A DNA stretch of 64,000 bases from Phycisphaerales bacterium Planc_01. Its GTDB lineage: Bacteria > Planctomycetota > Phycisphaerae > Sedimentisphaerales > Anaerobacaceae. Position numbers and translations under genes: made by a program. Positions 1-64,000 of the stretch are shown here, piece after piece (the first letter of the stretch is position 1; every line of letters begins with the position of its first letter). The stretch covers positions 21,418-85,417 of the forward strand of contig LVBB01000099.1 of the NCBI GenBank assembly GCA_001603075.1. Reading direction: 5' to 3'. The notes beneath the pieces were generated by a model, which worked only from the letters and a program-made list of their open reading frames with translations, had not been told where the DNA came from and did not search any database.

Positions 1-1
1 C

Positions 2-1147
2 GAGCCGATGACGGGTCGGCGGCGCACGACGTTTCCGACGGTCGTGGCGGGTATGACGGCCAATCCGCTGGCCTCGCCAACCACGGCGGTGGTGCTGGCG
101 GAGTTCTCCGACGGCTCGCCGGCCATCGCGTTGAACAAGCTCGGCGCCGGCAGCGTGCTGTTGCTGAATTGGCACGCCGAGAACGAGATGCCGCCGGCTG
201 TTTCGGAGACGGTCAAGCTGACGCTGGGCGTCTGGACGACGGGCGGTGGGAAGGTCCTGCTGGCCACAACGGAGGCGACCAAGGCCGAGTATGGCACGGG
301 CCCGCTGGACGCCGCCAGGAATGCGCTGACGCGGCTGGGGTGTACGCCGGGAACGATTGGTGCCGAGCGTATCGCGACACTGGCGGCGGGCAACGTGCTG
401 GTTCTTCCGGCGGTGTATGTCATCGACGAGAAGACGGCGGGCGACGTAGAGGCGTTCGTCCGGCGAGGCGGGCAGGCGCTGGTCATCGACGGCCCGGTCA
501 AGTCGATGCACCTTCCGGCGGTTCGACGGGTCACCGGATTCGAGCGGCCGGGACGCTACACCAACCGTGACGAGGTCATCCGTTCGACCGGCCGCAGTCC
601 GCTTGTCCCGCGCGGCGAGCACCAACTCGACCTTGCCAGGGAACGGGCCCGGGCCCAGAAGTGGGCGCAGTTTCGCACCGAGGGCGTCAGCGATCTGGTC
701 CGTGACGTCTATCGCCGGGCCAAGGCCGTCAAGCCGAAGGCCCAGGTCACCGCGGCAGTCCTCAGTTCCCTCGATGCGGCACAAGCGGGGTACCAGGACT
801 GGCCCGGCTGGCTTCGCGAAGGGACCATCGACTATGTCGTCCCGATGGCGTATGGAGCGGATACCCGCCGGCTTGGCCGCGAGATCGCGCAGTGGAAGAC
901 CATCGATCCGCGTCTGGCCCGGATCATCCCGGGGTTGTCGATCTACGATACGCGGGACGGTCGGACCGTCACCCGCGACGTGGGCGTGATCCGCGAGCAA
1001 CACGGACTCTGTCGGCAGCAGGGAGCGCACGGCAACGTCTACTTCTCGCTCCCGTACCTCAATGACGAGGTGATGAACCTCTTCCGCCGGGAGTTCTATC
1101 CCCGCGAGGCTTCCGTCTACGTCCCGCCCCTGAAGCCGGTCCGCTGA
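2..1147 (+). CDS. glycosyl-hydrolase-like protein (GHL10/COG1649 type), 5' partial
   Basis: The frame is open to the left edge, so the true start lies outside the window. About 382 residues are visible. The first 190 or so form an alpha/beta region with small hydrophobic strands (for example GNVLVLPAVYVI and GGQALVIDGP), resembling the glutamine-amidotransferase-like domain that accompanies some beta-galactosidases. From about residue 205 the sequence resembles the C-terminal half of a family-10-like glycosidase barrel: WAQFR, then VKPKAQVTAAV, GYQDWPGWL and the IDYVVPMAYG block. Only half of that barrel is apparent, so the architecture is unusual (fusion, insertion or old rearrangement). It converges on the NhaC-type gene with only 16 nt between stops. 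A role in polysaccharide breakdown is inferred; the substrate is unknown. Confidence 0.6.
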   Translation, partial: EPMTGRRRTTFPTVVAGMTANPLASPTTAVVLAEFSDGSPAIALNKLGAGSVLLLNWHAENEMPPAVSETVKLTLGVWTTGGGKVLLATTEATKAEYGTGPLDAARNALTRLGCTPGTIGAERIATLAAGNVLVLPAVYVIDEKTAGDVEAFVRRGGQALVIDGPVKSMHLPAVRRVTGFERPGRYTNRDEVIRSTGRSPLVPRGEHQLDLARERARAQKWAQFRTEGVSDLVRDVYRRAKAVKPKAQVTAAVLSSLDAAQAGYQDWPGWLREGTIDYVVPMAYGADTRRLGREIAQWKTIDPRLARIIPGLSIYDTRDGRTVTRDVGVIREQHGLCRQQGAHGNVYFSLPYLNDEVMNLFRREFYPREASVYVPPLKPVR

Positions 1148-1163
1148 CGCGCGAGCGGCCGGA

Positions 1164-2837
1164 TCAACCTGTCGGATCGAGCCGCCGACCTGCGAGCAGC
1201 AACGCCGCCACGACAGCCAGGACGCCCAGGGCCAGGCCGCAGATCGGCGCCAAGCCGAGGCTGCACGGGATATAGGCGGCGATCAGGGCGATGGCGGCAA
1301 CCGTCAGGCTGTAGGGCAACTGTGTGCGGACGTGCTGGATCAGGTCGCACGAACTGGCCACGGAGCTGATGATCGTCGTGTCGGAGATCGGCGAGCAGTG
1401 GTCCCCGAAGATGGCGCCGTCGAGGATCGCGCCCAGGCTGACCATCGTCGTCAGTCCATACGAGCTGCCGTCGAGGGCAAAGGCGATGGGAATGGCGGTG
1501 GGAATCAGGATGGCCATCGTGCCCCAGCTCGTTCCGGTGGCGAAGGACGTCAGCGAGGCCACCAGGAACAGCAGGGGAGCGAACCAGTGGGCCGGGATGC
1601 GATCGGCCAGCAGGCTGGTGAGGAAGTCGCCGGTGTGCAGGCTCTGGCAGCAGTGTTTCAGCGACCAGGCAAGGACCAGGACAACCGACGGCAGCAGGGC
1701 ACGTCTGATCCCGCGAAAGATGCAGCCGGGCAGAGCCGACATCGGCAGCGAGCCGGACAGTCGTCCGCAGAGCGTCGCCAGAACGATCCCGAACAGGGCC
1801 GCGCACATGAGAATGAAATGGCTGTTCTCCGAGGCGCTGATCACCAGTCGCCAGTAGTCCCAGCTCAGGACCGAACCGCCATCGGCCAGTCGGGCGGGTC
1901 CGCTGCCGTCGATCCAGAGCCCGGTGATGTGAAAGGCCACCAGTCCTCCCAGTGGCAGCAGGGCGTTGCGGGCCAAGCCGGGGGCGGGGGCGTCTGGCCT
2001 TGGTGGTGCGGTCGGCGGGGCAAAGGCCTGTCCGTCGCCGGTCTGCTGTTCGGCCTTGCGCATGGGGCCGAAATCGCGGCCGGCCAGGATGTGGGCGAAA
2101 ACGAAGACGAGCATCAGGAGGCAGTAGAATCGATAGCTCAGAGCGTCGAAGAACATGCCGTAGCCTGTCTTGCCCATCCCGAGTTGGGCGCTGACGTCGG
2201 CGAAGAGGCCGACTTCGTAGGCGATCCAGGTGCTGACGACGGCCAGGCCGGAGACGGGGGCGCTGGTGGCATCGACGAGGAAGGCCAGCTTGGCCCGGCT
2301 GGTGCTGAAGCGGTCGGTGATCGGCTGCATCATCGAGCCGACGATGATGGCGTTGGCGTAGTCATCGATGAAGCAGACGACGCCCATCACGGCGGTGGCC
2401 GTCTGTGCCGATCTTTTGCTTCGCACCCGCCCGAGCAGCCAGAGGACGATGCCGGCGAAGCCTCCGGCGGCGATGACAATCTCCACGAGCGTGAAGATCG
2501 GGGGGATGAACGAGAGGATCAGCAGATTGGTTCCGCTGGACAGCGTTGTGGCCAGGTACGACCATGTGGCGACGATGCCTTGAAGCCATGCCTGTCCGAC
2601 CGTCGGCGCCTGGGGAACCGCACTGAGCAAGCCGCCGACGAGGATGGCGACTCCCAGGCTGACCATGACGTGGCGCGTCAGAAAGGCCAGAACGATTGCC
2701 AGCAGCGGGGGGACGATGCTGTACCAGTGGCCGGCGGACGCAAGGCCCTCGGTGCCGCTGTACCATGCCGCCAGGGTACACACCGATGCAAACACCACTG
2801 CCGCGACGGCAATTCGGGTGATCCCGTCTGTCTTCAA
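1164..2837 (-). CDS. Na+/H+ antiporter, NhaC family
   Basis: Predicted 557-residue integral membrane protein with about 12 hydrophobic segments. Family signatures are visible: VCFIDDYANAIIVGSMMQP in the first half, then SWGTMAILIPTAIPIA and GAIFGDHCSPISDTTIISS, the hallmark of the NhaC/Na_H_antiporter superfamily. It would exchange Na+ (or another solute) for protons across the inner membrane. The frame stays open for more than 120 further codons upstream, but that extension is Arg/Pro-rich and unlike a transporter. I place the start at the TTG at 2837, which has GAGG five bases upstream and gives a normal family length. A longer start is the main alternative. The substrate cannot be read from sequence; related proteins include malate:lactate antiporters. 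Confidence 0.83.
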   Translation of the reverse strand: MKTDGITRIAVAAVVFASVCTLAAWYSGTEGLASAGHWYSIVPPLLAIVLAFLTRHVMVSLGVAILVGGLLSAVPQAPTVGQAWLQGIVATWSYLATTLSSGTNLLILSFIPPIFTLVEIVIAAGGFAGIVLWLLGRVRSKRSAQTATAVMGVVCFIDDYANAIIVGSMMQPITDRFSTSRAKLAFLVDATSAPVSGLAVVSTWIAYEVGLFADVSAQLGMGKTGYGMFFDALSYRFYCLLMLVFVFAHILAGRDFGPMRKAEQQTGDGQAFAPPTAPPRPDAPAPGLARNALLPLGGLVAFHITGLWIDGSGPARLADGGSVLSWDYWRLVISASENSHFILMCAALFGIVLATLCGRLSGSLPMSALPGCIFRGIRRALLPSVVLVLAWSLKHCCQSLHTGDFLTSLLADRIPAHWFAPLLFLVASLTSFATGTSWGTMAILIPTAIPIAFALDGSSYGLTTMVSLGAILDGAIFGDHCSPISDTTIISSVASSCDLIQHVRTQLPYSLTVAAIALIAAYIPCSLGLAPICGLALGVLAVVAALLLAGRRLDPTG

Positions 2838-3168
2838 GGCATCCTCGATTCGGTTGATCGTTCCGTCGCCGCCGCTTCGGCAGGCGTACGAGTCGAGTGT
2901 TTCGTGTTGGGGGTATTCTCCCGGAAGATACCGTGAACGCAAGAGCAAAGATCGATTCTCGCTGGCCAGGGCCGGCCCGCCGTCTTTCGGGGACGGGTGG
3001 AACGCCCGACTCCTCGCGGTGGACGGCCGGATGGCATGGTCCGATATAGATCGTCGTCGTCGTCCTTGTAGGCCGTGACGGCTGTGCCGATACCGGTGGC
3101 GCCGAGAACGCGGCGATGTTGTGGCGAGTAAAATCAACGATATTAGTATTGATAAGGGTGTTTTTCGC

Positions 3169-3197
3169 TTGCATTCCTGACGAAACCAGGATATAAT
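3169..3197 (+). promoter_or_regulatory. sigma70-type promoter for the small lipoprotein gene
   Basis: TTGCAT (3169-3174), a 17-nt spacer, then a perfect TATAAT (3192-3197). The expected transcription start near 3204 gives a leader of about 77 nt before the ATG at 3281. The rest of the 2838-3280 gap, upstream of the divergent antiporter gene, shows no other convincing element. Confidence 0.6.
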
Positions 3198-3280
3198 GTG
3201 GCGGTATTCGGGGTGGTGCAAGGGAGAGGTAAGAAGACAGTTTCACAGGGCTCGGGTGCGTGGTGGATAGGGAGTGCATT

Positions 3281-3547
3281 ATGAAGATGGCTCTTGTCGC
3301 ATTGCTCTTGGTGTTGCTTGTCGTAGGCTGCGCTACGACGAATCGCAAGGGGCTGATTGCCGCCGGATATGCCCCGGAGTACGTGGACGGCTATGTCGAC
3401 GGCTACTCGGCCGGCTGCAACACCATCGGCCACCCGTTCTATCGCTTCACACGCGACACCGCGCGGTACAAAGAGGACACCCGCTACAAGAAGGGCTGGG
3501 AAGACGGCTTCGCCATCGCCCGCACCGACTACGCTGCCGTGTGGTAG
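3281..3547 (+). CDS. small lipoprotein of unknown function
   Basis: An 88-residue precursor. The N-terminus MKMALVALLLVLLVVGC is a lipoprotein signal with lipobox L-V-V-G-C, predicting a lipid-modified Cys17 and an envelope location. The mature part is short and aromatic/polar, with a repeated D-G-Y pattern (VDGYVDGYSAGC) and a second similar segment (KKGWEDGFAIAR). Such repeats resemble the short Y/W-D-G repeats of small envelope proteins, but I do not recognise the family. The ATG at 3281 is preferred over an in-frame GTG at 3260 because GGGAG precedes it and the signal peptide then begins correctly. The gene has its own promoter and a good terminator, so it is probably monocistronic. Confidence 0.7.
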   Translation: MKMALVALLLVLLVVGCATTNRKGLIAAGYAPEYVDGYVDGYSAGCNTIGHPFYRFTRDTARYKEDTRYKKGWEDGFAIARTDYAAVW

Positions 3548-3760
3548 AAGCTGATTCTTCTGCCGGTTCGGTTACGCACCTTCGGCGAGGTTCGCGCTGG
3601 TGTTCTCCTGCTGATTTGGCACCTGCCTGGATATGGAGTAGACTTTCCTTGGGGCCTCTCTCACTGCCGCTCGGACAGGCGGTCGTGTCGCTGCGAAGCT
3701 GAAGTGAGGAAGGGGTCGCATCCACGCTTGGTATCCAGCGCGAGCTGGACAAATTCGGAT

Positions 3761-3807
3761 GCGGCACGCGCCGCTCCGCCGCCTCAGGCGCGTGCCGCTA
3801 TTTTCTT
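3761..3807 (+). terminator. rho-independent terminator
   Basis: Perfect 12-bp stem GCGGCACGCGCC (3761-3772) pairing with GGCGCGTGCCGC (3787-3798), 14-nt loop, followed by TATTTTCTT. It lies about 210 nt downstream of the lipoprotein stop on the same strand; no other plus-strand gene is between them. Confidence 0.7.
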
Positions 3808-3859
3808 GCGCAGTAGAGGGGGCATTTCGACCGTCGCTGACACGTTCGCAGGAGCGAAG

Positions 3860-3894
3860 ACAAGCAAAGAGCCGCGTGGCATCGCTCACGCGGC
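3860..3894 (-). terminator. rho-independent terminator downstream of the SeqA-N-like gene
   Basis: Inverted repeat GCCGCGTG (3871-3878) / CACGCGGC (3887-3894) with an 8-nt loop. Read on the minus strand, the hairpin is followed by TCTTTGCTTGTCTT, a U-rich tail. It sits about 55 nt after the minus-strand stop at 3951 and faces the plus-strand terminator at 3761, so the two insulate convergent transcripts. Confidence 0.6.
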
Positions 3895-3950
3895 CCGATC
3901 GTGCGGAGGGTTGGTAGAGGGACGGACGACGTCAAGCCGCCTCAGGACGG

Positions 3951-4193
3951 CTACAACAGTACGACCTGATCTTCTTCCTCGGAGTACTCCTTGGGTTCGG
4001 CCTTGTGCGACCGCATGGAGACCGGACGCTCCGGCTCCGGGCTGCACGCTTCGAGCGGCGACCATCGGCTCTTGGCCTTCTTGACGATCTGGATCAGGCG
4101 TCCGATCACGGAGTCGGGTGTGTCGTCGAACGGGTCCACGACCAGGCCTTTCAATTCCTCGAAAAGCTCCTCGGATATCTGGATGGTCTTCAT
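3951..4193 (-). CDS. small SeqA-N-like protein (possible ribbon-helix-helix)
   Basis: An 80-residue protein beginning MKTIQISEELFEELKGLV. This opening closely resembles the N-terminal oligomerisation domain of SeqA (MKTIEVDDELY in E. coli), a ribbon-helix-helix-type fold. The predicted helix VIGRLIQIVKKAK follows. The remaining 40 residues are polar and charged and do not resemble SeqA's GATC-binding domain, so a replication role should not be assumed. The start is set by an excellent GGGAGGAG Shine-Dalgarno at the right distance; an upstream in-frame extension lacks one. It lies downstream of aroC on the same strand with a 162-nt gap. DNA binding or protein pairing is plausible but unproven. 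Confidence 0.6.
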   Translation of the reverse strand: MKTIQISEELFEELKGLVVDPFDDTPDSVIGRLIQIVKKAKSRWSPLEACSPEPERPVSMRSHKAEPKEYSEEEDQVVLL

Positions 4194-4355
4194 CGTTCTC
4201 CTCCCTTGGCAGGGTCGATTGTCGGGTCCGTGCGGCCGCATGCCGCACACGATCACCTCCGGGAAAGTATACGAAGTAATTCCGCGCGGGGGCGAATCGC
4301 AGACCGGTTGTTTCGTCCCGGCCCAGACAGAGATCGCAGGCGATCTGCTCGTGCG

Positions 4356-5684
4356 TTATCCGACCCTGGCCTTGAGGGCCTGGTAGCCGTAGTGCATCAT
4401 GAGGTGGTCGAGGATGACCAGCGCTGTGAAATTCTCGGCGACCGGCCAGATCCGCGCGACGATCGTCGGGTCGCGCCGGGTGATGGCCGCCAATTGCGTG
4501 TTCTCCTGGGTGTACTTGTCGATCGTCTTCTGGGCCTTGTCGATGGTGGGCGTCGGCTTGACCGCCAGACGGGCGACGATGGGCTGACCTGTAGTCAACC
4601 CGCCGGTGATGCCGCCGGCGTTGTTGGACTCGAAGACCACCTTGCCGTCGACGGCCCGCATCTGGTCGTTGTTCTGGTAACCGGTCATGTCCTTGACCGC
4701 GAACCCGGCGCCGATCTCGACGCCCTTGACGGCACCGATGCCGAGCATACGGCCCAGTTCGGCATCGAGCTTGTTGAAGACCGGTTCGCCCAGTCCGATC
4801 GGAGCGCCGAGGACGACGACCTCGACGAGTCCGCCGGCCGAATCGCCGCCGGCCGAGATCTTGTTGCAGGCGTCGAGCATGGCCTGTCCGGCGTCGATGT
4901 CAGGGCAGTTGACCACCGCGTGGACTCCGTATTTGTCGCGGACCTCCGCATGGCTCATCTGCGGGGCCTTGTCGCGGATGGGATCGATCTCCTGTTCGAT
5001 CTGGGCCATGACCGCCGCCTTTTCGAGGAAGCGCATGTCCATCGTGATGCGGCCCTTGGCGTAGACCTCCTGATAGAACGGGTCCAGATCATGGCGCATG
5101 GTCTTATAGCGGTTGCTGGATTCCATCGCCTTCTCGTAGGGCACCTCAGGGCATCGGACGCCCGCGATCTCCTTGATGTAGGCGAAGACCTCGATGCCGC
5201 ACTTCTTGAGGATCTTCTTGGCGACGTAGCCGGCCGCGACGATCGTCGACGTGTACCGCCCGCTGAAGATGCCGGCGCCGATCGCGTCGTCGTCCGGACC
5301 GTACTTGACGAAGCTCGCATACGAGGCATGGCCGGGTCGGGGCGTGCGGTTCGTGTCCTGGTATTGCTTGATGTGGATGAAGTGCCGGTCCAGGTTTGGG
5401 ATCAGGATCACCAGCGGGGTGCCGTTGGTGTGGTTCTTGTTGCCGGCGTTCTCGATGGTGTCGGCGGCATTGAGACCCGCATAGATGATCGGCAGGTCCG
5501 GCTCCTTGCGCGGGCTGCTCAGCTCGTCGGCGCCGGGCTTTCGCAGCAGCAGATCCCCGTAGATCTCCTGCTCGCTCAGCAGCATCCCCGGCGGCACGCC
5601 CTGAATCGTGCTGGCGAGCCCCTCCTGGTACGAGCCGCCGGCGACGGTGAGCTGAAAGTTGTGTCCAAGGTGACATCCAAGCAT
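4356..5684 (-). CDS. aroC: chorismate synthase, divergent active site
   Basis: Would convert EPSP to chorismate with reduced FMN, the last step of the common aromatic pathway. A 442-residue protein; family blocks are clear: GVPPG (29-33), RPGHASYASF (116-125, carrying the equivalent of E. coli His106), GAPIGLGEPVF, IGAVKGVEIGAGF, SNNAGGITGGLTTGQ and DPTIVARIWPVAE. Two features depart from the family. GESHG, which carries catalytic His17, reads GGSYQ, so Tyr19 replaces His with no change in spacing; and the FMN/substrate loop GGGRSSARET reads GAGIFSGRYTST. About 50 extra residues follow (roughly 165-215). The start ATG at 5684 has AAGGGG seven bases upstream. It follows aroA on the same strand (128-nt gap), which supports a genuine shikimate role. 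Confidence 0.85.
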   Translation of the reverse strand: MLGCHLGHNFQLTVAGGSYQEGLASTIQGVPPGMLLSEQEIYGDLLLRKPGADELSSPRKEPDLPIIYAGLNAADTIENAGNKNHTNGTPLVILIPNLDRHFIHIKQYQDTNRTPRPGHASYASFVKYGPDDDAIGAGIFSGRYTSTIVAAGYVAKKILKKCGIEVFAYIKEIAGVRCPEVPYEKAMESSNRYKTMRHDLDPFYQEVYAKGRITMDMRFLEKAAVMAQIEQEIDPIRDKAPQMSHAEVRDKYGVHAVVNCPDIDAGQAMLDACNKISAGGDSAGGLVEVVVLGAPIGLGEPVFNKLDAELGRMLGIGAVKGVEIGAGFAVKDMTGYQNNDQMRAVDGKVVFESNNAGGITGGLTTGQPIVARLAVKPTPTIDKAQKTIDKYTQENTQLAAITRRDPTIVARIWPVAENFTALVILDHLMMHYGYQALKARVG

Positions 5685-5812
5685 TCCGAATCCCCTTTCC
5701 AAGTCGGGTTGTCGATATCAAGTGGATTTTACAATCTGCTCCGGTCCAAGGCAAGCGCGCTTGCCCCTGGCAGAGAATGTTTCACTCCTGACGGCGGGGT
5801 TTCGGCTGGCCG

Positions 5813-7093
5813 TCAATCGAGGAGCGTCATGTCGGCCCCGACCGACCGCATCAGGTCCACGAAGGCCGGAAACGTCACGGCGATGGCCTCGGCCGTATCG
5901 ATGGTGCACGGCGCGTCGAGCCCCATCGCCGCCAGCGACAACGCCATGACGATGCGGTGGTCGCTGCGCCCGTCCAGGCGGGCGGCCCTCAACTTGCTGT
6001 GGTGCACGACCAGGCCGTCGGGCAGTTCTTCGACGTGGGCGCCCATTTTCGCCAGTTCCTGGGCCATGCAGGCGATCCGGTCGGTCTCCTTCATCCGCGC
6101 CTGAGGCACGTTGACCAAGCGGGTGGTCCCCTCGGCGTAGGCGGCGGTCACCGCCATCGCCGGCAGGGCGTCGGGCGTGGCGTTCATGTCGATCTCGACG
6201 CCCTTGAGCGCAGCAGCCCTGACCGTGATGGCGTTGGCGTCGATGGCGATGTCGGCCCCCATGGCCCGCAGGTAGTCCACCACCGCCTTGTCCGGCTGGC
6301 TGTCGGCGAAGTCCAGCCCTTCGAGCGTGATCCCGTCGGCGAACAGTGCGCCGGCGCAGAGGAAGAAGGTCGCGCTGGAGAAGTCGGCCGGGACGGGCAT
6401 GTCGTATGCCTTGTACCGCTGGCCGCCTTTGACATGGAAGCGGCGCATTCGGTCGTTTTCGCAGGCGATCCCTTGCTTGTCGAGCCAGTCGAGCGTCATC
6501 TGCACGTACCCCGGCTCGTTGAGCAGCGTCACGTCGATCTGTGTGTCACCGGCCGCCAGCGGCGCGCACATCAGCAGGCTCGTGACATACTGGCTGGTCT
6601 TGGCCTCAATACCGGTGTGGCCGCCCTTGAGCTGTCCGCCGACGCGGACGGGGGCCTTGCCGTTGCCCTTGAGACTGACACACTCGGCGCCGAGGTCCTG
6701 CAATGCCTCCAGCAGGGGCCCGACCGGGCGGGTCTGGATCTGCGCGTCGCCGGTGAAGGTCGTGCTGCCCCCGAGCTCGGCCAGGGCGGCCGAACCCATC
6801 GCGATCCGCAGGGTCGTGCCGCTGTTGAGCACGTCGATTGTCTCGACCGGCGCGACGATCCGACCGCCGACCCCGGTCACCTTCCAGGCCGTCGGGTCGC
6901 TGGTGTCGATCTCGGCCCCCAGCGCGCGGTAGCACCGCACCGCCGCCTCGCTGTCACCCGAGAGCAGGGGGTTGCGAATGACGCTGTGGCCGTCGGCCAG
7001 TGCCGCAACAGCTACCGCGCGGATTGTATGCGATTTCGACGCCGGGATCAGGACGCGCCCGCGCAGTCGCGACTTGCCCGAGACAAGCTGCAT
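5813..7093 (-). CDS. aroA: 3-phosphoshikimate 1-carboxyvinyltransferase (EPSP synthase)
   Basis: Transfers the enolpyruvyl group of PEP to shikimate-3-phosphate. A 426-residue protein of normal length with the expected blocks: IPASKSHTIRAVAVAALADG at the N-terminus (Lys and Ser/Arg of the substrate site), LNSGTTLRIAMGSAAL, GDAQIQTRPVGPLLEAL, PADFSSATFFLCAGAL, then ARMKETDRIACMAQEL and DHRIVMALSLAAM near the C-terminus. The NSGTTLR version of the PEP loop differs from the classical NAGTAMRP form. The ATG at 7093 has GGAG upstream and starts exactly at the conserved fold; the frame extends further 5' but overlaps the upstream gene. It begins 20 nt after the DUF1080 stop, so the two are probably co-transcribed, with aroC following. 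Confidence 0.92.
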   Translation of the reverse strand: MQLVSGKSRLRGRVLIPASKSHTIRAVAVAALADGHSVIRNPLLSGDSEAAVRCYRALGAEIDTSDPTAWKVTGVGGRIVAPVETIDVLNSGTTLRIAMGSAALAELGGSTTFTGDAQIQTRPVGPLLEALQDLGAECVSLKGNGKAPVRVGGQLKGGHTGIEAKTSQYVTSLLMCAPLAAGDTQIDVTLLNEPGYVQMTLDWLDKQGIACENDRMRRFHVKGGQRYKAYDMPVPADFSSATFFLCAGALFADGITLEGLDFADSQPDKAVVDYLRAMGADIAIDANAITVRAAALKGVEIDMNATPDALPAMAVTAAYAEGTTRLVNVPQARMKETDRIACMAQELAKMGAHVEELPDGLVVHHSKLRAARLDGRSDHRIVMALSLAAMGLDAPCTIDTAEAIAVTFPAFVDLMRSVGADMTLLD

Positions 7094-7113
7094 CGTCTGT
7101 CTCCGATGTACGG

Positions 7114-8418
7114 CTAATCCAGCGGCTTGATCCGGATGTTGCGGAATTCGAGGTAGTCCCCATGCCCGCAGAATCCGATGTGGCCCTTCGCGTTCTTCAG
7201 CCCGGGATGGTCTCGGCCGTCCATCGTCTTCGGCGTGCTGGCCTCCTCGATGTTGGCGTCGACGATGGTCGTGCCGTTCAGGTTGATCGTGATGTGCGGC
7301 CCCTTGGCGATCACCTCCTGGGTGTTCCATTCGCCGACGGGCTTCTGATGGCCGCGCTTGGCCGGGACTACGCCGTAGATCGAGCCGTGATACTGATACG
7401 GCTGGAGATTGGCATATTGCGGGGCGGTGTCATCCAGAATCTGCAGTTCCATGCCCGCGTACGCCGCGTCGCCCGACAGCGGCGTGCGAATGCCCAGCCC
7501 GTTGTTGGCGCCGGGGGTGAGCTTGAACTCGAAGCGGAAGATGAAATCGCCGTACTGCTGGGCCGTGTACACGTTGCCGCCGGCCTTCTTCGGGTCGCAG
7601 ATCATCCGGCCGTCCTGGGCGTAGTAGCCGGTCGTGTTGCCGGTCCAGCCGGTCATGTCTCGGCCGTTGAACAGCGGCTCGAAGCCCGCCAGCCGCTCCT
7701 CGGAGGTCAGGATTTCACGGATATAGATATTCCTGAAATAGAGAAAGTTGCCGTGGTTCTGCAACTCGATCTGGCCGGTGGGATAGATCGGTTTGCTGCG
7801 GTCCCAGTAGTTCTCCAGGACGACGTTGTCCACGACGAGTTCGTCGTTCAGGTAGATCGTGACGTTTTCACCGACCATGATGATGCGGAAGGTGTTCCAC
7901 TGCCCGACCGGCTTGTCGGCCACCTTCGTCGGCTTGCTGGGGTTCTTCTGATTGTTGTACAGACCGCCCGAGCCGACCTGGGCGCCGACGGATTTGAGGG
8001 CCGTGTCCCAGATCTGGACCTGGGGCGAGCCGCGCAGGTAGATGCCGCTGTCGCCGCCTTCCTCGATCTTCCAATCGACGAGCATCTCGAAGTCGGCATA
8101 ATCCCTGGCGGTGCAGAGGCTGCGGCCCTTGCCGTCGAAGACGAGCACGCCGTCAACGACCTTCCAGTGAGCCCGCATGTTGTCGTTGGCTTCCTTTTGC
8201 AGTTCGTCGAGCTTGTCGGGGTCGAGTTCCGCCCGCTTGTCCGGGTTGTCGTACGGACCCTTGAGCAGGCCCTTCCAGCCGGTGAGGTCCTTGCCGTTGA
8301 ACAGGGCGGTGAAGCCTTTCGGGGGCTGATTCAGCGTCTCGGCCTGGGCGGCGACGGTCATCGCCAACAGCGAAACCACGGCCAGAACGGCGGCTCGATG
8401 GAATGTCTTGCTTCTCAT
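7114..8418 (-). CDS. secreted protein with two DUF1080 domains (3-keto-disaccharide hydrolase-like)
   Basis: A 434-residue precursor with a Sec signal peptide ending AAQA-ETL (cleavage about residue 24). Two DUF1080 beta-jelly-roll domains follow. The first (about 30-225) begins GFTALFNGKDLTGWKG and the second (about 240-434) begins GFEPLFNGRDMTGWTG; each carries the aromatic and Gly-rich core (for example GGDSGIYLRG and GANNGLGIRTP). Known family members hydrolyse 3-keto-glycosides or bind glycans in the periplasm, and the family is greatly expanded in planctomycetes. The ATG overlaps the stop of the upstream gene as ATGA, suggesting translational coupling, and aroA follows 20 nt downstream. 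Pairing with shikimate genes looks positional rather than functional. Confidence 0.85.
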   Translation of the reverse strand: MRSKTFHRAAVLAVVSLLAMTVAAQAETLNQPPKGFTALFNGKDLTGWKGLLKGPYDNPDKRAELDPDKLDELQKEANDNMRAHWKVVDGVLVFDGKGRSLCTARDYADFEMLVDWKIEEGGDSGIYLRGSPQVQIWDTALKSVGAQVGSGGLYNNQKNPSKPTKVADKPVGQWNTFRIIMVGENVTIYLNDELVVDNVVLENYWDRSKPIYPTGQIELQNHGNFLYFRNIYIREILTSEERLAGFEPLFNGRDMTGWTGNTTGYYAQDGRMICDPKKAGGNVYTAQQYGDFIFRFEFKLTPGANNGLGIRTPLSGDAAYAGMELQILDDTAPQYANLQPYQYHGSIYGVVPAKRGHQKPVGEWNTQEVIAKGPHITINLNGTTIVDANIEEASTPKTMDGRDHPGLKNAKGHIGFCGHGDYLEFRNIRIKPLD

Positions 8419-9221
8419 CGCGATTCTTCCTTTCCGATGCGTGACGTGCCCCACGGCGGCCCGGACCCATGCCGCACCGACGCCGCAGGCGCACTGATAC
8501 CTACCCCGACGAGTCTATGTCCATCTTCGGGTCGCGTCAAGTCCTCAGGGCGGCCGTCGGAATCGACCTGGCCCGTTCGATCCGCTGGCGTTGGATGGGG
8601 CGGCGTCCCGTCCGCGTTGGCTGTCCCGGCGTCCGCGGCGGGGGAGATCGGCTTTGTTTCGCACGAAGACTCGTCGGCCGCCGTCTCGGCCGGCAGGGTG
8701 ATCGTCCGCAGGCGACGGACCTTCTCCAATTCGCTCACCGTGCGGTACAGGCTGTGCTCGATCCGCCGCTCGTACATGCCCAGCCGATCGAGGACGCGGT
8801 AGTTGGTGAAGTCCTTGATCGTCACGCGGCCCAAGGCGGTGTCGCGCGGGTCCGGGCCGTCCTCCGATCCGCTGTAGTCGGAGGCCCGAATGCTCCTGGT
8901 CAGGGGGCGGTCGTCTTTGGCGAGCAGCGTGTCGAAGACCTCGGCCTGGAGCCGGTCGGCCCGCCGCAGCCGCCAGGCCAGACCGACGATCCGCTCGGCC
9001 AGGATCGCCTCCATCGCTCCGGCCGGGTGCAGCTCGGCCAGCAGCATCGCCCGATACGACTCGAACTGACCGGGGTCCTCCCCGCTGATCACCGTCTTTT
9101 CCGCCAGCAGCCCGTGCCGGACCGCATTCTGGGCCACCACCGCCTTGCCCGCCTCCGTCCGGGGCCCCGTCGATTTCTGCGCGTTCAACCGATTCGCCCG
9201 CACCTGCGATTCCGTAGCCAT
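8415..9221 (-). CDS. hypothetical protein, NAQKSTGPRT-signature family
   Basis: A 268-residue soluble protein. The N-terminus carries RANRLNAQKSTGPRTEAGK and then QNAVRHGLLAE, a signature I associate with a multi-copy family of unknown function in planctomycetes and relatives. A charged helical middle follows (LAERIVGLAWRLRRADRLQ; LGMYERRIEHSLYR), then a low-complexity Pro/Gly/Asp tail containing CETKPIS, a short motif also seen in that family. The start is fixed by GGAGGG six bases before ATG 9221; ten upstream in-frame codons lack one. The stop overlaps the DUF1080 start by 4 nt. No enzymatic motif is visible, and I do not assign a function. Confidence 0.65.
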   Translation of the reverse strand: MATESQVRANRLNAQKSTGPRTEAGKAVVAQNAVRHGLLAEKTVISGEDPGQFESYRAMLLAELHPAGAMEAILAERIVGLAWRLRRADRLQAEVFDTLLAKDDRPLTRSIRASDYSGSEDGPDPRDTALGRVTIKDFTNYRVLDRLGMYERRIEHSLYRTVSELEKVRRLRTITLPAETAADESSCETKPISPAADAGTANADGTPPHPTPADRTGQVDSDGRPEDLTRPEDGHRLVGVGISAPAASVRHGSGPPWGTSRIGKEESR

Positions 9222-9243
9222 ACCCAACCCTCCACATCGATGA

Positions 9244-9264
9244 TTTACCATTTACCATTTACAA
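9244..9264. repeat. three tandem 7-bp units in a 5' leader
   Basis: TTTACCA, TTTACCA, TTTACAA in direct tandem. The tract falls between the minus-strand promoter at 9287-9316 and the start codon at 9221, so it would be transcribed as part of the leader. It is AT-rich in an otherwise GC-rich region; slippage could vary the leader length. Confidence 0.6.
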
Positions 9265-9286
9265 ATTATTATTTCGTTCTATGACT

Positions 9287-9316
9287 ATAGTACTAACGCA
9301 ACTCTGTTTCCGTCAA
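9287..9316 (-). promoter_or_regulatory. candidate promoter of the NAQKSTGPRT/DUF1080/aroA/aroC run
   Basis: On the minus strand, TTGACG (9316-9311), an 18-nt spacer and TACTAT (9292-9287). It lies about 60 nt before the ATG at 9221 and is the best promoter-like match upstream of this four-gene stretch. Confidence 0.5.
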
Positions 9317-9789
9317 TAGAAAAACGCAGGAATTCTCCTGTCGGCGGATCTGGGCGTAACATATTGTGATATAACGACATGGGAGACTCGGAGTGGATGG
9401 TGTTTGCCCGGCGTTGCCCTCGACGTCGCGACCTTGGGGGGGGGTTGCGGGGGCGCGCCTGGCTATAATGGCGCTATGGTAGGGCGAAGACATCGTTTCG
9501 GCGTTGCGGCAACGGAAGGCGGGGCTGTGCGGGCGGTATCCCATCCGGCACGAGATTATCGCCCTGAACGCCGACAATTGCTCCCTGCTACAACACAAGA
9601 GGGTCAAGGGGCAGTCCTGTCGGTAATCATTGCGACGATACCGGCCGAGCGGTGATCTCAGATCGGCGCATGATGCGTTTGTGCCAGACTCGGGCGGGAG
9701 AAGGCGCGTAGGGGGGCGCTGATGACTGCCGAAAGGGCTGGCCCCAGAACTGCCCCCCGATGACACGGCCGGAACGTATGATGCGCCGC
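9317..9789. other. intergenic stretch without a credible gene
   Basis: About 470 nt separating two minus-strand genes. Open frames exist on both strands (for example 9404-9655 plus and 9293-9766 minus), but none has a ribosome-binding site and a recognisable protein. A TATAAT at 9464-9469 has no -35 at an acceptable distance. A run of nine G occurs near 9436. It could be a degraded gene; I see nothing firm. Confidence 0.4.
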
Positions 9790-10734
9790 CTACAGGCCGG
9801 GGACGGGAATGTCCGTCAGCGTCAGCAGGATCGTCGCCTCGTACGGGTCCATGGCGATCGTATAGCGGATACGCAACTCTTCCAGGCTCGCGCAGTCGTT
9901 GAGCGTGAATTCCCGCGTTTGCGTGAGCATGCCTTCTCGGCTCGACCCCTGATAGGAGTGGGCGCTGCGAACCGGGCGGCCCTCCAGATCAACGATCTCG
10001 GCATGGCTTATCACGTCGAAGTTGACCACCTTCGAAGTGTGGTACCAATCCGCGGTTTCGTCCCAATAGTGCGCGTTCGGATCGAAAGGCCCATTGGCAC
10101 TGCCGCTGACATCCAGCACCTCTTCCGTGACCGCGATGAAGCAGTGGTCGTCGAGTTGGTCTGTCTTTGTGATCTGGATGCGGTACCGAGGCACGATTTC
10201 GATCCAGGCCTGACTCACTTCGATCGGAACGTCAATGGTGGTAAAAGGCTGGCCGTAGAGCGCTTCCACGGTAAAGGCGAGTTCCGAAAGCGACGCCACG
10301 TAGGGCTGATCGAAGTCCAGAGGCAACTCCACGCAGAACGTCTTGGGCCGATCCCCGAGCACCCAGACATTGCCATCCGGCCGGACCACTGCATCGGCAT
10401 CGAACAGCACCGCTTCCCCATCCTGATCGAAGGCCCATAGCGCGGTCGCGCGCGTGGTCGCCACCGCGATCAGGTCGTTGAAGTCGAGCACCTCCACGCT
10501 CCCGGAGACCTTGATCGTCGTCTGGACGGTTCCCTCGGCAACGTCAGGGCGCGCCTTCGGGTTGTGGGCCGTAAGACACCGCGTCGCCGAGTCCCACGTG
10601 GCTGCCAGCAGACCCGTCCCGTCTCGAACGGCGTTCGGATCGTCCGCCTGGACCGCTGCAATCGACATCGTCCAGATCAGCACCATGGTGGCCGCTGTCG
10701 CGAGCCGAAAATGACGTGCTACATACCCGTTCAT
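9790..10734 (-). CDS. secreted protein of unknown function
   Basis: A 314-residue precursor. Residues 1-32 form a signal peptide (basic N-terminus, hydrophobic core, cleavage near AAVQA-DDP). The mature part is predicted all-beta, with many alternating strands (TTIKVSGSVEVLDF, VWVLGDRP, YRIQITKTDQ) and no Cys-rich or catalytic motif that I recognise. The mature N-terminus DDPNAVRDGT contains the 'DPNA' tetrapeptide that recurs in linkers elsewhere in this window. The start ATG at 10734 has GGGAGGA upstream; an in-frame extension to 10797 lacks a site. It stands alone between intergenic gaps. A beta-sandwich envelope protein is a reasonable guess, with no function assigned. Confidence 0.6.
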   Translation of the reverse strand: MNGYVARHFRLATAATMVLIWTMSIAAVQADDPNAVRDGTGLLAATWDSATRCLTAHNPKARPDVAEGTVQTTIKVSGSVEVLDFNDLIAVATTRATALWAFDQDGEAVLFDADAVVRPDGNVWVLGDRPKTFCVELPLDFDQPYVASLSELAFTVEALYGQPFTTIDVPIEVSQAWIEIVPRYRIQITKTDQLDDHCFIAVTEEVLDVSGSANGPFDPNAHYWDETADWYHTSKVVNFDVISHAEIVDLEGRPVRSAHSYQGSSREGMLTQTREFTLNDCASLEELRIRYTIAMDPYEATILLTLTDIPVPGL

Positions 10735-11047
10735 TCTGAGTCCTCCCTCGCACAAAAGCATGTAATTTGATGACACCACATACCTGGAATCCGCCATTTC
10801 GCGACCATACGCCTCGTCACTGTGAGGTAAGACCCGATCCAGCGGGCTTCGTTACAGTTTTTCTTGCCGATCGAGACGGATTTCCGCGTCAACCCACGCC
10901 TCACCGCCCAGGCAGGCGGATGTGCGTCCGCAAATCGCCTTGGGGCGTGACCTCAGAGCCGCCCACCGTCAAATGGCGGGGGGGAATTAGACGTGTCCGG
11001 TACGTTTTCGGGCAGGAATTCTCCGGGTGGAATTGAGGGTACCCGGC
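10735..11047. other. intergenic stretch with no gene seen
   Basis: About 310 nt upstream of the secreted-protein gene. No coding frame with a ribosome-binding site stands out. The segment near 10990-11030 (GTGTCCGGTACG and following) matches sequence just before the second repeat copy near 14470, so part of it belongs to the dispersed repeat. Confidence 0.35.
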
Positions 11048-11115
11048 ACGAATGGCACGAAGATAAGCGGCGCTGGTTCGCCGGGTGCGCTCGGGGGCGA
11101 GGCATGCCTCGCCCC
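11048..11115. repeat. dispersed repeat, copy A, with terminal palindrome
   Basis: A 68-nt unit starting ACGAATGGCA and ending in a perfect 22-bp palindrome at 11094-11115 (GGGGCGAGGCA followed by its reverse complement). About 60 nt are nearly identical to 14481-14546. It lies in the intergenic space downstream of the SGNH gene. Transcribed, the palindrome would fold into a very stable stem, as in REP/MITE-like elements. Confidence 0.75.
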
Positions 11116-11258
11116 TGCTTGCGCGACCTGATGGGCCACAGTGTTTTGTCCCGATCCGACGGTTTCGCACGCGCCATCCTCGGACGGGGTAATCCGGTGA
11201 CACCATAGAATGGCGGTCCCCGTTGTGCCCCGTTCTCTCTGTTGCGTGGGGTGCGTCC

Positions 11259-12593
11259 TCATTCGGACTTGGGGAAAAGCGCCATGAGGCTGTCGGCGAA
11301 GAGGGTGTGACCGTAGACGTTGGGATGGTTGATGTTGTTCTCCATGAGGGTGATGTACGGGATGCCCTGCCGCCAGAGCCGGCCGTAGCGCAGGGATCCT
11401 TCGGCAACCGCGATCGGGTTCTCCTGGGCGAAAAGACGGACGCCTTTGACGTAGGCGCGGGGATCCTCGTCGATATTCCGCTGGCTCGACAATCCCATCC
11501 AACTGGGACGGATATAGTGGGGGGTCAGAATGATCCACTCGGCGCCGATCTCGCGGAAGTCGGCCAGGATCTTCCCGTAACGCTCCTGGACTTGGGCTTC
11601 TGAAAGTCCCCCATCATTGACGAATTCGGAGACGACCAGATCGGGCTTCCAGTTCAACACCCTTTCTCGGTAATTGTGTTCGCTGCCCGGCGGTTCGCGC
11701 AGGTAGCTGCCGGTATCGCGTCCGCCCCATGCTTCGGTGACCAATTCAATCTTGGCGTTTGGATAACGTGCTTTCAGACGCTCGACAAACATCGTCTGGT
11801 AGCGATGGAAGGTGGTCACGCTGTCGCCCCAGGCGAGGATCTTCAGCGGCTCTCCAGACCGGAGCTTTCGCAGGGCGTTGGGCAGGCATCTTTCTGCCAC
11901 CGACAAGCCGGTCGCCGCCGGCTCCGGATAGGCGGTTTCCAGAATGGGGAAGAGGTTGTCCTCCGTCAGGGCGTCGAGCCGGCCGGAAACGAAAATGTTC
12001 GCCAGCCGGGTCTCGCCCGGGGCCAGCGTCGGTGGTTCGGGCATGGCCGTGTGCGGCGTTCCTGTCTTGAGGACAATCCGGCTATCGGCAGAGAGCACGG
12101 CCGAATCGATACGCAGTTTGGCGTACCGGTAGTCGATATACACCGGTTGGTCGGGGCCGATCCCTCCCTGCGGCAAACGACCGACGCAGCCGGAGATAAG
12201 GTCGGCCTCATAATCAGTGCCTTTCCTGAATCTTGCAGCCGCGGGCTCCGGCCCGGCTCGGACCACGAGACTCTCGGGATCAAGCGAGCCTTCTATCGTG
12301 CATTCCTCTGCAACGACGCCCGTGAGCCGGACGCCCCTTCTCCAGCCCGCGGTAGTCTGGGCGTCGAAATCCGGGAGCTTGTCGTATTTTTCATGGGCGA
12401 CCGTGACGGTATTCACGCCGGGGATCTGTAACTCGGCGGCAACTGGCGGGCGCCCCGGGACAGTCACCGAGACGGTCCAGTCTCCCGTCAGGCGGATCTC
12501 CGCTGGCGACATGACCGGGGCTGCCGCCTGGACCGATGAAATGCCGCACATCACAGCGGCGACAAACATGACTTGTATGGCTTGTTCTTTCAA
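11259..12593 (-). CDS. secreted SGNH/GDSL-type esterase
   Basis: A 444-residue precursor with a signal peptide ending near VQAAA (residue 25). An N-terminal beta-rich region (30-230) precedes an SGNH-hydrolase domain (about 250-440). Block I is ILAWGDSVT with nucleophile Ser258; block II is WGGRDTGS (Gly291); block III is SEFVNDGG with Asn326; block V is NINHPNVYGH, giving catalytic His423 with Asn420 where Asp is usual. Known relatives deacylate acetylated polysaccharides, which suits the neighbouring GH43 enzyme. The start is TTG: GGGAGG lies five bases before it, whereas the next in-frame ATG (codon 9) would shorten the signal peptide. Confidence 0.8.
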   Translation of the reverse strand: MKEQAIQVMFVAAVMCGISSVQAAAPVMSPAEIRLTGDWTVSVTVPGRPPVAAELQIPGVNTVTVAHEKYDKLPDFDAQTTAGWRRGVRLTGVVAEECTIEGSLDPESLVVRAGPEPAAARFRKGTDYEADLISGCVGRLPQGGIGPDQPVYIDYRYAKLRIDSAVLSADSRIVLKTGTPHTAMPEPPTLAPGETRLANIFVSGRLDALTEDNLFPILETAYPEPAATGLSVAERCLPNALRKLRSGEPLKILAWGDSVTTFHRYQTMFVERLKARYPNAKIELVTEAWGGRDTGSYLREPPGSEHNYRERVLNWKPDLVVSEFVNDGGLSEAQVQERYGKILADFREIGAEWIILTPHYIRPSWMGLSSQRNIDEDPRAYVKGVRLFAQENPIAVAEGSLRYGRLWRQGIPYITLMENNINHPNVYGHTLFADSLMALFPKSE

Positions 12594-12792
12594 CGTAACC
12601 TCCCGCGGCGGCGCCGAGACAGAAAAGGGACAGCAGGCCCTTGGTTCGCACGTCTTGACTATTGACTATTCGCCGTCTGTCTTTCAATCGTATTGCTGTG
12701 CGTGTTGCGTTCTTCTCATTCTATTCGTCGTTCGACACGAGCTCTACGTCGCATGGTGACGAGGTGCCCCCGATGTCACCGTAGTGGCCCTG

Positions 12793-14358
12793 TCACACGG
12801 ATACCAGGACGGAATCCAGGCCCCCAATGAGAAGGGGAATCTTCCGGTCTTGCACCTGCAACTGGACGTCTTCTCTGGTCTCTGCAAGATTCCACAGGAA
12901 GACCTTTCTGGCGGTGGGATACCAGGCGCAGACAACGGGTTTGTCGTCGGTTACATAAGGGACGTTCAAACCGCCGGCCACCATTTCCGCTTTCAGTTTC
13001 CATAGGGCGTCCAGACTATCCGGGATCGCGCGAATGGGCTTCGGAATGTCTTTGAGCCCCGTGCGACAGAAGCAATTCCCTTTCGGCTGGCAATAGCGTG
13101 CATCCTGATCGGAAAGGAAAGTCCAGCCATTCGGGGACAGCGTCTCGACGACCTCAAAAGGAATGCCGCTTGCCAGGAAGATACTGAAGGGGTTGTCATT
13201 GCCGACATAGCGAGAGGCTTCGCCCCAGTAGTGTTTGAAGGGCCCTCGCGGCGTATGGCCTTCGATCGCCTCGTGGAAAGCCGCCTGTTTTCTCATCGCC
13301 GGGGCGAGCGTTTCCCAGTGGGTCTCGGGGAAGGGGGTCATCCCGGACATGTACATCGTGTTCCGCACGTCGCAGATCGTCGAGACCGCCAGCTTGGCGG
13401 CCATGTTCCTCGCGCTCAGTTGGTCCGCCGGGAAGGCCGTCGTTTCGCTGTAGGCGAGATCCGGTCTGGCATAGCGCCGATGGAAGAGGCAACTGAAGAG
13501 TTCTCCGGTCTTGCCGGAAAGACGTCCGAAGTCCCCGTCGTGGAACATCATTTCGCCCACCCGGAAGGGCGCATCCGCATAATCCGCCAGGCGAATGCCC
13601 GCTTTCTCGGCGCCCAAATACATGATCATATTCCCCAGGGCCACCTCCGGCGCCACGGCTTGCTGCGCCTTGAAGCACGCCGTCAATTGGTCACACGCAT
13701 GGTCCACCCAACACCGCAGGACAGGGGAGAAGTTCCGCGCTTGCACATCCGCCAGCAGTTCCTCCCAATGCGATTGCGAAAAACCATGTTTCTCCAGAAA
13801 CTGTTTCTTGTGCCAATCGCAGAAACAGCCCCCGATCACGCCCGGTCCCTGCGCGAGTCGGAAATCGTCGTCGAGGAAAACCGTCGCTGGCTTGAGTGCT
13901 CTGATCCGTCGAATGGCGTCGACATTCTCCTGCGTGGCGGGAGGGTGCAGCGAAGTGCCGGAGTACTTCGTGCCATCCGGTCTCTGAGCCATCTGCCAAC
14001 GCGTCGGCGGTGCAAGCGGCGTCGCACCTGTGACGTCACCCAGCGCATCGCCCGGATGCCCCAGCGGCACGTTGATGATGTTCCAGCCCAGCCCTTTCGC
14101 CTGGACCATGGCGATGACCGGTTTGAGGTCTTCCGGCTTCTCATACCAATGCCCGAAGAAATACGACGCCAGCCAGATATCGCTCACGCCCGCCTCTCGT
14201 ACGAGATCGAGCAATTCAGGGCGTTCGGCAATGACCTTGGAAGCCAGGCAGCAATGAAAACGCCGGGCGCCCTGTGCGGCCAGTACTGACGTAGGCTTCA
14301 GCAATGCCGAAGCACCCGCAGCGGCGCCGATCGCCAGAAAATCGCGTCTTGATAGCAT
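12793..14358 (-). CDS. Tat-exported TIM-barrel protein, glycosidase-like
   Basis: A 521-residue precursor opening MLSRRDFLAIGAAAGASALL, a twin-arginine signal (SRRDFLAI). The body looks like an (alpha/beta)8 barrel: strand-helix repeats starting with ELLDLVREAGVSDIWLASYF, then GLGWNIINVPLG, ATVFLDDDFR (acidic strand end, about residues 165-175) and a CFCDWHKKQF segment of the kind seen in uncharacterised GHL families. The C-terminal 100 residues look beta-rich, as in accessory domains of GH42-like enzymes. I cannot name the family or its catalytic pair with confidence. The start follows the Tat motif; upstream in-frame codons add only a short basic stretch. It lies between an esterase and a GH43 gene, so glycan processing is inferred. 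Confidence 0.6.
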   Translation of the reverse strand: MLSRRDFLAIGAAAGASALLKPTSVLAAQGARRFHCCLASKVIAERPELLDLVREAGVSDIWLASYFFGHWYEKPEDLKPVIAMVQAKGLGWNIINVPLGHPGDALGDVTGATPLAPPTRWQMAQRPDGTKYSGTSLHPPATQENVDAIRRIRALKPATVFLDDDFRLAQGPGVIGGCFCDWHKKQFLEKHGFSQSHWEELLADVQARNFSPVLRCWVDHACDQLTACFKAQQAVAPEVALGNMIMYLGAEKAGIRLADYADAPFRVGEMMFHDGDFGRLSGKTGELFSCLFHRRYARPDLAYSETTAFPADQLSARNMAAKLAVSTICDVRNTMYMSGMTPFPETHWETLAPAMRKQAAFHEAIEGHTPRGPFKHYWGEASRYVGNDNPFSIFLASGIPFEVVETLSPNGWTFLSDQDARYCQPKGNCFCRTGLKDIPKPIRAIPDSLDALWKLKAEMVAGGLNVPYVTDDKPVVCAWYPTARKVFLWNLAETREDVQLQVQDRKIPLLIGGLDSVLVSV

Positions 14359-14470
14359 AGTCGGTGGGTTCCTTTGTGGCCGCATGAGACGTCTCACAGA
14401 AGTCGCCTGTCATGACTTCACCACAGCCATCCTATAGCGAGAGGCAGCCGATTTCAAAGGGAGAATCAAA

Positions 14471-14546
14471 AGTGTCTGGTACGAATGGCATGAGGACAAG
14501 CGCGGCCGGTTCGCCGTGTGCGCTCGGGGGCGAGGCATGCCTCGCC
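14471..14546. repeat. dispersed repeat, copy B, with terminal palindrome
   Basis: Starts GTGTCTGGTACGAATGGCA and ends with a perfect 18-bp palindrome at 14529-14546 (GGCGAGGCA plus its reverse complement). It matches copy A across TGGTTCGCCG-type and GTGCGCTCGGGGGCGAGG blocks. Copy A has about 45 extra nt between its GGTACG and ACGAATGG segments. Copy B is 30 nt from the GH43 stop. Confidence 0.75.
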
Positions 14547-14575
14547 GCCCCTACCAGAGCCGTGGGGACAGACGC

Positions 14576-16405
14576 CTATTTTGATGGATACAGAGCGGCG
14601 GGTTCGAAGACGTTGACTTTCTGGATGGAGCCGTCGGGGTTGAATCGCATGGGGGAGAGGCAGGTTTCCCGTTTGTAGCCGGAGCCGTCGGGGATGGCGA
14701 ACCGGTGGTAAGCGATGAACCAGACGTCCCGGCCGGGGACCTGGACGACGGAATGGTGGCCGGCCCCCTGGACCATGCCTTCGCCCTTGAGGATCGGGTT
14801 CTCGGCGGCCTTCTCGAACGGCCCCATCGGCGAATCGGAGGTGCCGTAGGCGACGCTGTATCGCGGGTCGCGCGTGTCGTACTCCGACCACATCAGATAA
14901 TACGTCCCCTTGCGTTTGATCACGAAGGCCCCTTCGTTGTAGCCGGGCGGCGTGATGCGGCGGACGCCTTCGGGGTCGAACGAGATCATGTCGTCGTTGA
15001 GCTTGACGACGTAGCAGTTGCCCTGGCCCCAATAGAGGTAGGCCGCGCCGTCGTCGTCGACGAAGACCATCGGGTCGATGGTCTGGCCGCGCCATCGGCC
15101 GCGCGGCACCAGCGGCTCGCCCAGCGGGTCGCTGAACGGGCCGTGGGGCGTGTCGGCGACGGCGACGCCGATGTTCTGTGCGGCCGACGTATAGAAGTAG
15201 TACTTGCCGTTCTTGGTCGCGATGGCGGGCGCCCAGGCGTTGCGGTCGGTCCATTGGACGTCGACGCCCAGCCGGAGAATCACGCCGTGATTGCGCCAGT
15301 GCACGAGGTCCTTGGACGACATGCAACTGAACGACGTGGAGGCCCAGCCTTCGCTGCCGTCGGTGGTTGGATAGAGGTAGTAGGTGTCACCGAAGACGGC
15401 GATGTGCGGGTCGGCGTGATAGCCCGGCAACACCGGCGGCGGGGGCATCTCGTGCCGTACCGCTCGCAGCCCGTCGGCGATGGGGCGCGGGATCGCCAGG
15501 ACCGTCCCATGCCGCTGGCCGCGTACGGTCGCGACCTGGTCGCTGATGTCCGTCCAGTTCTGCCAATCGGTCGTGCGCAGGGCGCCGTAGCGGCCTCGCG
15601 TGTAATAGTCGATGTACATCACGTAGTCGTCGCCGACCTTCGCGACGGTGGGGCCTTCGGCCCGCGCGACGAATGCCGGCTTCTCGATGAGCGTATACGG
15701 CCCGCGCGGATCGGCGGCGGTCGCCACGTGAATCGGTCCCCACACGCCCTTGCCCTGCATGTCGCCTTCTTTGACGATCAGCACACAGGTGTCCTTGTCG
15801 CGGACGAGGGTGGCGTCGATGTGGTCGAAGCCGGGATCGAACAGCAGGGCGGGCGGGCTGAACGTCTCGAAGTCCTTCGTCGTGACATAGTACGTGCGGT
15901 TGTTCATCCGGTCGGCCGAGACGGTCTGGGGGAAGCGGCCCTCGACGTCGGACGACCAGGTGATGAGGTATTCCCGGCGGACCGCGTCGTAGAACGTCTC
16001 GGGGGCCCAGCAGTTCCGCGTTCCCGGCGTCTGTTCCATCAGGGGCAGATACCGCTGGTCCGACCAGTTCACCAGATCGCGGGAGTTGGCGTAGCCGATC
16101 CCCTTGTCGTTCCATCCGGTCGTCCAGACCATGTGGAACACGCCGTCGGGCCCATGCAGCACGTGCGGGTCGCGCATGAGCCGGCTGCCGACCGTCGGGG
16201 TCAGGAAGACGCCGTCGATCTGCGTCCAGCGGCAGCCGTCGTCGCTGACGGCCAGGTGCAGCCCGTCGCCGTCGCCGCGAAACGAGGTGAACAGGTAGAC
16301 CGTCTCCGACGCCTGCACCGGAGCAAGAGTCACCGTGCCGGCCAGGAACATCGCAACGCATCCTGCCCAAAGAAAGCAATAGAGTGCTCTGACGCATCTG
16401 CTCAT
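14576..16405 (-). CDS. secreted double-domain GH43-family glycosidase
   Basis: A 609-residue precursor with a signal peptide ending near PVQA-SET (residue 33). Two five-bladed beta-propellers of the GH43 type follow. The first (about 35-330) has MRDPHVLHGPDGVFHMVW and ARAEGPTVAKVGDDYVMY; the second (about 350-605) has YHADPHIAVFGDTYYLYP (general-base Asp), TIDPMVFVDDDGAAYLYWG (pKa-modulating Asp) and NEGAFVIKRKGTYYLMWS (general-acid Glu). Family members remove arabinofuranosyl or xylosyl units from plant polysaccharides. Both propellers appear to keep the acidic residues. The ATG at 16405 has AAGGAG six bases upstream; the open frame extends 46 codons further but lacks a site. The dispersed repeat lies just downstream. 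Confidence 0.85.
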   Translation of the reverse strand: MSRCVRALYCFLWAGCVAMFLAGTVTLAPVQASETVYLFTSFRGDGDGLHLAVSDDGCRWTQIDGVFLTPTVGSRLMRDPHVLHGPDGVFHMVWTTGWNDKGIGYANSRDLVNWSDQRYLPLMEQTPGTRNCWAPETFYDAVRREYLITWSSDVEGRFPQTVSADRMNNRTYYVTTKDFETFSPPALLFDPGFDHIDATLVRDKDTCVLIVKEGDMQGKGVWGPIHVATAADPRGPYTLIEKPAFVARAEGPTVAKVGDDYVMYIDYYTRGRYGALRTTDWQNWTDISDQVATVRGQRHGTVLAIPRPIADGLRAVRHEMPPPPVLPGYHADPHIAVFGDTYYLYPTTDGSEGWASTSFSCMSSKDLVHWRNHGVILRLGVDVQWTDRNAWAPAIATKNGKYYFYTSAAQNIGVAVADTPHGPFSDPLGEPLVPRGRWRGQTIDPMVFVDDDGAAYLYWGQGNCYVVKLNDDMISFDPEGVRRITPPGYNEGAFVIKRKGTYYLMWSEYDTRDPRYSVAYGTSDSPMGPFEKAAENPILKGEGMVQGAGHHSVVQVPGRDVWFIAYHRFAIPDGSGYKRETCLSPMRFNPDGSIQKVNVFEPAALYPSK

Positions 16406-16624
16406 GCTCGGCTCCTTGCCCTGGCGTTTCTCGGAGGACTTCGCTCCTCGCTGCAGCGAGGCGGCTTTTGCGCCGGCCATCCTATCGCAAGCCCTCGGCC
16501 GTGACAAGGCGGTTCGCGGCTTCGCTGCCCCTGCAAATCGCATGAGTGATGCAGGGGGCTTGTCGGCCGGTGGGAACGGGGCTACAATGCAGCGTGTTCC
16601 GAACCGCTAACGAAGGAGTCTGCC

Positions 16625-17974
16625 ATGAATGCTTCGCATCGCATCAGCTCAACATCCCGCAGGGACTTTCTGAAACTGTCCGGCCGGACGGCTGCTTCGG
16701 CGGCTCTGATGGCGGGACTGGCCCCTCGCCTGTATGCCGGTGAGGCCGGGCCGATCAGGCTGGCCCTCGTCGGTTGCGGCGGCCGGGGCACGGGGGCCGT
16801 CGCCGACGCCTTCACGACGACGGGTGGGCCGGTAAAGCTCTGTGCGGTGGCCGACCTGTTCGAGGACCGCATGCAGAGCAGTCTGAAGAATCTCCACGAG
16901 ATCCATGCCGACAAGGTGGACGTCCCGCCGGAGCGACGGTTCGTCGGGTTCGATGCCTATAAGAAGGCTATCGACTGCCTGAGCCCCGGAGACGTGGCCA
17001 TCCTGGCGACGCACGCCGCCTTTCGCCCGATGCACTTCGAGTACGCTGTCGGCAGGGGGGTGAACATCTTCGCGGAGAAGTCGTTTGCGACGGACGCCCC
17101 GGCTGCACGCCGCTGGCTCAAGGCAGCGGAACTGTCCGAGCAGAAGGGCCTGAAGGTCGGCGTCGGGTTCATGTGGCGTCACTCCCAGGCCCGGCAGGAG
17201 ACGATCCAGCGGATCCACGACGGGGCCATCGGCGACGTGCACACGCTGCGGATCTATCGCGTGCATGGGCCGGTGCAGTGCCCGCCGCTGCCCGAGGGTA
17301 CGAACGAGTTGGTCTTCCAGCTTCGCTACCCGAACAGCTTCACCTGGGTCTCGTCCGGGTTCTACATCGACTGGCATTGCCATAATATCGACGTGGCCTG
17401 TTGGACGAAGGGCGCCTGGCCGGTCTCGGCCCAGGGGATGGGCGGCCGATGCTTCGAAGAGGCGGGCAGCCAGTTCGATCATTACACGGTCGAGTACACC
17501 TTCGCCGACGGCACGAAGCTGTTCACCTTCTCGCGGCACATGCACAACTGTTGGGAGACGTATGCCGATTACGCGCACGGGTCGAAAGGCTCGGCTGTGT
17601 TGATGGCGACCCTGGGCGAGCCGCGGCCGAAAATCTACAAAGGCCACCAGCAGACACGGGAGAATATGCTGTGGGAGTTCACCGGTCGCGACCCGAACCC
17701 GTATGTGGTGGAGTGGCAGCGTCTTCTGGACGCGATTCGCCAGGACACGCCGCACAATGAGGCCCGCCGGGCCGGAGAAGCGGACATCGCGGCGCTGATG
17801 GGACGCATGGCCACGCATTCCGGGCAGTTCATCACCTGGGACCAGGCGATGAATTCGCCGTTCCAGTTCGTCGCCGATATCGACCGCATGACCTTCGAAA
17901 CACCCGCGCCGATTCACGCCGGCCCCGACGGTCTGTACGCACCGCCCCAACCCGGGATCACGAAGGAATACTGA
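16625..17974 (+). CDS. Tat-exported Gfo/Idh/MocA-family oxidoreductase
   Basis: A 449-residue precursor. STSRRDFLKLSGRTAASAAL is a twin-arginine signal. The Rossmann domain begins IRLALVGCGGRGTGAV (dinucleotide-binding GxGxxG) and carries VNIFAEKSFATD, the family EKP-type motif with Ser for Pro. The C-terminal alpha/beta domain includes WVSSGFYIDWHCHNIDVACW, with the His/Asp pair common in this family. Export through Tat fits folded cofactor-bound proteins, as in glycoside 3-dehydrogenase-type periplasmic enzymes. AAGGAG precedes the ATG by six bases. The TIM-barrel gene follows 21 nt downstream. Together with DUF1080 proteins this suggests a 3-keto-sugar type oxidation/cleavage route, inferred from families only. 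Confidence 0.85.
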   Translation: MNASHRISSTSRRDFLKLSGRTAASAALMAGLAPRLYAGEAGPIRLALVGCGGRGTGAVADAFTTTGGPVKLCAVADLFEDRMQSSLKNLHEIHADKVDVPPERRFVGFDAYKKAIDCLSPGDVAILATHAAFRPMHFEYAVGRGVNIFAEKSFATDAPAARRWLKAAELSEQKGLKVGVGFMWRHSQARQETIQRIHDGAIGDVHTLRIYRVHGPVQCPPLPEGTNELVFQLRYPNSFTWVSSGFYIDWHCHNIDVACWTKGAWPVSAQGMGGRCFEEAGSQFDHYTVEYTFADGTKLFTFSRHMHNCWETYADYAHGSKGSAVLMATLGEPRPKIYKGHQQTRENMLWEFTGRDPNPYVVEWQRLLDAIRQDTPHNEARRAGEADIAALMGRMATHSGQFITWDQAMNSPFQFVADIDRMTFETPAPIHAGPDGLYAPPQPGITKEY

Positions 17975-17995
17975 TCTCGACAGGAGAAGCATCAC

Positions 17996-18898
17996 ATGAA
18001 ACGCCTGATCGGTCGGCGGAGCTTTCTGGGGCTGATGGGAACGACGGTCGCTCTGCGCAGTATTCGCGCCGCCTCCACGGGACTTCCTGTGGAGCCGACG
18101 GATGCGCCCGCATGGCAGATGCGGCTGTCCGCTTCCTCGATCTGTTTCTCCGAACTGACCATCGAACAGGCCTGCGAGCGAATCGCCGACCTGGGCTTTG
18201 AGGCCATCGACATCTGGTCGGCCCATGAGGGTTGCCCGCATCTGGATGACGTCGCATCGCGGCTTGGGCCGGAGGGGCTCAAGGAACTGCTGACAAAGCA
18301 CAAACTGAAGCTGTGCGGCTTCTCGGTATACCAGGGCGGCTACGCCCGCTACGCGGAGTTGCTGGGCCAAGCCGGAGGCGGCGTCGCCGTGCAGGGCAGT
18401 GCACCTCCCGGCGAGCCGCAGGAGCTCAAGGCCCGGATGCAACAGTTCCTCGAAGGTCTGAAGCCCCTGGTCGACTTGGCGGAGAAGCACAACTCATACC
18501 TGGCGATCGAGAACCACGGCGATGCCCTTCTGGATTCGCTCGATTCGCTCGAAGCATTCGTCGAGGCCAACAGGTCGCCGCGACTGGGGATCGCCCTGGC
18601 TCCCTACCACCTCCAGGGGCGGCAAGCCTCCGTGCCACAGGCCATTCGCATCTGCGGATCGCAACTGTTCTTCTTCTATGCCTGGCAGCAGCAGGCCGAC
18701 GTGAAGCAGCTTCCGGGCGTTGGCTCGACGGACATGATGCCGTGGGTCCGTGCCCTGGCCGAGATTCGCTATCGCGGATGTGTCAATCCCTTCATGCATG
18801 GACATCCGGGAACGGACGTGATGGTGGCGAATCTCGCTGTGGCCCGAGACTACCTGAGGGACTGCCACGCGCAAATCCGCGAGACGACGAAGCCATAG
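17996..18898 (+). CDS. Tat-exported xylose-isomerase-like TIM-barrel protein
   Basis: A 300-residue precursor with signal IGRRSFLGLMGTTVAL (twin arginines). The mature part matches the AP_endonuc_2/sugar-phosphate isomerase-like fold: MRLSASSICFSELTIEQACERIADLGFEAIDIW at the start, then KLKLCGFSVYQ, SYLAIENHGD (Glu and His at a strand end, likely metal ligands), RLGIALAPYH and GCVNPFMHGHPG. Known relatives include inosose dehydratases, sugar epimerases and the partners of 3-keto-glycoside pathways. AGGAG precedes the ATG. It is almost certainly co-transcribed with the Gfo/Idh gene and may act on its product. The exact reaction is not determined. Confidence 0.8.
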   Translation: MKRLIGRRSFLGLMGTTVALRSIRAASTGLPVEPTDAPAWQMRLSASSICFSELTIEQACERIADLGFEAIDIWSAHEGCPHLDDVASRLGPEGLKELLTKHKLKLCGFSVYQGGYARYAELLGQAGGGVAVQGSAPPGEPQELKARMQQFLEGLKPLVDLAEKHNSYLAIENHGDALLDSLDSLEAFVEANRSPRLGIALAPYHLQGRQASVPQAIRICGSQLFFFYAWQQQADVKQLPGVGSTDMMPWVRALAEIRYRGCVNPFMHGHPGTDVMVANLAVARDYLRDCHAQIRETTKP

Positions 18899-18926
18899 GG
18901 GCTTCCACTGCGGCCCATCGCGAGGT

Positions 18927-20153
18927 CTATTCCACCGTCCACAGGGTGAGTGTCTCTTTGTCCTTCACATAGATTCTGCTTCCTGCCACGACGGGGTAGG
19001 CATACACCTGCTCCTGGGCGATCTTGTATCGGGCCAGTTCCGTGTACGCCTTGTCGCTTGGCGCGATCACGAGAAGCTCGGAAACCGGCAGGGCCAGCAG
19101 GACGGGGCCGACATCGATCACCGTTCCGAACCGGCCGTATCTGACTGTATCGGTCCAGAGCGTCTGCCCGTCGCGGGCGCTCAGGCAGTAGATGTTGTTG
19201 TCCGGATCGGAGATGCCGAACAGCAGGCCGTTCTTCAGGACCGGCGTGTTGTACCCGCCGCCGATGTCTTCGTTGCTCCACACCTCCGTGACGGCGTAGT
19301 CTTCGCCCTTCTTCTCGATCTTGACGGCCTTCGTGCCGGTTCCCTGCCCCGTGTAGATCACGGTCTGCCCATCCACAATCGGGGTGGTGGAACTGTAGAA
19401 CCTCTGGCGAAGGGGCGTCGCGGCTTTCCACAGGAGCTTGCCGTCGGCGACAGCGATGCCGACGAGGTCTGTCTCGGCGTGCACAACGAGCGTCTGGACG
19501 TCGTCGAGCATCATCAGAACAGGCGACGAGTACGTCGGACCCGCGTCGGACCACTTCCATTTCAGATCACCTGTGCCCAGGTCGTATGCCATGATGGCGC
19601 CGGCGCCCTCTTTGCCGAGATGAGCGATGCACAAGCCCTCCACGACGATGGGTGACATCGCGGCGTAGAATCGCGGCCATGCGCCTGGGAACTCGTCCCT
19701 GGTCCAGAGGACGTTGCCGGTGCCGGCATCCAGGCACGAGAGCACACCGGCGACCCCGAGAGTCACGACCTTTCCATCCACGACCGTAGGTGAGCTTCGG
19801 GGTCCGGCATGCTGGGCAGGCCCTCCCGTCACGCGCGGCGCCGGATGCTTGTCGCGCCACAACTCCTTGCCGTCCTCGGCGCGGAGGCACAGCGCGACTT
19901 CCTCGTCGCCCTGTCGAGCGAAGACGTACAACCTCTCGCCCACCAGGGCGGGCGTCGCGTCGCCCAGGCCCACCGTCACCGTCCACCGGCGCGTCAGCTC
20001 CTTGGGCCAGGTCGGGGGTACGGCAAACGCACTGACCTTCGCGTCCCGGTTCGGCCCGCGCCATTGAGGCCAGTCCTGCCCCCAGGCACCACTGGCTGCC
20101 AGTACAGCCGCACAACCCGCCAACACGACTATTCTCTGACTCGTGGCATCCAT
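18927..20153 (-). CDS. secreted PQQ-like beta-propeller protein
   Basis: A 408-residue precursor with a signal peptide ending ASGAWG-QDW. The mature N-terminus DWPQWRGPNRDAKVS is the typical opening of planctomycete outer-membrane assembly/PQQ-like beta-propellers. Several blades repeat the quinoprotein pattern of a conserved W after G-x-x-L, for example AEDGKELWRDK, AGTGNVLWTRD, LGTGDLKWKWS, VADGKLLWKA and ARDGQTLWTD. No quinone-binding or calcium-binding residue can be confirmed, so it may be a structural WD-like scaffold (BamB-type) rather than a dehydrogenase. The start ATG at 20153 has AGGAG seven bases upstream. It converges on the TIM-barrel gene with 28 nt between stops. Confidence 0.8.
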   Translation of the reverse strand: MDATSQRIVVLAGCAAVLAASGAWGQDWPQWRGPNRDAKVSAFAVPPTWPKELTRRWTVTVGLGDATPALVGERLYVFARQGDEEVALCLRAEDGKELWRDKHPAPRVTGGPAQHAGPRSSPTVVDGKVVTLGVAGVLSCLDAGTGNVLWTRDEFPGAWPRFYAAMSPIVVEGLCIAHLGKEGAGAIMAYDLGTGDLKWKWSDAGPTYSSPVLMMLDDVQTLVVHAETDLVGIAVADGKLLWKAATPLRQRFYSSTTPIVDGQTVIYTGQGTGTKAVKIEKKGEDYAVTEVWSNEDIGGGYNTPVLKNGLLFGISDPDNNIYCLSARDGQTLWTDTVRYGRFGTVIDVGPVLLALPVSELLVIAPSDKAYTELARYKIAQEQVYAYPVVAGSRIYVKDKETLTLWTVE

Positions 20154-20267
20154 AGCACTTCTCCTGAAAGGATGATCGATTGACGGAATCCTGATCCCGG
20201 GCCCAGCCCGCCTGTTGCCCACATGCCCGATCGCGGGTCTGGCGCGTGGAGGCCGTGGGACCAAAAG

Positions 20268-21077
20268 TCACAGCGAGTTCGGCGCCGTGGCCAGAGTGTC
20301 AGGGTGCCGGTCGGACAGCGAGGTGTGGCAACTGCCGCATGCCATTCTACCCAGCACGTCCTTCTGTTCGCCATCTCGCCCATGACAAGCGTTGCACCGT
20401 CCCACCTGCGGATCGGCGATCATCGAACGAGGGGCCTGTCCCGACACGCGCTCGTTGAGCACGATGACGGTCCGCCTGGCGGTATCGGCCGTGAGACGCG
20501 CGCACCGCTCCATGTGCTCCTTGCCCGCCACGGGATATCCGGAAGCCTTGCTCCACAGAGCTACCGAGGGATGGCATAGAACCGAGCGAGCGACGGACCC
20601 CGGCATCGGCATATCCAGCCTGGGCCTGACGGGAACGTACACGGGCAGTTCCGCCTGTTCGTACCACAGGAACACCTGGCTGGTCAGGCTCACCTGCTGC
20701 TCTCTTGCGGATGCAAAAAGTGCGATCACCGCCGCCGCACCGTTGAGAGCACCGCACAGAGAGCCCCAGCTCGCGACTCCGCCGGCGCCATAAGTCATCA
20801 TCGAGCATGGGAAAGACCGATAGGGTTCGCCATATCGCTCAGCCAGTTGCCAGACGATGCCCTTGAAAACGCCGTACATGCAGTGGCCGTCGTAGTGATA
20901 ATGATAGGCCCGCTCGGCCGTTGTCTCGGGGTCCAGCTCATGATAGGGCCACGGGACCATATCACGACCCGTTTCGCTTTGCGTGCTCTTTCTCTCCGCC
21001 GGCGCGCAGGACGACAGGATGCAGACCCCCGCCGCAATGCCTGCGGCACTGAACGCCTCTCTTCGCGTCAATTGCAT
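20268..21077 (-). CDS. split-Soret-like cytochrome c, Tat lipoprotein
   Basis: A 269-residue precursor. The start MQLTRREAFSAAGIAAG has a twin-arginine pattern, followed by a lipobox (I-L-S-S-C, Cys24), so the protein should be lipid-anchored after Tat export. The core contains HCMYGVFKGIVWQLAERYG, YGAGGVASWGSLCGALNGAAA and LYHPSV-type segments typical of the C_GCAxxG_C_C/split-Soret family. Two c-type haem sites lie at the C-terminus: CNACH and CGSCH. In Desulfovibrio such proteins hold two haems with an unusual stacked arrangement; the physiological partner is unknown. GGAG precedes the ATG. An envelope electron-transfer role is inferred; the partner is not encoded next to it. Confidence 0.8.
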   Translation of the reverse strand: MQLTRREAFSAAGIAAGVCILSSCAPAERKSTQSETGRDMVPWPYHELDPETTAERAYHYHYDGHCMYGVFKGIVWQLAERYGEPYRSFPCSMMTYGAGGVASWGSLCGALNGAAAVIALFASAREQQVSLTSQVFLWYEQAELPVYVPVRPRLDMPMPGSVARSVLCHPSVALWSKASGYPVAGKEHMERCARLTADTARRTVIVLNERVSGQAPRSMIADPQVGRCNACHGRDGEQKDVLGRMACGSCHTSLSDRHPDTLATAPNSL

Positions 21078-21392
21078 GTCCCGGTCTCCAGCACCCAATC
21101 GCCCGTTCGCTGCTCCGCATCCTGGTGCGGCGTCGGCACAGTCCGAAAGACGCAGCGCCACTGCCCGAAGCCCCTGCGACACCGTAGAGCGGCCCGGCCC
21201 GGATCCCAACGACCGGGTCTCAGAGTACAAGCGGGCCCACTGCCTGTCAATCCACGATTCTCCAGCGGACCTCATCGAAATTGCCCCGCGTGGAGCAGTC
21301 TCGATGACGCCGGGGCAGTGAAGCAGTCGCACATGCCTTGAGCCGTGGTTCCGCCGCTCGCCCGGCGTCGCGTCACGAATCGGATTCCATTC
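21078..21392. other. divergent intergenic stretch with no gene seen
   Basis: About 315 nt between the cytochrome start and the asnA-like promoter. Frames on both strands are open but GC-biased and without ribosome-binding sites. No repeat or hairpin of note. Confidence 0.35.
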
Positions 21393-21420
21393 TTGACGTT
21401 GTCCATCTTCATGATAACAT
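21393..21420 (+). promoter_or_regulatory. candidate promoter of the asnA-like gene
   Basis: TTGACG (21393-21398), a 16-nt spacer and TAACAT (21415-21420). The expected start leaves a leader of about 45 nt to the ATG at 21473. Moderate match only. Confidence 0.45.
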
Positions 21421-21472
21421 TCGGTGAGCGTGCGACACGATAGAAATGCGCCCGCAGGCCCAGGAGATGGCC

Positions 21473-22309
21473 ATGCACGACAAGAAAGCTGACCTGGTCG
21501 GTCCCGGAATCGGCGACTATGCCGAACTTGAAAAGATCCTCCCGCACGACTACCACTCCCTCCTGTCACCCAAAGAAACGCAGATCGCTACGTACGCGCT
21601 GAAGGACTACATCGAGCAGAACCTCTGCAAGGAGCTCAACCTCATCCGAGTCACGGTCCCTTTGATCGTGGACGTCAGCAGCGGCGTCAACGACGATCTC
21701 GATCGCGACGGCTCGCGCACCCCGGTTCGCTTCCGCATCTCGAACGACCACAGCAAGAATCCCGTCGACGCCGAGGTCGTTCAGGCGGCCACGAAATGGA
21801 AACGCATGGCGCTCAAGCAGTTCGGCATGCAGACGGGCGAGGGCCTGGTCACGGACATGCGGGCGGTCCGCAAAGACTACTTCCTCGATCACGATCACAG
21901 CGCCTACGTAGACCAGTGGGACTGGGAACTGGCCATCACGAAGGACCAGCGAAACGTGGAGTTCCTCAAGCAGGTCGTCCGGAAGATCTGGAAGGTCCTC
22001 AAGGGGGCGGAAGAGCACGCGCAGCAGCTCTTCCCGCAGCTCAAAACGGACAAGTACCCGGATCTGCCTGACGAGCTGACCTTCCTCCACGCGGAGGAGA
22101 TTCTCGAACGATATCCCGACCTGCCCCGCCAGCAGCGGGAGACGCGGATCGCGCAGGAGTATCGGGCCGTCTTCATCATCGGCATCGGCCAGTCCCGCAC
22201 GTTCATGCTGCTGCTGAAGAAGGCCCACCTCGGTGAGGTCAGCGCGACCGTCTGGCCCGGAATCCTCAAAGAGATGTGCAGGAAGAAGAACATCCACGTG
22301 ATCGAGTAG
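21473..22309 (+). CDS. asnA: AsnA-type aspartate-ammonia ligase with internal deletion
   Basis: A 278-residue protein; normal AsnA is about 330-350. It aligns along its length with ammonia-dependent asparagine synthetase: SPKETQIATYALKDYIEQNL, KWKRMALKQFG, TGEGLVTDMRAVRKD, HSAYVDQWDWE (the family signature, 142-152) and EEILERYPDLPRQQRE. At residues 236-240 the sequence jumps from AVFIIGIG straight to GQSRTFMLLLKKAHLGEV. In E. coli about 75-80 residues lie between these blocks, including the conserved GLNGDILVW and SSMGIRVD active-site segments. The frame is preserved. AGGAG precedes ATG 21473 by six bases. The deletion probably abolishes normal catalysis; it could be a dying gene or a repurposed fold. 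Confidence 0.82.
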   Translation: MHDKKADLVGPGIGDYAELEKILPHDYHSLLSPKETQIATYALKDYIEQNLCKELNLIRVTVPLIVDVSSGVNDDLDRDGSRTPVRFRISNDHSKNPVDAEVVQAATKWKRMALKQFGMQTGEGLVTDMRAVRKDYFLDHDHSAYVDQWDWELAITKDQRNVEFLKQVVRKIWKVLKGAEEHAQQLFPQLKTDKYPDLPDELTFLHAEEILERYPDLPRQQRETRIAQEYRAVFIIGIGQSRTFMLLLKKAHLGEVSATVWPGILKEMCRKKNIHVIE

Positions 22310-22363
22310 AGACATCCATCGGCCCTGTTGCGGCATGAGGATGGTTCGAACGGAGCGCACGTT

Positions 22364-23401
22364 ATGAGAAACACGACGATCTACGCGACGGGATTCCTGT
22401 TCCTTCTCTCGGCCGGCTTCCTGAAGATGGTCGGAACCGGGCGGGCGCGAGGCAACACCGGCGACACGTTGGAGGACGCGACCATACGCGCCCTGATCGG
22501 CGCCGTCGATCGCGAGCGGATGTCCAGGGATCTTTTCCATCTGTCCAAGGACCCGCTGCCCTTTCGCAAGCTGAACCTGACGCTGGGCGGCCACGAGAAG
22601 AATACGCTCCACGAGGCCGACGACTATCTTGCCGGCCGGCTGGAGGCGAGGGGATACCGCGTCGAGCGCGAAGGCGTCCAGGTGCAGGCGTTTCGTTGCG
22701 ATACGAGCAAGCCCAAGCAGCATCAGTACTCGCCTCCCAAACCCGAAGACCCGTGGTATACGGCATACAATCTCTATGCCGAGAAGAAAGGCCGCTCGTA
22801 TCCGGACCGCATCATCGTGGTGCTGGCACACAAGGATTCGCAGAGCTGGGTCGATTCGCCGGGCGCCAACGACAATGCCATTGGCACCGTCGGTGTGCTG
22901 GAGATGGCGCGCGTCCTCGCGGAATACCCTTCCGAGAGCACCATCCGGTTTCTCTTCTGCAACGAGGAACACACGCCCTGGACCAGCCGGGCCGCGGCGC
23001 AGAAGGCCAAGTCGCGCGGAGACAACATCGTCGCCGTGTTCAACCTGGACGGCATCGGCGCCAAGACCGCCGAGCAGACGGCCGCGGGAAAGAAGACCAA
23101 CGTAACCGCCTATACAAAGCCGGAAGGCCGGCATCTGGCCGTGCTGATGGCCGAGGTGAACGCCCGATACTCGATCGGTCTCGAACAGCGCATGGCCGAG
23201 CGGTCCCAGCCGGGCGATGACGATGGCTCGTTCGTCCTGGCCGGCTACCCTGCGGCGGTGATCAACATCGGGTCCTGGCCGTATGGCGATCCCAACTATC
23301 ACGCCGAAGGGGATATCCCGGAAGCGTGTGACGTCGACAACGCCGCAATGACCGTGCAGGCGACGCTGGCCGCAGTGCTGACCCTCGACCGTCGCCTTTA
23401 G
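22364..23401 (+). CDS. exported M28-family metallopeptidase
   Basis: A 345-residue protein with an N-terminal hydrophobic segment (IYATGFLFLLSAGF) that may be a signal or anchor. The catalytic domain shows the M28 two-zinc pattern: VLAHKDSQSW (His ligand), SPGANDNAIGTVGVLEMARVL (bridging Asp), FLFCNEEHTPW (catalytic Glu and Glu ligand), FNLDGIG (Asp ligand) and DPNYHAEGD (His ligand). Known members are aminopeptidases and carboxypeptidases of the envelope. The start ATG at 22364 has GGAG upstream; an ATG at 22328 in frame lacks one and would displace the signal. It follows the asnA-like gene by 55 nt on the same strand and may share its transcript. Confidence 0.83.
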   Translation: MRNTTIYATGFLFLLSAGFLKMVGTGRARGNTGDTLEDATIRALIGAVDRERMSRDLFHLSKDPLPFRKLNLTLGGHEKNTLHEADDYLAGRLEARGYRVEREGVQVQAFRCDTSKPKQHQYSPPKPEDPWYTAYNLYAEKKGRSYPDRIIVVLAHKDSQSWVDSPGANDNAIGTVGVLEMARVLAEYPSESTIRFLFCNEEHTPWTSRAAAQKAKSRGDNIVAVFNLDGIGAKTAEQTAAGKKTNVTAYTKPEGRHLAVLMAEVNARYSIGLEQRMAERSQPGDDDGSFVLAGYPAAVINIGSWPYGDPNYHAEGDIPEACDVDNAAMTVQATLAAVLTLDRRL

Positions 23402-23481
23402 CCGAACACGGGACGAGCGTTGTCCTGCGCCTGCCGGCGGCACTGCGCACGGCTATGGCTCGTAGCGGAGCTTTCCCCAGC

Positions 23482-23748
23482 GGCGCGTTGGACGCGCTGG
23501 ATGTCCGGGTTGTCACCGACGGCGATATAGGCCTGGTAGTTGCCCTCCAGCCGGGACACCGTCACGGTCCGCTGGTCCTGCCACTTCCAATACTCGGCGT
23601 GGCCGTCGGCGAAGCTGAAGTTCGTCCCGTCGCCGTGGCGGGTCGGCGGAATGTCCCACCATGAGGCCTGGTTGTCGAAGATGGTCCAGCTCTGGGTGCC
23701 GATCTTGTCCTCGTCGACGTAGACCAAACGCTCGCCCGGCCGCGACAA
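23482..23748 (-). pseudogene. remnant of an H-X9-DG type pseudopilin (DUF1559-like)
   Basis: Only the C-terminal third survives. RPGERLVYVDED and TRHGDGTNFSFADGHAEYW give the H-X9-DG motif typical of planctomycete pseudopilins; NPDIQRVQRA matches their usual end, after which the frame runs into unrelated sequence. The prepilin leader, the N-terminal helix and most of the globular domain are absent; the truncation point is just before the M23-PKD stop. No ribosome-binding site precedes the fragment. Confidence 0.65.
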
Positions 23749-23770
23749 GCATGCATGCTATTCTGCGTCA

Positions 23771-25174
23771 TCAGGATGGTGTCCCGTTGTCGCGCACGAT
23801 GATCTTCCTTCGGAAGACTCCTGTGCCGCCGGGACCATCGCCTTTGTAGGTAATCACGTACTCACCCGGACGCTGGTAAGAATGCACTTTGGTGTCATGG
23901 TCCGACGCGGCCTCGACCGTCCCATCGCCATAATCGATGGAGAAGTTGGACGTCATATTCCTCCCGTGGAAGTAGATGGTCACAGGCGTTCCCGGCACGA
24001 CGTCTCGGACCGGAAAATGACTCAGGGAATCGGCGTAGGGAGCCTCCGTCGGCTTCCGGCGATCGTAGACGAATACCATGACATAATTCGATGAGCGTTT
24101 GCCGGCGCTGTCGGTCACCGTCAGTTCTTCCGCATAGGTTCCTTTGGTGTTATAGGTTCGACTCACATTCGCGGCCGTGGCCGTGCTTCCATCCGTGAAC
24201 GTCCATTCGTAAGAGGTTATACTCCGACCCGGGGGCGCCACAGACAGCGACCCCTCAAGCTCCACCGTGTTACCGGCAAAACAATGCCTCTTGTGTCCCG
24301 GAAATGACAGGGGTTCATCGTATTCTTCGAGGTACGCCTGCACGAGAATCGCAAAGCAGTTGATCTTCCTTCGGGGATCGGAAACGTGGTGCATGTCGAT
24401 ATGCACATGGGCGTCGTTGCCGCAGCCGGAGTTCCCCAGATATCCGAACATCTCACCTCGATCGAGAATGCTTCCTGGGCCGATATCCTGCCGCAAGTGA
24501 CGCTCGACCATGTGGTAGTACAGAATCTCGAGTTCGGAATTGCGGATCGAGGTGCCGGTGCCGCAGGAGACGACTTTGGCGTTTGGAATCATCGACACGA
24601 GCCTGTGATGCTTCGGATACATCCCGCCCAGATCCACACCATAGTGATAGTACAGCTTGCCGGCCGACATATCATGAAATCCGAGCCAGGCGTTGAAGAA
24701 GTTGGCGCATCCCCATCGGTAGTCTTTGATGGGAAACGCAAACCGGCCGGGATCATACCAGGGCATCGACGCCTCTTTGGCGCTCAAGAGAACCGCTTCG
24801 GACATTTCCGGTATGGCGGTGCTGTTGATCGTGAAGGCTCGAGTCAGCTCTCCGCTTATTCTCAGGCCGTTGATGACTTGGGGCATGTGGAAGGGGCCGC
24901 ACCCGACAGATCCTCTGACGCCGTCTACGGCCAGGGTGATGGTGGATTTGTAGTAGATCTTTCGAAGCCCGCCCTGCCAGTAGCCCATCTCGTAGCTTTC
25001 AACGACGTCGATGAGTTCCACACACCGGGAAGTCCTTCCTCCGAAGGTGCTCGTGTAGGTCTGCCCCACGTCTAGTGCAAAAAACTCAGGATTGTCGGCG
25101 TCCGCCGAGCCCGAACACCCACACAGGATCGAGAAGACGAGAGCAACGGTCAACGTGGTCTTTCTTGAATCCAT
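23771..25174 (-). CDS. M23-like peptidase lipoprotein with PKD domain
   Basis: A 467-residue precursor. The signal MDSRKTTLTVALVFSILCGCSG carries a lipobox (L-C-G-C), suggesting lipid anchoring. The central region (about 150-290) has the LytM/M23 pattern: YYHYGVDLGG gives HxxxD and DAHVHIDMH gives HxH, the zinc ligands of peptidoglycan endopeptidases. A PKD fold follows (about 315-395: SITSYEWTFTDGSTATAANVSRTYNTKGTYAEELTV in overall pattern) and then a second PKD/IPT-like domain (about 405-460, with FSIDYGDGTVEA). A peptidoglycan or wall-glycan role is inferred. The start has a weak GGAA site; a longer in-frame start lacks a signal peptide. Confidence 0.7.
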   Translation of the reverse strand: MDSRKTTLTVALVFSILCGCSGSADADNPEFFALDVGQTYTSTFGGRTSRCVELIDVVESYEMGYWQGGLRKIYYKSTITLAVDGVRGSVGCGPFHMPQVINGLRISGELTRAFTINSTAIPEMSEAVLLSAKEASMPWYDPGRFAFPIKDYRWGCANFFNAWLGFHDMSAGKLYYHYGVDLGGMYPKHHRLVSMIPNAKVVSCGTGTSIRNSELEILYYHMVERHLRQDIGPGSILDRGEMFGYLGNSGCGNDAHVHIDMHHVSDPRRKINCFAILVQAYLEEYDEPLSFPGHKRHCFAGNTVELEGSLSVAPPGRSITSYEWTFTDGSTATAANVSRTYNTKGTYAEELTVTDSAGKRSSNYVMVFVYDRRKPTEAPYADSLSHFPVRDVVPGTPVTIYFHGRNMTSNFSIDYGDGTVEAASDHDTKVHSYQRPGEYVITYKGDGPGGTGVFRRKIIVRDNGTPS

Positions 25175-25457
25175 CGATTTTTCCAATTCGCGACGGGAGG
25201 TGTCCGTCGCGCAGAGCGCGCGGTACACCGATTCCCGGGCAATTCTAACGCGCAACTCCTGCGTTTCAAGCGTCGAGGCGAGAACTGTGCGATCCGAACC
25301 GCGAGCCGGCGGGTACGTGTGAAGTTTGGTGTGTCAAGCGGGCGCCGGGGCGGTAGAATACATGGGAGAGAGGCGACCCGGAAGGGGGCTGTGATGCGTA
25401 GTAGGGTAGGACCAGGGCGTGTTTTGGGAATTGGGCTGCGAAGGCGGCGGCGATTCG

Positions 25458-26384
25458 ATGGCAGTGATTTCAGTCAGTCATATCAGCAAGACGTTCGAGG
25501 GCATGTGTGCGGTCTGCGATCTGAGCTTTGCGGTGGAGGCGGGCAGTTGTTTCGGTCTGCTCGGCCCGAACGGGGCGGGCAAGACCACGATGATGAAGAT
25601 GATCTACGGCGCGGCCGCCCGCGACAAGAAGTGCAGCGGGACCATCGAGGTGTTCGGCTTCGACCCCGCCTGCGACGAGCTGTCGATCAAGTACCTCTCG
25701 GGCGTCGTGCCGCAGGAGAACAACCTGGACGACGAACTCAACGTCATCCAGAACCTGCTGGTCTACGCGAAGTTCTACGGACTGCCCGCCCGTGTGGCGA
25801 GAGAGCGGATTGAGACGCTGCTGTCGTTTCTGGAGCTGTCGGAGAAGGCCAAGGCGCGGATTCGCGAGCTTTCCGGCGGGATGAAGCGTCGCCTGGTGAT
25901 CGCCCGGGCGCTGCTGAACAATCCGAGACTGCTGATCCTTGATGAGCCGACGACGGGCCTCGATCCGCAGGTGCGTCACCTGATCTGGGAGAAGCTGCGA
26001 CAGCTTCGCGCTGGCGGGACCACGATCCTGCTGACGACGCATTACATGGAGGAGGCATTTCAGATCTGCGACCGGGTCCTGATCATGGACAAGGGCCGCA
26101 AGGTGCTGGAGGACCAGCCGCAGAAGTTGCTGGAGCAGAATATCGAGCGGTACGTGCTGGAGATTCCGCAGGAGCAGGCGGCCAAGGCCATTGACGGCCG
26201 CCGGCTGCCCGAGGCAGTGCGGGTCGATCACGCCATGGGAATCAGCCGGTTCTACTGCGACGACCTCGACCGGCTGAAGGTCGTCACCGACATGCTCGAC
26301 GGCCAGGCCTATTACCTGCGGCAGGCCAACCTTGAAGACGTCTTCCTCAAGGCCACGGGAAGGGGGCTCAATGAGAAGCAGTGA
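25458..26384 (+). CDS. ABC transporter ATP-binding protein (NodI/DrrA-like)
   Basis: About 308 residues, cytoplasmic. Walker A GPNGAGKTTMMKMIYG, Q-loop GVVPQENNLDDELNV, signature LSGGMKRRLVIARALL, Walker B LLILDEPTTGLDPQ and switch histidine TTHYMEEA are all present, with the C-terminal extension typical of exporters of the NodI/CcmA/DrrA group. It pairs with the overlapping permease gene: the permease ATG at 26371 lies inside the last codons of this one. The start is uncertain: ATG 25458 begins the fold (MAVISVSHISKTFEG), and an earlier GTG-type start would add 13 residues. Substrate unknown. Confidence 0.88.
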   Translation: MAVISVSHISKTFEGMCAVCDLSFAVEAGSCFGLLGPNGAGKTTMMKMIYGAAARDKKCSGTIEVFGFDPACDELSIKYLSGVVPQENNLDDELNVIQNLLVYAKFYGLPARVARERIETLLSFLELSEKAKARIRELSGGMKRRLVIARALLNNPRLLILDEPTTGLDPQVRHLIWEKLRQLRAGGTTILLTTHYMEEAFQICDRVLIMDKGRKVLEDQPQKLLEQNIERYVLEIPQEQAAKAIDGRRLPEAVRVDHAMGISRFYCDDLDRLKVVTDMLDGQAYYLRQANLEDVFLKATGRGLNEKQ

Positions 26385-27162
26385 ATCCGTTCCCTATCCG
26401 CATCTGGCGTGGCGGCTGTACAGCGTCTGGTACCGCCATATGCGCGTCTACACGAAGAACCTCCTCAGCAACGGACTGCCGCCGTTTCTGGAGCCGCTGC
26501 TGTTCCTGGCGGGGGTGGGTCTGGGCCTGGGCCGGTACATCACCGAGTCGATGGATGGGATGAGCTACCTGACGTTTCTCGGCACGGGGCTGCTGGTGAC
26601 CACGGCGATGTTCACGGCGTCCTTCGAGTGCACCTACGCCACGTTCATCCGCCTGGAGTTCGACAAGGTCTACGACGGAATGCTCGCGGCGCCGATCACC
26701 GTCAACAACCTGATCGTCGGGGAGATTCTCTGGGCGGGGACCAAGGGCCTGTTCTTCTCGTTGGCGGTGCTGTGCATTCTGACGCCGTTCGGGATCGTCC
26801 ATTTTCCCAACGCGCTGCTGGCCCCTTTGGTGGGCTTCCTGACGGGTGTGATGTTCGCGTCGCTGTCACTTCTGGTGACGTCGTTCGTCAAGACGATCAA
26901 CCACTTCAACTTCTACATGACGGGGTTCCTCTCGCCGATGTTCTTCTTCTCGGGGGTGGTGTTTCCCGTGAGCAATCTGCCCCGACCGGTGCAGTTCGTG
27001 GCCGAAGTCGTGCCGCTGACGCATTCGGTTCGGCTGGTGCGGGCGGTATGCCTGAGCCGCTACGAATTGGTGTTGCTCGCGGATCTTGCCTATATTCTCC
27101 TCTTCGTCGCGATCGTCGGTGCCCTGGCGGTCAGGCGTCTGCGGCATCGGCTGGTGAGCTGA
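26371..27162 (+). CDS. ABC-2 type permease (NodJ-like)
   Basis: A 263-residue membrane protein with six hydrophobic helices, including FLEPLLFLAGVGLGLG, FLGTGLLVTTAMFTASFE and ILLFVAIVGALAV. The layout matches the ABC2_membrane family seen in NodJ and polyketide/antibiotic exporters. AGGGGG four bases before the ATG and the 14-nt overlap with the ATPase gene indicate translational coupling. Together they would form a half-size exporter of two ATPases and two permeases. The convergent outer-membrane gene starts its stop 6 nt away. Confidence 0.86.
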   Translation: MRSSESVPYPHLAWRLYSVWYRHMRVYTKNLLSNGLPPFLEPLLFLAGVGLGLGRYITESMDGMSYLTFLGTGLLVTTAMFTASFECTYATFIRLEFDKVYDGMLAAPITVNNLIVGEILWAGTKGLFFSLAVLCILTPFGIVHFPNALLAPLVGFLTGVMFASLSLLVTSFVKTINHFNFYMTGFLSPMFFFSGVVFPVSNLPRPVQFVAEVVPLTHSVRLVRAVCLSRYELVLLADLAYILLFVAIVGALAVRRLRHRLVS

Positions 27163-27167
27163 GCGGA

Positions 27168-27833
27168 TCAGAAGCGGAAGTACAGGTTTGCCGACAGGAC
27201 GGGGTAGATTCTGAATTTGTCGGCTTTGTCCTGGATGTCGTCCTCCTCCTTGGCCAGATTGGCGCGGAATTCCGGATCGCCGGCCAGCACGCCGGTGGCC
27301 GACAGGGCGACGCGGGGCGATCCGATGAACGCTATCCCGAGGTCGGTCATGAAGCCCCAGCGGCGTGCCTTGCCGAACGCGTTGCCCCAGCCGATCCCGA
27401 CGTAGGGAACGACGTCCCGGAAGCTCAGGTCGCCCGATAGGACCCCCACTTCCTCGGCGGTGTAGGTTTCGTCGCCGATTCTGAGCGTGCCATCGTAGCG
27501 ACCGGCCAGGCCGGCCTCGGTCTGGTTCAGAATGATGCCGGCACTGACATGGAACTTGCTCTCGAAAGGATACCAGTCGACCAGGAGGGGAAAGGTCAAC
27601 AGGTCCAGGTCGACCTCGTACTCGACATCTCTCACCTCGCCGTCGAAGTCGAGGTTGAAGTAGCCCACGCCGAGACGGACGTTCACGTCGGGAAGGACGT
27701 TGACCATCACGTCGCCGCCCAGCCCGAGGGTGCCGCTCCGCGCGGCGATGGCAAGGCGTCCCGAGTCGCCCGCTGTGGCCAGGGTGGTCCATGGCAACAA
27801 ACAAGAGGCGACAAGAATAATCGATCGTTTCAT
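27168..27833 (-). CDS. outer-membrane beta-barrel protein
   Basis: A 221-residue precursor with a signal peptide MKRSIILVASCLLPWTTLATA-GDS. The mature part is a run of amphipathic strands (VNVRLGVGYFNLDFD, YEVDLDLLTFPLLVDWYPF, KFHVSAGIILNQT, RWGFMTDLGIAFIG) ending YPVLSANLYFRF, with the C-terminal Phe typical of BAM substrates. It resembles small eight-stranded barrels of unknown function from marine bacteria. AAGGA precedes ATG 27833; the longer in-frame start is not supported. Neighbours do not suggest a specific role. Confidence 0.72.
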   Translation of the reverse strand: MKRSIILVASCLLPWTTLATAGDSGRLAIAARSGTLGLGGDVMVNVLPDVNVRLGVGYFNLDFDGEVRDVEYEVDLDLLTFPLLVDWYPFESKFHVSAGIILNQTEAGLAGRYDGTLRIGDETYTAEEVGVLSGDLSFRDVVPYVGIGWGNAFGKARRWGFMTDLGIAFIGSPRVALSATGVLAGDPEFRANLAKEEDDIQDKADKFRIYPVLSANLYFRF

Positions 27834-28050
27834 ACGTCTGATCCTTAGGAGCAGCACAACCTGTTGGCGTCCGCGAGGGTCTGCAAACGCAAGACCGCAT
27901 CCAGCGAGTCTGCGTTCGTGCCCTTGCAGCATCTATCGGCCGCCGCGGCCCGGGGCTTCAGTGATAAAGTGAAGGTCCTGGCGGCTTCGGCCTTCATTTT
28001 TCGCTCGGAGCTGCTAAGATACGCCCTGGCGTTTCGAGGAATCCAAGGTT

Positions 28051-28527
28051 ATGGCAAAGATCATTTTATCGGCTGACGAGCTTCTTGACATCCTGCACGC
28101 CAACGAGCTGATCCCGGAGCAGGTGACCGAGATCCAGACGGAGGGCCAGGAGATCAAGCTGAAGATCAAGACGTCGTGGCCCCTTCTCAAATCGGTCCGG
28201 GTCGGCGTGCGGTATGCGGGGTTTGACGACGGGCACATCGCGTTCGAGCTGGTGACCAATCGTCTGATCGACACGTTCGACTGGGTCGTGGAGAAGATGG
28301 TCGAGTCGCTGCGTCTGAGCGAGCGCGGCGGCCGCTGGGAGTATCCCACGCTCTACGTGGACGTCAACCGGATCGTTCGGGGCTGGATTCGCGGCGTCGA
28401 CATCGACGATATGGTCTTCGAGGACGGCCATTTTCACATCACGACGACGCACCCGCCCCGGCAGAGCGCCTCGTCGGACGCCATGTCCGACACCGACGCG
28501 GGCGCTTCGTTTCTGCCTTCGCTGTGA
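28051..28527 (+). CDS. conserved-looking hypothetical protein
   Basis: A 158-residue soluble protein with no signal or membrane segment. It opens MAKIILSADELLDILHANELIPEQVTEI, a helical start, then a beta-strand-rich middle (EIKLKIKTSWPLLKSVRVGVRY) and an amphipathic helix FDWVVEKMVESLRL. VDVNRIVRGWIRGVDIDDMVFEDGHFHI follows and then a polar Ser/Asp tail. I do not recognise the family. AAGG lies close to the ATG. A hairpin terminator follows about 45 nt after the stop, so it is probably a single-gene unit. Confidence 0.6.
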   Translation: MAKIILSADELLDILHANELIPEQVTEIQTEGQEIKLKIKTSWPLLKSVRVGVRYAGFDDGHIAFELVTNRLIDTFDWVVEKMVESLRLSERGGRWEYPTLYVDVNRIVRGWIRGVDIDDMVFEDGHFHITTTHPPRQSASSDAMSDTDAGASFLPSL

Positions 28528-28570
28528 TGGGCGTCCGTCCGGTCCCGCTCGCGCAGGGCAGGCAAACGAG

Positions 28571-28600
28571 AAGGGCGGACCGAGGCGGCCCGCCCTTTCA
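28571..28600 (+). terminator. hairpin terminator after the hypothetical gene
   Basis: Stem AAGGGCGG (28571-28578) with CCGCCCTT (28590-28597), loop 11 nt, then TCATGG. The U-tract is short, so termination may be weak. Confidence 0.5.
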
Positions 28601-28765
28601 TGGTAAAGGCCAATTGTCGAGGTCTGCCTGACGCCGTCGGGATCGGGTCAGGACCCTGTTGACATTTGGCTTGAGGCCTCCCTGGTGAGCCAATCGATCG
28701 CTCTGGTGTCCCGGCGATCCCTCCAGGCCCTTCCTGCCGCCTTGTGCCAAGGGGCATTCGCATTG

Positions 28766-28804
28766 GATTGGCGCCGGAGGGGTCGAAGGCCTCCGGCGCC
28801 AATC
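28766..28804. repeat. long perfect inverted repeat
   Basis: A 15-bp perfect stem (GATTGGCGCCGGAGG at 28766-28780, its complement at 28790-28804) with a 9-nt loop GGTCGAAGG. No U-tract follows on either strand, so it does not look like an ordinary terminator. It could be a protein-binding site or a REP-like element; no second copy is obvious in the window. Confidence 0.6.
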
Positions 28805-29405
28805 CGCGCGGATCGTTCAGCATTCCGTAGCCGACCGACCCCATTCGACGCGAGCGTCATGAAACAAGAAAGGAAGATGTCGATTTCTGTTTTGTGGGAA
28901 CAGGAATCGTGTGTAGCGATCGTGGCCCCCTGCGCGACGGCAAAGCGGCCTGTTCATCGTCCATCTCACTCGCACCTGACGCATGCCCATCGGTGCGTCA
29001 TCCATGCGTACCGTACTCGCTGCGGCCGGGCGGCGATGCCGAGCGGCCCGGAGCGATTGATGGCTGTTGTTCCGTCGCCGAACCACCATGCGGCCCGGGC
29101 GACCGGCGATAAGATGCACGCCCCATTCAGGCGTTGGACTCGAAGCGGTGGGGGGCTCGACATTCTGGCGGCGGGGCGGATCCGCGCACAGGCGAAGCGG
29201 ATTGTGTTGCGGCGGATGTCCTGGAACGGAACCGAGCCCGACGACGGGCGGTCCCCCCATTGCGACCCCCAACGTACGCGGAAACACAGAGACGATTCGC
29301 TCTGTACCCCCGTCCGGTCGATGTAGTCCGTTACCTGCTTGCTGCAAAGCCACTTCCGTGTCTCCTTGGCGCGATCGCGGCCCATTGTGTGGACGCCAAG
29401 CGACC
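28805..29405. other. gene-poor stretch
   Basis: About 600 nt without a credible protein. The overlapping open frames on both strands have no ribosome-binding site or family resemblance. The minus strand may be transcribed from the promoter at 29513-29541. Confidence 0.35.
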
Positions 29406-29506
29406 GCTGTCCGACGCATACTCCATGCGTCTTCATCCGTGAGCAGGCCACCTTCCCTGTTGGTGGCTTTCGGCGGGCCCCTCCTCCTATTGAGGGAACG
29501 CCAACG
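29406..29506 (-). ncRNA. candidate structured RNA downstream of a strong promoter
   Basis: Transcription from the promoter at 29541-29513 should start near 29506. The first 100 nt contain two compact hairpins: GCCACC/GGTGGC (29447-29467, loop 9) and GACGCAT/ATGCGTC (29413-29431, loop 5), separated by purine-rich single strands with GGAGGAGGGG. I do not recognise a known riboswitch or RNA family, and no convincing coding sequence follows. The 3' end is not determined. Confidence 0.3.
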
Positions 29507-29512
29507 GCGATC

Positions 29513-29541
29513 TCTATAGCACCTTGGCGGACATTTGTCAA
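29513..29541 (-). promoter_or_regulatory. near-consensus sigma70 promoter
   Basis: On the minus strand a perfect TTGACA (29541-29536), a 17-nt spacer and TATAGA (29518-29513). This is the best -35/-10 pair noticed in the window. It begins just downstream of the HEAT-like gene stop and points into a gene-poor region. Confidence 0.65.
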
Positions 29542-29592
29542 GTCAAAAATGGCCGGAATCGTCAGATCACACGATGGAGGGCGACAGCGGCC

Positions 29593-30075
29593 TCAGCGCT
29601 TGTGGGTCGTGCGGTCGTTCGGCTTTCGCGCCTCGACGGGCTTGCGCTTCTGTCGCGTCTTGTCGGGGATCTCTTTGATCTGGAATTTGGGGCCCTTGGC
29701 CTTGCTGCGGCGCGGCCCTTTGCCGGCCGATTTGCCTCTCTTCAGGACGATCAAGGCATTGCCGCAGATCTCCGCTGTTTTGCTGTCCGGGTGCTTGAGT
29801 CCTTCGATCAGCGCATCTTCGGCCTGTTTGCGCATCCGGCCCCGCATCTTGCGCAGTCCGTACGCCGCGGCCCCTTTCGTCCGTCGGGGCCCGTTGCCGA
29901 ACAGGGCCTCCGTCAGGATGTCCAGCCCGTCCTCCTGCATCCAGGAGAGGTTGAAAGCGCTCTGCCGCACGATCGAGACATTGGCGCTGTACAACTGCTC
30001 CCGAAGCTTCGCCAAAAGCTTGACGGCCTCCTCGTCCCTTTCTCTTCCCGATGGTTTCCTTTTCTCCAGCCTCAT
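29593..30075 (-). CDS. small HEAT-like protein with basic tail
   Basis: A 160-residue cytoplasmic protein. Residues 10-105 contain short helical pairs of the HEAT type: LLAKLREQLYSANVSIVRQSAFNL, LDILTEALF, RTKGAAAYGLRKMRG and QAEDALIEGLKHPDSKTAEICGNAL. The last 50 residues are strongly Lys/Arg-rich (GKGPRRSKAKGPKFQ, KTRQKRKPVEARK), suggesting nucleic-acid or acidic-surface binding. GGGAGG seven bases before ATG 30075 fixes the start; the open frame continues 140 codons upstream without a site. The function is unknown; a ribosome- or RNA-associated role is only a guess from the charge. Confidence 0.65.
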   Translation of the reverse strand: MRLEKRKPSGRERDEEAVKLLAKLREQLYSANVSIVRQSAFNLSWMQEDGLDILTEALFGNGPRRTKGAAAYGLRKMRGRMRKQAEDALIEGLKHPDSKTAEICGNALIVLKRGKSAGKGPRRSKAKGPKFQIKEIPDKTRQKRKPVEARKPNDRTTHKR

Positions 30076-30758
30076 ACGGCCACCTCCCTGTGGATACCGG
30101 CCAGGCGTCTCGGACGGCCGAAGGCGTCCCCGCATGGAACCGTCAGCCACCCGATGGGCTCTGCGGCGATGTGCTGGGACACTCCAACCCGGTAGATGAT
30201 TCGACACAACCCCCAAAACGGACAGGGACGCGATCGATCGCCACCCGCCCTGCGCCTGGATGTCCGCATCCTTGGTGTTCCTCCAGTGAACTACCCGTGC
30301 ATTGCCGGTGCCTGTGCACCACCTCAGCACTGGATCGACAAAACATACGTATAATGGCAATCGAAACGACCGCCTCGGGCACAGCATTTCAGACGCAGGA
30401 CCCGAGATGCCCGGTGGATTCCTGGAGAAATCCGAGAGCGTCACCACGACAATACCTGCTCTGGTGGTGATTTTCATACGCGCCTGCGGCGCTGTCAAAT
30501 CAATTTTTCGTGTGTCCGAGCGATTCGTCCGGCTGGAACGGGCGTTTCCTATGGCCGTGAATCTGTGTGGGATAGCCCATTTTTCTGTAACAAAACGGCC
30601 CTGGCGGGCGTCTGATATCCATAAGGCCGCGGAGGGGTTCGACGTGGGCAGTGCGTCGGCAAACGCCCGGCTAAGACGAGCCGGCGTCTGGCATGCCGTT
30701 CGTCTATTGTCTTCGGTCCGGCGGTGGATCGGGACGCTCCCGGTGCGAGGGGCGGTCC
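30076..30758. other. intergenic stretch without a credible gene
   Basis: About 680 nt between the HEAT-like gene and the secretion operon. A TATAAT at 30350-30355 lacks a suitably spaced -35. Open frames carry no ribosome-binding site. Nothing else recognised. Confidence 0.35.
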
Positions 30759-30787
30759 TTGACGCCGAAACGGGTTTGCATTAGGCT
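30759..30787 (+). promoter_or_regulatory. possible promoter of the type II secretion operon
   Basis: TTGACG (30759-30764), a 17-nt spacer, TAGGCT (30782-30787). The -35 is good and the -10 weak. It lies about 45 nt before the gspE start. Confidence 0.3.
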
Positions 30788-30831
30788 TCCTGAGGGGGTC
30801 TGCACGGTGAAATTGAGGTCTACGAATACGG

Positions 30832-32553
30832 ATGGATGTGGGTAGCAGCGTCAGAAGAAAGCGGCTCGGAGAGCTGTTGTGCGAGAGGTCTTACCTCGAC
30901 GAGACCGGTCTGGGCGTAGCCTTGGCCGAGCAGAAGGTCAAGCACAGGCGTCTCGGGCAGATCCTCCTCGATCTGGGCTACGTTACGCAGGCCCAGTTGA
31001 ACGAGGCGCTGGCCGTTCAGGTGGGCATTGAGAAGGTCGATCTTTCGGAGGTGTCGATCGGGGCGGACGTGATCGCCCTGGTGCCGGCGGATCTGGTCAG
31101 CAAATACAACATCCTGCCGTTGTGGCGGGAAGACGGCCGGCTGGCGGTGGCCATGGTGGACCCGTTTCGACCGCAGGTGATGGAGGACCTGAGGCTGGTC
31201 AGCGGATGCCTCATCCAGCGATACTACGCCGAGCCTCTTCAGCTCGAACACGCGGTGCTGCGATTCTATGGCAGCAACGTCGCCAGGATGCTGGACGATC
31301 TGGCCCCGGCCGAGCACCGCAGCGAAGAGCAGGGCGGCAGCGGTGACTTCTCCCCGGCCAGGCTGAACGAACTGGCCCGCGAGCCGTCCCTCGTGAATCT
31401 GGTCAACCTGATCATCTTCGAGGCCATCGAGGCCCGCGCCAGCGACATTCACATCGAGCCGTTCGAGCACGAGGTGAAGATCAAATATCGGATCGACGGC
31501 ATGCTCGTCGAGAAGACGCCCTCGTCCAAGCGGCTTCAGGCGGCGATCGTCTCCCGCATCAAGATCATGGCCGACATGAACATTGCCGAGCGGTTCGTCC
31601 CGCAGGACGGCCACATCGAGTTCATGGGCAACAGCGGCAAGATCGACATTCGCGTCTCGACGGTGCCCACGGTCTTCGGCGAAGCGGTGGAGCTGCGTCT
31701 GCTGGACCGGACGGCCTCGCTGATCAATCTGAGCGATCTGGGTATGAATCCCCAGACGCTCGACGGCTTCGCGAAGTGTCTGCGAAAGACCCATGGGATC
31801 GTCCTCGTCACCGGACCGACCGGCTCGGGCAAGACCACGACGCTCTATGCAGCGCTGAACAAGATCTATTCGCCCGCGGTCAAGATGATCACGATTGAGG
31901 ACCCGGTGGAGTATCAGCTCGACGGGATCAACCAGATGCCCGTCAACGCCAAGCGCGGGCTGACCTTCGCCACGGGACTTCGCCATATTCTTCGACACGA
32001 CCCCGACATCATCATGGTCGGCGAGATTCGCGACCGGGAAACGGCGGACATCGCGATCCGGGCGGCGCTTACGGGGCACATGGTGTTTTCGACGCTGCAC
32101 ACCAACGACGCGGCCGGCGCCGTGACGCGTCTGATCGACATGGGAGTCGAGCCGTTCCTGCTGGCCAGTTCGCTGGAGGGCATCCTCGCCCAGCGTCTGG
32201 TGCGTACGATCTGCCCGAAGTGCAAAGAGCCTTATCATCCCGACGATACCCTCCTGGCGAATCTGGGCGGTTCGACCGCGATCAAGCCGGGGACCCGATT
32301 CTACCACGGCGCCGGCTGCGAAGAGTGCAATCAGACCGGGCTGACCGGGCGGGTCGGGATATTCGAGTTGCTCCGCATCACCACAAGGCTGCGGGAGCTG
32401 ATTGCGACGCGGCCGACCACCGAGCAGATCGTCCGGGAGGCCCCGGCCGACCACATCAGCATGGTGCACGACGGCATCGGCAAGGTGATCGAGGGCCTGA
32501 CGACCCCGGAAGAAGTCTTCAGGGTGGCCAAGAGCATCAGCGAAGACGACTGA
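30832..32553 (+). CDS. gspE: type II secretion ATPase GspE
   Basis: A 573-residue cytoplasmic hexameric ATPase that powers pseudopilus assembly. The N-terminal MshEN-like domain (1-150) begins RKRLGELLCERSYLDE and contains LGQILLDLGYVTQAQLNEAL. The catalytic part shows Walker A GPTGSGKT (328-335), the Asp box ITIEDPVE (354-361), Walker B IIMVGEIRD (393-401) and the His box FSTLHTND (419-426). A four-Cys zinc site (C461, C464, C496, C499) is present, as in GspE and PilB. It is the first gene of an operon that includes all inner-membrane and pseudopilin genes. PilB is the alternative name, but the neighbours favour Gsp. Confidence 0.93.
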   Translation: MDVGSSVRRKRLGELLCERSYLDETGLGVALAEQKVKHRRLGQILLDLGYVTQAQLNEALAVQVGIEKVDLSEVSIGADVIALVPADLVSKYNILPLWREDGRLAVAMVDPFRPQVMEDLRLVSGCLIQRYYAEPLQLEHAVLRFYGSNVARMLDDLAPAEHRSEEQGGSGDFSPARLNELAREPSLVNLVNLIIFEAIEARASDIHIEPFEHEVKIKYRIDGMLVEKTPSSKRLQAAIVSRIKIMADMNIAERFVPQDGHIEFMGNSGKIDIRVSTVPTVFGEAVELRLLDRTASLINLSDLGMNPQTLDGFAKCLRKTHGIVLVTGPTGSGKTTTLYAALNKIYSPAVKMITIEDPVEYQLDGINQMPVNAKRGLTFATGLRHILRHDPDIIMVGEIRDRETADIAIRAALTGHMVFSTLHTNDAAGAVTRLIDMGVEPFLLASSLEGILAQRLVRTICPKCKEPYHPDDTLLANLGGSTAIKPGTRFYHGAGCEECNQTGLTGRVGIFELLRITTRLRELIATRPTTEQIVREAPADHISMVHDGIGKVIEGLTTPEEVFRVAKSISEDD

Positions 32554-32621
32554 GAAACGGCGAGACGTTCCGGCCGGTGCGGTGGGGCCGTCCGGGAGGC
32601 TCGCAGCTTGGGGAGTGGACC

Positions 32622-33884
32622 TTGGGCCAGTTTTCCTACAAGGCAGTGGATCGCGGCGGCGCGCACGTGGCCGGCTCCATCGAAGCGTCCGACCGGCGTA
32701 GTGCCGTGGCGGCTCTGGCGGATCGCGGGCACTTCGTCACCGATCTGATTCAGGACGGCCGTCCAGAGCAACAGGCCCGCGAGGGGGCCGCTGCCGAGCC
32801 ATGGTCGGCGTTTGCCTCTCTGGGCGGCGGGCGGATCGCCGGCAAGGACATCCTGGCCATGACGACCCAGTTGAGCACGGCCGTTCGGGCGGGGCTGCCG
32901 CTGCTGAACTGCCTCGAACTGCTCCGCAAGCAGCAGCGCAAGGGCGGCATGATCCGCCTGTTCGACCACCTTGTGCAGTCGGTCAATTCGGGCCAGTCGC
33001 TCTCCGAGGCCATGGCCGAGCGCCCGAGGGTTTTCAGCCCGCTGTATCTGTCGATGATTCGCGTCGGCGAGACCGGCGGCATCCTCGAACAGACCACGAC
33101 GCAGTTGGCGCAGATTCTCGCACGGGAAGAGAAGGTCCGGACGAACATGAAGAACGCATCGGCTTATCCGCTGTTCGTCCTGTGCATCGGGCTGGCCTCA
33201 GCGGTCGTGGTCGTCGCCGGGATTCTGCCGAAGATCGTGGACACGGTCGATGTCGGCGCGGCGGCGATGCCCATGCCGACTCGCGTGCTGCTGGCGACCA
33301 GCGATTTCGTGCGTGTCCTGTTCACCAGCGTCGGGGGGTGGATGGCAATCGTTGCCTTGGGGGCCGCGATCTACGCGTTTCGCCGCTGGGCAAGAACCAT
33401 CGGGCGATTCGAATGGGACGCGTTCAAGCTTCGCATCCCCGTGCTCGGCTCGGTCCTTCGGACCATCGCGGTCGGACGCTTCGCTCGCACGCTGGGGTCG
33501 CTGACGCAGGGCGGCGTGACGATTCTCGAAGCCCTGGCGGTCGTCCGCGACACGCTGGGCAACGAGATGCTGGCCCGCCGGATCGACGAGGTCGCCGAGA
33601 AGGTCAAACGCGGCGAGGCGCTCGCCGATCCCCTCGAAGCGTCGGGGTGCTTTCCGCCGTTGCTGGTGCAGATCGTCGCCATCGGTGAGCAGACGGGCAA
33701 GCTCGACGAATTGCTGCTGAACGCCGCCGATACGTTCGATACGGACGCCGACGCCGCCATCAGTCGGTTCATGGCGGTCTTTCCGGCGGCGCTGATTCTG
33801 GTTCTGGCTCTGATCATCGGCTTTATTATCGCCGCGGCGCTGCTGCCGATTGTGATGATGTCGCTCGGGGCCGGAGCGATGTAG
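32622..33884 (+). CDS. gspF: type II secretion inner-membrane protein GspF
   Basis: A 420-residue polytopic protein with two GspF/T2SSF domains. The first (about 85-215) begins LAMTTQLSTAVRAGLPLLNCLELL, the second (about 285-410) begins FARTLGSLTQGGVTILEALAVV. Three membrane helices are visible (YPLFVLCIGLASAVVVVAGIL; MAIVALGAAIYAF; ALILVLALIIGFIIAAALLP). The start is a TTG at 32622: GGGAG precedes it by six bases, it begins LGQFSYKAVD, the usual GspF opening, and it gives normal length. Earlier in-frame codons would overlap gspE. It acts as the platform that couples GspE to pilin addition. Confidence 0.92.
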   Translation: MGQFSYKAVDRGGAHVAGSIEASDRRSAVAALADRGHFVTDLIQDGRPEQQAREGAAAEPWSAFASLGGGRIAGKDILAMTTQLSTAVRAGLPLLNCLELLRKQQRKGGMIRLFDHLVQSVNSGQSLSEAMAERPRVFSPLYLSMIRVGETGGILEQTTTQLAQILAREEKVRTNMKNASAYPLFVLCIGLASAVVVVAGILPKIVDTVDVGAAAMPMPTRVLLATSDFVRVLFTSVGGWMAIVALGAAIYAFRRWARTIGRFEWDAFKLRIPVLGSVLRTIAVGRFARTLGSLTQGGVTILEALAVVRDTLGNEMLARRIDEVAEKVKRGEALADPLEASGCFPPLLVQIVAIGEQTGKLDELLLNAADTFDTDADAAISRFMAVFPAALILVLALIIGFIIAAALLPIVMMSLGAGAM

Positions 33885-33951
33885 GACCGACGCAACCGGA
33901 CCTCGTAGACAGGGAAATCGACTTGTGAATCTCAGTCAAGAAGGACACCGC

Positions 33952-34383
33952 ATGACGCGAACGAAACGAACGAGAAAAGGCTTCACGCTGGTGGAACTGC
34001 TCGTGGTGGTTCTGATCATCTCGATGCTGGCCGCGGTGCTGGCGCCGCGGATGTTCCGCGGTCTGGGCCAGGCCAAGGCGGACATCGCCCGCGCCAAAAT
34101 GACCATCATCGAGGACTCGCTGTCCCGCTTTCAGTACGATTGCGGCCGGCTGCCGAGCGAATCGGAAGGGGGCCTCGAAGCCCTTCTGGTGGCGCCGCCG
34201 GACCTGGCGGACCGGTGGATGGGGCCCTACCTGAAACAGAGCCAGTTGCTGGACCCGTGGGGCAACATGTACATCTACATCTCCGAGGGCCAGTACAATC
34301 CCGGCAGTTTCGACCTGATCAGTCTGGGGGCGGACGGTCAGGAAGGCGGCGAAGGCGACAACGCCGACATCGTGAACCTGTAG
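33952..34383 (+). CDS. gspG: major pseudopilin GspG
   Basis: A 143-residue prepilin. The leader RTKRTRKG-FTLVELLVVVLIISMLAAVLAPRM shows the prepilin peptidase site (G/F) and the long N-terminal helix. The globular part carries the GspG hallmarks: RFQYDCGRLPSESEGGLEALL, LLDPWGNMYIYIS and GSFDLISLGADG, including the Asp residues of the calcium-binding loop. ATG 33952 is preceded by AAGGA; a GTG nine codons upstream is the alternative. It lies 67 nt after gspF in the same operon and would form the main body of the pseudopilus. Confidence 0.92.
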   Translation: MTRTKRTRKGFTLVELLVVVLIISMLAAVLAPRMFRGLGQAKADIARAKMTIIEDSLSRFQYDCGRLPSESEGGLEALLVAPPDLADRWMGPYLKQSQLLDPWGNMYIYISEGQYNPGSFDLISLGADGQEGGEGDNADIVNL

Positions 34384-34404
34384 GTCCCGCGCAGGATGTA
34401 CCGG

Positions 34405-34992
34405 ATGTTCCCAGAGACGCGTCCAGTCCGGACGGCCCGCGAGGTCAGGGCCTTTACGCTCGTCGAGCTGCTGCTCGTCGTCGCCATCGTTGTGCTCATC
34501 GGCGGCCTGAGCGGGGGGCTGTACGGCGGCAGCCACAAGAGGCTGCTGGTGGAACGGACGGCGCGGCAGTTTCTGCTCAGCGCCAAGTACGCCCGGATCA
34601 TGGCGATCGAGCAGGGCCGGCCGTATGAGTTGCGTCTGGACGCAGAGAACAAAGGGTTTGCGATAACGACCACGCGGGCGAACCCGCGGACGGCCGAGAG
34701 TGAAGCGGTGGTGGTCCGGGATTACTACGCCAAGCCGGTCGAGTTCGAAGGGGACGTCCGGTTCGAAGACGTCCGGATCCTGACGCTGATGGCCGAGCAG
34801 GTCACGAGTGTCGGCGCCGAGCAGCGCATCGTCTTCCTGCCGAACGGCTCGGCGGAATCGGCGGTGGTGCAGATCGGCGACGGAAAGACACACTATACGG
34901 TCGCCGTCGTGGCCGCGACAGGAAAGGCGACGCTGCGACCGGGCCCCGCCGGAGAAATGCGGATGGCGGTGATTGATTTGGATGAACGATGA
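34405..34992 (+). CDS. gspH: minor pseudopilin GspH
   Basis: A 195-residue prepilin with leader TAREVRA-FTLVELLLVVAIVVLI; the -1 residue is Ala instead of the usual Gly, still accepted by some peptidases. The following region is beta-rich, with ARQFLLSAKYARIMAIEQGRPYEL matching the GspH/FimT helix-strand pattern. Order in the operon (after gspG, before gspI) supports the assignment. ATG 34405 has AGGA eight bases upstream; an ATG three codons earlier is the alternative. The last codons overlap gspI (ATGA). Confidence 0.85.
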   Translation: MFPETRPVRTAREVRAFTLVELLLVVAIVVLIGGLSGGLYGGSHKRLLVERTARQFLLSAKYARIMAIEQGRPYELRLDAENKGFAITTTRANPRTAESEAVVVRDYYAKPVEFEGDVRFEDVRILTLMAEQVTSVGAEQRIVFLPNGSAESAVVQIGDGKTHYTVAVVAATGKATLRPGPAGEMRMAVIDLDER

Positions 34993-35414
34993 ATTGCCGA
35001 ACCGGCACAAGACGTTCGGGCTTCAACCTGGTCGAGACGATGGTGGCCAGCGTGATCCTCAGCGGGGCGGTGCTGGCGCTGGGGGCGGTCAGCTCCGGCG
35101 CGCTGACGCAGATGCGTTTGAATCGGCAGTATGAGACGGCTGCTTCGATCGTGGACAAGCAGTTGACCCTGATCGATGCTGTTGGGATCGATCAGTTCAT
35201 CGAGCAGGGCCAGAGCGAAGGCGTGGTCGAGGAGTTGGAGCCGGGCTACGCCTGGACGGTGCAGACGGAGTATGTGGGCATCGACAACGTCTATCTCGTG
35301 GCCATCACGGTTCGCTGGCTGGACCGCCAGCGGCCGCGTCAGATTGTCGTGCAGACGAGGCTCAATGGAACGAGCACGGTCGCGCCCCTCGGGCAGGGGG
35401 CACAGGAACGGTGA
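34989..35414 (+). CDS. gspI: minor pseudopilin GspI
   Basis: A 141-residue prepilin. RRSG-FNLVETMVASVILSGAVLAL carries the cleavage site with Asn at +2 instead of Thr, then a short beta domain (EELEPGYAWTVQTEYVG; VYLVAITVRWLD) typical of GspI/V. Its start overlaps the gspH stop by 4 nt. It would form the tip complex with GspJ and GspK. The position in the H-I-J-K order is the main support. Confidence 0.85.
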   Translation: MNCRTGTRRSGFNLVETMVASVILSGAVLALGAVSSGALTQMRLNRQYETAASIVDKQLTLIDAVGIDQFIEQGQSEGVVEELEPGYAWTVQTEYVGIDNVYLVAITVRWLDRQRPRQIVVQTRLNGTSTVAPLGQGAQER

Positions 35415-35416
35415 GA

Positions 35417-36163
35417 ATGCGAACGGTCACCAACAAGGGGTTTACGCTGGCGGAGGTGCTGGTCGCCTCGACGATCAGCGCGTTTATCGCGATCGTCGCG
35501 GTCGGCGCGCTGCGGACCGTCTCGGACGGCGCTCAGGTGGTGACACGTGACAGCGAGAAGGTGAGCGAAGTCCGATTCGCCGCACGGATGCTCGCTCGCG
35601 ATCTGGCCAATTTGTATCGCGATCGGGATGCGCAGAGCATGCGTCTGGTGGGCGCCTCGCAGGGTCCCGACCGTGCGGAGGGCGCATCGATAAAATTCTA
35701 CGCGGTCGGTCGGACGAACGCCCGGTTTGGGCAGCCGGAGGGCGATGTGTATGAGGTCGAGTACATTCTGGGTCGCAGCGCGCTGATCGAGGGGGCGGTC
35801 GATGATGCGTCCGGCTCGTCCACGCTGTATCGTCGGCTCTGGCCCAATCCGGACGAGAACCGCCCGCCCGGCGGAATCCTGACGCCGCTGGCGGAGAACA
35901 TCGATGTCTTTCAGATGCGTTTCTCCGACGGCCAACAATGGACAACGCAGTGGCCCGAAGAGATGCGGTCGCTGCCTCAGTTGATCGAGGTGACCCTGGC
36001 GACGCTGACGCCGGGTGGGGCTGTTGCGGTTGCCGAGACGTTCATGGTGAGCTTTCCCCGGCTGGCCGAGCCGGCGGATGCGGCGTCGGCCATGCAGGGC
36101 AGCCAGCCGGAGGGCGGCAACCGCCAGGGCCGGCCGCCGGATCAGGGGGGGCAGAACCGATGA
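35417..36163 (+). CDS. gspJ: minor pseudopilin GspJ
   Basis: A 248-residue prepilin. TVTNKG-FTLAEVLVASTISAFIAIVAVGAL is a canonical leader and helix; the body (FAARMLARDLANLYRD; IKFYAVGRTNARFG; YEVEYILGRSALI) fits the GspJ family. The C-terminus is a Gln/Gly/Pro-rich tail of about 30 residues (QPEGGNRQGRPPDQGGQNR) not usual in GspJ. ATG 35417 has AGGA nine bases upstream; a GTG at 35411 overlaps gspI and is possible. The stop overlaps the gspK start as ATGA. Confidence 0.86.
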   Translation: MRTVTNKGFTLAEVLVASTISAFIAIVAVGALRTVSDGAQVVTRDSEKVSEVRFAARMLARDLANLYRDRDAQSMRLVGASQGPDRAEGASIKFYAVGRTNARFGQPEGDVYEVEYILGRSALIEGAVDDASGSSTLYRRLWPNPDENRPPGGILTPLAENIDVFQMRFSDGQQWTTQWPEEMRSLPQLIEVTLATLTPGGAVAVAETFMVSFPRLAEPADAASAMQGSQPEGGNRQGRPPDQGGQNR

Positions 36164-37494
36164 CCCCGACGAGGCGCAATGGAACGAACGGATCGTTGCC
36201 GATGGACGTCAGTCGAAGCAACAGGGGTCTGGTCCTGGTGATGGTGCTCTGGATCGTCATGCTGATGACGACGACGGTGGCCATCGTCAGCCGGACCGGC
36301 CGGCTGGACATGAAAATGGCCACCTCGGCCGTCGATGAGGTCCGCTGCAAGTGGGCCTGCCGCGCCGGGACAGAGACCGCCATCGGCCTGCTCAACGAGG
36401 ACGCCAAGGCAAGCGATGCCCTCTCGGAGCTCTGGAGCGACAACGATGAGGACTACAACGACGTCCCGCTGGAGCGGTGCGCCTACAGCGTCTATGTGAT
36501 CGACGAGGCGGGCAAGCTCAACGTGAACACCGCGACGCGGGAACAGTTGATGGCCCTGCCGTACATGGAAATGCCCATCGCCGACGCCATTCTGGATTGG
36601 CGGGACGACGATGAGAATGTGCGGGCCGAAGGGGCCGAGCGGGGATACTACGAGAATCTGCCCTTTTCCTATACGATTCGCAACGGGCCGTTCCGCACCA
36701 TTCGAGAACTGCTTCGCGTCAAGGGGGTGACCAAGGACCTGCTGTACGGCGAGGACCTGAACCTCAACGGGCAGCTCGATCCGTCGGAGGCCGACGGGGA
36801 ATTGAGCCCGCCGATGGACAATGGCGACGATCATCTCGATCAGGGCTGGATTGCCTATCTGACCTGCTACTCGTACGACAAGAACGTCGATGCGGACGGC
36901 CAGAACCGGGTCAACATCAATCAGGCCGATGAACAGCAGTTGCAGAACGGGCTGGGGATCACCGCCGCGCAGGCGCGATGGATCGTGCAGAACCGCGGCG
37001 GCGGCTACGCGAACATCGGGGGTCTGATCAACCAGAACAGCCCGAAAGAGCCCCCCAAGGACTCGACCGATGACGGCAACCGCGCCGATCCGATCGACCT
37101 CCAGACGTTCGGCAGTATCGCCGACAAGATCACCACCAGCGGCGAGGCGATGTTGCCGGGGATGGTCAACATCAACACGGCCTCCCAGGAGGTGCTCGTG
37201 GCCCTTCTCGGGGGGGGCGATCAGGATGCGGCGGTGGCCGAGAGCATCCTCGCAGAGCGATCGGGTCGTCTGTATGGATATCAGAACGTCGCGGAACTGC
37301 TGCAGGTTTCGTCGATGACCATCGACAAGTTCAAGAGCATCGCCGGTCTGCTGACCGTGCGCTCGAGCGTGTTCACGATCCGCTGCTATGCGACGGCCGA
37401 GGTCAGCGGGGCGACGATGCAGAGCGAATGCGTGGTAGACCGCAGCCAGTCGCCATGCAAGATTCTCTATTGGTACCATGGAGCGAACTATTGA
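36160..37494 (+). CDS. gspK: minor pseudopilin GspK with helix-hairpin-helix repeats
   Basis: A 444-residue protein, longer than the enterobacterial GspK (about 320). The N-terminus SNRGLVLVMVLWIVMLMTTTVAIVSRT is a GspK-type leader and helix, with the usual departure from FTLVE. Helix-hairpin-helix/SAM-like modules follow: AGKLNVNTATREQLMALPYM, VNINQADEQQLQNGLGITAAQARWIV, VNINTASQEVLVALLGG. The Asp-rich segment NLNGQLDPSEADGELSPP resembles a calcium loop. Its tip position in the pseudopilus is known for the family. The ATG overlaps gspJ and its stop overlaps the next gene by 1 nt (TGATG). Confidence 0.85.
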   Translation: MTPTRRNGTNGSLPMDVSRSNRGLVLVMVLWIVMLMTTTVAIVSRTGRLDMKMATSAVDEVRCKWACRAGTETAIGLLNEDAKASDALSELWSDNDEDYNDVPLERCAYSVYVIDEAGKLNVNTATREQLMALPYMEMPIADAILDWRDDDENVRAEGAERGYYENLPFSYTIRNGPFRTIRELLRVKGVTKDLLYGEDLNLNGQLDPSEADGELSPPMDNGDDHLDQGWIAYLTCYSYDKNVDADGQNRVNINQADEQQLQNGLGITAAQARWIVQNRGGGYANIGGLINQNSPKEPPKDSTDDGNRADPIDLQTFGSIADKITTSGEAMLPGMVNINTASQEVLVALLGGGDQDAAVAESILAERSGRLYGYQNVAELLQVSSMTIDKFKSIAGLLTVRSSVFTIRCYATAEVSGATMQSECVVDRSQSPCKILYWYHGANY

Positions 37495-38960
37495 TGAGCA
37501 GGAGTGCGAAGACAGCTCATTCGGTGATCGCCGCCGTACGAGACGATGCGGCGTTCCGGGCGGTCGCCCTGCGCAAGCGCAGCGATTGCTTCGAGGTCCT
37601 CTGGGCGAGATCGATGCCCGTCGAGGAGGGAAACTGGCCGGCCTTTGCCGCCGTGTGCGGGCTTTCGGCTGCATCGAAGCCGGCCGCGCGACCTGTTCAG
37701 GGCGGCGAGGTCTCCGTCGTCGGAGTCGATTCCACGGCGGTGGCCTTTTACCGTATCGCCGCGCCGAACGTTGGGCGTGACGAGACGGCTGCGATCGTGC
37801 GGATGCAGGCGGAATCGCTGTTGCCTTTGCCCGCCTCGCAGATCGAGGTGGCCTGGCGGACTCTGCCGTCGGCCAACGGGACGGCGGACGTGACGATTGC
37901 GGCCGCGCGGCGCGATTTTCTGCACCGATTCGCCGAAGAGGTGCGTGCATTCGGCCCGCATGCCATCGTTCCGGCGTGCGAAGGGACGGCCCGCACCTGG
38001 CACGAGATGTTCGGGGAGCGAGAGCGTCAGGCGTTAATCGTCAGCATTGGCGTGCGGCACACGCAGGTCTGCCTGGTTCTCAACGGTTCGGTGGCCAACA
38101 GCGCCGTGCTGGACATCGGTATGGCGGACCTGTCGGCGGTCGCCGAGGACAATGGCGACCGGCCGGAGGCGGCGGAGGTCATCGAGCGGTTCGCGCAGGA
38201 CATGCACACGGTTTTGACCGCATTCGGATGGTCCGAATCGACGTCGTGGCCCATATTTCTGCTCTCGGATGGGGCCGACGGGGTGGATCGGATCGTCGCG
38301 GCCCTCGACGGGGCCGGACTGACGACCAAGGTCAGTGTGCCACGTCCGCAGACGTTGGGATCGACGGTGGGACTGACACCGGTGGACCTCCATCGGTACC
38401 GCGAGCCGCTCGGCCTGGGACTGATGACGCTGGACGGGCCGGCGGCGGGCCTGGACCTGTTCGGGGCGATCCGCCGAGCCGAGCGGGAGAAGAAGGTCCG
38501 ATCGGCGTGGTACTCGACGACTCTGGCGGCCGTCATCGCGGCCGTTATGCTGCTGGTGTTTGTCGCGGCATCCGTCGCCGTCGATTTCGCCAGCGAGAAG
38601 CGGCTGACGGCGCTGGTCGGCCGGCCGCAATTCAGAGAGGCCAGCGAACGCCAGACCCTCTTGCGGACGGTCGCCCGCTATCGGCCCGACGTGCTTGGCC
38701 TGCTCGCCGAGATCAGTGCCGGGGAGAACCCGGGCGTGATCCTCGACGGGTTTCACTTTCGCAAGGGGCAGGCCGTCACGCTGACGGGGCAGGCCGACAA
38801 CGCCGAGCAGATGTGGAAGTTCCAGACCTATCTGCTCGGGCACAAGGGCATCGAGGACGTGACCATCACGAACACCTCGTCGGACAGCAAGACGAAGAAG
38901 ATCCGATTCACCATGGTCTTCGACTACAAGAATTTCACGAAGAAGGGGGCCGAGCTGTAG
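37494..38960 (+). CDS. GspL-like (PilM-PilN fusion type) secretion protein
   Basis: A 488-residue bitopic protein. The cytoplasmic part (1-330) is an actin-like/PilM fold: QALIVSIGVRHTQVCLVLNGS and LLSDGADGVDRIVAAL fit ATPase-like motifs, although a full nucleotide site is not clear. A membrane helix (TTLAAVIAAVMLLVFVAASVAV) at about 350-372 is followed by a periplasmic ferredoxin-like domain (GVILDGFHFRKGQAVTLTGQADNAEQM), like PilN. The combination is what GspL has in classical systems. It would bind GspE from the membrane side. The start overlaps gspK (TGATG). Confidence 0.75.
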   Translation: MSRSAKTAHSVIAAVRDDAAFRAVALRKRSDCFEVLWARSMPVEEGNWPAFAAVCGLSAASKPAARPVQGGEVSVVGVDSTAVAFYRIAAPNVGRDETAAIVRMQAESLLPLPASQIEVAWRTLPSANGTADVTIAAARRDFLHRFAEEVRAFGPHAIVPACEGTARTWHEMFGERERQALIVSIGVRHTQVCLVLNGSVANSAVLDIGMADLSAVAEDNGDRPEAAEVIERFAQDMHTVLTAFGWSESTSWPIFLLSDGADGVDRIVAALDGAGLTTKVSVPRPQTLGSTVGLTPVDLHRYREPLGLGLMTLDGPAAGLDLFGAIRRAEREKKVRSAWYSTTLAAVIAAVMLLVFVAASVAVDFASEKRLTALVGRPQFREASERQTLLRTVARYRPDVLGLLAEISAGENPGVILDGFHFRKGQAVTLTGQADNAEQMWKFQTYLLGHKGIEDVTITNTSSDSKTKKIRFTMVFDYKNFTKKGAEL

Positions 38961-38979
38961 GGCTCGGCTGGAGCAGACT

Positions 38980-39546
38980 ATGGCAAGAAGACTGGCACCA
39001 CGCGAACGGCGGATCGTCATCCTCGGGGCTCTGACGGCCGTGGCGATCGTGGGTCTGCACTACGGCTTGAAGGGCCGCGACCGCTGGGAGAAGGTTCGGG
39101 CGTCCCTGAAGTCCTCCAGAGAGCAACTCGCCTCTGTGACCGCCGACCCGAGCAAGCAGGCGGCGCTGCGGACGATCGTCCCGGTGGCGGAGATGCCGCA
39201 GACCGAAGAAAAGCAGCAGTTTCTCATTCGCGATCGTCTCCACGAGCAGTTGAAGAAGGCGGGGATCAAGACCGAGCCGCTGACCATCCTGCCGTTGCGG
39301 AAGAAACCGGGGCTGCCGTACGACGCGATCCGAATCCGGTGCACCGGCAAGTGTCAATTGACGCAGTTGCTGGATTTCCTGGCGACCGTGCACGAAAATC
39401 CGTACCTTGTGGGCATCGAAGAGCTTCGTATTCGCTGCGACACGAAGGAGCCGCCCGAGAAGCGCAAGGATGTCGAGATCGATCTGGTGGTTTCCAGCTT
39501 TGTTCAGCGGCCGGCTCTGCGGCCGGCGCAGTTGGGAGGGCGATAG
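38980..39546 (+). CDS. GspM-like (PilO-like) inner-membrane protein
   Basis: A 188-residue bitopic protein with a short cytoplasmic tail, one helix (VILGALTAVAIVGLHYGL), a coiled-coil stretch (DRWEKVRASLKSSREQLASV) and a ferredoxin-like periplasmic domain (DAIRIRCTGKCQLTQLLDFLATVHENPYLVGIEELRI). This is the PilO/GspM arrangement. GGAG six bases before the ATG supports the start. It follows the GspL-like gene by 19 nt and would form the L-M complex with it. The name rests on topology and position; sequence identity to GspM is low. Confidence 0.68.
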   Translation: MARRLAPRERRIVILGALTAVAIVGLHYGLKGRDRWEKVRASLKSSREQLASVTADPSKQAALRTIVPVAEMPQTEEKQQFLIRDRLHEQLKKAGIKTEPLTILPLRKKPGLPYDAIRIRCTGKCQLTQLLDFLATVHENPYLVGIEELRIRCDTKEPPEKRKDVEIDLVVSSFVQRPALRPAQLGGR

Positions 39547-39550
39547 CGTT

Positions 39551-40285
39551 ATGGCTTCGGAGACGACCCGAAACAGACAGATGGAGTACGCCAGGTTCGG
39601 ACTGCTTGCGGTAGCGATCCTCTTCGGCGCATGGGCGGCGGCGCGCGTGGTGGGATACTTTGTGGGCCCGGCCCGGGCCGAGGAGGCCGTGACGCAGGCG
39701 CTCGCCCGTAACGCCGGGCCGTCGAACGAGACGGAGACCCCCTTCGACAAGGCCCGAGAGATCGCCGAGACGCTGAAGAAGAAGAACCTCTTCACCCTGG
39801 AGCCACCGAAGGAGCATCCGGTCAAACAGATCGACGGAATCCTCGGCGCCGAGGTCCTGGTGGGCGACAAGTGGTACAAGGTCGGCGAAAAGATCGGCGA
39901 AGCCACGATCCTGTCGATCGAGCCGACACGGGTCACTGTCGAGTGGGACGGCCAGAAGAAGGTCTTCTCTCCGCTTGGCGGGGACGACAACGGGCCGCCG
40001 GAGGGACCTCGGCTGCGGGAGCCGGGCGGGCCGAGTCGGGCCGAGCGGCGCCGGCCGAGCTCCGACATCGCGGCCCCCACGCTCCCGGGGCCCGTGGAAG
40101 TCAGCCCTGTTGCTGATGACCCGCTGGCCTGGATGGGCGTGGACCTGCCCGCCGGGCTCCGGGCCAAGCTCCTCGAACGGTGGAACAGCGCGTCCGATGA
40201 GGAGAAAGCCAAAGGCATGGAAGAATGGAACAAGATGTCTGACGATCAGAAGCAGCAGGCGATCCGAAGCATGGAGAACATGTGA
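39551..40285 (+). CDS. GspC-like connector without a PDZ domain
   Basis: A 244-residue bitopic protein. One membrane helix (LLAVAILFGAWAAARVVGYFV) precedes a region resembling the GspC homology region or PilP (KKKNLFTLEP, VKQIDGILGAEVLVGDKWYKVGEKIGEATILSIEPTRVTVEWDGQKKVFSP), which in known systems contacts the secretin. Instead of the PDZ domain there is a Pro/Arg-rich linker and a C-terminal helical segment (PAGLRAKLLERWNSASDEEKAKGMEEW). The assignment is by position and fold. GGGAGGG is upstream at slightly long spacing. It should link the inner-membrane platform to GspD. Confidence 0.65.
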   Translation: MASETTRNRQMEYARFGLLAVAILFGAWAAARVVGYFVGPARAEEAVTQALARNAGPSNETETPFDKAREIAETLKKKNLFTLEPPKEHPVKQIDGILGAEVLVGDKWYKVGEKIGEATILSIEPTRVTVEWDGQKKVFSPLGGDDNGPPEGPRLREPGGPSRAERRRPSSDIAAPTLPGPVEVSPVADDPLAWMGVDLPAGLRAKLLERWNSASDEEKAKGMEEWNKMSDDQKQQAIRSMENM

Positions 40286-40341
40286 CGGACCGAAGATGGG
40301 CCGAATGCGACAGGGGCCAGCGCCAGAAGGGATTCATCGAT

Positions 40342-40875
40342 ATGAAACAGGGCAATGTGGTTGTCACCGTCATCCTGGTTGCCGCCGTGCTTCTGGCGGC
40401 GTGTGGTCTGGGCCTGTTGATCCGGCAGGCCCGCACGGGAAGCTCGCCGCCGCCGCAGACGCAGACGGTGGCCGAGCCCAACGTGGCGGCGCCGGTGGAA
40501 ACACCGACGTCGAACCGACGCTTTGCGCAGCGAAGGGGCGAGCCGACGCCCGAGCAGTTGGCGGCGGCCAAGCAGCAGAGGGCCGAGGAACTGGCGGAAG
40601 TCGCGGGGCTGACGGAAGAAGAGAGACAGCAGCGGCTTGATGCGTTGCGGGCGCAGCTTCGCCGGCAGGACCGCGAGCCGACCCGGGTCCCTCATCTGTC
40701 GCCCGAAGAGCTCGAGGAGATCTCTCGCAAGTGGCCCCAGATGACGGAGGAAGAGCGGCAGGCCTTCCGGTTGGCGTTGTCCCGGACGCGTCCGGCAGCC
40801 GGGCGGCGCGTGGTCTCGCCGGCCGAGGCGAATGTCCCGTCGGGCGTCGAGCCGAACGCCGCCGACGGCAACTGA
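40342..40875 (+). CDS. membrane-anchored protein of unknown function in the T2SS operon
   Basis: A 177-residue protein with an N-terminal helix (VVVTVILVAAVLLAACGLGLLI) and a charged, helical periplasmic part (AKQQRAEELAEVAGLTEEERQQRLDALRAQLRRQ; SPEELEEISRKWPQMTEEERQAF) that likely forms coiled coils. Low-complexity linkers on both sides contain AEPN and EPNA, the same tetrapeptides found in the adjacent secretin. It also shares the 'MTEEERQ' style helix with the C-terminus of the GspC-like protein (MSDDQKQQAI). I know no counterpart in standard T2SS. AAGGGA precedes the ATG; a GTG start 20 codons earlier is possible. Confidence 0.55.
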   Translation: MKQGNVVVTVILVAAVLLAACGLGLLIRQARTGSSPPPQTQTVAEPNVAAPVETPTSNRRFAQRRGEPTPEQLAAAKQQRAEELAEVAGLTEEERQQRLDALRAQLRRQDREPTRVPHLSPEELEEISRKWPQMTEEERQAFRLALSRTRPAAGRRVVSPAEANVPSGVEPNAADGN

Positions 40876-40919
40876 GAACCCTACGCGAAATCAACCGCGA
40901 TTAAGTCGAGGAGAAAGCA

Positions 40920-43900
40920 GTGAAACGGTCGAACATACTCTTGTGGGCTCTGGTGTTGGCCCTGGCGGGGATCATCGTCTGGCGCATCGGTTTCTCGGTT
41001 CCCGAGGCGTATCTTCCGCCCGTGGCCCGGACGGCCGAGGCGGCGTTGTCGGGCAGCGTCCGACCCGGTCCCAACGAGCCGGCGAAGGAGGCCGAGGCGC
41101 AGGGGGCCGAGCCGAACGCCGTGGCGGATGCAGGCCAGGCAGCCGACCCGAATGCGGAGACGCAGGAGGGCGCGACGTCCGATCCAAACCGTCCACGGCA
41201 ACGCCCTGCGGGTGGTCGGCGGCGGACGGCCGACGTCGCCGAGCCCAACGCCACAGACGAGACCGGCGAGCTGATCGAGGCGGTGAACCTCAAAGACGTC
41301 GAGATGAAGAAGATCATCGACAAGATCGCCGAGTGGACGGGCAAGACCGTGATCCCTCATGACGATGCCATGAAGCAGAAGATTACGATCTACGCGCCGG
41401 AGAAGCTGCCGCGTGCGCGGGCCCTGGCGACGATCTACAGCGCGCTGCGCATGAAAGGCTTCGTCGTCGAGGAGATCGACAGCATGCTCTTCCTCAAGCC
41501 CATTGCCGACGCCAAGCTGGGTGTGGTGCCGACGATCGGCGCCGACGAGCCGCTGGCGATGGTCGAGAATCGCGACCAGATCGTTCGCAAGTTCTTCCGA
41601 CTGCGGAACTACCCTCCCGGCCAGATGGGCCAGATCATCCAGCCTTTGGTCGGCCCCTATGGACACGTCAGCGTCGATGAAGGGACCGGGATGCTCCTGG
41701 TCATCGATACCGTAGGGGACTTGGTGTCCATTCAGCGGATCATCGATCAGTTCGACGTGCCGGAGTCCGGGCGGGCGGTCGAGCAGTTCTTCGAAGTCAA
41801 GTATGGCGACCCGGCGGAGATCGTCCAGTTGCTCCGCATGCTGCTGGGCGAAGCGCCGATGCCGGCCGGGCGGGGCCGAGCTCCGACCACCATCGCGCGG
41901 ACCGGACGTGGCGCCCCTGTCGGCCGCGGCGGCGCCGCGCAGAGCGGGGCCGCCAGTTCGGTCATCATCAGCGCCGGGGACATCCCGCTCGTGTTGATCC
42001 CCGTTCCGAAGGCCCGCTGGATTATCGCGAGAGGTTCGGCCGACGACGTCAAGCAGGTCGGCGAGTGGATCACCAAGCTGGACCGGGAAGAGCCGATCGC
42101 ATCGGAGTCGGAGACGGTTGCGATCACCTACGCCGATCCGCAGGAAGTGGCCAGCCGCATCGAGCAGGCGCTGCGGGACATGCCGGGGGCGCAATTGACG
42201 CCGAGCATCCTGGTCCGACCGCTGGTCACCTCACGGCAGATCATGATCTTCGGCCGGCCCGAGCTTCGGGACATGGTCAAGGGGCTGATCGCCGATATTG
42301 ACATCCCCACCGGGACCTTTGAGACGAAGAGATTCACGCTGGAGTTTGCCGATCCCGAGCAGATCAAGGCGCATATTGACAGCCTCTACGGCGAGGAAAT
42401 CCCGCAGTACGATTCGTACTACTACTATCGCTACGGCCGGGGCAGCCGGGGAGCGGATGCCGACACGGTCAAAGTGATCGCGTTCCCAACGATGGGACAG
42501 GTCACGGTGATCGCCTCGCCGGAGAACATGCGGAAGATCGAGAAGCAGATCGCGGACTGGGACGTGCCGCTGGACGTCGATGCGGTCAAGCCGCGCATCA
42601 TCGAGCTGCAGAACTCCGACCCCGTCCAGATGAGCCGGTTGCTGACGAAGCTGTTCACAGAGGACCAGGACAGTTCGTCGAATCTGCTGCGGTTAATCTT
42701 CTACGGGCGTGGCGGCGATCAGCGCAAGAAGATCGTCGGGCCGCTCTACGGCCAGCTCACGTTCGAGGAGGTGCCGGGCACGAAGAAGATCATCGTCATC
42801 AGCAAGATCCCACAGGCGTACGACGTCATCGAGCAGTTGATCTATGAGTTGGACCGCCAGGAGATGGCCGAGGTCCCGAGGGTGGTGCAGTTGCAGTACG
42901 CCGATCCGGAGGATCTGGCCGAGCGGATGAACGCCATGTTCAACGAGCCGGGAACCACCGCCCGCATCCGGCGGACGCCGCGGGGCCTCAATGAGTACTC
43001 CATGGACGACAGGACCCAGGGCCAGAACCAGCCCGCTGCGCGACCTCAGGGTGGCGAAGGCGGCGGAGGCGGCGCCAATGAATACACGCCGTGGTGGTCG
43101 GCCGGCGCGCGACGGAATGTGGACGAAGAACCCCTGAGCAACGTGATCGGACGCGTGCGGTTCATCCCCGATCCGCGCAGCAAATCGATCCTTGTCCTGG
43201 CGCCGCCTCAATTCCAGGGTGATATCGAGAGGACCATCCATCAACTGGATACGCCCGGCAGGCAACTGCTGGTCAAGGCGATTGTGGTCGAAGTCGAACA
43301 CGGGAGCATGACGTCTCTGGGCGTTCAACTGGCGACGAACCCGAACGCATTCAGCAATCTTGGCGAGAACGCCGTGACCGCCCTGGGGCAATTGACGAAT
43401 CTGGCCACTCGCGGCTCGGCCGTGGCCAGCGACACGGCGCTCGGCGCGGAGGGGACCGGCTCCATCGTCGGCGGCACTTCGGCCGTCTACGCGCTGATCG
43501 ATTTCCTCATCAAGACGACCCACGCCAAGATCCTCAACCAGCAGACGCTGTGGACCGGAGACAACGAAGAGGCGATGTTCTTCAAGGGCCAGGAGGTCGC
43601 GTTCCTGGCAGGCTCGACGAGTTCGGCCAACGTGGGCGTGACGCAGAACGTCGAGTTCAAGAACGTCGGTATGACCATGCAGGTCCGCCCGAGCATCACG
43701 CCGGAACGACGCGTCAGTATGATGATCCGCGTCAACCTGTCGCAGTTGACGACCGAGGTCATCAACAACCAGCCGGTGCGCAGCAAGGTGGAGACGGAAA
43801 CGAACATGGTCGTTCTGGATGGGGAGACCATCATGCTCGGCGGCATGCTGTTCGAAAAGGACACCGCCGTCAAACGCAAGCTCCCGCTGCTGGGCGATCT

Positions 43901-44117
43901 GCCGCTTCTTGGCGGACTGTTCCAGCACAACGACGTCATCCAGTCCAACAGCGAACTGGTTGTCTTCGTCACTCCGTTCGTGATGGATGAGACGACCGAG
44001 AGGATGTCGCCAGGGGCGCGGGCGGAGATCGAAGGCAGTCGGCAGCGGCTGGATGAGATCACCGGCGAGCTGGAGCAGACCCGGGAAGAGTTGAAGGAGA
44101 AGACCCGGAAGAAATGA
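40920..44117 (+). CDS. gspD: type II secretion secretin GspD
   Basis: A 1065-residue protein, longer than the usual 650-750. The N-terminus has an unusual long hydrophobic segment (ILLWALVLALAGIIVWRIGFS) and then a low-complexity linker rich in PN (about residues 50-115). Several N-domains follow (NLKDVEMKKIIDKIAEWTG; MGQIIQPLVGPYGHVSVDEGTGMLLVIDTVGDLVSI; VIAFPTMGQVTVIASPENM; AQYADPEDLA-type blocks). The secretin core is at the C-terminus: EVEHGSMTSLGVQLATNP, NVGMTMQVRPSITPERRV, MVVLDGETIMLGGML and KLPLLGDLPLLGGLFQH. It would form the outer-membrane channel. The start is GTG with GAGGAG six bases upstream. It closes the operon. Confidence 0.9.
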   Translation: MKRSNILLWALVLALAGIIVWRIGFSVPEAYLPPVARTAEAALSGSVRPGPNEPAKEAEAQGAEPNAVADAGQAADPNAETQEGATSDPNRPRQRPAGGRRRTADVAEPNATDETGELIEAVNLKDVEMKKIIDKIAEWTGKTVIPHDDAMKQKITIYAPEKLPRARALATIYSALRMKGFVVEEIDSMLFLKPIADAKLGVVPTIGADEPLAMVENRDQIVRKFFRLRNYPPGQMGQIIQPLVGPYGHVSVDEGTGMLLVIDTVGDLVSIQRIIDQFDVPESGRAVEQFFEVKYGDPAEIVQLLRMLLGEAPMPAGRGRAPTTIARTGRGAPVGRGGAAQSGAASSVIISAGDIPLVLIPVPKARWIIARGSADDVKQVGEWITKLDREEPIASESETVAITYADPQEVASRIEQALRDMPGAQLTPSILVRPLVTSRQIMIFGRPELRDMVKGLIADIDIPTGTFETKRFTLEFADPEQIKAHIDSLYGEEIPQYDSYYYYRYGRGSRGADADTVKVIAFPTMGQVTVIASPENMRKIEKQIADWDVPLDVDAVKPRIIELQNSDPVQMSRLLTKLFTEDQDSSSNLLRLIFYGRGGDQRKKIVGPLYGQLTFEEVPGTKKIIVISKIPQAYDVIEQLIYELDRQEMAEVPRVVQLQYADPEDLAERMNAMFNEPGTTARIRRTPRGLNEYSMDDRTQGQNQPAARPQGGEGGGGGANEYTPWWSAGARRNVDEEPLSNVIGRVRFIPDPRSKSILVLAPPQFQGDIERTIHQLDTPGRQLLVKAIVVEVEHGSMTSLGVQLATNPNAFSNLGENAVTALGQLTNLATRGSAVASDTALGAEGTGSIVGGTSAVYALIDFLIKTTHAKILNQQTLWTGDNEEAMFFKGQEVAFLAGSTSSANVGVTQNVEFKNVGMTMQVRPSITPERRVSMMIRVNLSQLTTEVINNQPVRSKVETETNMVVLDGETIMLGGMLFEKDTAVKRKLPLLGDLPLLGGLFQHNDVIQSNSELVVFVTPFVMDETTERMSPGARAEIEGSRQRLDEITGELEQTREELKEKTRKK

Positions 44118-44153
44118 CCGCCTGTTCGCCGTCGTCTCGGCGGCCGAGCGCAC

Positions 44154-44182
44154 GGGGCCTGCCGTACCGATCTGCAGGCCCC
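44154..44182. terminator. hairpin between convergent gspD and serS
   Basis: Stem GGGGCCTGC (44154-44162) pairing with GCAGGCCCC (44174-44182), loop 11 nt. It lies between the gspD stop (44117) and the serS stop (44204). No U-tract, so it may act as a block to both transcripts rather than as a strict intrinsic terminator. Confidence 0.45.
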
Positions 44183-44203
44183 TGCATGAAAGCGGATCGA
44201 GAG

Positions 44204-45475
44204 CTATGCCGTGATGCGTTCTCTACCCTGCATGTAGGGGCGCAGGGCCGGCGGGATCGTGATCGAGCCGTCGGCGTTCTGATACAGTTCCATCAGTGGG
44301 ATCAGCACGCGCGGCGAGGCGATCACGGTGTTGTTCAGCGTATGGCAGAAGAGGTTCTTCTTCGTCTGCGTCGCCTTGTACCGCAGGTTCATCCGCCGGG
44401 CCTGGAACTCGTAGAACTTGCTGGCGCTGTGTGTTTCGCAGTAGTTGCCCCGTGACGGCATCCATGCCTCGATGTCGTATTTCTTCGCCTGGCCCCGACC
44501 GAGGTCGCCCGAGCAGACGGCGACGATGCGGTAGGGCAGGCCCAGGGCCTTCATGACCCCTTCCGAGTTGGCAAGAATCTCCTCGTGGAAGGCGGCGCTC
44601 TCGTCATCGCTGTTGCGGCAGACGATCACCTGCTCGACCTTGTCGAACTGGTGGATGCGGTACAGGCCGTAGGTGTCCTTGCCGGCCGAACCGGCCTCGC
44701 GTCGAAAGCAGCTCGATAGCGCGACGAACTTCAGCGGCAGTTCCTGTTCCGGGAGGATTTCGCCCATCCGATAGGCCGTCAGCGGGACCTCGGCCGTCCC
44801 GACGAGGCTCAACTCGTCTTTCTCCATCCGATAGGTCTGCTCTTCGGCGCCGGGGTAATAGCCGGTCCCCTGCATGGCCTCGTCGCGCATCAGCAGAGGC
44901 ACCGACATCGGCACGTAGCCCCGCCCGACCATGAAGTCGATCGCAAATCGCAGCACCGCCCAGTGCAGAAGGGCCCCGTCGCCCTTGAGAAAGTAGTTTC
45001 GCGTGCCCGCGAGTTTCACACCCCGCTCGATGTCGATCATGTTCAGAGCGACCCCGAGTTCGACGTGGTCCTTGACCGCGAAGTCGAACTGCGGGACCTC
45101 GCCTTCGCGACGAAGCTCGACGTTCTCGGTGTCGTCCTTGCCGACGGGGACGTCGGCATCGGCCGGCTGCGGGACCTGAAGCATCAGGGCGTCGAACTGC
45201 GGCTGCAACTGCTTGACGCGCTCCTGGTCGTCCTCTTCTTCCTGTTTGAGCCGCGACAGCTCGCTCAGGGCCGCGTCCTTCTCGACGCCGGAGAGCTTGG
45301 GTACGGACTTGCCGATCCGGTTCTTTTCCGTCGCGATCTCCTGGAGTCGGGCCTTGACGTCCTTGAGCTGCTGGTCCAGTTCCAACAGCTTCGGAATGTC
45401 GGCCTCGATCCGTTTGTCCCGGGCCGCTTTGATGTAGACGTCGGGACGCTCTCGCAATTCTCTGATGTCGATCAT
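44204..45475 (-). CDS. serS: seryl-tRNA synthetase
   Basis: A 423-residue class II synthetase charging tRNA-Ser. The N-terminal coiled-coil arm (about 25-105, KLLELDQQLKDVKARLQEIATEK) contacts tRNA. The catalytic domain shows motif 2 FRREAGSAGKDTYGLYRIHQFDKVEQ and motif 3 ELYQNADGSITIPPALRPYM, plus GTAEVPLTAYR of the Ser/ATP site. GGAGGAG lies five bases before ATG 45475. Standard length and no broken motif. It converges on gspD. Confidence 0.96.
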   Translation of the reverse strand: MIDIRELRERPDVYIKAARDKRIEADIPKLLELDQQLKDVKARLQEIATEKNRIGKSVPKLSGVEKDAALSELSRLKQEEEDDQERVKQLQPQFDALMLQVPQPADADVPVGKDDTENVELRREGEVPQFDFAVKDHVELGVALNMIDIERGVKLAGTRNYFLKGDGALLHWAVLRFAIDFMVGRGYVPMSVPLLMRDEAMQGTGYYPGAEEQTYRMEKDELSLVGTAEVPLTAYRMGEILPEQELPLKFVALSSCFRREAGSAGKDTYGLYRIHQFDKVEQVIVCRNSDDESAAFHEEILANSEGVMKALGLPYRIVAVCSGDLGRGQAKKYDIEAWMPSRGNYCETHSASKFYEFQARRMNLRYKATQTKKNLFCHTLNNTVIASPRVLIPLMELYQNADGSITIPPALRPYMQGRERITA

Positions 45476-45528
45476 AGTCTCTCCTCCCGGAGAAGGCCGG
45501 TCCTATCCAAGGGAACGGGACGGACGCG

Positions 45529-46869
45529 TCAAGGCTGTTTCTGCCGGGCCTCCGAGTATTGTTTGAGAATGACCACGTTGTTCTGGCCGCCGAATCCGAA
45601 GGATTCGTTCATGACGACGCGGACGGGCATTTTGCGGGGTACGTTGGGCACGTAGTCCAGATCGAGCTCGGGATCGGGGTCGTTCAGATTGATCGTCGGC
45701 GGAACGATTGCGTCGCGCATCGCCAGGACGCAGGTAATCAGTTCGGCGGCGCCGGCAGCGGCGATCAGGTGACCCAGCATGCTCTTGACGCTGCTGGCCG
45801 GCACCTGCCGGGCCCGCTCCTTGAAGACGGTCTTGATGGCCAGGGTCTCCACGGAATCGTTTTCCTGCGTGCTCGTGCCGTGCGTGTTGATGTAGTCGAT
45901 GTCGCGATAGGTCAGTCCGGCGTCGGCCATCGCCGCCGTCATGGCCTGGACGGCGCCGCGTCCTTCATGGTGCATGTCCGTGACGCGATGGGCATCGGAG
46001 CTGCTGCCATAGCCGATCAACTCGGCCAGGATCGTTGCCCCGCGTCTCCGTGCCGAGCTCAGCGATTCGAGGATGACGATCGCAGCGCCTTCGCCGAGCA
46101 CGAAGCCGTCGCGACTGGCGCAGAAGGGGCGCGAGGCGGTCTCGGGACTGTCGTTGCGTCTCGAAAGGGCGGTGAGCCGGTTGAAGCCGGTCAGGCCCAG
46201 GATATGGATCATCGAATGGGCGCCTCCGGCGATGACGATGTCGGCCTGGCCGTGTCGGATCAGCATCATGGCCTCGCCCACCGCCTGGGTGCTGGCGGCG
46301 CAGGCGGTCAGGCAGCCGCGGGTCGGTCCCCGCGCCCCGGTCAACGTGGCGAGGTGGGCGGCGGCCATGTTGGGCTCCTGTTCGAGTTCGCGCGTCGCCT
46401 GCATCTGCTCGAACACGACGCGATTGGCCTCGGGCCAGAAGAACTCATTCGTTTGAGGGTTCCATGCGGCGATGACGGCGGCGAAGAACGCGTCGCTGTC
46501 GAGCGAGCCTTCGCCGGCGCCGAGGTAGATGCCCATCCTGGTCCGGTCGATCCCGTCGGTCGGGCAGGGGGTTTCCACATCGATTCCCGCCTGCCGGCAG
46601 GCCTGCACCGCCGCACCGATCGCAAAGCCGGAGCTGCGGCTGCACCCTTCATGCCGGGCCGCCTGACGGACGTGCCGTCGGAAATCGTAGCCTTTCACCT
46701 CTGCCGAGAACGTGGTCGGGAACGTGGAGGCGTCGAAGATCGTCGTCGGCGCCGCACCGCTGCGGCCGGCCAGGATCGCTTGCCACACCGTCTCCACATC
46801 GGCGCCCAGAGGCGAGACAATCCCCATCCCGGTGATGACGACGCGTTCATGGGTCGTGGGCGTCTTCAT
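45529..46869 (-). CDS. beta-ketoacyl-ACP synthase (FabF-like)
   Basis: A 446-residue condensing enzyme extending acyl-ACP with malonyl-ACP. The thiolase fold opens VVITGMGIVSPLGADVETVW. The triad is intact: Cys in CLTACAASTQAVG, first His in INTHGTSTQENDSVE, second His in SVKSMLGHLIAAAGA. The C-terminal GFGGQNNVVILK is typical. It follows the second ketosynthase gene by 3 nt on the same strand, as in heterodimer pairs of type II polyketide or aryl-polyene systems. The ribosome-binding site is poor, consistent with translational coupling. It may be the catalytic partner of the next gene product. Confidence 0.88.
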   Translation of the reverse strand: MKTPTTHERVVITGMGIVSPLGADVETVWQAILAGRSGAAPTTIFDASTFPTTFSAEVKGYDFRRHVRQAARHEGCSRSSGFAIGAAVQACRQAGIDVETPCPTDGIDRTRMGIYLGAGEGSLDSDAFFAAVIAAWNPQTNEFFWPEANRVVFEQMQATRELEQEPNMAAAHLATLTGARGPTRGCLTACAASTQAVGEAMMLIRHGQADIVIAGGAHSMIHILGLTGFNRLTALSRRNDSPETASRPFCASRDGFVLGEGAAIVILESLSSARRRGATILAELIGYGSSSDAHRVTDMHHEGRGAVQAMTAAMADAGLTYRDIDYINTHGTSTQENDSVETLAIKTVFKERARQVPASSVKSMLGHLIAAAGAAELITCVLAMRDAIVPPTINLNDPDPELDLDYVPNVPRKMPVRVVMNESFGFGGQNNVVILKQYSEARQKQP

Positions 46870-46872
46870 GTT

Positions 46873-48201
46873 CTATTCCGTAGTCCTCTCGTCGTATCGC
46901 CTCAGCACCAACGCCGCGGTCTGGCCGCCATGCGTGTAGCTGCAACAGATCGCATGCTCGATCGGCCGCCGGATGTCTTCCGTGGCGATGCGCAGACGAC
47001 AACCGTCGGCCGCCTTCTCGAAGTTCCTCGCCGCCGGGATCGTGCCGGTGGTGATGGCCTGTATCGCGGCAATCGCATCCAGCGCGCCACAGGCGGCGCC
47101 CGTGGTGCTCAGCATGCTCTTGGTCGGCCACACGGGCACGCGGTCGATCGCCTCGCCCAGGGCGGCTTGAATCCCCTGGGCCTCGGCCAGGTCGTCCTGG
47201 GGGACACCGGTTCCGTGCGGGATGAGCAGATCGAGCCGATGGGCGTCGATGTCGGCGTCGTCCAGGGCCTTCTCGATGGCGATGCGAACGGCTTGGCCGT
47301 CCGGTTCGAGACGGGCATAGGCTGGGCCGATACTGTGGCTCTGGCCGATCCCCACCAGTTCCGCAAGGATCCTTGCGCCGCGCCGCCGGGCATGATCGAG
47401 GCTCTCGAGCACGAGCACGCCGCCGCCTTCGCCGAAGACCGAGCCGCCCGCGTTCGCGTCAAAGGGCCGGCAGGCCTCGGAGGGCCGGTTGTTGCACGTG
47501 TTGTTCGTCCGCTTCAGCAGCATCTGGCGAACCATCAGGACCGGGTTGACCTTTGCCTCGGCCGCTCCGGTCAGGGCGACGTCGCTGTCGCCGCGCGCGA
47601 GGATCTGCGCCGCCTCGGCAATCGCCAGATGGGCCGACGCTTCGGCGCAGGTGATCGTGTTGCTGGGCCCCTGGGCATCGTGGATGATGCCGATATGGCA
47701 GGCAAGCATGTTCGGAAGGTACTTCAGCAGCCACAGCGGTGTGAGGTGATCCAGTCCCTCACGACCCCACCGGCGGATATCGAAGCGGCCTTCGGTTGTG
47801 CTGACGGCGGCGGCCGGCGCCAACTCGGGCATGTCGCAACTGATGATGCCGGCCCCCATGTTGACCGCCATGCGGGCGGGGTTGATACTGACGTGGTCCG
47901 GATCGATTCCCTTGGTTACCAGGCCGCTGGCGAGGACCGCCTGCTGGGCCGCGATGACCGCCAGTTCGATGTCCCGGCACATCAGCTTGCAGCTCTTGCG
48001 GTATTTGCGCGGAACGTGGTCCTGGATGTTGTAGTCGGGGACCTCGCCCGCCAGCTCACACGGCAGCCCGTCGGGATCGAACGCCCGGATCCGTCCGATG
48101 CCACATCGCCCTTCGCAGAGACCGGCCCACATCTGGTCCGCATCGAGGCCCAAAGGGCTGACCGCACCAAGTCCCGTTACGACGACACGAGCCGATTCCA
48201 T
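46873..48201 (-). CDS. ketosynthase-like protein lacking one active-site His (CLF-like)
   Basis: A 442-residue thiolase-fold protein, opening RVVVTGLGAVSPLGLDADQMW. The Cys motif is retained (NTITCAEASAHLAIAEAA) and the first His too (LLIPHGTGVPQDDLAE), but the second, in the KSMxGHxxGAAG block, reads KSMLSTTGAACGALDA: Thr366 replaces His. In condensing enzymes this His activates malonyl decarboxylation, so independent elongation is doubtful. A chain-length-factor-like or modifying partner to the FabF-like protein is the likely alternative. Its ATG overlaps the FabZ-like stop by 1 nt (TGATG). Extended open frame to 48378 is not coding for this protein. Confidence 0.78.
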   Translation of the reverse strand: MESARVVVTGLGAVSPLGLDADQMWAGLCEGRCGIGRIRAFDPDGLPCELAGEVPDYNIQDHVPRKYRKSCKLMCRDIELAVIAAQQAVLASGLVTKGIDPDHVSINPARMAVNMGAGIISCDMPELAPAAAVSTTEGRFDIRRWGREGLDHLTPLWLLKYLPNMLACHIGIIHDAQGPSNTITCAEASAHLAIAEAAQILARGDSDVALTGAAEAKVNPVLMVRQMLLKRTNNTCNNRPSEACRPFDANAGGSVFGEGGGVLVLESLDHARRRGARILAELVGIGQSHSIGPAYARLEPDGQAVRIAIEKALDDADIDAHRLDLLIPHGTGVPQDDLAEAQGIQAALGEAIDRVPVWPTKSMLSTTGAACGALDAIAAIQAITTGTIPAARNFEKAADGCRLRIATEDIRRPIEHAICCSYTHGGQTAALVLRRYDERTTE

Positions 48202-48695
48202 CAGATGGACTCCGCCGGCGACGCGGCCGCATCCAGAACGATGTCGCGAAGAAGCGACGTGAACAACCCGGTGAAGACAAAGTTCTCCTCGGGGAACTTC
48301 TTGCCGGCCAGGTTCTGATCGACGTGACTGAACATCAGCTCGATCTCCGCGATGACCTGCCCATCTCGCAGGATGCACCCGGTCGTGCTCGCGGCTTCGG
48401 GCGCGATCGAACTGATTTGCGCCTCGATCCGCAGGCTGTCGCCCGGTCGGACGAAGTCAAAGAAGACGGCCTTGCTGATCTTGGCCAGGACGACCTTTTC
48501 CCGAAAGTCATTTGCCTGGCCGACCAGGATCCCGCCCGTCTGGGCCATCGCCTCGATCATCAGGCATTCCGGCATGATCGGAAAGCCCGGAAAATGATCG
48601 TGCAGATGGTCCTCCGACAACGTCACATTCTTAAGGGCGACGGCGCGACGACCGCTTTCGAATTCCAGGAATTTATCGATCCAGATCCAACGCAT
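48201..48695 (-). CDS. FabZ-like 3-hydroxyacyl-ACP dehydratase
   Basis: A 164-residue hot-dog-fold protein. The active-site region DHFPGFPIMPECLMIEAMAQTGG carries the catalytic His and Glu of FabZ. The flanks (WIDKFLEFESGRRAVALKNVTL; RPGDSLRIEAQI) match the family. It would dehydrate beta-hydroxyacyl-ACP. The C-terminal 30 residues (FPEENFVFTGLFTSLL) are extra. It lies between the ACP gene (77-nt gap) and the CLF-like gene (1-nt overlap). The ATG at 48695 and a TTG two codons upstream are both possible starts. Confidence 0.82.
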   Translation of the reverse strand: MRWIWIDKFLEFESGRRAVALKNVTLSEDHLHDHFPGFPIMPECLMIEAMAQTGGILVGQANDFREKVVLAKISKAVFFDFVRPGDSLRIEAQISSIAPEAASTTGCILRDGQVIAEIELMFSHVDQNLAGKKFPEENFVFTGLFTSLLRDIVLDAAASPAESI

Positions 48696-48772
48696 GGGCA
48701 ACCCGTGACAAAAGCGACGGCAGACCCGATCGGCTCGATCCCGCCGGCCCGCGCCGTCGCAGACATGCCTGC

Positions 48773-49168
48773 TCAGGCGGCATTGATCTTGCCGTCGATG
48801 TAATTGACGATGGCGTTGACAGTGAACAGATTGGCCAGCTTGTTGATATCGGGGTCCTTTTCGAACTCGGTCAGATCGGTATGGGGCACGCTGGCCCGCA
48901 GTTCGGCCAGGCCCTGTTCCGTGAGCTTGCCGTTGCTGACCAGATCGGGGTTGTTCAGCAGACTCTCTGCGGGAAACAGCTCTTCACGCGGCACCTTGAT
49001 GCCGAAGGCCTTTTCCAGGCGAAACACGATATCCAGAAAGTCGATGCTCTCGGCGCCCAAGTCCCCCATGAGTGTGGCGTCGGCCGTCACCTCGTCTTCG
49101 TCCGCCCCGAGGGCGTCCACCAGTACTTCCTGGACCTTCTGAACAATCTCATCGCGACTCATGGTCAT
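48773..49168 (-). CDS. acyl carrier protein
   Basis: A 131-residue acidic protein, longer than typical ACP (75-80). The N-terminal half is a normal ACP: EIVQKVQEVLVDALG, then GDLGAESIDFLDIVFRLEKAFGI with the Ser that takes 4'-phosphopantetheine. The C-terminal half (LTEQGLAELRASVPHTDLTEF, DINKLANLFTVNAIVNYIDGK) contains the last helix after an insertion of about 40 residues. ATG 49168 has GGAGG some distance upstream; another ATG lies two codons downstream. It sits between two FabZ-like genes and in front of the ketosynthases, so it is likely their dedicated carrier. Confidence 0.85.
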   Translation of the reverse strand: MTMSRDEIVQKVQEVLVDALGADEDEVTADATLMGDLGAESIDFLDIVFRLEKAFGIKVPREELFPAESLLNNPDLVSNGKLTEQGLAELRASVPHTDLTEFEKDPDINKLANLFTVNAIVNYIDGKINAA

Positions 49169-49227
49169 GGCTTCTGGTACCTCCGGTCCTGCAACCTTAG
49201 TGAACATCCTTATTCCAAACGGCTGAT

Positions 49228-49701
49228 TCAGCTCTGCTGGGAGAGCAGTCTGTATCGATTCTTCATCTCTTCAATGATCTGGGCGTCGGTCGCCGCCCAC
49301 GCCGGGTTCCGCTCGGCCAGGTTGAAGTGCCGCAAGCCGAAGCGGGCCTCGAGGATCGGTGTGCCGTCCACCGTGCCATAGCCCGAGAAGCTGCTGAGAC
49401 GCTCCTCGATGGTCCTGGCCTCGACGGTGTAGACCACCTGCGAGCCGGGCGCCAGGAAGCTCTTGTACTTGACGTTCCTGGCCGACTCGAGCAACACCAT
49501 ACTGTGGGCGAAGTCTTCCCCGGTCCGCACGAGCCAGCCGGCCGACTCGACCAGTCCTTCCAGCAGCAAGACACCCGGCAACACGGGAAAGGCAGGAAAA
49601 TGATCGGCCAAGTACTCTTCCGCCAGGGAAACGCCCTTGACCGCGCACAGACGGCGTCCCATCTCCAACGACACGATTCTGTCTATCAGTATGAACTTCA
49701 T
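49228..49701 (-). CDS. second FabZ-like hot-dog protein
   Basis: A 157-residue hot-dog protein starting MKFILIDRIVSLEMGRRL. ADHFPAFPVLPGVLLLEGLVESAGW keeps the His and the Glu of the FabZ active site. It differs from the first FabZ-like protein throughout, so the pair is not a recent duplication. It may form a heterodimer or process a different chain length. First gene of the minus-strand fatty-acid-like set; the intergenic space to the divergent GNAT gene probably holds its promoter. Start codon by the fold; the site is weak. Confidence 0.8.
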   Translation of the reverse strand: MKFILIDRIVSLEMGRRLCAVKGVSLAEEYLADHFPAFPVLPGVLLLEGLVESAGWLVRTGEDFAHSMVLLESARNVKYKSFLAPGSQVVYTVEARTIEERLSSFSGYGTVDGTPILEARFGLRHFNLAERNPAWAATDAQIIEEMKNRYRLLSQQS

Positions 49702-49811
49702 TCCACCTACGGCATCCGGCCCCAAATCCGCGCTATTGTAGTGGCCGCGTCTGGTTTTGCCAGTCCTTTTTTCGCCTTTTTTGCGCGCGATGCACCTCGA
49801 GCGAATGGCCG

Positions 49812-49839
49812 TTGCAAAAGGCGGACGGATCGGTATACT
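49812..49839 (+). promoter_or_regulatory. promoter giving a nearly leaderless mRNA
   Basis: TTGCAA (49812-49817), 16-nt spacer, TATACT (49834-49839). A start 7 nt after the -10 falls at about 49846, only 3-4 nt before the ATG at 49850. No Shine-Dalgarno is present. Confidence 0.55.
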
Positions 49840-49849
49840 GCTCGGTCAT

Positions 49850-50314
49850 ATGCATGTGCGCAGCGCAAAAATCTCAGACGCCAAGGCGATCTCGGCCCTG
49901 ATCAACTGCTATGCCGAACACGACAAGATGCTGTTTCGGTCGCTGGCGGAGATCTATGAAAACCTTCAGATGTTCCACGTCGCCGAAGAGGACGGGGCGG
50001 TGGTCGGCTGCTGTGCGTTGGAGATCATCTGGTCGGACCTGGCCGAGATCAAGTCGCTGGCGGTGGCCCCGGGCCAGAAGGGCAAAGGTCTGGGGCGTGC
50101 CCTGGTCGAGGCGGCGGTGGAGCAGGCGCGGCAGTTGGGCGTGCCCAAGGTCTTCGCCCTGACCCTGGAGTCTCGGTTTTTTGAAAGGGTGGGATTTTCC
50201 GTCGTCGAGAAGGAGGATCTGCCGATGAAGGTCTGGAGCGATTGCGCCCGCTGTCCGAAGCAGCAGGAGTGCGACGAAATCGCGGTGGCCCGGACGCTGA
50301 CGGAGGCGTCCTGA
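49850..50314 (+). CDS. GNAT acetyltransferase, N-acetylglutamate synthase-like
   Basis: A 154-residue GNAT-fold enzyme. MHVRSAKISDAKAISALIN opens the fold; DLAEIKSLAVAPGQKGKGLGRALVEAAVEQA contains the acetyl-CoA pyrophosphate loop (QKGKGLG); RVGFSVVEKEDLP and CARCPKQQECDEIAV near the C-terminus, with four Cys, match the short-form ArgA/NAGS group that acetylates glutamate at the start of arginine synthesis. The identification is by family similarity; other amino-acid acetyltransferases are possible. The start is set by the promoter position; earlier in-frame ATGs lie upstream of the -10. Confidence 0.75.
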   Translation: MHVRSAKISDAKAISALINCYAEHDKMLFRSLAEIYENLQMFHVAEEDGAVVGCCALEIIWSDLAEIKSLAVAPGQKGKGLGRALVEAAVEQARQLGVPKVFALTLESRFFERVGFSVVEKEDLPMKVWSDCARCPKQQECDEIAVARTLTEAS

Positions 50315-50326
50315 GGGCTTCGCGGG

Positions 50327-51292
50327 TCATCCCACCTGTCTTCTCTGGAACAACGTCACGGCCACCGCGAGGATGGCGGTTGTGTAACACAGAGCGTATG
50401 CGCCCCCGACGAGAATGTACCTGGCAGGGACAGCGCTGCCTTCATAGATGGCGTCGCTGATCCAGAAGACCTGGAGGTTGGGGACCAGGGCACGGCCGAT
50501 CCGAGCCCACAGATGGGTTGCGGCGAACCGGCCGAACACGTAGTCGCTGGTCAGTCCCAGCAGGAACAGGCCGATGCAGGCCGAGAGGGTGGCCACGGTG
50601 TTGAATCGCGACGAGACCGCCACCGCCAGGGCCGCGATGACGAGGGCCGCCAGGAACAGCAAAGCCGCACCGTACACATCCAGACGCTGGATCCCGTTCC
50701 TGGACGGGCCGAACTGCCAGTCGCGGTCGATCAACGCCAGAAATACGATGCCGAACGTGGCGAGAATGGCCAGGACCACCACGGCCGTCGAGGTGAACTT
50801 CCAGTCGTAGGCATAGTTGAAGAAGGTGCTCAGCAGGAGGGTGATCCCCAGGATGACGGCCGCCGAACCGACGACGGTCCAGTCGTGTGTGTCCGAGGCC
50901 GTCTCAAGGACCCCGTGGCGGATGACCATCAGCAGGGCGATCGTGCCGATATAGTGCGCCAAAGCCACCGCGGCGGCCACACCGAGAAACTTCGCAAGGA
51001 CGAATATCGGACGTTGCACCGGTTTGGTCAGCACGGTCAGGATCGTCTTGTTCTCCAGTTCGACGGCCACCGCCCCCGACGCGGAGAAGATTGCCACGAA
51101 CAAGCTCGTCAAGAACAGCGTAGAAAGCCCGATCTCACGCAACAGCTTGTTGTCGTCGTCCATGGTGTACATGGACAGAGACGGGCTGAGCAGAAACAGC
51201 AGCAGCGCGATCCCGAGGATGACCGCGTACACAGGCTGACGTATGGTTTCGACAAACGTGTTCTTGGCAATCGCAGCGAGCTTGTTGAGCAT
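50327..51292 (-). CDS. ABC-2 type permease-like membrane protein, orphan
   Basis: A 321-residue polytopic protein with about six helices, including PVYAVILGIALLLFLL, FVAIFSASGAVAVELENKTILTVLTKPVQRP, a loop-helix order typical of the ABC-2 permease superfamily (compare the second permease at 59164, which has the same EqRqiYTVatKPI pattern). No ATPase gene is adjacent on this strand; the ATP-binding subunit may be the one at 57936. A GGGGCGGAC site lies before ATG 51292; the longer in-frame start is not supported. Substrate unknown. Confidence 0.72.
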   Translation of the reverse strand: MLNKLAAIAKNTFVETIRQPVYAVILGIALLLFLLSPSLSMYTMDDDNKLLREIGLSTLFLTSLFVAIFSASGAVAVELENKTILTVLTKPVQRPIFVLAKFLGVAAAVALAHYIGTIALLMVIRHGVLETASDTHDWTVVGSAAVILGITLLLSTFFNYAYDWKFTSTAVVVLAILATFGIVFLALIDRDWQFGPSRNGIQRLDVYGAALLFLAALVIAALAVAVSSRFNTVATLSACIGLFLLGLTSDYVFGRFAATHLWARIGRALVPNLQVFWISDAIYEGSAVPARYILVGGAYALCYTTAILAVAVTLFQRRQVG

Positions 51293-51494
51293 GTCCGCCC
51301 CTGACGTTCGAAGGCGCCCGTGCGTGTCGCCTTTGCGACGGACGAACGGGGCACATTTTTTCGTGATTGTCACTACACGAGATTCATGGTGCGTGTTATA
51401 GTACCGAACTTCCTTCCTGTAAAGAGCGAAGGTCTTTGGTTAGTAGATACTGGATGAGCGGGTTTTTGTTCGCTTTCGGGAGTCGAAGCACGAA

Positions 51495-53567
51495 ATGACG
51501 ACATCGTCGAAACGCCCCGAGCACGTGGCCTGGATCTCCCTGGTCTTGAGCCTGATCTTCTTCGCGATCGCGTTCTTTCTCGGTCGCTGGAGCGGGTTCC
51601 TGTCCGTTTCGGCGGTGGCGTGGCAGATTCTCGGCGCCGCGTTGATCTGGCTGGTGCTGGCGATGCAGTTCCACCAGCGCAGCCTGGCCGAGCAGGAACG
51701 TCTGGACATGACGCAACTGGCCCAGGACAAGAGCGGTTCGGCTCTGTTCGAGGGCAAGGGGGAGCGGGCGACGCTGCTGGCGGCGGCACAGCGCCGCCTC
51801 GATCTTCTGGAGAAATGGTTCGTCCCGATCTTCGGGGCTCTGATCGCCGCATACGAGATCGCTCTGGGTCTGACCCTGCTGCGCGGCCTGAGGCCGGCGG
51901 TATCGGCGCCGACGCAGCAGCCTCTGGTCTGTGCGATCCTCCTGACGACGGTGGCGTTCGTCAGCTTTCTGCTGTCGCGCTATGCGACGGGGATGTCGGC
52001 CGAGCCGGCGTGGAAGCCGTTGCGAGCGGGGGGCAGCTTCCTTTTGGGCGTGGCGGTGATCTGCTTCGCTCTGGCGTTGTCCCTGGCTGGGACGCACTTT
52101 CACTTCCGTGTCCCCCTTCGGGTCATGGGATATGTGGTGCCCATCCTTCTTGTCGTCCTCGGCGTCGAGACGGCGCTGAACACGGTGCTGGACATCTATC
52201 GTCCACGTTTGAAGGGGCAATACAGCCGGGCCGCCTTCGACAGCCGGCTGCTGGGGATCATCAACGAACCCGGAGGCGTCTTCCGCAGTCTCGCGGCGGC
52301 CATCGACTACCAATTCGGGTTTCAGGTTTCTCAGACATGGTTCTACAAACTCCTCGAGAAGGCGGTCGTGCCGCTGATTCTGTTTTCGATTGCGACGCTC
52401 TATCTGGCCAGTTGCATCGTCGTGGTGTTGCCCAACGAGGAGGTCATCGTCGAACGCTTCGGCGATCCGGTGAGCGGCGACGGCGAGGTTCGCCATCTCA
52501 TGCCGGGCCTCCATTTCAAACTGCCTTGGCCGATCGACATCGCCTACAAGTATCCGACCAAGCAGATCATGGAACTGTATGTCGGGTACGTTCCCCACAG
52601 AGACCCCAAGACCGGGCGGCCCATGGCCGAACCGGCGCTGCTCTGGGGGCAGAGTCACTATGAGAGCGAGTTCAGTTTCCTGGTGGCCAGCGAGCAGACG
52701 GGAGAGACCGCGGCCGAAGGGGCGGCGCCGGTCAGTCTGGTCAAGGCGAACATGCCGATTCAATACCGCATCAAAGACCTGTACGCCTACATTTACGGCC
52801 ATCGCGATCCCGCAGCGTTGCTCGAAGGCATCTGCTATCGTGAACTGACGGAATTCGCCGCCAGCGCCGAGATCGAAGTCGATATGGCCGCGGCGGGTTC
52901 GGTGGACAACGAGAGTCTTCTGGGCGCCGGGCGGACCCGGGCCAAACAGATTCTCACCGAGCGGATTCAGAAGGCCGCCGACGAGCAGGGACTGGGCGTC
53001 GAGGTGGTGTTTCTCGGCGTCCAGGGCATCCACCCGCCCCCGGAAGTGGCGCCGGATTATCAGGCCGTCATCGGAGCCGTGCAGCGCAAACAGGCGCTCG
53101 TTCTCAACGCGGAGGCCGAGCGCAACGCGACGCTCGGGACGCTGATCGGCTCGGTAGAGAAAGCGTACGAACTGGCAGACCTGGCGGCAGCATATCAAAG
53201 GGCCCAGACCGCCGGACAGACGGAGGACGCCGAGCGCCTGGGCACACAGTTCGACGAAGCCCTGGCGGAGGCCAAAGGCGGGATCTTCCAGACCCTCCGC
53301 GAGGCCCAGAGCTATGCCTTCGAGAAGGCCACGCTCGCCAAGGCCACGGGGGAACGGTTCGCCGGACAGATCCAGGCCTACAATGCCGCGCCGACGATCT
53401 ACAAACAGGAGCAGCGTCTGGCGGTGCTCGAAGAGGCGCTGCAGGACATCCGCAAGTACGTGGTGGCCGTCGATCCCAACAACAGCCAGGTGATTATCAT
53501 AGACCTTCAGGACAGGCTCCCGACCAATCTGTTGGACATGGCCGGCATAGAGGAGACCATCAGATAA
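51495..53567 (+). CDS. SPFH protein, HflK-like, with multi-helix N-terminus
   Basis: A 690-residue protein. The N-terminal 300 residues hold about six to seven membrane helices (WISLVLSLIFFAIAFFLG; WQILGAALIWLVLAMQF; FLLGVAVICFALALSLA; VVPILLVVLGVETAL; LEKAVVPLILFSIATLYLA). The SPFH/Band 7 domain begins VVVLPNEEVIVERFGDPVSGDGEVRHLMPGLHFKLPWPID (about 320) and runs to 640, with the helical C-terminus ALVLNAEAERNATLGTLIG. HflK in E. coli has one helix, so the extra membrane domain is unusual. Its stop overlaps the hflC start by 1 nt (TAATG). Role in membrane-protein quality control or scaffolding is inferred. Confidence 0.8.
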   Translation: MTTSSKRPEHVAWISLVLSLIFFAIAFFLGRWSGFLSVSAVAWQILGAALIWLVLAMQFHQRSLAEQERLDMTQLAQDKSGSALFEGKGERATLLAAAQRRLDLLEKWFVPIFGALIAAYEIALGLTLLRGLRPAVSAPTQQPLVCAILLTTVAFVSFLLSRYATGMSAEPAWKPLRAGGSFLLGVAVICFALALSLAGTHFHFRVPLRVMGYVVPILLVVLGVETALNTVLDIYRPRLKGQYSRAAFDSRLLGIINEPGGVFRSLAAAIDYQFGFQVSQTWFYKLLEKAVVPLILFSIATLYLASCIVVVLPNEEVIVERFGDPVSGDGEVRHLMPGLHFKLPWPIDIAYKYPTKQIMELYVGYVPHRDPKTGRPMAEPALLWGQSHYESEFSFLVASEQTGETAAEGAAPVSLVKANMPIQYRIKDLYAYIYGHRDPAALLEGICYRELTEFAASAEIEVDMAAAGSVDNESLLGAGRTRAKQILTERIQKAADEQGLGVEVVFLGVQGIHPPPEVAPDYQAVIGAVQRKQALVLNAEAERNATLGTLIGSVEKAYELADLAAAYQRAQTAGQTEDAERLGTQFDEALAEAKGGIFQTLREAQSYAFEKATLAKATGERFAGQIQAYNAAPTIYKQEQRLAVLEEALQDIRKYVVAVDPNNSQVIIIDLQDRLPTNLLDMAGIEETIR

Positions 53568-54466
53568 TGAAGAAGATCGCTATTCCGCTACTGATCGCCG
53601 TCATCTTCGGCACCATGGCGCTCTACCTCATCTCGTTTCAGGTGCGCGAGACGGAGGCGGCGTTCATCACGCGTTTCGGGCGGCCGCTGGACGATCGGGA
53701 GATCACGCGTCCCGGCCTGTATTTCAAATGGCCGACCCCGATCGAGCGGGTCCACCGGTTCGACGCACGGATGCGGGTGCTCGACGCGCCGCCGGCCGAG
53801 ACCACTACGAGGGGGGCGGTCCCCATCATTGTCAGCACCTACGTCGTCTGGCGGGTGGCCGAACCGCTGAAGTTCCTCAATGCGGTGGGGACCGTGGCCG
53901 ACGCCAACGATGCCCTCCGGTACCGTCTCAACAACGCGCAGAATCGCGTGATCGGGCAGCACACGTTCGGCGAGATCGTCAACAGCGACCCGGAGAAGAT
54001 CAAGCTCGCCGAGATTCAGGCGGAGATGTTGGCCGATCTCCAGGAGCCTGTGCGGAACGACTACGGTATCGAGATCAAGACGCTCGGGATCAAGCAGCTC
54101 AAGATCAGCGAGGACGTCACCAAAGAGGTCTTCGAGAGGATGCGGGCCGAGCGGCGACGACGCACCGAGGCCACCATCGCCCAGGGCAACGCCGAGGCCA
54201 CCAAGATTCGTACCGACGCCGACGCCAAGAGGACGGCGCTGCTGGCGGCGGCCGAGGGCCGGGCCAAAGCGATTCGCGGCCGGGGCGACGCCGAGGCGGC
54301 CCAGTACTATCAGATGATGGAAGAGGCGCCGGAGCTGGCGATGTTCCTGCGGAATCTGGAGGCGCTGTTGACCACGCTCAAGGAGCGGGCGACCCTCATC
54401 ATTCCGCCCGACGCCGAACCGTTCAAGTACCTTCGGGAAATGCCGTCACTGGACTCCGGGAAGTGA
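53567..54466 (+). CDS. hflC: SPFH protein, HflC-like
   Basis: A 299-residue protein with one N-terminal membrane helix (IPLLIAVIFGTMALYLISF) and an SPFH domain: VRETEAAFITRFGRP, RPGLYFKWPTPIERVHRFDARMRVLD, then YGIEIKTLGIKQLKISEDVTKEVFERMRAERRRR and the coiled-coil ATIAQGNAEATKIRTDAD, AEGRAKAIRGRGDAEAAQYY. In other bacteria HflK and HflC form a large hetero-oligomeric cage around FtsH. The overlapping upstream HflK-like gene supports a complex. FtsH is not encoded in the window. Confidence 0.85.
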   Translation: MKKIAIPLLIAVIFGTMALYLISFQVRETEAAFITRFGRPLDDREITRPGLYFKWPTPIERVHRFDARMRVLDAPPAETTTRGAVPIIVSTYVVWRVAEPLKFLNAVGTVADANDALRYRLNNAQNRVIGQHTFGEIVNSDPEKIKLAEIQAEMLADLQEPVRNDYGIEIKTLGIKQLKISEDVTKEVFERMRAERRRRTEATIAQGNAEATKIRTDADAKRTALLAAAEGRAKAIRGRGDAEAAQYYQMMEEAPELAMFLRNLEALLTTLKERATLIIPPDAEPFKYLREMPSLDSGK

Positions 54467-54511
54467 TCGGCGTCGGGTACGGCGATCCCTTCCGTTTCTC
54501 CTTGAGGACCT

Positions 54512-55849
54512 ATGGCACATACACACGAACACAAACATGGCCACGAGCACGTGACGCCGAGCGACGTCGAGGCCGTCGAATCGCGGGAACTGGACGCGGC
54601 CGGCAAGTCTCTGTCGGATGCCTTGCGGATCAGCTTCGCGATCCTGAAAGTGATCATGATCGTGCTGGTCGTTGCCTTTCTCGTCTCGGGCTTCAAGACG
54701 GTGGAGCCGGGCGAACGGGCTCTGGTCCTGCGATTCGGGGCCATTCGGGGCGTCGGCGAAGAGCGCGTTCTGGGGCCGGGATGGCACTGGGTCTTTCCGT
54801 ATCCGGTCGATGAACTGGTCAAGATCCCTGTCGAGGCGCAGATTCGGTTGCCCGTCACGTCGTTCTGGTACCGGCAGACGCGAAACGACATCATCGGGGA
54901 AGGCCCCAAGCCGCGAAACCTCGTGCCCGAGAAACTCAATCCGCTGACCGAGGGCTACTGTCTGACACGCGGTCGCGTCGACGAGTCCCGCTTCCTCTCG
55001 GGACCGACAGCGGCCGATCCGGGGTCGCGGGACCTGACACTGGATCGGGAGAGCAGCGACTACAGTATCGTCCACACGCAGTGGCAGATCGACTACCAGG
55101 TGGGCAACATCGAGGCGTTCTACACGAACGTCTTCGTCCGCGACGTCTCCCCGGGACAAATCTACTTCGATGTGATGAAGGAATGGATCGCCCCGTTGCT
55201 CCGGAGCGTCGTCGAGGACAGCGTCGTCACGGCGATGGTCAACTACACCATTGACGAAGCGATTCAGAGCACCGACACCATTCCCCGGTACGTCGAGCAA
55301 CTGGTCCAGCAGAAGCTGGACGCCATCGACAGCGGCATCCGCGTGACGAAGGTCCAGTTGGTGGCGGCCACGTGGCCCCGGCAGGTGGACCGGGCCTTCG
55401 AGGAGTTCATCGCCGCCAGCCAGCGAAGCGGCATGGCGATCAGCGACGCGAGGAACTATGCCGAACGGACGCTGACCGATGCGGCCGGTCAGATCGCCGA
55501 GCCGCTGTACGCCGCCCTGATGGCGGACGATCCCGACGAACGCCGTCTGGCGTTTCTGTGGTCCCAGGTGGCGGGGGAGGCCCAGAACACTGTGGCGCAG
55601 GCCGCGGCATACAGCACCAAGGTCGTCGAAGGCGCCAAGGCGAACGCCACCTATCTGATGAGCATTCTGCCGGAGTATCGCAAGTGGCCGGAACTGGTGG
55701 CCCAGGGCATCTATCTGGATACGATCGAAAGGGTGCTTCAGAACGCCGATGAGAAATTCGTTCTGGGCCCGGCCGAGCTGTCCAAGGGCCAGGAGATCCG
55801 AATCCTGGTCAACCGCGACCAGACCTTGAAACCCAGGCAATCGCCGTAA
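54512..55849 (+). CDS. SPFH protein, HflK-like, with His-rich N-terminus
   Basis: A 445-residue protein. The N-terminus MAHTHEHKHGHEHVTPSD is a His-rich cytoplasmic tail that could bind metal. A single helix (VIMIVLVVAFLVSGF) and SPFH domain follow: VEPGERALVLRFGAIRG, GPGWHWVFPYPVDELVKIPVEAQIRL, IDSGIRVTKVQLVAATWPRQVDRAFEEFIAASQ. An insert of about 60 residues (RNDIIGEGPKPRNLVPEKLNPL) interrupts the domain compared with E. coli HflK. GAGG precedes the ATG. It is the third SPFH gene in a row, 46 nt after hflC and 80 nt before the P-type ATPase gene, which also begins MAHQHLH. Confidence 0.82.
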   Translation: MAHTHEHKHGHEHVTPSDVEAVESRELDAAGKSLSDALRISFAILKVIMIVLVVAFLVSGFKTVEPGERALVLRFGAIRGVGEERVLGPGWHWVFPYPVDELVKIPVEAQIRLPVTSFWYRQTRNDIIGEGPKPRNLVPEKLNPLTEGYCLTRGRVDESRFLSGPTAADPGSRDLTLDRESSDYSIVHTQWQIDYQVGNIEAFYTNVFVRDVSPGQIYFDVMKEWIAPLLRSVVEDSVVTAMVNYTIDEAIQSTDTIPRYVEQLVQQKLDAIDSGIRVTKVQLVAATWPRQVDRAFEEFIAASQRSGMAISDARNYAERTLTDAAGQIAEPLYAALMADDPDERRLAFLWSQVAGEAQNTVAQAAAYSTKVVEGAKANATYLMSILPEYRKWPELVAQGIYLDTIERVLQNADEKFVLGPAELSKGQEIRILVNRDQTLKPRQSP

Positions 55850-55928
55850 CGATCGAAGACAAACGAAGCGGCCGTCACCCCGCCCCGCGGGCTCGATCGG
55901 TCGGAACCCGGACGACGAGAACGGAACT

Positions 55929-57866
55929 ATGGCGCATCAGCATCTGCACTTTCAACAGGACACCGCCGAGGAGACCCGAGGCCAGCAGTGGCGCGTCAGC
56001 CTGGCCCTGCTGGGGACTCTGGCGGGCGGCGTCCTCCTGATCAACAGCGGTATCGGTCGGTTCATCTATGGCCCCGACAGCTTCAACACCGAGATCTTCG
56101 CCATGCTCGGGGCGCTTCTGCTGGGCCTGCCGATCGTCATCCATGCGATGCTCAGCCTGATCCGGGGCGAATCGCACATGGATGAGCTGGCGGCGCTGGG
56201 CATCGTGGCGGCGTTTGCCACGGGCGAGTACGTGGCGGCCGGACTGATCGGCTTCTTCATGCTGCTCAGCGAGCTGGTCGAGACGCGAACGGCGCTGGGC
56301 GCCCGCGCCTCGATCGAGTCGCTGATCAAGCTGACGCCGACCCGGGCCAATCTGGTCCGCGCCGACGGCGTCGAGGAGGAGGTCAAGGTCAGCGCCCTGA
56401 AGCCGGGCGACCTCATTCGCGTGCGTCCGGGGGACAACATCCCGGCCGACGGCGAGGTTGCCAGCGGGCTCAGCAGCGTCAACGAAGCGACGATCACGGG
56501 CGAATCGCTGCCGGTCGACAAGGTGCCCGGCATGCAGGTGTTCGCCGGTACGAACAACCTGACCGGCGCGATGGACATCCGCGTGACCAAAGCCGGCCAG
56601 GAAACGACCCTCGGCAAGGTCCAGTCGTTGATCATGCAGGCCGAGCACACGAAGATTCCGATCATGCGGATCATCGACCGCTACATCATGTGGTACATTC
56701 CGACGGTCCTGATGATCGCGGCCATCGTTCTGTTCTTCACGCGGGACATCAACCAGGCCATCACCATTCTCGTGATTTCCTGTCCGTGCGCAATCATCCT
56801 GGCGACGCCGACGGCGATGGTGGCCGCCATCTCGGCCGCCGCGCGATTGGGCGTGCTGGTCAAGAACGTGGCCGACCTCGAGATCGCCGGCAAGATGACG
56901 GCCCTGGTCTTCGACAAGACTGGCACCGTGACGACGGGCCGGCTTTACGTGACCAAGCTGACGCCGGCCGAAGGCGTCGAGCCGGCCGAGCTGCTGGCCG
57001 ATGCGGCGGCGGCCGAACAGTTGAGCAAGCACCCTGCGGCCCGCGCCCTGCACGAGGTGGCCAGGGAGGCCAATCTGTCGCTGCCGGCGGCGGAGGGCTT
57101 CGAGGAGACACCGGGCAAGGGCGTCACCGCGACCGTCGATTCGGCCCGGATCATGGTCGGCCGCGAGACGTTTCTGCGGGAGAACGGCGTCGACTTCAGC
57201 GGCATCACGAATCCGGCGATGGATGAAGAGCAGGGGTTCAGCACGCTCTTCGTGGCCAAGGGCTCGCGGTGCATCGGCTGGATCGGCCTGCAGGACAAGA
57301 CGCGACCTGAGGCGAAGAGGGCCGTCAGGGAACTCGTCGATATCGGGATCAAGCGGGTGACCATGCTCACCGGCGATCGCGGCGAGGTCGCCAATCGCGT
57401 CGCCGGCGAACTGGGCTGCACCGACTATAAGGCGAACTGCCTGCCGCAGGACAAGCTGGCCATCGTCGAGCAGATCAAACGCGACGGACACACGGTCGTG
57501 GTGGTCGGCGACGGGATCAACGACGCCCCGGCCCTGGCGGCGGGCGATCTGGGCATCGCGATGGGGGCCGCCGGCAGCGATGTTGCCATCAACTCGGCTT
57601 CGATTGCGCTGATGAGCAACGATCTGCGTCGGATCCCGTTCCTCGTTCAGGTCTCGCGCAAGACGCGAAGCGTCATCAACCAGAATCTCGGCTTCGGCAT
57701 CGGCTTCATCGTGATCGGCATCTCGCTGGCGAAATTCATCCCGCCGAGCATGGCGGCGTTCCTGCACTTCGCCAGTTCGCTCGTGGTGGTGTTCAACAGC
57801 GCGCGGCTGGTTCGCTATGGCGAGAACCTCGACCATGATGCGCATCCGGTGCCGTCCGGATCGTGA
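55929..57866 (+). CDS. P1B-type heavy-metal ATPase with atypical metal-site residues
   Basis: A 645-residue pump. The phosphorylation motif DKTGTVTTG, A-domain TGES, HP motif SKHPAARAL and hinge GDGINDAPALAAGDLG are intact. The transmembrane metal site is CPC (VISCPCAIILATPTA). The last helix pair reads GFIVIGISLAKFIPP and AAFLHFASSLVVVFNSARL, with His and no Asp at the position of the Zn/Cd/Pb pumps' Asp, so the substrate is unclear. There is no N-terminal HMA domain, only a short His tail (MAHQHLHF). About eight helices. ACGGA precedes the ATG. It follows three SPFH genes and precedes an ABC pair; the metal is not determined. Confidence 0.86.
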   Translation: MAHQHLHFQQDTAEETRGQQWRVSLALLGTLAGGVLLINSGIGRFIYGPDSFNTEIFAMLGALLLGLPIVIHAMLSLIRGESHMDELAALGIVAAFATGEYVAAGLIGFFMLLSELVETRTALGARASIESLIKLTPTRANLVRADGVEEEVKVSALKPGDLIRVRPGDNIPADGEVASGLSSVNEATITGESLPVDKVPGMQVFAGTNNLTGAMDIRVTKAGQETTLGKVQSLIMQAEHTKIPIMRIIDRYIMWYIPTVLMIAAIVLFFTRDINQAITILVISCPCAIILATPTAMVAAISAAARLGVLVKNVADLEIAGKMTALVFDKTGTVTTGRLYVTKLTPAEGVEPAELLADAAAAEQLSKHPAARALHEVAREANLSLPAAEGFEETPGKGVTATVDSARIMVGRETFLRENGVDFSGITNPAMDEEQGFSTLFVAKGSRCIGWIGLQDKTRPEAKRAVRELVDIGIKRVTMLTGDRGEVANRVAGELGCTDYKANCLPQDKLAIVEQIKRDGHTVVVVGDGINDAPALAAGDLGIAMGAAGSDVAINSASIALMSNDLRRIPFLVQVSRKTRSVINQNLGFGIGFIVIGISLAKFIPPSMAAFLHFASSLVVVFNSARLVRYGENLDHDAHPVPSGS

Positions 57867-57935
57867 GAACAGGGAGGAGGCGGCCCAGGCCGTCCCCGGC
57901 AACAGACGGTTCGTTTGGAGTGCGTGCGACAGATC

Positions 57936-59171
57936 ATGGACTATGCGATTGAAACCATCTCGCTGACGAAGGTCTTCTCCGACTGGTGGGGGCGCGCCAA
58001 GGCCTACGCCGTGGACGACCTGAATCTGCAGATTCGCTACAACGAGGTGTACGGCCTGCTCGGACCGAACGGATCGGGCAAGACGACCACGATCAAAATG
58101 CTGCTGGGCCTGCTGCATCCGACCAAGGGCCACGCGCTGCTGCTCGGCGGCGACGGGACGGATCCGAAGATCAACCGCCGAATCGGCTTTCTTCCGGAAG
58201 AGTCGTATCTGTACCGGTTTCTCAACGCCCGCGAGACGCTCGACTTCTACGGGCGGCTCTTCGGGCTGGCCCCGAACGTTCGGAAGATGCGAACGGAGGC
58301 CCTGCTCGAAATGGTGGGCCTGCGGGCCGTCGCCAGCCGGCCCGTGGGCATGTACTCGAAGGGAATGGCGCGTCGAATCGGCCTGGCCCAGGCCCTGATC
58401 AACGATCCGGACCTGCTGATTCTCGACGAGCCGACGACCGGGCTGGACCCCATCGGAACGCGCCAGATCAAGGACCTGATCCTCAAGCTGGCCGAGCGGG
58501 GCAAGACCATTCTGCTCTGCAGCCACCTGCTGGCCGACGTCGAGGACGTCTGCGACCGCATCGCGATTCTCTACGGCGGCCGCATCCAGGCCGAAGGAAA
58601 GGTCGAGGAGTTGCTTCAACAAAGCAGCCGGCGGCAGATTGTCACCAGCGACATCAGCGACGAGGCGGTCAACAGGATCCGAGGCATCCTCGAAGCCGAA
58701 AACGCCGAATGCGAGATCACCAGTCCGATGGAGAAGCTCGAAACGTTCTTCATCAACACGGTGGTCGAAGCGCAGCAGCAGGCCCGGCCGACCAGCGGCG
58801 CGGTCAGCACGACGCAGATCGGCGAGTTCCTCATGGCCGAGAAGTCGCAGGCGGGCATTCTCGACAAGCTCGTCTCGGCGTCGGCGTCCGACGACAAGCC
58901 GGTCGAGCCACCCGTCACACAGCGCATCCAGCCGTCGGAAGTGCCGGCTCCTGAGCCCGATCGCAACCTGCTCGGCGAGTTGACCAGGTCGGCGCCGGTC
59001 GCTGCGACCGAACAGGTGGGGCCGGCCCAACCTTCCCCGTCCGAGGTGGCCGAACCCGAAGACCGAAAGGTTCGCCAGGGGGTCCTGGACGCGCTGACCG
59101 GCAAGACACCGGCATCGACGACGGACAGGCCCCACGAAGAACCGAAAGACGAAGAGGCCGGTCATGGGTAG
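57936..59171 (+). CDS. ABC transporter ATP-binding protein with long C-terminal tail
   Basis: About 411 residues. The nucleotide-binding domain (1-250) has Walker A GPNGSGKTTTIKMLLG, signature YSKGMARRIGLAQAL, Walker B LLILDEPTTGLDPIG and switch SHLLADVEDVC. The next part (LLQQSSRRQIVTSDISDEAVNRI) is the usual accessory segment of exporter ATPases. From about residue 275 a tail of about 135 residues rich in Pro, Glu, Ser and Thr follows, probably disordered. The start ATG at 57936 matches the domain start (MDYAIETISLTKVF). It overlaps the permease gene by 8 nt. It may also serve the orphan permease at 50327. Confidence 0.85.
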   Translation: MDYAIETISLTKVFSDWWGRAKAYAVDDLNLQIRYNEVYGLLGPNGSGKTTTIKMLLGLLHPTKGHALLLGGDGTDPKINRRIGFLPEESYLYRFLNARETLDFYGRLFGLAPNVRKMRTEALLEMVGLRAVASRPVGMYSKGMARRIGLAQALINDPDLLILDEPTTGLDPIGTRQIKDLILKLAERGKTILLCSHLLADVEDVCDRIAILYGGRIQAEGKVEELLQQSSRRQIVTSDISDEAVNRIRGILEAENAECEITSPMEKLETFFINTVVEAQQQARPTSGAVSTTQIGEFLMAEKSQAGILDKLVSASASDDKPVEPPVTQRIQPSEVPAPEPDRNLLGELTRSAPVAATEQVGPAQPSPSEVAEPEDRKVRQGVLDALTGKTPASTTDRPHEEPKDEEAGHG

Positions 59172-60537
59172 GATCTGGGCGGTAGCGGTCAATACGATCC
59201 GACAGGCCCTGCGAATGAAGATCGCCGTGATCTTCATCGTTCTCTTGCTGGTTCTGTTGCCGGCGCTGGGGCTGACCGCTACCGGCGACGGCACGCTCAA
59301 GGGCCGGCTTCAGACGTTCGTCAGCTACGGGTTGTCCCTGACCAGCCTTCTGCTGTGCCTGCTGACGATCATCGTTTCGGTCTATACGGTCACCAGCGAC
59401 ATCGAGCAGCGGCAGATCTACACCGTTGCGACCAAGCCGATCCGACGCTATCAGCTCCTCCTCGGCAAGTTGGTCGGCGTGGTCGTGCTCAACATCGCTC
59501 TGGTGACGCTGTTTGCGGGCATCGTCTACGGGGTCGTGGTATTCCTGCCCGGCTTTTACGATGCCTCCGAAGGAACCCTGCGTCAGATCGACAACGAGTT
59601 CTACACCGCCCGCGCCGGTCTGGTGCCGGCGGCGCCCGACGTGGACGAGGAGGTCGCCGCCCTCTACAACCGCCTGGAGAGGACCGGGCAGTTGCGAGAG
59701 GCCTATCCGACGCTGCCGCCGGAACAGATCCTCCGCGAGTTGACCCTGCGCAAGCAGTTGGAGAAGCGGGCGGCCGGGGTGGGGGACGGACTGGTCTGGG
59801 AGTTCCAGAACGTTCGACCGCTCGATCCCGATCAGAGCATCTTTATTCGGTTCAAATATGACGTGGCGGTGGAGCCGCCGAACGGGCTGATCTACGGCCG
59901 CTGGCAGATCGGTGATATGCGGCAGGTGCGTTACGGCATGAATTTCAAGACCCCGATCTGGCCGGAAGACCGGGCGGACCCGGTCCGGACGTTTCGGGAG
60001 ATCGAGGTCCCCGCACGGGTGATCGCCGCCGACGGCTATCTCGCCGTGGGATTCCTCAATGTTCCCGCCAACAGCACGACGGTCATCTTCCCGCTCGAAG
60101 ACGGTCTTGAGATCCTCTACAAAGCCGATACCTTCACGAGCAACTTCATCCGGGGAACGCTGCTGATCCTCTTCCGCCTGATCTTCCTGGCGTGTCTCGG
60201 ATTGCTGGCCGCAAGCTTTCTGTCGTTTCCCGTGGCGATCCTGTTCTGTCTGGTGATCTTCTTCACAGGAACCGTCAGCGGGTTCGTCCTGGAATCGTTC
60301 GAGCAACTCAGCGCCAGTGCCTGGCAGGTCTATTCGTACACCATCGGGGCCCTGGTCCGTCTGCTGCCGCAGTTCGACAAGTACAACCCGACCGCGTTCC
60401 TGGTTCCCGGCCGTCTGATCGCCTGGTCGCTGCTGGGGCGCGTTCTATTGCTCATGGTCTGTATCCAGGCGTTGTTGTTGCTGGTGCTGGCCTTGATCGT
60501 TTTCAGCTTCCGTGAACTGGCCAAGATCGTCGTCTGA
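59164..60537 (+). CDS. ABC-2 type permease with a large extracytoplasmic insert
   Basis: A 457-residue membrane protein. The first helices (IAVIFIVLLLVLLPALGL; LSLTSLLLCLLTIIVSVYTV) are followed by EQRQIYTVATKPIRRYQLLLGKLVG, the cytoplasmic coupling segment also found in the orphan permease. Between residues 140 and 325 lies an extracytoplasmic domain (LRQIDNEFYTARAGLVPAAP; GLIYGRWQIGDMRQV; NSTTVIFPLEDG), then four helices at the C-terminus. Such inserts are known in exporters that act on envelope material. Overlaps the ATPase gene by 8 nt, so a coupled pair. Substrate unknown. Confidence 0.82.
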   Translation: MGRIWAVAVNTIRQALRMKIAVIFIVLLLVLLPALGLTATGDGTLKGRLQTFVSYGLSLTSLLLCLLTIIVSVYTVTSDIEQRQIYTVATKPIRRYQLLLGKLVGVVVLNIALVTLFAGIVYGVVVFLPGFYDASEGTLRQIDNEFYTARAGLVPAAPDVDEEVAALYNRLERTGQLREAYPTLPPEQILRELTLRKQLEKRAAGVGDGLVWEFQNVRPLDPDQSIFIRFKYDVAVEPPNGLIYGRWQIGDMRQVRYGMNFKTPIWPEDRADPVRTFREIEVPARVIAADGYLAVGFLNVPANSTTVIFPLEDGLEILYKADTFTSNFIRGTLLILFRLIFLACLGLLAASFLSFPVAILFCLVIFFTGTVSGFVLESFEQLSASAWQVYSYTIGALVRLLPQFDKYNPTAFLVPGRLIAWSLLGRVLLLMVCIQALLLLVLALIVFSFRELAKIVV

Positions 60538-60601
60538 CGGGCCGGCGGCCCTCGTGGGCAACGCCGGATCGACGAGGGGCGACGGCATCGTGGAATGAAT
60601 C

Positions 60602-62404
60602 ATGCGTGGACGTGACATCTTAGTCATGGCAGTCTGCCTGGCGATGGCCGCCGGGCTCTTCTGGGCCGCCGGCGCGCAGCTCGATTACATCAATGCGCAG
60701 CGCCACCAGATGGGCCTTGTGGTCAACGAGCCGCTCGAAAACGCGCCGCCGTCCCTGGCCTTCGCCACCGTGGCGATGGGGGCGTTCCGCGGGCTGGTCG
60801 TCGATATCCTGTGGATGCGAGCCGACAAGCTGAAGGAAGAGGGGCAGTTCTTCGATGCCAAGCAGCTCGCCGAGTGGATCACGACGTTGCAGCCCCGCTT
60901 CGCGGCGGTCTGGGAATTTCACGCCTGGAACATGGCCTACAACATTTCCGTGGCCATCCCCGCCTCGCAGCCCGAACAGCGCTGGCGATGGGTCAGGAAC
61001 GGCTACGAGCTGCTCCGCGACCGAGGGATCCCGATCAACCCCAGGAGCGTCCAGTTGTACCGGGAACTGGCCCGGATCTTCCAGCACAAGCTCGGGGGCG
61101 TCTCGGACGACGCGCACAAGTACTACAAGCTTCAACTGGCCGAGGCGATCGGTCCTCTGCTCGGGTCCGAAGACAACCGTCTCTCTGCCGACGACAATGC
61201 GTTCTACGATGCCCTTATCGCGATGCCCACGGAGTGGGCCCGTATCGCCGGCGATCCGAACGTTGCGCCGTTCATCGAGGCCTTGCAGGCGGTCGGCGAG
61301 CCGTTCACAGGCGAGCAGAAGTTCGTCCAGAACTACCTGGCCCTGCGTCGCAACACTGCCCGATTCCCCCAGGCGGCATTCGACGTCGTCGATCGCTTCC
61401 GGGGCACGGCGGCATTGCAGCGGTTCGATCTGTTCGCCAAGGCCTATGAGCTGCGGAACACCTGGAAGCTGGAGCCGGTCCGGATGAAGGAGGTCAGCCG
61501 GGAGTACGGGCCGATCGATTTTTCCGACCCCAACGTGCATCTGCCTCTGGATTGGCGGCACCCCGACAGCCACGCCATCTACTGGGCGCTCAAGGGGCTC
61601 AGTGTGGCCAGGGAGAACAAGGACCCGGACACCCAGCGATACGAGACGAATACGCAGCGCATCGTCGCCCACAGTCTGCAGAACCTCTTCCGATACGGCA
61701 AGATCATGATCCTCAACCGGCCCGCCGAGCCGCCCGATCGGGAAGGGCCGCCCGACGAGGCCGCCGCGGCCATCGACAAGGACGTCTTCCTTGGGCCGGA
61801 CCTGCGCATGTTCAGCGCCTACAACAAGGCGATCCTCGGTATCATCGCTGGATATGAGGACGACCGCACCACCCGAGAATCTCTTGAGAACGGCCATCGC
61901 AACATGCTCAAGAACGCGGTCCTGTCGTTCTATCAGGCCGGGCTCAAGGGCGAGGCCCTGAAGATCTACAACCAGTTGCGCCAACGCTATCCGATGAACG
62001 AGTTCCGCGTTTCGCTCGAGCAGTTCGCCGTCAACCGCTGGAGGGAAGAGCTCGAAAGCCTGGGTATCCACGACGCCAGGGAACAGATCGCGATGTTGCT
62101 GACGGAGGGATACTACCTTTACGCGATACGCGACGACAACGCGGCGGCCGGACGCGAACAGTTGGCCCAGCAGGTGTACGACCACTACAACACGACGAAC
62201 GAGCCCGAATTTCGTATTGACCTGCCCCCCATGCCCGTGCTACGCTACTTCGCACTCGGTCAGTTCCTCAACAGCGGGGCCTATCCCGAGTACGTTCGAG
62301 TGGGCCTGCTGAACCGGATTCAGGTCGAAAAACCGGATCTGTACAAGCAACTGGAACAGACGGAGGTGCAACTGAAGCAGATGCAGGAGCAGGGAACGCC
62401 GTAA
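60602..62404 (+). CDS. membrane-anchored helical protein of unknown function
   Basis: A 600-residue protein with an N-terminal helix (ILVMAVCLAMAAGLFWAAGA) and a long, mostly helical outer part. The region resembles tetratricopeptide-like repeats: FDAKQLAEWITTLQPRFAAVWEFHAWNMAYN, SVQLYRELARIFQHKLG, AVLSFYQAGLKGEALKIYNQLRQRYP. An LVVDILWMRADKL segment near residue 65 is a sharp membrane-proximal motif. I do not recognise a catalytic family. It follows the ABC permease by 64 nt, on the same strand, and may be a partner of that transporter. The ATG at 60602 is the only sensible start; no strong ribosome-binding site is seen. Confidence 0.68.
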   Translation: MRGRDILVMAVCLAMAAGLFWAAGAQLDYINAQRHQMGLVVNEPLENAPPSLAFATVAMGAFRGLVVDILWMRADKLKEEGQFFDAKQLAEWITTLQPRFAAVWEFHAWNMAYNISVAIPASQPEQRWRWVRNGYELLRDRGIPINPRSVQLYRELARIFQHKLGGVSDDAHKYYKLQLAEAIGPLLGSEDNRLSADDNAFYDALIAMPTEWARIAGDPNVAPFIEALQAVGEPFTGEQKFVQNYLALRRNTARFPQAAFDVVDRFRGTAALQRFDLFAKAYELRNTWKLEPVRMKEVSREYGPIDFSDPNVHLPLDWRHPDSHAIYWALKGLSVARENKDPDTQRYETNTQRIVAHSLQNLFRYGKIMILNRPAEPPDREGPPDEAAAAIDKDVFLGPDLRMFSAYNKAILGIIAGYEDDRTTRESLENGHRNMLKNAVLSFYQAGLKGEALKIYNQLRQRYPMNEFRVSLEQFAVNRWREELESLGIHDAREQIAMLLTEGYYLYAIRDDNAAAGREQLAQQVYDHYNTTNEPEFRIDLPPMPVLRYFALGQFLNSGAYPEYVRVGLLNRIQVEKPDLYKQLEQTEVQLKQMQEQGTP

Positions 62405-62423
62405 GGGTCACCCGACATCGGGC

Positions 62424-64000
62424 ATGGATGAAGCACTTCTGGCACAACTGACGTCGTCGCAACGGAAAGCCGTTCTGCACCGGGATGGTCCTCTGCTGGT
62501 TCTGGCCGGCCCGGGCAGCGGAAAGACGCGGGTCATCACGTGCCGCATCGCGGCGCTGGTCGATTCCGGCATCCGGCCGTACAACATCTGCGCGATCACC
62601 TTCACGAACAAGGCCGCCGAGGAGATGCGGCAGCGGGCCGCCGCCTTGGGGCCTTCCGGCGGGGCGCATATCAGCACGTTCCACTCGCTGTGCGTCCGTA
62701 TTCTCCGTCGCTATGCCGAGGCGGCGGGCATCCGGCCGAATTTCAGCATCTACGACTCGGCCGACCAGAGCAAGTGCGTCAAGCAGGCGGTCAAGGACTG
62801 TGGCCTCGACGGAACGAACTTCCCGCCGGCCCGCATGCTCGACGCCATTTCCACGCTGAAGAACAAGTTGGTGGACGCGGAAGCGTTTCAGGAACGGGCC
62901 GAGGACTTCTTCTCGCGGACCCTGAGTCAGGTCTACACGCGGTATCAACAGATCCTCGCCGAGCGCAACGGCCTGGATTTCGACGATCTGCTGATGAAGG
63001 TTGCCTTTCTGCTGGAGAACGACTCGACCGTCTGCGGCGAGCTGTCGAGTCGGTTCAAGTTCCTGCTCATCGATGAGTACCAGGACACCAACCACGCTCA
63101 GTATCGGCTGGCCAAGGCCCTCGCCTTGCCGCACGGCAACATCTGCGCGACCGGCGACCCCGACCAGTCGATCTACCGCTGGCGCGGCGCCGACATCCGC
63201 AACATCCTGGCCTTCGAGAAGGACTGGCCCGAGGCGATGGTCGTCAAGCTCGAAGAGAACTTCCGCAGCACCGCGGCCATTCTCCGGGCGGCCGACAGTC
63301 TGATCGCCCGCAACACGAATCGCAAACAGAAGGCCCTCGTCGCCGTCCGGACCGATGAAGGCAGGGTCTGTGTCGAAGGCCATGAGGACGAGGCGGCCGA
63401 AGCGGACGCCGTGGCGCGACAAGTCGATGCGCTGCTTGCGCAGAAGGTCCCCGCCGGCCAGATCGCGGTCTTCTATCGCGTGAACGCGATGAGCCGGGCC
63501 CTCGAAGAGGCATTCGTTCGGCATCGCGTTCCCTATCAGGTCGTCCGAGGCGTGGAGTTTTACAATCGCAAGGAAATTCGCGACCTGCTGGCCTACCTGA
63601 AGGTGTTGGCCAATCCGGCCGACGAGGTGGCGCTGCTGCGGATCATCAACACCCCGACACGCGGAATCGGCAAAGTCACTGTGGACCGCGTCCAGGCGTT
63701 TGCCGTCAGTCACGGGCTGACCTTGTCGCAGGCGCTGGCTCAGGCCGACCATGTCGCCGAGGTGAGCGGGGCCGCGAGGACCAAACTTGTGGCCTTTTCC
63801 TGCCTGCTGGACAAGCTGCGGCGGGACATCGTGGGCCCGGTCGCTCCGCTGGCCGAACGTGTCTTCCGCGAGTCCGGGCTGGAACAGTCATTTAAGGGGA
63901 CCGGCCAGGACGGTCAGGACGCGCTGGAGAATGTCGGCGAACTGATCAATGCGGCGGCCGCGTACGACCAGCAGGCCGCGGAACCTTCGCTGCTGGATTA
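62424..64000 (+). CDS. UvrD/PcrA/Rep-type DNA helicase, 3' partial
   Basis: About 525 residues visible, no stop in the window. The superfamily-1A motifs are present: Q-type opening LTSSQRKAVLH, Walker A AGPGSGKTRV, motif Ia TFTNKAAEEMRQR, Walker B FLLIDEYQDTNHAQY (DEYQD), motif III ATGDPDQSIYRWRGAD and motif IV LEENFRSTAAIL. The 3'-5' helicase would work in excision repair or replication restart. The ATG at 62424 has no strong ribosome-binding site. Among UvrD, PcrA and Rep, PcrA-like is most likely for a bacterium of this group, but only the N-terminal two thirds are visible. The 2B and C-terminal regions are cut off. Confidence 0.9.
   Translation, partial: MDEALLAQLTSSQRKAVLHRDGPLLVLAGPGSGKTRVITCRIAALVDSGIRPYNICAITFTNKAAEEMRQRAAALGPSGGAHISTFHSLCVRILRRYAEAAGIRPNFSIYDSADQSKCVKQAVKDCGLDGTNFPPARMLDAISTLKNKLVDAEAFQERAEDFFSRTLSQVYTRYQQILAERNGLDFDDLLMKVAFLLENDSTVCGELSSRFKFLLIDEYQDTNHAQYRLAKALALPHGNICATGDPDQSIYRWRGADIRNILAFEKDWPEAMVVKLEENFRSTAAILRAADSLIARNTNRKQKALVAVRTDEGRVCVEGHEDEAAEADAVARQVDALLAQKVPAGQIAVFYRVNAMSRALEEAFVRHRVPYQVVRGVEFYNRKEIRDLLAYLKVLANPADEVALLRIINTPTRGIGKVTVDRVQAFAVSHGLTLSQALAQADHVAEVSGAARTKLVAFSCLLDKLRRDIVGPVAPLAERVFRESGLEQSFKGTGQDGQDALENVGELINAAAAYDQQAAEPSLLD

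Follow-up and report, generated by a model that had tools for sequence, protein, structure and literature searches.

An AsnA-type gene (asnA1) in the 64,000-nucleotide stretch of DNA analyzed here (referred to as the window) has lost 98 codons in frame. Our data indicate that asnA1, a redundant and patchily distributed AsnA paralogue, has quite probably become a loss-of-function allele in the recent past, by deletion between short direct repeats. The features concerned are the following:

21473 to 22309, + strand: asnA1, encoding a 278-aa AsnA-type aspartate--ammonia ligase from which 98 codons are missing in frame (length of orthologues, 375-376 aa)
22180 to 22189, + strand: deletion junction, with one remaining copy of CGGCATCGGC (two copies in the intact orthologue)
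21366 to 21472, + strand: leader upstream of asnA1, conserved along with it in the congener G002 (93%) and in the confamilial genomes G029, G036, and G102 (approximately 85%)

RESULTS

asnA1 lacks 98 codons between copies of a direct repeat

The asnA1 open reading frame on the + strand includes its stop codon within the coordinates above, and its frame and both ends are intact; the product begins with MHDKKADLVGPGIGDY and ends with KNIHVIE. A second in-frame ATG lies upstream at 21446, but the alignments of almost all relatives start at 21473 or at most three codons away from it. The leader probably holds expression signals, judging from its conservation, and no Rfam RNA or riboswitch was matched in it or anywhere else in the window. 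The protein matches PF03590 (AsnA) with an E value of 2.7e-69 and 233.9 bits (cut-off, 27), covering only positions 3-196 of the 228 in the profile. This match and the AsnA chains in the PDB agree with an initial annotation of the reading frame as an AsnA-type asparagine synthetase. The short protein scores 166.2 bits against TIGR00669, below the equivalog cut-off of 292.8 bits, whereas the intact orthologue scores 331 bits and AsnA2, a second AsnA in the same genome, scores 412 bits, both above it.

Alignment to the AsnA structure 9v83 splits in two (query 21-241 with 9v83 3-214, and query 237-276 with 9v83 305-344). E. coli 11AS and T. brucei 4LNS give the same two-piece alignment, and the pieces overlap at the protein's own GIG. 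Over these two stretches the asnA1 protein resembles known AsnA (PF03590/TIGR00669; E. coli 11AS/12AS, T. brucei 4LNS, and 9V83) and keeps the motifs GVND, KWKR, YVDQWDWE, and motif-3 GIGQSR. Unlike known AsnA, it is without the 98 residues from GIG to GIGQSR, which include R-x-x-D-Y-D-D-W, G-L-N-G-D-I, and S-M-G-I-R-V.

The closest orthologue, in the congener G002 (L004), encodes 376 aa and is 94% identical to the asnA1 protein. We found that the two genes align at the DNA level with a single gap of exactly 294 bp, or 98 codons. The clean in-frame deletion proposed in the initial annotation is thus borne out, although its size, given there as approximately 75-80 residues, was too low; the GLNGDILVW and SSMGIRVD blocks described as lost do fall within the missing piece, as GLNGDILVW and (S/T)SMGIRV. 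In G002 both edges of the gap are an exact 10-bp direct repeat, CGGCATCGGC (L004 2208-2217 and 2502-2511), spaced 294 bp apart; the intact gene, 1131 bp long, has just one other pair of exact 10-bp direct repeats. The GGC ATC GGC codons previously noticed at the junction are the core of this repeat. These data support the proposal that short direct repeats bounded the in-frame deletion. The 98 codons would be excised by replication slippage or by microhomology-mediated recombination of the two CGGCATCGGC words, and we infer such a slippage mechanism.

The lost segment holds invariant residues and central strands

The missing stretch accounts for most of the substrate-binding half of the enzyme. 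In a comparison with 45 other AsnA proteins, we found that 21 of the invariant columns lie inside the lost segment. These include (L066 numbering) H248, R251, D254, Y255, D256, D257, W258, N274, G275, D276, I277, E289, S292, G294, and R296, and with them the blocks R-x-x-D-Y-D-D-W and N-G-D-I. The beta-carboxylate of the substrate is expected to be held by an Asp-Gln pair, D222-Q118 in L. major (PMC3532385). In alignment to E. coli AsnA, L066 D256 corresponds to E. coli D219, the partner of Q116. The asnA1 protein keeps the Gln of YVDQWDWE, the Asp of DYDDW is deleted, and a motif-3-like GIGQSR with its Arg is kept (GIGQSRTFM). The earlier description of a deleted active-site core needs correction in that part of the active site survives, since motif 3 and the Gln of YVDQWDWE remain.

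AlphaFold2 modeled the intact relative with a pLDDT of 92 and a pTM of 0.92, and the short protein with a pLDDT of 85 and a pTM of 0.83. Strands 232-236, 261-296, and 331-337 of the intact relative are missing from the short model, in which the antiparallel sheet of the class II synthetase-like fold is incomplete. The best structural matches of the short model are AsnA (4lns, 11as), with a TM score of approximately 0.7 by query length. AlphaFold2 is insensitive to damage of this kind and tends to rebuild family folds, and we set the short model aside as proof of folding. The deletion would remove the middle strands of the sheet together with the Asp that pairs with Gln; with both lost, the short protein can hardly make asparagine. 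We infer with confidence that the asnA1 product is without asparagine synthetase activity.

The deletion is found in one genome and appears recent

We questioned whether relatives share the deletion. Across 89 family genomes, all translated complete orthologues are 375-376 aa; the other listed family orthologues are cut by contig ends or N runs (e.g., G022), and one, in G098, is broken differently. The deletion is absent from the complete orthologues found (approximately 30 in the GTDB family and 37 across phyla), and neither the 89 family genomes nor the best 80 loci in genome_contigs share it. The G098 copy (C112, L174) was broken independently: the same gene is likewise disabled, but its lesions are a Trp codon changed to TAG and a frameshift ahead of GIGQSR rather than a 294-bp deletion. 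This copy fits the dispensability of asnA1, and its lesions are also open to assembly error.

asnA1 belongs to a long AsnA subfamily (375-376 aa, with an N-terminal KADLAGPGI extension) present in Phycisphaerales and many phyla. It is 57-94% identical to these proteins and shares their extension and C-terminus, but the other complete members are full length. Those in genome_contigs span 1119-1128 bp, all at full length, and occur in Acidobacteria, Zixibacteria, Thermoplasmata, Flavobacteriales, and others. Members of the subfamily (L066-L104), with identities of 57-91%, are dispersed across archaea and numerous bacterial phyla, and this scatter suggests that the subfamily may undergo frequent lateral transfer.

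Among the retained codons, polarized changes number 8 non-synonymous and 10 synonymous on the window branch and 6 and 13 on the G002 branch; the two branches do not differ significantly (Fisher p 0.51), and the deletion would be too young for these counts to reveal relaxed selection on the window branch. A fully neutral window branch would give approximately 68 non-synonymous changes, compared to the 8 observed. As a rough bound (Nei-Gojobori and Poisson), the unconstrained share of the branch is at most approximately 20%. The remainder of asnA1 has no decay beyond the deletion. The deletion, if real, is accordingly dated by these substitution counts as recent. The very recent loss considered in the initial annotation is supported, since the deletion is a singleton, the gene has not decayed further, and few non-synonymous changes have accumulated.

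Other routes to asparagine are present in the genome

AsnA2 (G000:C48) is approximately 46% identical to the asnA1 protein and keeps 73 of 75 invariant columns. The search for asnB or an amidotransferase route that had been proposed thus found, besides this intact AsnA2, two strong Asn_synthase (AsnB-type) matches as well as AsnRS and GatB. Of six genomes in the genus, five were found to have AsnA2, but asnA1 is confined to the source genome (G000) and G002; the congeners G001 and G005 are without it. The cell would tolerate the deletion because it still has an intact AsnA and AsnB-type enzymes, and probably tRNA-dependent amidation as well. asnA1 therefore appears to be dispensable.

asnA1 lies in a patchily distributed segment

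Two further features describe the surroundings of asnA1:

17975 to 23733, no strand assigned: accessory segment holding asnA1, absent from G001 and present in G002 in another genomic context and with a dS below that of the rest of the genome
22314 to 22317, no strand assigned: indel site just 3' of the asnA1 stop, where G002 has approximately 2.0 kb extra (a DUF4838 / GH67-N gene)

Away from the asnA1 region, G001 is the genome nearest to the window (90-92%), and identity to G002 is approximately 82%. The segment is missing from G001, since matches to the window up to 17974 and from 23734 abut there with a 31-bp spacer. Genes of the segment differ from their G002 counterparts by a dS of 0.21-0.31 (asnA1, 0.21; M28 peptidase, 0.24; TIM-like gene, 0.31), compared to 0.61 for the preceding oxidoreductase gene and 0.64 for AsnA2, both outside it. 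On these distances, the segment was probably acquired laterally, having moved between lineages or recombined after the lineages split. Loss in G001 combined with slower evolution is possible, but it is less economical than transfer or recombination.

The DUF4838 / GH67-N gene directly 3' of asnA1 in G002 (L147:7356-9287, - strand) is not in the window. At 23398-23748 (- strand) the window has a 116-aa C-terminal remnant of a protein with a length of 395 aa in G002 (L147 10432-11619); it is prepilin-like by eye (type II secretion / DUF1559-like) and truncated at the edge of the accessory segment. A 25-bp sequence at approximately 11094-11118 has many identical (100%) copies across congeneric genomes, in both orientations, and, given this recurrence, is probably a dispersed palindromic repeat.

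DISCUSSION

We weighed three other explanations of the short gene. An assembly or strain-mixture artefact, in which the population gene is intact and the contig reflects either a misjoin or a deletion carried by a minority, is unlikely. The deletion is seen in one genome only, the rest of asnA1 appears to be under normal constraint, and the genome is in 162 contigs with a completeness of 97% and a contamination of 3.8%, all of which an artefact would accommodate. However, the 10-bp repeat is well below usual assembly k-mers, which makes a plain repeat collapse unlikely. The junction is clean and in frame, and we found the missing 98 codons on no other contig of the genome, only the paralogue's segment at 58% identity. 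The idea that the short form is the ancestral and normal contiguous one, with an insertion in the others, has a negligible chance of being right. Nothing in its favor was found, and alignment refutes it, as the family is not contiguous here and the segment is present in E. coli, T. brucei, and 9v83 AsnA, in the genome's own AsnA2, and in all complete orthologues.

A new role for the shortened protein, for example as a regulator or an AsnA2 dimer partner, was the other alternative raised by the initial annotation, and we consider it very improbable. The open frame and conserved leader, the little non-synonymous change over about three quarters of the protein, and the compact remnant predicted by AlphaFold2 would all suit such a role. 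Low dN is expected regardless of role, however, since nearly all substitutions are older than the deletion. The form is in no other genome, which leaves the shortened protein without an evolutionary record; 21 invariant residues are gone, along with strands 232-236, 261-296, and 331-337 of the intact model, and no partner or new domain was found. As a singleton without these residues, in a genome with other asparagine routes, the short form gives this idea no positive support. It is slightly less probable still that the 278-aa remnant is expressed, folded, and active in a non-catalytic role such as that of a regulatory partner of intact AsnA2. Against loss of function itself, the frame is open and nothing else is broken, unlike in an old pseudogene, and AlphaFold2 still folds the short protein confidently; the loss-of-function reading thus assumes that the allele is young.

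Since its PF03590 score is far over the cut-off, a Pfam match alone could label such a gene a functional AsnA. The asnA1 deletion is most likely an ordinary early-stage loss of a spare gene and does not point to new biology. As a loss-of-function allele, asnA1 would show cleanly how the loss of a redundant gene begins, with a short-repeat deletion that precedes further decay.
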